Virus record (IMG/VR): IMGVR_UViG_3300032286_000276
Span: 1 to 21,519 of that record
Length of the DNA: 21,519 nucleotides
DNA from: a virus
Direction: 5' to 3' (one strand)
This document shows, piece by piece, positions 1-21,519 of the stretch; positions within the stretch are counted from its first letter, which is position 1, and every line of letters begins with the position of its first letter. The notes beneath the pieces were generated by a model, which was not told the DNA's origin, did no database searches, and was given only the letters and a program-made list of their open reading frames with translations. The position numbers and the translations under genes are program-made.

Positions 1-1
1 C

Positions 2-1429
2 GACGATGCTCTCTATGTCGGGCGTCGTAAGCTGACGACGATCTCCGAACTTGTCGCCATGGGCTACCCCCGCGACATCATCGAGATGAACGCCGGAACC
101 GGCGGCTTCGAGATGAACAACGAAGTGATCGTCCGAAATCCGGCGGATCAGTCGTTCTTTGGCATCACGAACCAGAACGATGAGAGCACCGATAAGGTGT
201 TCTATGTCGAGTCCTATATCCGCGTGGACAAGGACGGCGACGGCATCGCTGAGCTTCATAAGGTCTGTTCTGTCGGCAACGGCGGCTACATCCTGCATCA
301 GGAAGTCGTCCAGCAGGCTCCGTTTGCTTTGCTTGAGCCGGACCCGACACCGCACACGATCTTCGGCAAGTCGATTGCCGATCAGACCATGGACTTGCAG
401 CTTATCAAGTCCTCGATCATGCGAAACACGCTCGACAGCTTGGCGCAGTCGATCCATCCCCGCATGGTGGTTGTCGAGGGTCAGGTCAACATCGACGACG
501 TGATGAACGTCGAAACGGGCGCGATCATCCGGGCTCGTGCGCCTGGCATGGTGCAGCCGTTGACGGAGCCCTTCGTCGGCCAGCAGGCTCTCGGCGTAAT
601 GAACTACCTCGATGAGGTGAAGACGCAGCGCACTGGCATCTCCCGCACTTCGCAAGGGCTGGATGCTGATGTGCTCCAGTCCACCACGCGCGCGGCTGTG
701 CAGGCGCAGTTGAGCGCGTCTCAGGACCGCATCGAGATGATTGCTCGCCTTTTCTCGGATGGCATCAAGCGATGCTTCCAGGGCGTGCTCCAGATGGTGA
801 CGCAGCATCAGGACAAGCCGAAGATCATCCGGCTGCGTAACCAGTTCGTCCCGATTGATCCGCGCGGTTGGGACGCGAAGATGGACATGATCGTCAACAT
901 CGCCCTTGGGCGTGGCTCGGACGATCAGCGGATGATGTTCCTCCAAGCGATCTCTGCCCAGCAGAAGGAGATCATCTCCAACTTCGGCCCGTACAACCCG
1001 CTGGTGTCGCTGGAGCAGTACCGCGACACCTTGGCTGAGATCACGAAGCTGTCCGGCTTCATGGATCCCGCGAAGTTCTGGAAGCCTGTTAGCCCGCAGG
1101 ACGTTGAGGCGTTCATGCAGCAGCAGGCGCAGAAGGGGCAGCAGCCAGATCCGGCGCAGCTTCTCGCGCAGGTCGAGGCTGAGAAGATCAAGGCCGACAT
1201 CGTTATCAGCGCCGCCAAGCAGGAATTGGAGCGCCAGAAAGCGATTGCGTCTGCGGATCTGGAGCGGGATAAGATCTTCGTTGACGCCATGCTCAAGGCG
1301 GCTGAGATACAGGCGAAATACAACACGCAGGTGGACATGGCCCTGATCAAGGGCGAGGTGGACCGCCAGCGTGCAGAGATCCAAGCCATGTTCTCGTCGC
1401 AGCAGCCTAACATGCCGGTGGTCCAGTGA
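2..1429 (+). CDS. Portal protein, C-terminal part (5' end outside window)
   Basis: The frame is open from the first bases of the window, so the true start lies upstream and about 475 residues are visible. Portal proteins form the dodecameric ring at one capsid vertex through which DNA is packaged and ejected, and they seed procapsid assembly. The sequence resembles the P22/SU10-type portal family, with a mixed alpha/beta wing and stem region followed by a long Gln/Glu/Lys/Ala-rich helical tail. The last 120 residues or so look like a continuous amphipathic helix or coiled coil, as in portals with a C-terminal barrel. The position directly before scaffold and major capsid genes supports the call. 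The next gene starts inside its stop codon (GTGA overlap). Family assignment comes from recognition and gene order, without an alignment. Confidence 0.85.
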   Translation, partial: DDALYVGRRKLTTISELVAMGYPRDIIEMNAGTGGFEMNNEVIVRNPADQSFFGITNQNDESTDKVFYVESYIRVDKDGDGIAELHKVCSVGNGGYILHQEVVQQAPFALLEPDPTPHTIFGKSIADQTMDLQLIKSSIMRNTLDSLAQSIHPRMVVVEGQVNIDDVMNVETGAIIRARAPGMVQPLTEPFVGQQALGVMNYLDEVKTQRTGISRTSQGLDADVLQSTTRAAVQAQLSASQDRIEMIARLFSDGIKRCFQGVLQMVTQHQDKPKIIRLRNQFVPIDPRGWDAKMDMIVNIALGRGSDDQRMMFLQAISAQQKEIISNFGPYNPLVSLEQYRDTLAEITKLSGFMDPAKFWKPVSPQDVEAFMQQQAQKGQQPDPAQLLAQVEAEKIKADIVISAAKQELERQKAIASADLERDKIFVDAMLKAAEIQAKYNTQVDMALIKGEVDRQRAEIQAMFSSQQPNMPVVQ

Positions 1430-1680
1430 GCACGTTCGAGCAAGAAACGCTTTGGATTGCCGCCAAAGGAATGGCGAATGACAGGGCTGTGCAGGAAGTT
1501 TTTCGGCGGCTGAAGGAGCGGGCGGTGGATGACTGGGCGTCATCCCCGCCCGAAGCCGACGCCAAGAGATTGGACGCGTACCACATGGTGCGCGCCATAG
1601 CTGCGTTTGAGTCTGAGCTAACTGCGCTCGCCGCAGAGCCAGACGTGGTGCGGTTCAACAGACGCTTGAGAAAAGCGTAA
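1426..1680 (+). CDS. Small hypothetical phage protein between portal and scaffold
   Basis: An 84-residue protein that starts with GTG overlapping the portal stop by four bases, so translation is probably coupled to portal. It has no signal peptide, membrane segment or cysteine motif. It is mostly helical and charged, with an N-terminal amphipathic stretch (residues 1-35) and an Ala/Glu-rich second helix. The location within the head-assembly operon suggests a small virion or assembly function, but I do not recognise the family. Confidence 0.7.
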   Translation: MSTFEQETLWIAAKGMANDRAVQEVFRRLKERAVDDWASSPPEADAKRLDAYHMVRAIAAFESELTALAAEPDVVRFNRRLRKA

Positions 1681-1684
1681 CAAT

Positions 1685-1688
1685 GGAG
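1685..1688 (+). promoter_or_regulatory. Ribosome binding site that selects a TTG start for the scaffold gene
   Basis: GGAG lies seven bases before the TTG at 1696. The ATG at 1683 overlaps this site and opens a frame that stops after six codons, so it cannot be the start. Confidence 0.6.
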
Positions 1689-1695
1689 TATTACC

Positions 1696-2715
1696 TTGTC
1701 TAACGCCGAACAATCGCGGCCCAGCGAACTCGGTCTCGCAGATGCCACTGCTCGTTTCGCGTCTTTGATGGACGGTACTCCGCAACCGGAGAAGAAGGCG
1801 AACACAGGGGCTCCTGCCGCAGTCGAAGAGACTGAGGCGACAGATGAGTTGTCTTATGACGCGCAGCCCTTAGAGGGTGAGGCCACCGACGAGGTGTCCG
1901 ACGAGGGCGGTGAAGACAGCAACTCTGGTTCTGATGAAGATGCCTCAAGTGAGGATCTTTCGGATGATACTCTCGTCACCGTCGTTATCGACGGCAAGAC
2001 GCAGAAAGTCACCCTGAAGGAAGCTCGGGACGGGTATCAGCGTCAGGCGGATTACCAGCGCAAGACCCAAGCCCTTGCAGAGCAAAGGCGAGAGGTTGAG
2101 TCGATACGTCAGGCGACGGAAGGTGAGAAGGCTGCTTATGCGGAAGCTGTGAGTGCGTTACGGCAGGAGATGGAAAAGTATCTCCCGCAGGAGCCGGACT
2201 GGCAGAGGCTGCATCAGGAAGACCCTATCAACTTTCCGATCATCGAGAAGCAGTGGCGTGATTACAAAGCCCAACTTTCTGCGCTTCAGCAGCAAGAGGC
2301 GGTAGTCAAGGCGCAGCAGGCTCGTGAGCAGCAGGAGCAGCTTAGGCAGATTGTCGAAGAAGGTCGAAAGTACATCTTCGAGAAGGTGCCTGAGTGGAAG
2401 GATGAGGCAAAGTGGTCTGCCGCGCAGAAGTCTCTGCGGGAATACGGCAAGACAGTCGGCTACTCGGATGACGAGTTGGCGGCTGCTACAGACCCCCGTG
2501 CTATCATCGTTCTTGAAAAGGCGCGTAAGTACGATGCTCTTCAGGCTAATCGACCGCAGCCCAATAAGGGATCTGCACCGAGGCCGATGAGGACCGGAAA
2601 CCTCGCGTCATCGCCTAAGCAGACGACGGAAATTGCGAAGGTAAAACAGCGTCTCAAATCAACCGGCCACGTCAACGACGCGGCTGCCATCTTCGCCATG
2701 CTAGACAGGAAGTAA
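1696..2715 (+). CDS. Capsid scaffolding protein (putative)
   Basis: A 339-residue protein between the portal-linked small ORF and the major capsid gene, the usual place for a scaffold, which chaperones capsid assembly and leaves before or during DNA packaging. The sequence shows a strongly acidic, low-complexity N-terminal region (about residues 30-78, rich in Glu, Asp and Ser). A Gln/Glu/Arg/Lys-rich coiled coil covers roughly residues 110-215, and a basic tail follows. This acidic plus helical plus basic layout is typical of scaffolds. The start is TTG at 1696, chosen because GGAG lies seven bases upstream and no in-frame ATG lies nearby. The next gene begins three bases after the stop. Function is inferred from composition and position; I see no protease motif. 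Confidence 0.75.
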   Translation: MSNAEQSRPSELGLADATARFASLMDGTPQPEKKANTGAPAAVEETEATDELSYDAQPLEGEATDEVSDEGGEDSNSGSDEDASSEDLSDDTLVTVVIDGKTQKVTLKEARDGYQRQADYQRKTQALAEQRREVESIRQATEGEKAAYAEAVSALRQEMEKYLPQEPDWQRLHQEDPINFPIIEKQWRDYKAQLSALQQQEAVVKAQQAREQQEQLRQIVEEGRKYIFEKVPEWKDEAKWSAAQKSLREYGKTVGYSDDELAAATDPRAIIVLEKARKYDALQANRPQPNKGSAPRPMRTGNLASSPKQTTEIAKVKQRLKSTGHVNDAAAIFAMLDRK

Positions 2716-2718
2716 ACC

Positions 2719-3702
2719 ATGCCTTCTCTCACAAAAATCACGACCTATGATGGCCCGAACTCCATCCGCGAAGACCTCGCGAACATCATCTACGACATCT
2801 CGCCCGTTGACACGCCATTTTTGAGTAACATTGGCCGTGACACCTGCGAGAACACCTTTTACGAGTGGCAGACGGACAGCCTTGCTGCGGCTGACACCAC
2901 GAACGCCGCCATCGAAGGCGCGGATGCAGGCAACGACAACTTTGAGCCGACTGTTCGCGTGGGTAACTACACGCAGATCAGCACGAAGGTGATCTCCGTC
3001 TCCGGCACCGATGACTCGGTGAACAACGCCGGTATGCGCACCCAGATGGCCTACCAGACTGCGAAGTCTGCCAAGGAGCTGAAGCGCGACATGGAAGCCA
3101 TCGTCACCAGCAACCAGGCTGGCGTCGCGGGCAACAGCACGTCCACGCCCCGCAAGACCGCTGGTCTTCCGACGTGGCTCATCACGAACTCGCAGGCGAA
3201 CGGCGCGACCGTCTCCTCGATGTCCGGTGCTGGCGGTAACGGCTTCCCCTCGACCGCGTGGACGAACCTCTCGACCGCTACGGACGTTGCGCTGACTGAG
3301 ACCATGCTCAAGACCGCTATCCAGCAGGTCTGGACGCAGGGCGGTGACCCGAAGATCTTCATGGTCAACGCCTACAACAAGACTGTCGCCTCTGCGTTCG
3401 CTGGCCTCGCCCAGCAGCGCATCAACTACACCTCCGCTACGCCGATGAAGATCATCGCCACGGCTGACGTGTATCTGGGCGACTTCGGTGAGGTCTCGAT
3501 CGTCCCCAACCGCTTCCAGCCCGGCAACTTCGCCTTCGTGCTGGACCCGGAGTACGCTTCGATCTCGTACCTGCGTCCGTTCCGCACGTTCGACCTCGCC
3601 AAGACCGGCGACTCGGACAAGAAGGAAATGGTTGTGGAGTACGGCCTGCGTGTCCGCAGCGAGAAGGCGCACGCCGTGATCGCGAACCTCATCCCGTCGT
3701 GA
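2719..3702 (+). CDS. Major capsid protein, SU10 family (DUF5309)
   Basis: A 327-residue protein with the opening typical of SU10-type major capsid proteins: a short N-terminus ending in the phrase DISPVDTPFLSNIGRD, followed by a segment with EWQTD. These families adopt the HK97 fold and build the icosahedral shell. The length fits the family. A purine-rich ribosome binding site (AGGAAG) precedes the ATG. Codon choice is markedly biased toward C-ending codons (for example aac, atc, ggc), in line with very high expression and unlike some neighbouring genes. An intrinsic terminator follows within ten bases of the stop, which suggests that capsid messages are deliberately uncoupled from the downstream genes. 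No fused decoration or Ig-like domain is visible. Confidence 0.92.
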   Translation: MPSLTKITTYDGPNSIREDLANIIYDISPVDTPFLSNIGRDTCENTFYEWQTDSLAAADTTNAAIEGADAGNDNFEPTVRVGNYTQISTKVISVSGTDDSVNNAGMRTQMAYQTAKSAKELKRDMEAIVTSNQAGVAGNSTSTPRKTAGLPTWLITNSQANGATVSSMSGAGGNGFPSTAWTNLSTATDVALTETMLKTAIQQVWTQGGDPKIFMVNAYNKTVASAFAGLAQQRINYTSATPMKIIATADVYLGDFGEVSIVPNRFQPGNFAFVLDPEYASISYLRPFRTFDLAKTGDSDKKEMVVEYGLRVRSEKAHAVIANLIPS

Positions 3703-3707
3703 TGAGC

Positions 3708-3737
3708 AGAGGGCGGGGGATCTCCCCCGCCCTTTTC
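3708..3737 (+). terminator. Strong rho-independent terminator after the capsid gene
   Basis: A perfect nine-base-pair GC-only stem (GGGCGGGGG at 3711-3719 with CCCCCGCCC at 3724-3732) closes a four-base ATCT loop and is followed by TTTT. The purines at 3708-3710 can extend the stem into the T tract. It lies six bases after the capsid stop and before the ribosome binding site of the next gene. Confidence 0.9.
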
Positions 3738-3750
3738 ATGGAGAGGGCAT

Positions 3751-4080
3751 ATGGCGGAAGAATACGCTCCCGGTTCGTTTACCCTGGGATACGACAGCAT
3801 CAGCGGCACGTTGACGAAGATGCACATCACGACAGACCAGAAGCTGGTCTTTGAGGATGTCGTGAACATCGACCAGATCGCCGCTCAGAACAAGATCGAC
3901 CGAGACGCGATCAGCAACACAGAGAAGCTGCCGGACGGGATGGTCCGGGTGGCGTCGCTTCCCATGTTGGTGTACTTTGATCTGAAGAAGCGGGGCATCT
4001 TGGAAGACAAGACGGCCCTTCGGAAGTGGCTCAAGTCGGAAGAGGCGGTTCCCTTCCGAACTCATAGGATCACTAGCTGA
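3751..4080 (+). CDS. Small hypothetical virion-module protein
   Basis: A 109-residue protein preceded by GAGAGG six to eleven bases before its ATG. It follows the capsid terminator and overlaps the adaptor gene by one base (TGATG), so it is probably co-translated with the adaptor. The N-terminal half looks beta-rich and mentions a self-contained small domain; the C-terminal half is helical with a basic end. There is no cysteine, signal peptide or membrane segment. In SU10-like phages a short protein often sits between capsid and adaptor genes, but I do not recognise its family, so a head-completion or connector-accessory role is only inference from position. Confidence 0.75.
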   Translation: MAEEYAPGSFTLGYDSISGTLTKMHITTDQKLVFEDVVNIDQIAAQNKIDRDAISNTEKLPDGMVRVASLPMLVYFDLKKRGILEDKTALRKWLKSEEAVPFRTHRITS

Positions 4081-4703
4081 TGGGCGCGATCACCAACTAC
4101 TCGACACTTCAGAGCGCGATTGCCGACTACCTGAACCGTGCGGATCTGACTTCTCAGATTCCCATGTTTATCCAGTTTGTTGAGGCTGACCTTAACACGC
4201 GCATCCGTTGTCGAGAGATGATCGTTCAGTCCACGATCACATCCACTCTTGGCGATGTTGATTTGCCCGCAAACTGGCTTGAGGCGATCAACCTCAAGAT
4301 CGATGGTGGGCAGACGCCCCTGCGCTACATCACTCTGGATGAGGCCGACATCGTTGTCTCGGAGCAGCTTCTGACGCAGCCGAGGTTCTACACGATTGTC
4401 GAGGATGTCATCCGTCTCGTCCCTCCACCTGCGACGAACGAAGACATTGACCTGATCTACTACTCGAAGATCCCCGCGCTGAGCGATCAGAACACGACGA
4501 ACTGGCTGCTTACGAAATCCCCGGATGTCTATCTTTACGGGGCTTTGGTTCATGCCGCGCCGTTCCTCGTTGACGACCAGCGCATCAGCGTTTTTGCTCA
4601 GTTCTACTCCCAGCGTGTCGAGGCTTTGAACCAAGACTCGTACAAGGCTTTGCATAGCGGATCGCCGCTAATCGCTCGGACGAAGAGGGTCTATTATGGC
4701 TGA
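4080..4703 (+). CDS. Head-tail adaptor protein (SU10-type adaptor family)
   Basis: A 207-residue protein whose N-terminus (a helix with [18 protein letters not shown] followed by a helix with [11 protein letters not shown]) matches the adaptor proteins that form a ring beneath the portal in SU10-like and related podoviruses. The middle region contains the characteristic alternation of a loop with LPANWLEA and short strands, and the C-terminus is helical, as expected for a ring subunit that contacts both portal and nozzle. The ATG overlaps the previous stop by one base, and the next gene starts eight bases before its own stop, indicating a tight translational chain. Position after capsid and before tail genes supports the call. 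Confidence 0.82.
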
Positions 4704-5604
4704 CTCGTTTACAACGAACCTTAACCTCACGAAGCCAGAAGTTGGCGCTTCTAAGGACTCGTGGGGTACGAAGCTCAACAACGACATGGACACCATCGAC
4801 GCCCTGTTTGCGGCGGCTGGGTCCGGTACGTCTGTTGGTCTTAACGTTGGCTCAGGGAAGACGCTCAGCGTTGCGGGTACTTTGACGGTGAGCGGCAGCG
4901 CGACCGTCTCGGGTAGCCTTGTTATCCCGGCGGCTTCTTCGCCATCCCAGACCGCTGAAGGTTCTGTCGTTTGGGATAGCGACGACGACTTGCTGACGAT
5001 TGGCACGGGCGCTGGCCGCAAGACAGTCGTCAATACCGACAGCACGCAGACGCTGACAAACAAGACGCTGACGGCTCCTGTAATCTCGACCATCTCGAAC
5101 ACAGGGACGGTTACCCTTCCGACATCCACAGATACGCTCGTTGGACGAGCAACCACAGACACGCTGACGAACAAGACGCTGACGAGCCCTGTCGTCAACA
5201 CAGCGACCATCAGCGGTGGGACGATCAACAACGCCATCATCGGCGGATCTACGCCTGCGGCTGGTACGTTTACGACTGTTGCCGACAGCAAGGGCGATGT
5301 GCGTCTCATCCCGCAAAACGCGCAGACATCTTCTTACGCTTTGGTCGCGAGCGATGCTGGTAAGCATATCAGCATTACGACTGGCGGTGTGACCGTTCCT
5401 GCGTCCGTGTTCGCTGTGGGAGATGCCATCAGCATCTACAACAACAGCGGATCTGCCCAAACCATCACGCAAGGTGCGAGTGTCACTTTGCGCTTTGTTG
5501 GTACGGCGACAACTGGAAACAGGACGCTTGCCCAGTATGGGCTCTGCACTGTCCTCTGCGTCGCATCTAATGTCTTCGTGATTATAGGCGGTGGCGTTAC
5601 ATGA
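4696..5604 (+). CDS. Tail fibre or tail appendage protein with internal TLTNKTLT repeats
   Basis: A 302-residue protein. The first 40 residues (pattern [28 protein letters not shown] split over a short helix) resemble the N-terminal attachment region found in many phage tail fibre proteins. The centre is rich in Thr, Ser, Gly and Val and carries two copies of a TLTNKTLT[AS]P repeat (about residues 119-128 and 156-165), typical of beta-structured fibre shafts. The C-terminus ends in small hydrophobic beta strands without an obvious chaperone or sialidase domain. It likely contributes to host recognition. It overlaps the adaptor gene by eight bases, and the following glycine-rich gene starts within its stop codon, so the two may act together as shaft and tip. 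Confidence 0.75.
5050..5184 (+). repeat. Pair of fibre-shaft repeats within the tail fibre gene
   Basis: Two 24-base copies (5050-5073 and 5161-5184) differ at a single position and both encode TLTNKTLT. They are 111 bases apart in the same frame, so the repeat unit of the shaft may be 37 residues. Confidence 0.75.
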
Positions 5605-6233
5605 GCATCCTGCAACTTGTCGCCACCACAAAAACGGTTGTGCCGGGATCGCAGACGTATGCGAGCCCAGGTTCTTTCACGTTCGATGTGCCTTCCTACA
5701 ACACGATCACTATCGAGGTGTGGGGCGGTGGCGGCGGTGGTTCTTTTTACAATCAAGGAACTCAGGCTAACGGGGTGAACGGCGGCACCTCCACCGCTTC
5801 TATAACTCAGGGAACCCTGACCTCTACGGGAGGCCAGGGTGGTTTGCTATTCGGAGCGCCTTCGTCAGTGGGCGGAACTGGCTCTGGCCCCGCCGGATCT
5901 ACAACTGCAAGTGGCGGCTCATCTGCACAGGCACAGCCCTACCCTACAGGTGGTGCTGGTGGTGGTCCCGGCGGTGGTGCTGGCGGATACTACCTTACCA
6001 ACGGCGGGCGCGGAGGCACTCCGGGTGGCGGTGGTGCAGGATATAGCACGCTGTCTCCTGGCGGGAACTTCCGATCAGTGTCAGGTGGCGGTGGCGGCGG
6101 GTACGTATCCTACACGACGACTGACTACATAGGGGCCACGATGTCTCTCACTGTCGGCGCTGGTGGGGACGGGGCTTTCGGCGTCCCTGATGCCGATGGT
6201 GGTACTGGGACTGTCAAGATCACATGGAGTTGA
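5601..6233 (+). CDS. Glycine-rich tail-tip/adhesin-like protein
   Basis: A 210-residue protein that begins within the stop codon of the fibre gene (ATGA). After about 38 residues of beta strand ending in [10 protein letters not shown], it becomes very rich in Gly, Ser and Thr, with runs of five or six glycines recurring through residues 43-170. It ends with a strand pattern (GAGGDGAFG then TGTVKITW). The same layout is known from glycine-rich phage proteins at fibre tips, where polyglycine helices form a sandwich and exposed loops determine receptor specificity. Position right after the fibre gene supports a receptor-binding role. The exact family is not certain, and no catalytic motif is visible. 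Confidence 0.7.
6226..6229 (+). promoter_or_regulatory. Ribosome binding site that decides the amidase start
   Basis: GGAG lies six bases before the ATG at 6236. The alternative in-frame ATG at 6224 has no comparable site and would overlap the previous gene by ten bases, so 6236 is preferred. Confidence 0.6.
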
Positions 6234-6235
6234 CC

Positions 6236-6889
6236 ATGCTTAAGCAAGGCTCCGTTCCTGTAAAGACAATCTTCGTCCATTGCTCGGCTACAAGGCCGGA
6301 CTGGATGGAGACTTACCCATTAAGCGCGAAGGTCTCCGAGATCGCTCGGTGGCACAAACAGCGCGGATGGGGATCAATAGGGTATCACTACATAATCGAC
6401 CGCGATGGTGAAGTCGCGGTTGGTCGCCCTGAGACGATTGAAGGCGCGCATGTTCGCGGCCACAACAAGGGGTCAATCGGCATCTGTCTTGTCGGGGGCC
6501 ACGGGTCTTCCGAGAACGATGCCTTTGAGAAGAACTTCACCTCCCAGCAGGCCAAGGCGATGCGGGAGTTGATCTCCGACATCAGCCAGCGCGCAGAGGG
6601 CGTAAGCGTTCGCGGCCACAACGAAGTTGCGGCTAAGGCTTGCCCCGGCTTCAACGTGAAGCGGTGGATGGGGGCAAAGCCAGCTAAGAAGAAGCTGACC
6701 GAAAGCACGACGATGCAGGCCAGCGCAGCGCAAGTCGCCGCTGGAGCCGGTGCTGGCATTACGGCTGTAAGTGCACTGGAGGGCAACGCGCAGCTTATCG
6801 TGATCGCCTTCTCCATCGTTGCTGTCTGTGCGGCGGCTTGGGTGATGCGGCAGCGCATCCGGCAATGGGTGAAGGAGCAGGCGGAATGA
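6236..6889 (+). CDS. Endolysin: T7-lysozyme-like N-acetylmuramoyl-L-alanine amidase with C-terminal membrane segment
   Basis: A 217-residue zinc amidase (Amidase_2/PGRP fold) that cleaves the bond between N-acetylmuramic acid and L-alanine in peptidoglycan. The likeness to T7 lysozyme is close: IFVHCSAT at residues 12-19, GYHYII at 49-54, SIGICLVGG at 80-88 and HNEVAAKACPGF at 128-139. This gives zinc ligands His15, His128 and Cys136, with Tyr50 and Lys134 as catalytic residues. Unlike T7 lysozyme, it continues with a basic linker (147-153), an Ala/Gly-rich hydrophobic stretch (161-181) and a clear membrane segment (about 185-204) followed by a basic tail. The enzyme may therefore be membrane-tethered or carry a holin-like part. 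Spanin and holin-like genes follow at once. The T7 role of inhibiting RNA polymerase is not implied here. Confidence 0.92.
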   Translation: MLKQGSVPVKTIFVHCSATRPDWMETYPLSAKVSEIARWHKQRGWGSIGYHYIIDRDGEVAVGRPETIEGAHVRGHNKGSIGICLVGGHGSSENDAFEKNFTSQQAKAMRELISDISQRAEGVSVRGHNEVAAKACPGFNVKRWMGAKPAKKKLTESTTMQASAAQVAAGAGAGITAVSALEGNAQLIVIAFSIVAVCAAAWVMRQRIRQWVKEQAE

Positions 6890-7128
6890 TCTGGCTTCGG
6901 TTCGTCTTCTCGCCTTTCGGGCGCGTGGTTGCGGCAGTAGCGGCTGCTTTCTCTTTCTTGTTTATGGCCTACGTCAAAGGGCGCAGGGAAGGCGTCGAAA
7001 AACTGAGACAGGAGCAGCAAGATGAAGAGACCCGCCGCCTCAAAGCTGCCATTGAAGCTGACGCTCGCGGTCGCGAGCGCATTGCTCGTGGCGAGTTGCT
7101 CCAGAACGACGGGTATCGTCGCGACTGA
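6886..7128 (+). CDS. Inner-membrane spanin subunit (Rz-like)
   Basis: An 80-residue protein starting within the amidase stop (ATGA). Residues 12-30 form one hydrophobic membrane helix near the N-terminus. The remainder (31-75) is a highly charged helix rich in Arg, Glu, Gln and Lys that would extend into the periplasm as a coiled coil. This is the layout of i-spanins, which join an outer-membrane lipoprotein and fuse the two membranes in the last step of lysis of Gram-negative hosts. The call is strengthened by a lipoprotein gene embedded in the +1 frame of its second half, a classic Rz/Rz1 arrangement. It is shorter than lambda Rz but within the range seen among spanins. Confidence 0.82.
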   Translation: MIWLRFVFSPFGRVVAAVAAAFSFLFMAYVKGRREGVEKLRQEQQDEETRRLKAAIEADARGRERIARGELLQNDGYRRD

Positions 7129-7237
7129 ATGTCTTGTGTGGCAGCCTATCTCTTGGTCCACGAAAGATACGCCACAAACGATTGAAGGTGTTAAACTGAA
7201 CAACGCCAGACGCGACGCTTACTGCACGGGACGATAA
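7022..7237 (+). CDS. Outer-membrane spanin lipoprotein (Rz1-like)
   Basis: A 71-residue lipoprotein that starts inside the Rz-like gene in the +1 frame and extends 109 bases past it. A ribosome binding site GGAG (7011-7014) sits seven bases upstream. The signal peptide has a basic start (MKRPAASKLPLK), a hydrophobic core and a lipobox LVASC, with Cys26 as the predicted lipidated residue after cleavage by signal peptidase II. The mature part, about 46 residues, contains the WQPISW and NNARRDAYC elements common in such proteins of alphaproteobacterial phages, with two further cysteines that could form a disulfide. It would sit in the outer membrane and bind the Rz-like partner across the periplasm. 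Confidence 0.85.
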   Translation: MKRPAASKLPLKLTLAVASALLVASCSRTTGIVATECLVWQPISWSTKDTPQTIEGVKLNNARRDAYCTGR

Positions 7238-7238
7238 G

Positions 7239-7451
7239 ATGGATCAGGCTGATTTGCATCAGGACTTGGGATCTATGAAAGCCCAACTCGAAGTCCTGAA
7301 CCGCGAGATGCGGGATCTGAAAAACGATGTTCGCCAGATCCGCGACGACTTTGCGCAGGTGAAGGGCGGATGGCGTACCCTGATCGGCATCGCCGCCCTT
7401 CTCGGTGGTGTCGTCTCTTGGCTTGCGACACACTTCTTCGGGAAGAGCTAA
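7239..7451 (+). CDS. Holin-like small membrane protein (XhlA-type layout)
   Basis: A 70-residue protein with a charged amphipathic helix or coiled coil (residues 5-42) followed by a single hydrophobic segment (about 47-66) and a short basic end. This is the layout of XhlA-like haemolysin/holin accessory proteins. It begins one base after the Rz1-like stop, ends directly before the nozzle gene, and completes a lysis cassette of amidase, two spanins and this protein. It may be the holin that permeabilises the inner membrane and times lysis, but the amidase has its own membrane tail, so the division of work is not clear. The function is inferred from topology and location. Confidence 0.68.
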   Translation: MDQADLHQDLGSMKAQLEVLNREMRDLKNDVRQIRDDFAQVKGGWRTLIGIAALLGGVVSWLATHFFGKS

Positions 7452-9407
7452 ATGCCCCTCATTCCGCTGAACATCCCTCCCGGCGTTGTTAGGGCGATTA
7501 CGCCTCTGCAATCCAAGGGGCGCTGGTACGACGCTAACCTTATCCGGTGGCGTTCTGGTGCCTTGCTGCCGGTAGGTGGCTGGGAGCGTATTACCGTTTC
7601 TCCGTTCAGTGCGGCTGTTCGCGGCATCTTCGCTTGGACTACTCCCCTAAACGTCCCTTATGCCGCCATCGGGCTCAGCAATAAGCTGTATGCTCTCGAA
7701 GGCGCGTCTTATACTGACATTACCCCCACAGGGTTTACCGGCGAGACAGAAGGGCTGTACGGAGCCTACGGCGCTGCCGATTATGGCGAGCACTACTACG
7801 GCCTAGATGATCCGACGTACACGATCTTAACGGCTGTGCGGTCTTCTAACGTCGTCACCATTACGACCTCAACCACGCACCAGTTCCAGACTGGAACGTC
7901 GGTTCTGATTGCAGGCGTTACGACATCCAGCTTCAACGGCACGTTCACGATTACGCGCACCGGAAACACGACGTTCACCTACGCGCAGACGGCTGCGAAC
8001 GCGTCTTCGTCTGGAGGAACAGCGAAGCTGCCGATTGTAGATCGTCGCCCTGCGGCTGACGCATTCATCCCTTCCTTTTCGTGGACGTTCGATAACTGGG
8101 GCGGTGATCTTCTCGGCGTCGCTTCTAGCGATGGGCGCTTGCTGCACTTTGATGCCGCCGAAACTGTCGCTAATGAGGCCGGGGTTGAGGGCGTTGTTTC
8201 AGGCTCGCGCGACTCAAACGTAATCACGTTTACAACAAATGCGAATCATGGATACAAAACTGGTGACGTAATCGTTGTAACTGGGAACACAGAATCAGGA
8301 TTTAACGATACATTCACTGTCGTATCTGTTCCTTCGGAGCGTACATTCACAGTCCACGACAACGGACCGGACCGGACCGGGACAGGTGGGGTGGCAAGGA
8401 TTACGCCTGCTTGCCCTCAGAACAACCGCGCGACGATTGTCACGCCTGAGAGGCACGCTGTGCTGATCGGTGCAGGCGGCAATAACAGGCGCGTGGCTTG
8501 GTCTTCTCGCGAAGATTTTACAAATTGGAACTTCGCAAGCACGACGAACACGGCTGGCTTTTTGGATCTCGACACATCCAGCCGTCTAGTGATGTGCGCT
8601 CCGGTGCGCGAAGGAACGCTGATCTGGACGCAGGATGAGGCGTGGCTGATGCGCTACATCGGGCTGCCCTACGTCTACGGGATTGACCGCATCGGCTTCG
8701 GCTGCGGGCTGATCGCTCCCAAGGCGTTCGCGACATACGCAGGCCGCTGCGTTTGGATGGGGACCGAAAGCTTCTGGGTGTATGATGGCGGCGTCATCAA
8801 GCCGCTTGCGTGCGATGTCGGAGCCTACGTGTTCGACAATATCGACCCGGATTATGGTCCGAAATATACGAACGGGTCCGAGAACAACATCTTCCCCGAA
8901 GTTTGGTTCTGGTATCCGTCCCCCGGTTCCTCAACCCCGGATAAGTACGTCATCTACAACTACGCTGAAGGTTGGTGGTCTATCGGATCGATGGACCGTA
9001 CTGCGGCTTATGGCGCAGGCGTGTTCAAGTACCCGCTCGCTGCCGACAGCCTGAACGATCTTTACTATCAGGAAAGTGGTTGGACCGCTGCTGGAGTCCC
9101 AATCGAGACTGATCGCTATGCTACGACTGGTGCGGTGAACATCACGGATGGGAACTCGCTGGTTCATGTTCGCCAGGCGCTGACGGATAGCGGTTACGGG
9201 TACGACAGCACGCAGTTGCAGATGATCACTTCGTTTACGCCTGAAGGCGCGCAGACGACGCATGGCCCGTATCACCCAAGGGCTGACGGTTATACGGACA
9301 TGCGCGCGACAGGGCGGGAGTTCCGCTTGCAGATTGAGGCCACGCAAGATGCCGAGTGGAGCATCGGGCAGATCCGCCTCAACATCATGACTGGGGGCCA
9401 AAGATGA
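7452..9407 (+). CDS. Tail nozzle / packaged-DNA stabilisation protein
   Basis: A 651-residue, largely beta-structured protein that starts directly after the holin-like stop with the opening MPLIPLNIPPGVV, often seen in this family. The core, with segments such as NRRVAWSSREDFTNWN, EGTLIWTQDEAWLMRYIG and YNYAEGWWSIGSM, is typical of proteins with a beta-propeller platform like P22 gp10 and SU10-type nozzles, which close the tail tube beneath the adaptor ring and retain packaged DNA. Two related beta domains are inserted into the N-terminal half (residues 128-193 and 251-317). They may decorate the outside of the nozzle. The family call is from pattern recognition plus gene content, since the lysis cassette separates it from the fibre genes. 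Confidence 0.8.
   Translation: MPLIPLNIPPGVVRAITPLQSKGRWYDANLIRWRSGALLPVGGWERITVSPFSAAVRGIFAWTTPLNVPYAAIGLSNKLYALEGASYTDITPTGFTGETEGLYGAYGAADYGEHYYGLDDPTYTILTAVRSSNVVTITTSTTHQFQTGTSVLIAGVTTSSFNGTFTITRTGNTTFTYAQTAANASSSGGTAKLPIVDRRPAADAFIPSFSWTFDNWGGDLLGVASSDGRLLHFDAAETVANEAGVEGVVSGSRDSNVITFTTNANHGYKTGDVIVVTGNTESGFNDTFTVVSVPSERTFTVHDNGPDRTGTGGVARITPACPQNNRATIVTPERHAVLIGAGGNNRRVAWSSREDFTNWNFASTTNTAGFLDLDTSSRLVMCAPVREGTLIWTQDEAWLMRYIGLPYVYGIDRIGFGCGLIAPKAFATYAGRCVWMGTESFWVYDGGVIKPLACDVGAYVFDNIDPDYGPKYTNGSENNIFPEVWFWYPSPGSSTPDKYVIYNYAEGWWSIGSMDRTAAYGAGVFKYPLAADSLNDLYYQESGWTAAGVPIETDRYATTGAVNITDGNSLVHVRQALTDSGYGYDSTQLQMITSFTPEGAQTTHGPYHPRADGYTDMRATGREFRLQIEATQDAEWSIGQIRLNIMTGGQR
7833..8402 (+). 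repeat. Duplicated beta domain inside the nozzle gene
   Basis: Copy one spans 7833-8030 and copy two 8202-8402. They share the pattern SNV[VI]T, TG-x(2)-[VI]-x-[VI]-x-G, FN-x-TFT, TFT and GG-x-A[KR][LI]. The DNA of copy two is A+T-rich, with 48 G/C in 8221-8340 by hand count. Confidence 0.7.
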
Positions 9408-9634
9408 GAATTGCTATCCCGCCGCCTCCCCCGAATTATGACCCCGGCTATCTCACGCGTTCTTTCGCGTCGGTCGAGCAGTTCGCAGGGTTGACAGTTA
9501 CCCGCATCGAGGCCGTCGATGGGGTTCTTTTGCAGTCGCCTAACGGTTCGGTCTATAAGGTGTCCGTAGATAACGCTGGCAACTTGACAACCACATCGGT
9601 GCCACTTGGACAGAATGGCGCGCCTACTTTCTAA
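9404..9634 (+). CDS. Small hypothetical tail-module protein
   Basis: A 76-residue protein whose ATG overlaps the nozzle stop (ATGA). It opens with a proline run (IPPPPPNYDPG) and continues with a predicted small beta domain whose phrases (VTRIEAVDGVLLQSPNGSVYKVSVDNAGN) look like a compact beta sandwich or short repeat. No cysteine, membrane segment or catalytic motif is present. Overlap with both neighbours suggests translation coupled to the nozzle, and a minor structural role is likely. I do not recognise the family. The frame is open further upstream, but the start chosen is the one with the coupled overlap. Confidence 0.68.
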   Translation: MRIAIPPPPPNYDPGYLTRSFASVEQFAGLTVTRIEAVDGVLLQSPNGSVYKVSVDNAGNLTTTSVPLGQNGAPTF

Positions 9635-9968
9635 GATGCACAACGCTCTCAAGCGGGCGGGTGACACGCATACCGTTGCGGATGTAGTCGAGGCTCTCGA
9701 CACAGGGAAGATGCAAGGTTTCTGGTCCGACAACGCGATGGTCGTGACGCAGATCGTGGATCATCCGAGGAAGCGTGAGTTAAACGTGTTTCTGGCGTTC
9801 GGTGATCTGGATGAGGTGATGGCGCTCCAGCCCCAGATCGCGGATTTCGGGCATAAACACGGGTGCTCTTTTATGGTAATGTCAGGACGGCTGGGGTGGC
9901 AGAAGGTGCTTCCTCGCCATGGTTGGGCAAAAGTCGGCGTGACATACGCCCTGCCGCTGGGAGATTGA
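9615..9968 (+). CDS. Small virion-module protein, possibly GNAT-like
   Basis: A 117-residue protein beginning inside the previous gene (20-base overlap). A TTG three codons upstream at 9606 is an alternative start. The sequence alternates helices and strands: an initial helix to residue 30, then strands such as AMVVTQIVDH and LNVFLAFGD, a helix near ALQPQIADFGHKHGC and a final strand pair with GRLGWQKVLPRHGWAKVGVTY. That order, and the end motif in which a G-W-x-K-V-L segment is followed by G-W, resembles acetyltransferase-like (GNAT) proteins found beside podovirus internal-virion genes. The acetyl-CoA-binding P-loop is not evident, so it could be a degenerate, non-catalytic structural relative. 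Low certainty about fold. Confidence 0.65.
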   Translation: MARLLSKMHNALKRAGDTHTVADVVEALDTGKMQGFWSDNAMVVTQIVDHPRKRELNVFLAFGDLDEVMALQPQIADFGHKHGCSFMVMSGRLGWQKVLPRHGWAKVGVTYALPLGD

Positions 9969-9969
9969 G

Positions 9970-10902
9970 ATGGGCAAAAGTTCAGGGCCTCAGACGACGG
10001 TTCAGAAGACTGAGCTTCCCGAGTGGGTTCAGACCGAAGCGCAGAAGAACCTGCGCATCGCGGATGAGATCGCTTCTCGCCCTTATCAGGCTTACGGCGG
10101 CTCCACAGTGGCGGGCTTCGCTCCCGAGCAGGAGCAGGCGTTCCGTATGGCGCAGGCGAACCTCGGCGCTTACCGTCCTGCGTTGACCGCTGCTACTGGA
10201 GCCGCCGCCCAAGGTGCCTTCTATCAGCCGCAGCAGGTTACGGCTCCGAGCTTCCTGACCGGCAACATCCAAGGCTACATGAACCCCTATCTCGCTGAAG
10301 TCGAGCAGCGGGCTGGAGATGCCCTGCAGCGGCAGCTTGCTCAGACGCAGAACCAGATTGCCTCGCAGGCTGTTCAGGCTCGTGCGTTCGGTGGTTCCCG
10401 GCAGGGTATCCAAGAAGGCGTTGCTGCGGCTGAAGCTTCCCGCGCGATGGGTGATCTTTCGGCCCGTCTGCGGTCTGAAGGCTTCCAACAGGCTGCGGGC
10501 CTTCAGCAGGCAGATCAGGCTCGCGCGATGCAGGCGGCCCTTGCAAACCAGCAGGCCGGTCTTGCGGGTGCGGGGCTTGGGTTGCAGGGCGCTGGTGTGC
10601 TCGGCAACCTCGCCCAGCAGGCTCAGCAGGCTGGCATCACCGATGTCGGCGCGCTCGGGGCTGTTGGCGCACAGCGGCAAGCTCTGGAGCAGCAGCAGCT
10701 TCAGGACGCCTACGCGCGCTTTGCAGAGCAGCGCGATTATCCGACGCAGGCTCTCAACCTGCGTCTCGCGGCTCTCGGTGCTACGCCTTACGGGCAGACC
10801 ACGACGCAGACCGCACCCGGACAGCAGGGCAGCAACCTTCTATCTGGCCTTGGTGGCGCTGGCACGTTCATGGCTGGCCTTGCTGCCCTTGGTACGTTCT
10901 GA
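9970..10902 (+). CDS. Internal virion (ejection) protein, small type
   Basis: A 310-residue protein with GGGAG-like purines upstream of its ATG. It is rich in Ala, Gln and Gly. After a short start with GKSSGPQTTVQKTELPEW, it carries long helices, among them NPYLAEVEQRAGDALQRQLAQ and several Gln/Ala stretches, and ends in a Gly/Leu/Ala-rich hydrophobic tail (about residues 284-310) that could enter a membrane. This composition is common among podovirus ejection proteins, which leave the capsid before the DNA and form a channel through the host envelope. The gene opens a block that also contains a virion transglycosylase and two longer ejection-type proteins. The assignment rests on composition and location. 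Confidence 0.68.
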   Translation: MGKSSGPQTTVQKTELPEWVQTEAQKNLRIADEIASRPYQAYGGSTVAGFAPEQEQAFRMAQANLGAYRPALTAATGAAAQGAFYQPQQVTAPSFLTGNIQGYMNPYLAEVEQRAGDALQRQLAQTQNQIASQAVQARAFGGSRQGIQEGVAAAEASRAMGDLSARLRSEGFQQAAGLQQADQARAMQAALANQQAGLAGAGLGLQGAGVLGNLAQQAQQAGITDVGALGAVGAQRQALEQQQLQDAYARFAEQRDYPTQALNLRLAALGATPYGQTTTQTAPGQQGSNLLSGLGGAGTFMAGLAALGTF

Positions 10903-11591
10903 TGGATACGGCGCTGCTCTTTTCTGGCGGAAAGGACAGCTTAGCCTGCCTGTATCTGTACCGTGATCTATGGGACCGTATGCCCGTCATCTGGGTAAAC
11001 ACGGGCGCTGCGTACCCTGAGATGGTCGAGTACATGGAGGGCTGGAAGAAGCGGCTACCGAACTTCATCGAGGTGAAGTCGGATCAACCATCGAACGTCG
11101 CACAGCACGGCTGGCCAGTTGACGTTCTCCCAGTTCAGAACACGGCTCTCGGCAAGGCTTTGTACGGGTCAGATATTCAGATGATGCAGCCGTACCTGAA
11201 TTGCTGCGCTGAGAACATCTGGTTTCCGTTGCACAAGGCCATCTTGGACTGCGGGGCTACCAAGGCGATCAAGGGGCAGCGTAAGGCTGACGATCACAAG
11301 TCTCCGTCGAAAGATGGAGACACGGTTTACGGCGTTACGATGCTGATGCCGATCTACGACTGGTCTACGCAGCAGGTATTCTCATACCTCAAGGAAGTCG
11401 GTGCTGAGTTGGCTCCCGGCTACTTGCAGGGAGAAAAGACCGGGCGCGACTGTTGGGATTGCACGGCATACCTGAGCGACAACCGGAAGCGTATCGAGAA
11501 CCTGCCGGTGGATAAGAAATTGGAGATCAAGCGGCGTCTTGGTATTATAGACCAAGCAATCCGCACACAGTGGGGGCCGTCTCGTGGCTGA
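10902..11591 (+). CDS. PP-loop ATPase of the PAPS/APS-reductase superfamily with iron-sulfur motif
   Basis: A 229-residue protein starting within the previous stop (TGATG) and overlapping the virion transglycosylase by eight bases. SGGKDS at residues 8-13 is the PP-loop that binds and adenylates substrates. The PIYDWSTQQVFSYL segment (150-163) is typical of PAPS reductase-like proteins. Cys101-Cys102 and Cys184-x-x-Cys187 form a CC-x(81)-CxxC arrangement, the spacing seen for the [4Fe-4S] cluster of assimilatory APS reductases. The C-terminal ECG-type catalytic cysteine of genuine (P)APS reductases is absent; no cysteine follows 187. A sulfur-transfer or nucleic-acid-modifying role (compare DndC, TtcA-type PP-loop proteins) is therefore as plausible as sulfate reduction. 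Substrate unknown. It is an odd guest in an ejection-protein block. Confidence 0.88.
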   Translation: MDTALLFSGGKDSLACLYLYRDLWDRMPVIWVNTGAAYPEMVEYMEGWKKRLPNFIEVKSDQPSNVAQHGWPVDVLPVQNTALGKALYGSDIQMMQPYLNCCAENIWFPLHKAILDCGATKAIKGQRKADDHKSPSKDGDTVYGVTMLMPIYDWSTQQVFSYLKEVGAELAPGYLQGEKTGRDCWDCTAYLSDNRKRIENLPVDKKLEIKRRLGIIDQAIRTQWGPSRG

Positions 11592-12384
11592 CGTAAACAC
11601 AATCGGCTCGTACATCTACAACCGCGCGCGCGAGATCGGCGTTGATCCTAACCTCGCACTTGGGATCGCGCGGTTTGAAGGATTGAACCCGAACACCCTC
11701 GGCTCCCCGACGTTTGGGAACCGTGATGCACGCGGGTATTCCTTCGGCCCGTTCCAGCTTTTCTCCGGCTCCCCTGATCCGACGAAGATCGCTCCTGGCG
11801 GGATGGCCTATGACTTCCAGAAGCGTTTCGGTGAGGCTCCTTCTGCATCTAACTGGCAGAAGCAGGTAGACTTCTCCCTTGATGTTATGCGCCGTCGTGG
11901 AACCTCGCCTTGGTATGCTGTCCGCAATCAAGGTGGCGAAGAGGCAATCACTCAGAAGGGGGCGCAGTTCGCCTCTCAGATCGGCCTCGACCGTGGAGAG
12001 GTTCAGCCCTATCAAGAGCGGCCCATGTCTGCGGATGTGGCGCAGGTCGGCCCTGCTGCTGCTGCCCCTACTCCCGCTCCGCAACCTGCCGCTCCTGTCT
12101 ACGCGACTGATCTCGGGACCACGGCTAGACGGTTCGGCAACTTCCTTGCTCCTAGCTTGGTTGACGCCCCGACGCCTTTGCCGCCTCAAGAGGCGCAGCA
12201 GCAGATAGATGAACAGCGCCGGATGCAAGGCGAATTGTCGCGCGCGAACGACGCAATGCGCGCCTTCTCTGCTTTGTCGTCTTACGGACAGCAGATGGGG
12301 GCGCAGCAGCGCCCGTCCCTGCTTCAGCCTTCCGTTGTTCGTGGGCGTGTAGTGCCGATCCAGATTGGAAGAGGGCTTCTCTGA
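11584..12384 (+). CDS. Virion-associated lytic transglycosylase/lysozyme-like protein
   Basis: A 266-residue protein with a GTG start inside the end of the PP-loop gene (eight-base overlap). Residues 1-110 resemble a lysozyme-fold transglycosylase domain: IYNRAREIGVDPNLALGIAR leads into Phe31-Glu32-Gly33, with Glu32 the likely catalytic acid, and GYSFGPFQLF (51-60) corresponds to the Ser-x-Gly-x-x-Gln element of that fold. Such enzymes are carried in the virion and open a local hole in peptidoglycan when DNA is ejected. The C-terminal half is a Pro/Ala/Gln-rich linker and helical tail without known domains. There is no signal peptide, which suits delivery from the capsid. Placement amid ejection genes supports the role. 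Confidence 0.8.
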   Translation: MADVNTIGSYIYNRAREIGVDPNLALGIARFEGLNPNTLGSPTFGNRDARGYSFGPFQLFSGSPDPTKIAPGGMAYDFQKRFGEAPSASNWQKQVDFSLDVMRRRGTSPWYAVRNQGGEEAITQKGAQFASQIGLDRGEVQPYQERPMSADVAQVGPAAAAPTPAPQPAAPVYATDLGTTARRFGNFLAPSLVDAPTPLPPQEAQQQIDEQRRMQGELSRANDAMRAFSALSSYGQQMGAQQRPSLLQPSVVRGRVVPIQIGRGLL

Positions 12385-12908
12385 TGGCGAGCTTGATGGA
12401 CTTCGTTATGTCGGTGCGTGGCACGCCAACACCGCAGGGTGCAATGCTTGGTGGTTCTAGCCCGCAGGCCGATATTAATATGCTGGCCTCGTATATTCCG
12501 GGAATGACTGCGCCAACTTCCCCGTACGGCGTGATGCCGAGCGGAGGGGCGAGAACGGCTCCTCCAGTCGCTAATTTGCCTATGATGGTCGGGCAGCCGA
12601 TGCCGACGATCCCCGCTCCTACGCCTGCGGCTCCGATGCCGCCCATGCCGCCCCCGCGCCCTGCGGCTCCTGCTGGCGCACCGATGCAGCTTGCAGGCGG
12701 TCAGCCCTCTGTGCGCGAGGGCTTCATGCAGCGGCTTCTGAGTGGCCCGAACTACCAGTCGAACAACATGCCTGTCGTGATGTCTCCGCAGGGTCCGATG
12801 GCTTCTGGCGGGTTCCTCCCGCAGAGTGTAAATTGGGGCGACCCTGAGAGCGCGGCTGATTTCTTCCGTGCGGATCAAGCGGCTCGGCAGCTTGGACTGC
12901 TGGGCTAA
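12384..12908 (+). CDS. Proline/alanine/methionine-rich virion-module protein
   Basis: A 174-residue protein sharing one base with the previous stop. Residues 1-40 contain a short helix; the centre (about 60-105) is mostly Pro, Ala, Met and Gly, likely disordered; residues 108-174 include helices near VREGFMQRLL and SAADFFRADQAARQLGLL. No catalytic or membrane motif appears. Because it lies between the virion transglycosylase and two large ejection-type proteins, and shares their Pro/Ala-rich style, it is probably a minor internal virion component. Not a recognised family. Confidence 0.68.
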   Translation: MASLMDFVMSVRGTPTPQGAMLGGSSPQADINMLASYIPGMTAPTSPYGVMPSGGARTAPPVANLPMMVGQPMPTIPAPTPAAPMPPMPPPRPAAPAGAPMQLAGGQPSVREGFMQRLLSGPNYQSNNMPVVMSPQGPMASGGFLPQSVNWGDPESAADFFRADQAARQLGLLG

Positions 12909-12919
12909 GGAGATAAGAG

Positions 12920-14365
12920 ATGGCTGACGGATTTCTCGGCGGGGTTGGGGACTTCTTCTTCAATACCGGGCGATACGCGGACCCGAACGCGATCAATCCG
13001 CAGTACGGGGTGCCGGAAGCTGACGTGCGGCAGGCTGGCATCAACACGCTGGCGAACGTGTCCGCTCTGCTTCTCGCTGCCGGTCAGCCGATGAGCGGGC
13101 AGCAGCGGGCGCAGCTTCTTGCCGGTGTTGGACCTGCTCTCGGCGGGATGCAACGCGATATTCAGCAGTCTGTCTCGGCACGCCGAGCCGCAGAATTGTT
13201 CCCGCTCCAGCGCAGGCAGCTTCAGCAGTCGATTTCCGGGCAAGAGTTGCAGCAACAGATGCTTCAGCAGCAGATCGCGCAGCAGCAGGCTGAGCGTGAG
13301 TCGCGGCAACGTATGGTTCAGCAGCTTTTCGGTGGTCAGCCTGTCCAGCCTCCTCCGGTGGTGGGCGGTGCTGCTGCGCCTAGTGGTATGCCTGCTATGC
13401 CGCCTTCGGCTGCCCCTGCAATCCCAGCCCCGGCAGCTCCCGCTGCGGAGCAGCCTTCTGCCGCCACTGCTCCTGCGGCACCCGGTGTTCCGGGCCTGCC
13501 TGCTGGTTCTGTTCTGTCTGCACTGCCCCCGGATGTTCTGAGGACGCTTCTGTCTGATCCGTCTGTGAAGGTTGCCGACATTTACAAGAAGGCGATGGAG
13601 GCTCAAAGCTCTTCGGAGAAGGAAGCCTTCGACCGCGCGACCAAGATCAGAGGCGAGTTCGACAAGGTGGCGACTCCTTTCAATGATCGCCAGACGGCCT
13701 ACAGGACGATGATCGACCTTGCTCAGAACAAGCAGGGCGCGAGCGATATGTCTCTCGTGCTCTCCATCATGAAGATCTACGATCCCTCGTCTACCGTTAC
13801 GGGCGGTGAGGCTGCGAACGCTCAGAACGCTGCTGGCGTTCCCTCGTTCATCGTCGGGTATTACAACAGGCTCGTGGGCGGTGGTATCCTCTCCGATACG
13901 GCGCGCAAGGAACTTGTGCGCGCTGGTGAAACTCGATTCGAGCAGGAGATGGACAAGTTCGAGGGTGATCTGACGCGCTACACTGGCCTTGCCACACGCA
14001 ACAAACTTCCAGTGGAAGATGTCATTACAGACTTCCGCGATCCTGAATTGAAGCAAGCGCGCCAGATGAAGAAGGATTTTGATCTGGCGGCTCGCAGATT
14101 GACGGTCGATGAGATCAGCCAGCTTCCTGCCGACATCCTTAGCAAGTTGAACCCCAGTTTGATGAGCCGTTCGGTGGCTGACGCGTACAAGAAGCGCGTT
14201 GACGAGCTTACCCGCGTTGGCGTTGCTCCTGCTGCCCCTGCTGGGGCGCAGCCTGCTCTGCCGGAACTTTCGTATGGCATGGGCCAGAACCCGCTTGGCC
14301 GTGCTATGCAGCAGTATCCGGGGGGCTTGCTTAGGGCTCCGCAGCTTCCGACACCCCAGTTTTAA
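12920..14365 (+). CDS. Internal virion (ejection) protein, mid-size
   Basis: A 481-residue protein with a strong ribosome binding site (AAGGAGATAAG) before its ATG. Residues 1-95 are helical with an Ala/Leu-rich stretch (43-54). Residues 98-137 form a Gln-rich coiled coil, and 141-200 a Pro/Ala linker. The C-terminal part from about 240 on holds a domain widespread in podovirus ejection proteins: helices with GEFDKVATPFNDRQTAYRTM, then DMSLVLSIMKIYDPSSTVTG and EAANAQNAAGVP, followed by RLVGGGILSD. Proteins of this kind are packaged within the head and exported with the DNA to build a trans-envelope conduit. The gene lies between other ejection-type genes and is followed 11 bases later by the largest of them. 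Confidence 0.78.
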   Translation: MADGFLGGVGDFFFNTGRYADPNAINPQYGVPEADVRQAGINTLANVSALLLAAGQPMSGQQRAQLLAGVGPALGGMQRDIQQSVSARRAAELFPLQRRQLQQSISGQELQQQMLQQQIAQQQAERESRQRMVQQLFGGQPVQPPPVVGGAAAPSGMPAMPPSAAPAIPAPAAPAAEQPSAATAPAAPGVPGLPAGSVLSALPPDVLRTLLSDPSVKVADIYKKAMEAQSSSEKEAFDRATKIRGEFDKVATPFNDRQTAYRTMIDLAQNKQGASDMSLVLSIMKIYDPSSTVTGGEAANAQNAAGVPSFIVGYYNRLVGGGILSDTARKELVRAGETRFEQEMDKFEGDLTRYTGLATRNKLPVEDVITDFRDPELKQARQMKKDFDLAARRLTVDEISQLPADILSKLNPSLMSRSVADAYKKRVDELTRVGVAPAAPAGAQPALPELSYGMGQNPLGRAMQQYPGGLLRAPQLPTPQF

Positions 14366-14376
14366 CAGAGGTCGAA

Positions 14377-16362
14377 ATGGCACAAGAAAGCGCACTCGAC
14401 ATCCTGAAGAAATACCAGGGGCAGGCTGGAGGGCAGCAGCGCGACACAGCGACGATCAACGCACAGCTTCGCTCGCGTGCCGGATTGCCTGAGCGGTCTT
14501 CGTTCATCGGTGACGTTCTCTTGCGCCAGATGCTCGGACAGGGCGTGCTCATGGGTGCGGGCGACGAAGCGGAGGCTTATGCCAGATCCGTGGCTCGCGG
14601 GACGAAGTATGAGGACGAACTTTCTGCAATCCGGCAGCAGATGTCGGTTACTCGCGCAGAGCGTCCAATCTCCAGCACCGCAGCAGAAATCGTCGGCGGC
14701 TTCGTCCCAGCAGCGGCGCTTACCGCTGCGACGGCTGGAGCGGCTGCCCCTGTTGCGGCTGCTCGTACTGCTGGCCTTGCTTCCCAGATCGGGCGGCTTG
14801 GGGCTGCCGGTACTCTTGCAGGCACTGCACAGGGCGGGATCGAAGGTTTCGCTAAGTCTGAAGCCCCAACAGCGCAGGGGCGATTGGATAAGGCTTCAGA
14901 AGAGGCGATTCAGGGCGGCATCTTCGGCGGCGCTGTCGGCGCTGCGTTCCCTGCTGTCGCTGGCGCTGCTCGTGCGATCAGGAGAACCCCGGAGGAGTTG
15001 GCATCCGGCATCATGCAGCGCACGTTGCAGCAGGAAAGTCTAACAGCCGAAGAGTTGCTGCGTCGCTATCAGTCCCGGCAGGCGACGGGCGTGAAGCCTG
15101 AGATCCCGGCAGAAGTTCTGCCGCCCGGTAGTTCGCTGGAAGCGCAGTCCCGTCTTGTCGCGCAGGGCGCAGGCGCACAGCGTGGCGGTATTTCAGAGGC
15201 CATGCAGCAGCGCGCTGCGGGACAGCCGACGCGTCTCGCGCAAGAGTTCGAGTCGGCCATCGGCCCTCAGAAGAACGTCTTTGCGTCACTTGATGATCTC
15301 GCGATGGCGCGAGAGCAGATGGCGCGTCCTCTGTACCAGAGGGTAGATCCGGTAATCGCGCGCTCTGATGAGATTGACGATCTCATCAAGAAGGTGCCGC
15401 AAAACATTTTCAATGAGATCGAAAGTGTAGCGAGCATCACTGGCGTGAACCCGTCGAATATCGTTGCTCGTGGTGCGAACAACCAGCGCGAGATCACCCG
15501 GAACTATACTTTTGCGGAGGTGGACTCGATCCAGAAAGCTCTGGACGATGCTGCGGCTTCCGCCTACGCGAGCAACAAGGGCAACCTCGGAACCCAGCTA
15601 AAAGGGTTGCGGGATGATCTCGTATCTGCGGCTGAGAGGAAGAGCCCAGACTACAAGCAGGCTCGCGAAATCTGGGCGGGTTCGCGCGCAGCGGAGCGGC
15701 AGATAAAGGAAGGCCAGAGCATCTTCAAGATGCGGCCAGAGCAGATTGAGCGGAACGTAGCTAAGATGTCGCAGGCCGACAAGGATGCGTATCTTGTCGG
15801 GGTCTTCGATGCTTTCAGCAATGTCCTGAATGGGCGAGTTGTGGGCGAAGACGTGACGCGGGCTTTTCGCACTGGCCGCGCGAAGGAGCAGATGCAGGCT
15901 GCGATCAAAGCCGCGTGGAACGATCCAAACGAGGCAAAGAGGGTGACGGACCAGCTTTTCACGAACATCGAGCGTGAAGCGCGGATGATGTCCAGCCGGA
16001 ACAAGATCCTCGGCGGCTCGCAGACTGCTCAGACGCTGTTGCAGCAAGAAGCTAACGTCTCTGCGATGAACCCGATTGCTGCACTTGCAAGCGATCTGGC
16101 GACCGGTGGTCCTGCCCTTGGCGCTTTCGGTCGCCTCGCCCAGAACGTCGGGCAGGCGTACCAAAAGGGCGCGACGGCAGGGAAGCGAGAAGCAACAAAT
16201 GAGGCTCTTCGCCGCGTCTTGTTTGCTCAGGACGCGCCGACGTTGCAGCGTGAACTTAAAAGGATGGAAGACCTGATGAACCAGCGTGGCTATCAGGCTC
16301 CGACTGGCGCGCGTGCTTTCGTACCGGGCCTGCTTGGGGCCGACATCGCCGGAGCCTTCTAG
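14377..16362 (+). CDS. Large internal virion (ejection) protein
   Basis: A 661-residue protein and the last gene of the late block. The N-terminal part has a soluble helical start, then GDEAEAYARS (62-71) and a run of Ala/Gly-rich hydrophobic segments (about 104-130, 132-153 and 180-200), which could insert into a membrane after ejection. This order is common in prophage and podovirus ejection proteins. The remainder (210-661) is long, charged and alpha-helical, with no enzymatic motif I recognise. It probably forms part of the channel for DNA transfer across the host inner membrane. Its TAG stop lies within the CTAG that also holds the stop of the convergent integrase, so there is no room for a terminator between them. 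Confidence 0.78.
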   Translation: MAQESALDILKKYQGQAGGQQRDTATINAQLRSRAGLPERSSFIGDVLLRQMLGQGVLMGAGDEAEAYARSVARGTKYEDELSAIRQQMSVTRAERPISSTAAEIVGGFVPAAALTAATAGAAAPVAAARTAGLASQIGRLGAAGTLAGTAQGGIEGFAKSEAPTAQGRLDKASEEAIQGGIFGGAVGAAFPAVAGAARAIRRTPEELASGIMQRTLQQESLTAEELLRRYQSRQATGVKPEIPAEVLPPGSSLEAQSRLVAQGAGAQRGGISEAMQQRAAGQPTRLAQEFESAIGPQKNVFASLDDLAMAREQMARPLYQRVDPVIARSDEIDDLIKKVPQNIFNEIESVASITGVNPSNIVARGANNQREITRNYTFAEVDSIQKALDDAAASAYASNKGNLGTQLKGLRDDLVSAAERKSPDYKQAREIWAGSRAAERQIKEGQSIFKMRPEQIERNVAKMSQADKDAYLVGVFDAFSNVLNGRVVGEDVTRAFRTGRAKEQMQAAIKAAWNDPNEAKRVTDQLFTNIEREARMMSSRNKILGGSQTAQTLLQQEANVSAMNPIAALASDLATGGPALGAFGRLAQNVGQAYQKGATAGKREATNEALRRVLFAQDAPTLQRELKRMEDLMNQRGYQAPTGARAFVPGLLGADIAGAF

Positions 16363-17249
16363 GTCAGTAACCCCTCCACCGCATCCGCAAGTTCGGCATC
16401 ATCGGAGGCGAAGACGTGGGCATAGGTTCGCAGCGTCGTGGTCACATCGGAGTGGCCAAGGCGCTGCGAAACTGCTTTTACCGGCAACTTCTTTCGCAGC
16501 AAGGCTGTGGCGTGGGAGTGTCGGGCTGAATGAAGGCAGTAACCCGCACCCAGCCCGACTGCCTGCATCGCTTCAGTCACTGCGCGGGAGAGGTGCGCGA
16601 GCGATGGGCGTTCGCCGCTGCGCGAGAGGAGGAGGGGAGCGTCAGCGGTCCTTGATAGTACCCGTAACTCTTCCGCGATGCTAGGAGGCAGGCTGACGAC
16701 ACGCACGCCCGCCGCCGACTTCGGCTTGCTCTCGATCTCGCATCCGCCAATCTTTACGATTGCCTTGGTGACGAAGAGCTTCCCCGCGATCAGATCCAGA
16801 TCCCGCCCTCGTAAGGCCAGCAACTCGCCGCGTCTTAGACCCGTAGCGAGCGCGAGGCGGATCGCGAGCCCCACCATAGGCTTGTCAGCGACGTAAGCGA
16901 GAAGCCGACGCATCTGTTCTTCGTCCAACGCCTTGCGTTCTGCTGCCGCCTTGCGGGGCTGCGTCACCTTGGACATGGGAGAAGTGGGCGACATCCCCTG
17001 TTCAACGGCCCACTTGAAGAAGCCGCAAAGCACCTGATGAGCCGTTCGCACGGTTGAGGCAGAGCAGGTTCGCAGGCGCTCGATGTACCACAGGGTGACG
17101 GCCTGCGGCGTGATCTCGGCCACGTCTTTCGCGCCGTGGAGCCGCAGGAAGTCGGCGCAGAACTCGCTGTAATTCTGCGCAGTTTTCGGCCCGATGAGCC
17201 CAAGGCCACGCCGCTCGGTCAGCCACTGGTTAAAGGCGCTTCTCAACAT
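16359..17249 (-). CDS. int: Tyrosine recombinase (phage integrase)
   Basis: A 296-residue site-specific recombinase that would integrate and excise the phage at attP/attB. The core-binding SAM-like domain covers about residues 1-95. The catalytic domain has Arg139 (in TGLRRGEL), Lys177 (in PKSAAGVR), His240-x-x-Arg243 (in LHSARHSHAT), His266 (in RLGHSD) and the nucleophile Tyr276 (in LRTYAHV), so all expected catalytic residues are present. There is no N-terminal arm-binding domain of obvious size, as the protein is shorter than lambda Int. It is the only gene on the - strand. It converges on the ejection gene with a four-base overlap and diverges from the early operon across 82 bases. Presence of an intact integrase indicates a temperate lifestyle. 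Confidence 0.95.
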   Translation of the reverse strand: MLRSAFNQWLTERRGLGLIGPKTAQNYSEFCADFLRLHGAKDVAEITPQAVTLWYIERLRTCSASTVRTAHQVLCGFFKWAVEQGMSPTSPMSKVTQPRKAAAERKALDEEQMRRLLAYVADKPMVGLAIRLALATGLRRGELLALRGRDLDLIAGKLFVTKAIVKIGGCEIESKPKSAAGVRVVSLPPSIAEELRVLSRTADAPLLLSRSGERPSLAHLSRAVTEAMQAVGLGAGYCLHSARHSHATALLRKKLPVKAVSQRLGHSDVTTTLRTYAHVFASDDAELADAVEGLLT

Positions 17250-17265
17250 TTTTCACCGCTCACTC

Positions 17266-17313
17266 AAATTGACACTTGACGCTAATTAAATTGATCGCTT
17301 AGGATCGTCAAGT
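17266..17313. promoter_or_regulatory. Candidate operator/arm-site cluster between integrase and early genes
   Basis: Two overlapping patterns: AAATTGA repeated directly at 17266-17272 and 17288-17294 (22 bases apart), and a perfect eight-base inverted repeat, ACTTGACG at 17274-17281 and CGTCAAGT at 17306-17313, with 24 bases between. The arms cover the proposed -35 box and the start region of the rightward promoter, so a repressor, excisionase or integrase could bind there. The identity of the binder is not known. Confidence 0.5.
17276..17305 (+). promoter_or_regulatory. Candidate rightward sigma70-type promoter for the early operon
   Basis: TTGACG (17276-17281) and TAGGAT (17300-17305) are 18 bases apart. 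They lie upstream of a strong AGGAGG (17321-17326) and the first early gene. A perfect -35 consensus TTGACA also occurs at 17269-17274, but without a good -10 at the right distance. Confidence 0.5.
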
Positions 17314-17331
17314 CGGAAAGAGGAGGCCGCT

Positions 17332-17526
17332 GTGGTTAACGTGATCCAGAATGACGACGGAACCTATACCGTGAAGTACGCAGGAATGGAGGTGGGCTAC
17401 ATCTCGAAGGTATCCCGCTACAAGAGCCAGGAGCGATTGTTTCGCGGTGTGTCTGTGCTAGGCCACATCGTCTATGGTCGCTCGCTGCAATCCGTGAGGA
17501 ATGAACTCGTGGCGCACGTTTACTAG
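17332..17526 (+). CDS. Small hypothetical early protein
   Basis: A 64-residue protein with a GTG start five bases after a strong AGGAGG. It is the first gene rightward of the integrase and of the candidate promoter. It appears to be a small alpha/beta protein: strands with VNVIQNDDGTYTVKYAGMEV are followed by a basic stretch (KVSRYKSQERL) and a C-terminal helix. First genes next to integrases are sometimes excisionases or regulators, but the beta-rich start does not match a winged helix or helix-turn-helix that I can recognise, so no function is assigned. Confidence 0.65.
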   Translation: MVNVIQNDDGTYTVKYAGMEVGYISKVSRYKSQERLFRGVSVLGHIVYGRSLQSVRNELVAHVY

Positions 17527-17534
17527 GAGGTCGT

Positions 17535-17804
17535 ATGCAAAACATGGTGGAACTGTTGGATGCGCGTGAGAAGACGCACGGCGAATACGCGAATGTCGCG
17601 CGCGTGTCGCAGATTTTGAAAAGCGACTTTCGCTATTACGGCGTGAAGTACGAAAAGTTGAGGATGGCGCAAAAAGAAGCTTTGGACATGATCGCCTCTA
17701 AAATCGCGCGCATCCTGTCAGGCGATCCAGACGAGATTGAACATTGGCGAGACATCGCCGGATACGCACAGCTTGTTGCACGTGAACTGGAGGCTGAGAA
17801 ATGA
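17535..17804 (+). CDS. DUF6378-type phage protein
   Basis: An 89-residue, all-helical protein with AGGAGG before its ATG. The pattern REKTHGEYANVARVSQ, MAQKEALDMIASKIARILSGDP and HWRDIAGYAQL matches a family frequent in phages and prophages (DUF6378), which is related in look to all-alpha NTP pyrophosphohydrolase-like helical proteins (the Glu and Asp in the central helices recall metal-binding positions). A nucleotide-pool role is therefore a possibility, but it is not established. It overlaps the following gapR-like gene by four bases (ATGA), so the two are coupled. Confidence 0.8.
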   Translation: MQNMVELLDAREKTHGEYANVARVSQILKSDFRYYGVKYEKLRMAQKEALDMIASKIARILSGDPDEIEHWRDIAGYAQLVARELEAEK

Positions 17805-18076
17805 ACAACAAACTTCAATCCATTATCGACCGCATCGAGAAGCTGGAGGACGACCGCGCGCTTCTCGCTGCTGACATCAAGGAGATCTTCACTGAGGCGA
17901 AGTCGAACGGCTTCGACGTGAAGATCATCCGCAAGGTGCTGGCTATCCGCAAGAAGGATGCTGAAGAGCGCGACATCGAGCAGACGCTGATTGATTTTTA
18001 CATGGCTTCGCTTGGGATGCTGGCGGACACGCCGCTTGGTCAGGCTGCGATCTCGCGTGCAAGGGGTGAGCAATGA
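17801..18076 (+). CDS. gapR: GapR family DNA-binding protein (DUF2312)
   Basis: A 91-residue protein that overlaps the DUF6378 gene by four bases. Residues 5-62 carry the family pattern: IIDRIEKLEDDRALLAADIKE, then EAKSNGFDVKIIRKVLAIRKKD and EER. Family members in alphaproteobacteria, such as Caulobacter GapR, are nucleoid-associated, encircle overtwisted AT-rich DNA and help replication by supporting topoisomerases. A phage copy could aid phage DNA replication or compete with the host protein. The length agrees with the family. It is coupled to the next gene, a methyltransferase, by another ATGA overlap. This gene is the best hint for an alphaproteobacterial host. Confidence 0.9.
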   Translation: MNNKLQSIIDRIEKLEDDRALLAADIKEIFTEAKSNGFDVKIIRKVLAIRKKDAEERDIEQTLIDFYMASLGMLADTPLGQAAISRARGEQ

Positions 18077-18849
18077 CAACTTGGATGAAGACGCAGACCT
18101 TCTTCAGAAGGCCGATCTACGTTGCGATGGAAGATGAGGGCGTATCCTCCAGCATCATCCATACAGGCGGGTGGGAAAGCCACATCGAGAAGTACATCAT
18201 TGAGAACATGCCAGTCGATGGCGTGTTCCTTGATGTGGGAGCGAACCTCGGCTCCTTCTCTCTTCTAGCTGCGAATAAGATGCAGGAAGATCGCAGCAGC
18301 GGGCGTGTGATCGCTGTGGAGGCTAACCCAATTGTTCTTCCCTACCTCATGGCGTCGATTGTCGAGAGCGGTCTGGAGCATCGCATCGATGTCATTCCCT
18401 ACGCCGCATCTGACAACAGCGGGCTCGTACAGATGCAGGAGAGCTTCGGTGACAATCTCGGTGGCGTGCCGATGAAAGGGTTGTGGGAAATTGCCCCAGC
18501 AAAAGGCAGAAAGGTGATTCCAACTGTGGAGCTTGATAACATCCTCGTAGATCTAACTCGACTGGATCTCGTCAAGATGGACATCGAAGGCGCGGAGCCA
18601 AAAGCCATCGAAGGAATGTCTGGCCTTCTTCATAAGTTCTCGCCCGACATCATCATGGAAATCAACGCGGATTGTCTCCGAGGTGTCTCCAATCTTTCGG
18701 TAGCTGGGATGGTCGAGCAGATGGAGTTCCACGGCTACAAACCGCACACGTTCAGATACGATGTTGAGCCTGTGACAAAGGAAGAAGTTGTCGGAATTGT
18801 GAGTTCGCACAATTACTACGACTTCTTGTTCTCGAAAAAGATGGGTTGA
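18073..18849 (+). CDS. FkbM-family SAM-dependent methyltransferase
   Basis: A 258-residue enzyme with a Rossmann-fold methyltransferase core. Motif I is FLDVGANLGSF (52-62), the acidic end of strand two is Glu83 (in VIAVEANP), and KMDIEGAE (168-175) is the signature shared by FkbM-type O-methyltransferases. These enzymes usually methylate hydroxyl groups of sugars or small molecules. In a phage, such a gene might modify surface glycans (lysogenic conversion) or phage components, but its acceptor cannot be read from the sequence. Several stretches, especially toward the 3' end, are notably A+T-richer (24 of 60 G/C at 18781-18840) than structural genes, which suggests separate acquisition. It is coupled to gapR by an ATGA overlap. 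Confidence 0.9.
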   Translation: MTTWMKTQTFFRRPIYVAMEDEGVSSSIIHTGGWESHIEKYIIENMPVDGVFLDVGANLGSFSLLAANKMQEDRSSGRVIAVEANPIVLPYLMASIVESGLEHRIDVIPYAASDNSGLVQMQESFGDNLGGVPMKGLWEIAPAKGRKVIPTVELDNILVDLTRLDLVKMDIEGAEPKAIEGMSGLLHKFSPDIIMEINADCLRGVSNLSVAGMVEQMEFHGYKPHTFRYDVEPVTKEEVVGIVSSHNYYDFLFSKKMG

Positions 18850-18862
18850 GCCCTGCGGCTTG

Positions 18863-18902
18863 CTTGGCCTAAAATGCCGGGCTTTGCTTGGCTTAGGCCA
18901 AG
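18863..18902. repeat. Ten-base inverted repeat in the gap between methyltransferase and secreted transglycosylase
   Basis: CTTGGCCTAA (18863-18872) and TTAGGCCAAG (18893-18902) are perfect inverted arms separated by 20 bases. In addition TGCTTGGCCTA (18861-18871) is repeated directly as TGCTTGGCTTA (18885-18895). No T tract follows, so it does not look like a standard terminator. It could be an operator or a messenger structure controlling the downstream gene. Confidence 0.6.
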
Positions 18903-18921
18903 GCCCACTGGAGACTTTGTA

Positions 18922-19467
18922 ATGAAGAAGATCGCTTTGGCTTTGATCCTTTCTGCTACTCCCGCAATGGCTGACCAGTCGCACGCGGATTACTGGAGGG
19001 AAGAAGCCGCGAGACAGGTTGCAAAGCCTGTCGCTTCTCAGAGGACTGTCCGGTCTTCGCCTGAGCGTGCGCACGTCAAGAAGATCGTCGCTGACGAGGC
19101 GCGCAAGCAGTTGGGAGAAAAGTGGGTGCCTGTGGCGTTGCAGATTGCCTACGTCGAGTCGCGGTTTAATCCTGCGGCTGTAGGACCAAAAACGCGGCAT
19201 GGTCGCGCGCAAGGTGTGATGCAGGTGATGCCTGGGACAGCGCGGGCCATGGGGTACGATCCTGCACGATTGAGGGATGCAAGTTACGGAGCGTCTGCTG
19301 GCGTTGCGCACATGCGGTTGTGCATCGCCAGCGGTGTGCGCACAGAACACCAGATGGCCTTGTGCCATGTGTCTGGTGTTGGCGGTTGGAAGCGGCGGCT
19401 GAGTGATAGGGACGAACGGTACAAGACCAAGTACACGGCGCTTGTAAGAAATGCGCGCGTTTATTGA
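18922..19467 (+). CDS. Secreted lytic transglycosylase (SLT/lysozyme-like)
   Basis: A 181-residue protein with start ATG at 18922, chosen because it begins a clear signal peptide (MKKIALALILSATPAMA, likely cut after Ala17) and has GGAG eight bases upstream. A longer in-frame start at 18874 lacks this fit. The mature protein has an SLT domain (about residues 60-150): VALQIAYVESRFNP with catalytic Glu79, and AQGVMQVMPGTARAMGY, the Gly-x-Met-Gln-x-Met-Pro-x-Thr-Ala signature. Two cysteines (in LCIASG and ALCHVSG) may form a disulfide, as expected for a periplasmic protein. It would cleave glycan strands with 1,6-anhydro product. Since it is not in the lysis or virion block, a role in the lysogen or in superinfection control is conceivable. 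Confidence 0.88.
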   Translation: MKKIALALILSATPAMADQSHADYWREEAARQVAKPVASQRTVRSSPERAHVKKIVADEARKQLGEKWVPVALQIAYVESRFNPAAVGPKTRHGRAQGVMQVMPGTARAMGYDPARLRDASYGASAGVAHMRLCIASGVRTEHQMALCHVSGVGGWKRRLSDRDERYKTKYTALVRNARVY

Positions 19468-19478
19468 GGGGAGAGAAG

Positions 19479-19919
19479 ATGGAAACGCAAGACTGGGCGG
19501 CTCACTATCGTGAAGTCCGCGCACGGATAAGCACGCCTGCATCTCTGGCACGCAAGCAAGCGGTTTGCCCGAGTCCGCCGAAGCCGAAGATTGAGACGAG
19601 AGATGCTGTTGCGAAACGGCGGCTTTCAGAACTGATGTATGGTCTCCCACAGTGTTCTGATGATCTGCGCTTTTCAATCCAGCAGATCCTGATCGCCTAC
19701 GATACGCCATGGCTCGGGATCGTCGGGCGCAGCCGGTTCTATTCCCGCCAGCCTCCTCGGCGTGCGGTCACATGGCTGCTGCATCTTCGTGGCTGGAGCA
19801 CGCCGCAGATAGGAAGATTTATCAGGCGCGATCACACAACAGTGGTTCATTCGTTGCAGCAAGTGAACTCCCTCAACGTCCGTCAGGTCAAGACGAGAGG
19901 CGAGGCGTTCTGGCTATGA
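19479..19919 (+). CDS. Small protein with DnaA-domain-IV-like DNA-binding C-terminus
   Basis: A 146-residue protein. The ATG at 19479 follows a GGGGAGAG ribosome binding site; an upstream TTG (19464) is less likely. Residues 1-45 are charged and probably disordered. A helical middle (46-75) leads to residues 94-128, where RRAVTWLLHLRGWSTPQIGR and the following RRDHTTVVHS reproduce the domain IV signature of the chromosomal initiator DnaA (helix-turn-helix plus Asp118-His119-Thr120-Thr121), which reads DnaA boxes. The AAA+ ATPase part is missing entirely, so it is not a complete initiator. It could bind the phage origin, recruit or block host DnaA, or be a regulator. It overlaps the next gene by four bases. 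Confidence 0.82.
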   Translation: METQDWAAHYREVRARISTPASLARKQAVCPSPPKPKIETRDAVAKRRLSELMYGLPQCSDDLRFSIQQILIAYDTPWLGIVGRSRFYSRQPPRRAVTWLLHLRGWSTPQIGRFIRRDHTTVVHSLQQVNSLNVRQVKTRGEAFWL

Positions 19920-20176
19920 TGTTCGAACGGACATGCGTGCAGTGTAGCACGAAGAAGTTCTTCTATCCGTCACAGCTTGTTGACGGGAAAGGAAACGAGA
20001 GGCGGTTTTGTAGCAAGGCGTGCGCGGATGTTGGCAAGTCAAACAGCCTGCAATTCGTGCGCTGCACCTGGTGCGGTGACAGACTGAAGCGGCGCACGAG
20101 GTTGTTTTGTTCAAGGACGTGCATGACGCAGAGCTTTCGGCTTACGGCTAAGAGAAGAGGAGTGAAGATAGGATGA
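19916..20176 (+). CDS. Small double zinc-finger protein
   Basis: An 86-residue protein starting with ATGATG over the stop of the DnaA-like gene. It has two Cys4 clusters of the same spacing style: Cys7-x2-Cys10, Cys32-x3-Cys36 and Cys50-x2-Cys53, Cys65-x3-Cys69. Each looks like a treble-clef zinc ribbon. Between and after them lie basic residues (RRTR, KRRGVK), in line with nucleic-acid binding. Similar small proteins are frequent in early regions of phages, where they act with HNH-type or replication proteins, but no HNH catalytic residues occur here. Function is not known. The following gene begins within its stop. Confidence 0.75.
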   Translation: MMFERTCVQCSTKKFFYPSQLVDGKGNERRFCSKACADVGKSNSLQFVRCTWCGDRLKRRTRLFCSRTCMTQSFRLTAKRRGVKIG

Positions 20177-20478
20177 GCGACAAAAACCCAGAAGCACTTC
20201 GGATCATCGCTAGACAAATGGACAATGCCGAAACTTTTCGGACTGATGAACTTGGCATTGAGGCTGCCTGCCTACGCGACTCAGCCGACGAGATCGAACG
20301 CTTGCGCAGGGCTCTGGCAACCTACGCTTGCCGATGTGGTGATGGCGAGTGCTACGTTGACGAGTTCGTCGCGTCCTGCGGGCGTTCTGCACGCGAAGCT
20401 CTCCGTCTCATACTAAACGTCAACAGCCTACCCTACGCGCAGGAGATCGCGGCGAAGGCTCTTGAGGAGAAAAAGTGA
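20173..20478 (+). CDS. Hypothetical early protein with cysteine-rich centre
   Basis: A 101-residue protein that overlaps the zinc-finger gene by four bases (ATGA). The first half is helical, including the phrase DSADEIERLR that is common in small phage early proteins. A cluster of Cys53, Cys55 and Cys60 (CRCGDGEC) with a fourth Cys some nine residues later might bind a metal. The C-terminus is helical. Not a recognised family. It is followed at once by the next gene, sharing its stop region. Confidence 0.68.
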   Translation: MSDKNPEALRIIARQMDNAETFRTDELGIEAACLRDSADEIERLRRALATYACRCGDGECYVDEFVASCGRSAREALRLILNVNSLPYAQEIAAKALEEKK

Positions 20479-20795
20479 TGTGCAAAGCAGACATAGGGAT
20501 TACCGGCGCCTTCATGATGCAGCTTTTTGAAGAAGCTGGGCGAAAGGTTGCGTCACCGCTGAGGCTGGAGATCAGCAGCTTCGGGGAGGAAGGGGATCAG
20601 CAATTATCCATTGGACCGCATCCCGGCTTCCATCCCAGATCCATCGTGATGAACTTCGGGACGGATGGTGGCGACGGCTACCAGTGCCACTTCGCAGAGG
20701 AAGACGTGGATACGGTGCGGCAGCTTTGCCGCGCGTTGCAGGGCTGGCTCGTATTCATAGACGCGAAGCACGCGCAGGTGGTGGAGGAGGAGTGA
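20478..20795 (+). CDS. Hypothetical early protein
   Basis: A 105-residue protein beginning at ATG 20478, one base overlapping the previous stop, with AGGAG eight bases upstream. A GTG one codon earlier (20475) is an equally possible start. It has a mixed helix/strand pattern, with a helix around FMMQLFEEAGRKV, strands near PLRLEISSFG and SIVMNFGTDG, and a terminal helix (DTVRQLCRALQGWL). I see no metal site, membrane segment or catalytic motif. Only the operon context, between cysteine-rich small proteins and a recombination nuclease, suggests an early function. Confidence 0.68.
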   Translation: MCKADIGITGAFMMQLFEEAGRKVASPLRLEISSFGEEGDQQLSIGPHPGFHPRSIVMNFGTDGGDGYQCHFAEEDVDTVRQLCRALQGWLVFIDAKHAQVVEEE

Positions 20796-21058
20796 TGGAC
20801 AATTGCATAACGTGCAAGTTCGCACCGGTTAAGACGGGCGGCTACTTCATGTGCCACCGCTTCCCGCAGTCGCAGCGTGTGACACGGGATTATTGGTGTG
20901 GAGAGTGGAGTGCTGAAGCAGCCAAGGAGACCATCAATGCAAATCATCAAGGATCTACCCGCAAGCGAGTATCACAAAATCAGGGCGCTGAGCGCGTCGT
21001 CAGCGAAAGTGTTGCTGCGGAGCCCGCTGCATTACCTAGCATCTCTGAGCAGCCCTAA
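20795..21058 (+). CDS. Small zinc-ribbon-like protein with long overlap into the nuclease gene
   Basis: An 87-residue protein starting one base before the end of the previous stop, after GGAGGAG. Residues 4-38 hold Cys4-x2-Cys7, Cys20 and Cys35 in the order of a small zinc-binding domain that recurs in phage early regions, ending in WCGEW. From residue 48 on, the sequence (Gln, Ser, Glu, Ala-rich) reads through the first 122 bases of the nuclease gene in another frame and has no domain-like character. The functional part is likely limited to the first 45 residues. Confidence 0.7.
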   Translation: MDNCITCKFAPVKTGGYFMCHRFPQSQRVTRDYWCGEWSAEAAKETINANHQGSTRKRVSQNQGAERVVSESVAAEPAALPSISEQP

Positions 21059-21519
21059 AGAGCCGTCGGCAGCGATGCGGCTCGGGACGCTGTGCCACAC
21101 GCTGGTGTTCGAACCGCATAAATTCGAAGAAGAGTTCGCCGTAGCGCCTCGCGTGGACAAGCGCACGAAGTTCGGCAAGGAAGCCCTCGCCAACTTCGAG
21201 GAGGAGCACGAGGGAAAGCTGGTCATCGATGAGTTTCAGTACGAGAAGGCGAAAGCGATTGCTGCGGCTGCTCTCAATCACCCGATGGTGATGGAGTACA
21301 TGGTCGGCGGAAGCGCGGAAGCCACGATGCTGTGGGAGCAGTATGGTGTCCCGTGCAAGGCTCGCGTGGATTATCTGTGCGGGGACGTGATGTTCGACCT
21401 GAAGACGTGCCAGGATGCTACGCCCGGCGGCTTCTCTAGGCAGATCGGCACGTTTCAGTATCACATCCAAGCTGCGCACTACGCGAACGGCTACGAGGCG
21501 ATCACGGGCAGGCCGCTCA
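20937..21519 (+). CDS. RecE/exonuclease VIII-like PD-(D/E)XK nuclease, N-terminal part (3' end outside window)
   Basis: The first 194 codons of a nuclease that runs off the window. AAGGAG sits seven bases before its ATG. The start SASSAKVLLRSPLHYL and the G50-T-L-C-H54 element match the PDDEXK-like domain of exodeoxyribonuclease VIII (DUF3799). The catalytic core shows Asp145 (in KARVDYL), Asp154-x-Lys156 (in VMFDLKTC) and the late Gln174 to Tyr182 helix (QYHIQAAHY). Such 5'-3' double-strand exonucleases work with a single-strand annealing protein in phage recombination and replication; that partner would be expected further downstream. It overlaps the zinc-ribbon gene by 122 bases in a different frame. 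Confidence 0.88.
   Translation, partial: MQIIKDLPASEYHKIRALSASSAKVLLRSPLHYLASLSSPKEPSAAMRLGTLCHTLVFEPHKFEEEFAVAPRVDKRTKFGKEALANFEEEHEGKLVIDEFQYEKAKAIAAAALNHPMVMEYMVGGSAEATMLWEQYGVPCKARVDYLCGDVMFDLKTCQDATPGGFSRQIGTFQYHIQAAHYANGYEAITGRPL

Follow-up and report, generated by a model that had tools for sequence, protein, structure and literature searches.

In a viral stretch of 21,519 nucleotides (IMG/VR record IMGVR_UViG_3300032286_000276, hereafter the window), a PP-loop protein is encoded immediately 3′ of a DNA-ejection protein, and in three families of ejection proteins a gene of this PP-loop family and a C-terminal Peptidase_S74 tail on the ejection protein replace one another and never occur together. 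On balance, we favour the reading that the product is an ATP-binding enzyme of the PP-loop type, specific to phages and probably carrying a [4Fe-4S] cluster, that would replace in trans the S74 tail carried in cis by other ejection proteins, a judgement drawn from comparisons of sequence and gene order.

The motifs that a sequence-only reading of the window had listed, an SGGKDS loop, a CC pair and a CxxC, are all present in the ORF (Table 1), with 81 residues separating C102 from C184, further cysteines at C16 and C117 only, and none after residue 187. The protein scores 60.7 bits against the PF01507 profile, above the gathering cut-off of 22.5, and 38 of 38 family members tested match the same profile. 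In an alignment of 70 distinct homologues, P109, G125, P150, D183 and Y190 are invariant besides the serines, glycines and aspartate of the loop and the four cysteines, and a C-terminal ECG-type cysteine after the CxxC is not conserved. Because these residues are invariant in the 70 homologues and dN/dS among relatives of the gene is 0.07–0.32, they are not a product of chance. The loop is of the intact, adenylating type, as had been proposed, and the likeness to the cysteine arrangement of APS reductases also held up: CC and CxxC fall in the same alignment columns as those of bona fide APS reductases and could hold a cluster. The conserved residues suggest that the protein probably carries a [4Fe-4S] cluster on CC/CxxC.

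Table 1. Features of the PP-loop locus in the window.
Feature	Coordinates	Strand	Basis
Virion structural (stabilisation) protein heading the block	7452..9407	+	phrog_3287, 8.6e-87
Small conserved protein, late block	9356..9634	+	Synteny in most loci
Small GNAT-like protein 5′ of the ejection gene, TTG start	9606..9968	+	phrog_22172; acetyltransferase annotated at that position in other phages
DNA-ejection protein, 310 aa, without the S74 tail found in many relatives that lack the PP-loop gene	9970..10902	+	phrog_4287, 2.9e-30; alignment
Hydrophobic C-terminus of the ejection protein (AGTFMAGLAALGTF)	10858..10899	+	Ends where relatives start the S74 domain; survey of C-terminal residues
PP-loop protein, 229 aa	10902..11591	+	PF01507 fold family, not reductase; about 70 distinct phage homologues
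SGGKDS PP-loop motif, residues 8–13	10923..10940	+	S8, G9, G10, D12 and S13 invariant in 70/70; K11 in 94%
CC, residues 101–102, putative cluster ligands	11202..11207	+	Invariant in 70/70; column common to APS reductases and archaeal SGGKDS relatives
CxxC (CWDC), residues 184–187, putative cluster ligands	11451..11462	+	Invariant in 70/70; column common to APS reductase, DndC and SspD
Downstream internal-virion-type protein, GTG start	11584..12384	+	Conserved position; equivalent gene in MW202711 annotated 'internal virion protein'

The PP-loop gene is tightly packed between its neighbours. The stop codon of the upstream gene and the PP-loop start share one nucleotide (TGATG), and the upstream ORF is a DNA-ejection protein by its PHROGs match, so the gene does adjoin an ejection gene, as had been stated. 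At its 3′ end, the gene overlaps the next one by 8 nucleotides (11584–11591). The sequence-only reading had taken this as coupling to a transglycosylase gene; the overlap is real, but the identity of the downstream gene is not borne out, as neither Pfam nor PHROGs gave a match for it. The location is conserved in related phages: among 116 distinct viral loci, the upstream stop and the PP-loop start overlap by 1 nucleotide in 63 and by 4 nucleotides in 42, together 105. Most loci keep the order stabilisation protein, small protein, GNAT-like protein, ejection protein, PP-loop protein, internal virion protein. A pairwise search among the upstream proteins of 28 diverged loci sorted them into five groups and detected no similarity from one group to another, yet the PP-loop gene follows an ejection-type gene, save in a few loci with an interposed gene. 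In most loci a GNAT-like gene precedes the ejection gene, which made a functional pairing of its small product (no Pfam match for the window copy) with the PP-loop protein attractive; yet this gene occurs with and without the PP-loop gene and is equally present in phages of the S74 type, and the pairing is not PP-specific. Proteomics of JC1 virions picked up gp64, the ejection protein, and not gp65, the PP-loop protein; such non-detection fits an assembly factor, equally any non-structural enzyme, and is no proof of the former.

Further along, the window encodes a minus-strand tyrosine recombinase (16359–17249; Phage_integrase, 5.8e-21), which hints at a possibly temperate phage; the window has no tRNA that could act as an integration site. 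The plus strand also carries an FkbM-type methyltransferase 3′ of the virion genes (18073–18849, 2.2e-13), a protein with an SLT transglycosylase domain (18874–19467, 3.6e-09) that is separate from the gene at 11584, an ORF at 19464–19919 whose match to the DnaA C-terminal HTH is slightly below the cut-off, and a DUF3799 PDDEXK-like nuclease (20898–21518) that is cut by the end of the window.

Searches with the ejection protein brought up relatives that have no PP-loop gene and bear an extra C-terminal tail, identified by Pfam as Peptidase_S74 (PF13884), the chaperone of endosialidase. In the three ejection families pooled, 110 distinct proteins have the S74 tail only, 112 the PP-loop gene only, none both and 51 neither. 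Family A, in which the PP-positive loci were gathered by PP-loop search, comprises 145 distinct ejection proteins: 33 with S74 only, 82 with the PP-loop gene only, 30 with neither and none with both, as opposed to 18.7 expected. Families B and C were gathered with ejection-protein queries, the seed alignments of which included both types, and give 34 S74 only, 15 PP-loop only, 0 both and 12 neither for family B, and 43, 15, 0 and 9, respectively, for the Bcep22-like family C; Fisher tests, which ignore kinship among the sequences, yield p = 2e-7 and 4e-9. On supported tree branches, the PP-loop state changes at least seven times in A and at least four times each in B and C. Over 15 independent pairs, S74 moves opposite to the PP-loop gene in about 12.6 and in the same direction in none. 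Tree-aware tests have median p values of 0.06, 0.125 and 0.125, none reaching 0.05 alone, and the three families summed give p ~5e-4 by a rough sign test. The exchange can be seen in a near-isogenic pair, L002 (PP-loop) and L085 (S74), which share 91% nucleotide identity until near the 3′ end of the ejection gene. Neither feature is indispensable, because about 51 ejection proteins, including that of L264, which is closely related to both types, have neither. No fusion of the PP-loop protein with an ejection or S74 domain occurs among all the ORFs collected. We found no earlier description of this alternation in the literature searched, which covered few subscription papers.

The two features meet at the same point of the ejection protein. 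The Ser–Lys (i, i+5) pair, which is the catalytic dyad of ICA domains, is kept in 129 of 129 S74 tails. In the homologous ICA domain of MyRF, the cut falls immediately before the dyad serine, P586/S587 (PMC8326128). S74/ICA domains, such as those of endosialidases and MYRF, trimerise, aid the folding of the upstream protein and then self-cleave (PMC3742440, PMC8326128). The end of PP-type ejection proteins coincides with the expected beginning of the S74 domain and of its predicted cleavage site: those of Burkholderia phages end in GTIAGAGIMAF where Serratia phage Parlo reads GSIAGMGLMAF/SSKDYKED, and the window protein ends in MAGLAALGTF where L085 reads ASGLASLFAL/SDRNEK. The last residue before the PP-loop gene is F in 52 loci, L in 48, M in 7, I in 3 and Y in 3, accounting for 113 of 116, the other three having a different upstream ORF; in families B and C, it is F in 14 PP-type proteins and Y in one, in each family. 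Ejection proteins with neither feature mostly end in R, G or S. Some of these (L282, L290, L297, L300, L310 and relatives) have a glycine-zipper-like LGGALAG tail at the end, and several of the corresponding genes are directly followed by a conserved ORF of about 150 amino acids. With the stop of the PP type at the predicted S74 cleavage point and a hydrophobic last residue, the free C-terminus would be of the same hydrophobic kind in the two types.

These observations suggest a model in which the PP-loop protein would serve the DNA-ejection protein encoded immediately 5′ of it and do in trans the job of the C-terminal S74 chaperone and auto-cleavage domain. The S74 domain would shield the hydrophobic, Gly/Ala-rich end of these proteins. 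Since the PP-loop gene starts at the point where S74 would and is present only where S74 is absent, we infer that its product acts on this end: it may bind, chaperone or modify the ejection protein at the expense of ATP, most likely at the hydrophobic C-terminus, either as a non-covalent chaperone or as a C-terminal modifying enzyme. The two would share a genomic spot and a client but not ancestry, as Peptidase_S74 is an unrelated domain that works in cis, cuts itself off and has no PP-loop, and PF13884 gives no match in the window PP-loop protein. Read from sequence, the alternation, the stop at the S74 boundary, the 1- and 4-nucleotide coupling, the hydrophobic last residue and the conserved ATP site and cysteines are what supports the ejection protein as partner.

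The main alternative is that the PP-loop gene has no functional tie to its neighbour, the 3′ end of the ejection gene being a recombination junction that receives either an S74 tail or a stop with a PP-loop cassette. We consider this improbable though a serious contender, and the alternation could partly reflect such a shared recombination cassette. The cassette boundaries are clean, with conserved flanks, in a PP-loop locus (L063, 7983/8683), an S74 locus (L255, 787/1026) and the locus with neither (L264, 2386/2414), and the existence of this third, empty state in close relatives also favours it. On the other hand, the slot behind S74-tailed proteins takes other genes (Pavtok gp25, Parlo 079, SopranoGao 8 and Skulduggery 26), never the PP-loop family, which weakens mere competition for the downstream position. 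Moreover, the PP-loop family is absent from the entire sequence of 49 of 49 S74-type phage records, in a search in which the positive control, BcepMigl, scored 276 bits; apart from this control, five records have only weak, partial matches of 15–22 bits to other PP-loop proteins. Parlo, an S74-type phage, does have a PP-loop protein, but a distant and different one (L356, MK618715.1, 10063–10737; a 347-amino-acid frame) that matches the present family weakly, at 16–20 bits. Reciprocally, any S74 domain is missing from 17 of the 20 PP-type records, and in the remaining three, from Bcep22-like phages, the S74 match falls within the tail-fibre region, 5′ of the ejection gene, as in JC1, which bears S74 on gp57 and gp59. 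A shared slot would also have to accommodate the repetition of the alternation in three ejection families without obvious mutual sequence similarity and the constraint on the last residue of the neighbouring ejection protein.

Within the ejection-partner reading, a more specific and speculative version is that the PP-loop/Fe–S enzyme adenylates the C-terminal carboxylate of the ejection protein and then modifies it, producing the mature state that other ejection proteins would reach by S74 auto-cleavage; in this exact form, we regard it as unlikely. Modification of the C-terminus as such is chemically plausible because the QueC-family PP-loop proteins QatC and Cap9 act on protein termini (PMC13279940). 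Their target is N-terminal and their context is defence, as opposed to the C-terminal target proposed for the phage enzyme. The PADLOC QueC profile weakly matches residues 145–190 of the window protein and is matched by 36 of 38 family members, and the Cap9 chain aligns with the window protein at E = 0.009; at 15.3 bits against a cut-off of 22 for QueC PF06508, the similarity is too weak for membership.

The sequence-only reading had instead suggested sulfur transfer to nucleic acid, in which DNA or tRNA would be adenylated and receive sulfur from the cluster, as in DndC, SspD or TtcA-type enzymes. The SGGKDS loop and four cysteines would suit such a role, the cysteine columns are partly common with DndC/SspD, and there is weak profile similarity to BrxP and to SspD (27 of 38 members, best 7.6e-11). 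However, the SspD match of the window protein stands at E = 0.0085, the DndC profile is matched by only 4 of 38 members, the phage family lies outside the DndC and SspD clades, and DndC and SspD, similar in SGGKDS and CxxC, have WCT where the phage family has CC. No companion thiolation gene, such as DndD/E, SspB/C or a desulfurase, was noticed alongside, the annotated neighbours in named phages being structural or hypothetical, and the exclusion with a virion-protein chaperone domain would be left unexplained. Thiolation, for which nothing specific speaks in the case of DNA, appears unlikely, and the ejection protein is the likelier partner because the PP-loop gene swaps with the S74 domain in three ejection families. 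The same SGGKDS, CC and CxxC set occurs in archaeal PF01507 proteins from methanogens and others (for example, L145, L147 and L201), which by profile rank with the nearest cellular sequences but are longer, form a separate clade and have the CC at +74, as opposed to +93 in the phage family. In the mostly archaeal loci L145–L212, largely from methanogens, the proteins also have additional cysteines at the N-terminus and ferredoxin-like CxxC motifs towards the C-terminus.

That the protein does not reduce (P)APS, as the sequence-only reading had concluded, is upheld on several grounds. Assimilatory APS reductases (CysH, TIGR02055) share with the phage family the PF01507 fold and the CC/CxxC columns, but have a degenerate loop, SLGAED or SFGAES, and an ECG(L/I)H cysteine (references L221 and L233), where the phage family has SGGKDS and no ECG cysteine. 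The window protein scores far below the cut-offs of the CysH-type NCBIfam models (25.1 bits against 235.3 for TIGR02055, 28.4 against 165.1 for TIGR00434 and 24.2 against 254.2 for TIGR02057). In a quick tree of 87 PP-loop proteins, whose deep order is unresolved, the phage proteins form a single clade (support 99), separate from APSR (99), CysD, SspD (100), DndC (most members, 97), TtcA and the archaeal SGGKDS+CC+CxxC group (94), which places the window protein outside the true APS/PAPS reductases. The predicted structure (pLDDT 90.4) matches 7rge, of the PAPS-reductase/CysD fold (VIA Z 15.4, r.m.s.d. 3.2 over 161 residues), CysD 1zun (Z 14.5, r.m.s.d. 2.4 over 140 residues) and the APS reductases 2goy and 7lhs (VIA Z 13.5–14.0); likeness of fold alone does not reveal the activity. 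By the intact loop, the absent ECG cysteine, the missed curated cut-offs and the phage-only clade, the window protein is not an APS/PAPS reductase. An auxiliary sulfur-assimilation gene supplying reduced sulfur, as annotated in Burkholderia phages (PMC9144972) and in PHROG 424/2302, is accordingly highly improbable: the PF01507, PHROG 424 and fold matches (Z 13.5–15.4) agree with it, but the loop, the missing cysteine, the scores, the separate clade and a location locked to the ejection gene do not.

Phage 'PAPS reductase' genes are commonly taken as auxiliary metabolic genes that feed host sulfur metabolism. This view is probably wrong at least for the present family, whose gene is a fixed component of the ejection cassette and trades places with a chaperone domain of a virion protein. 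What is new is the position of the gene directly 3′ of the ejection gene together with its mutual exclusion with the S74 tail, which names the C-terminus of the ejection protein as the candidate partner. How hydrophobic ejection proteins stay competent until genome entry is poorly understood, and the near-isogenic natural pairs are suited to its study. If the C-terminus is indeed modified, an ATP-dependent enzyme would mature the ejection protein post-translationally, masked so far by the 'PAPS reductase' label, and the family would join Cap9 and QatC among the few known PP-loop enzymes that act on protein termini.
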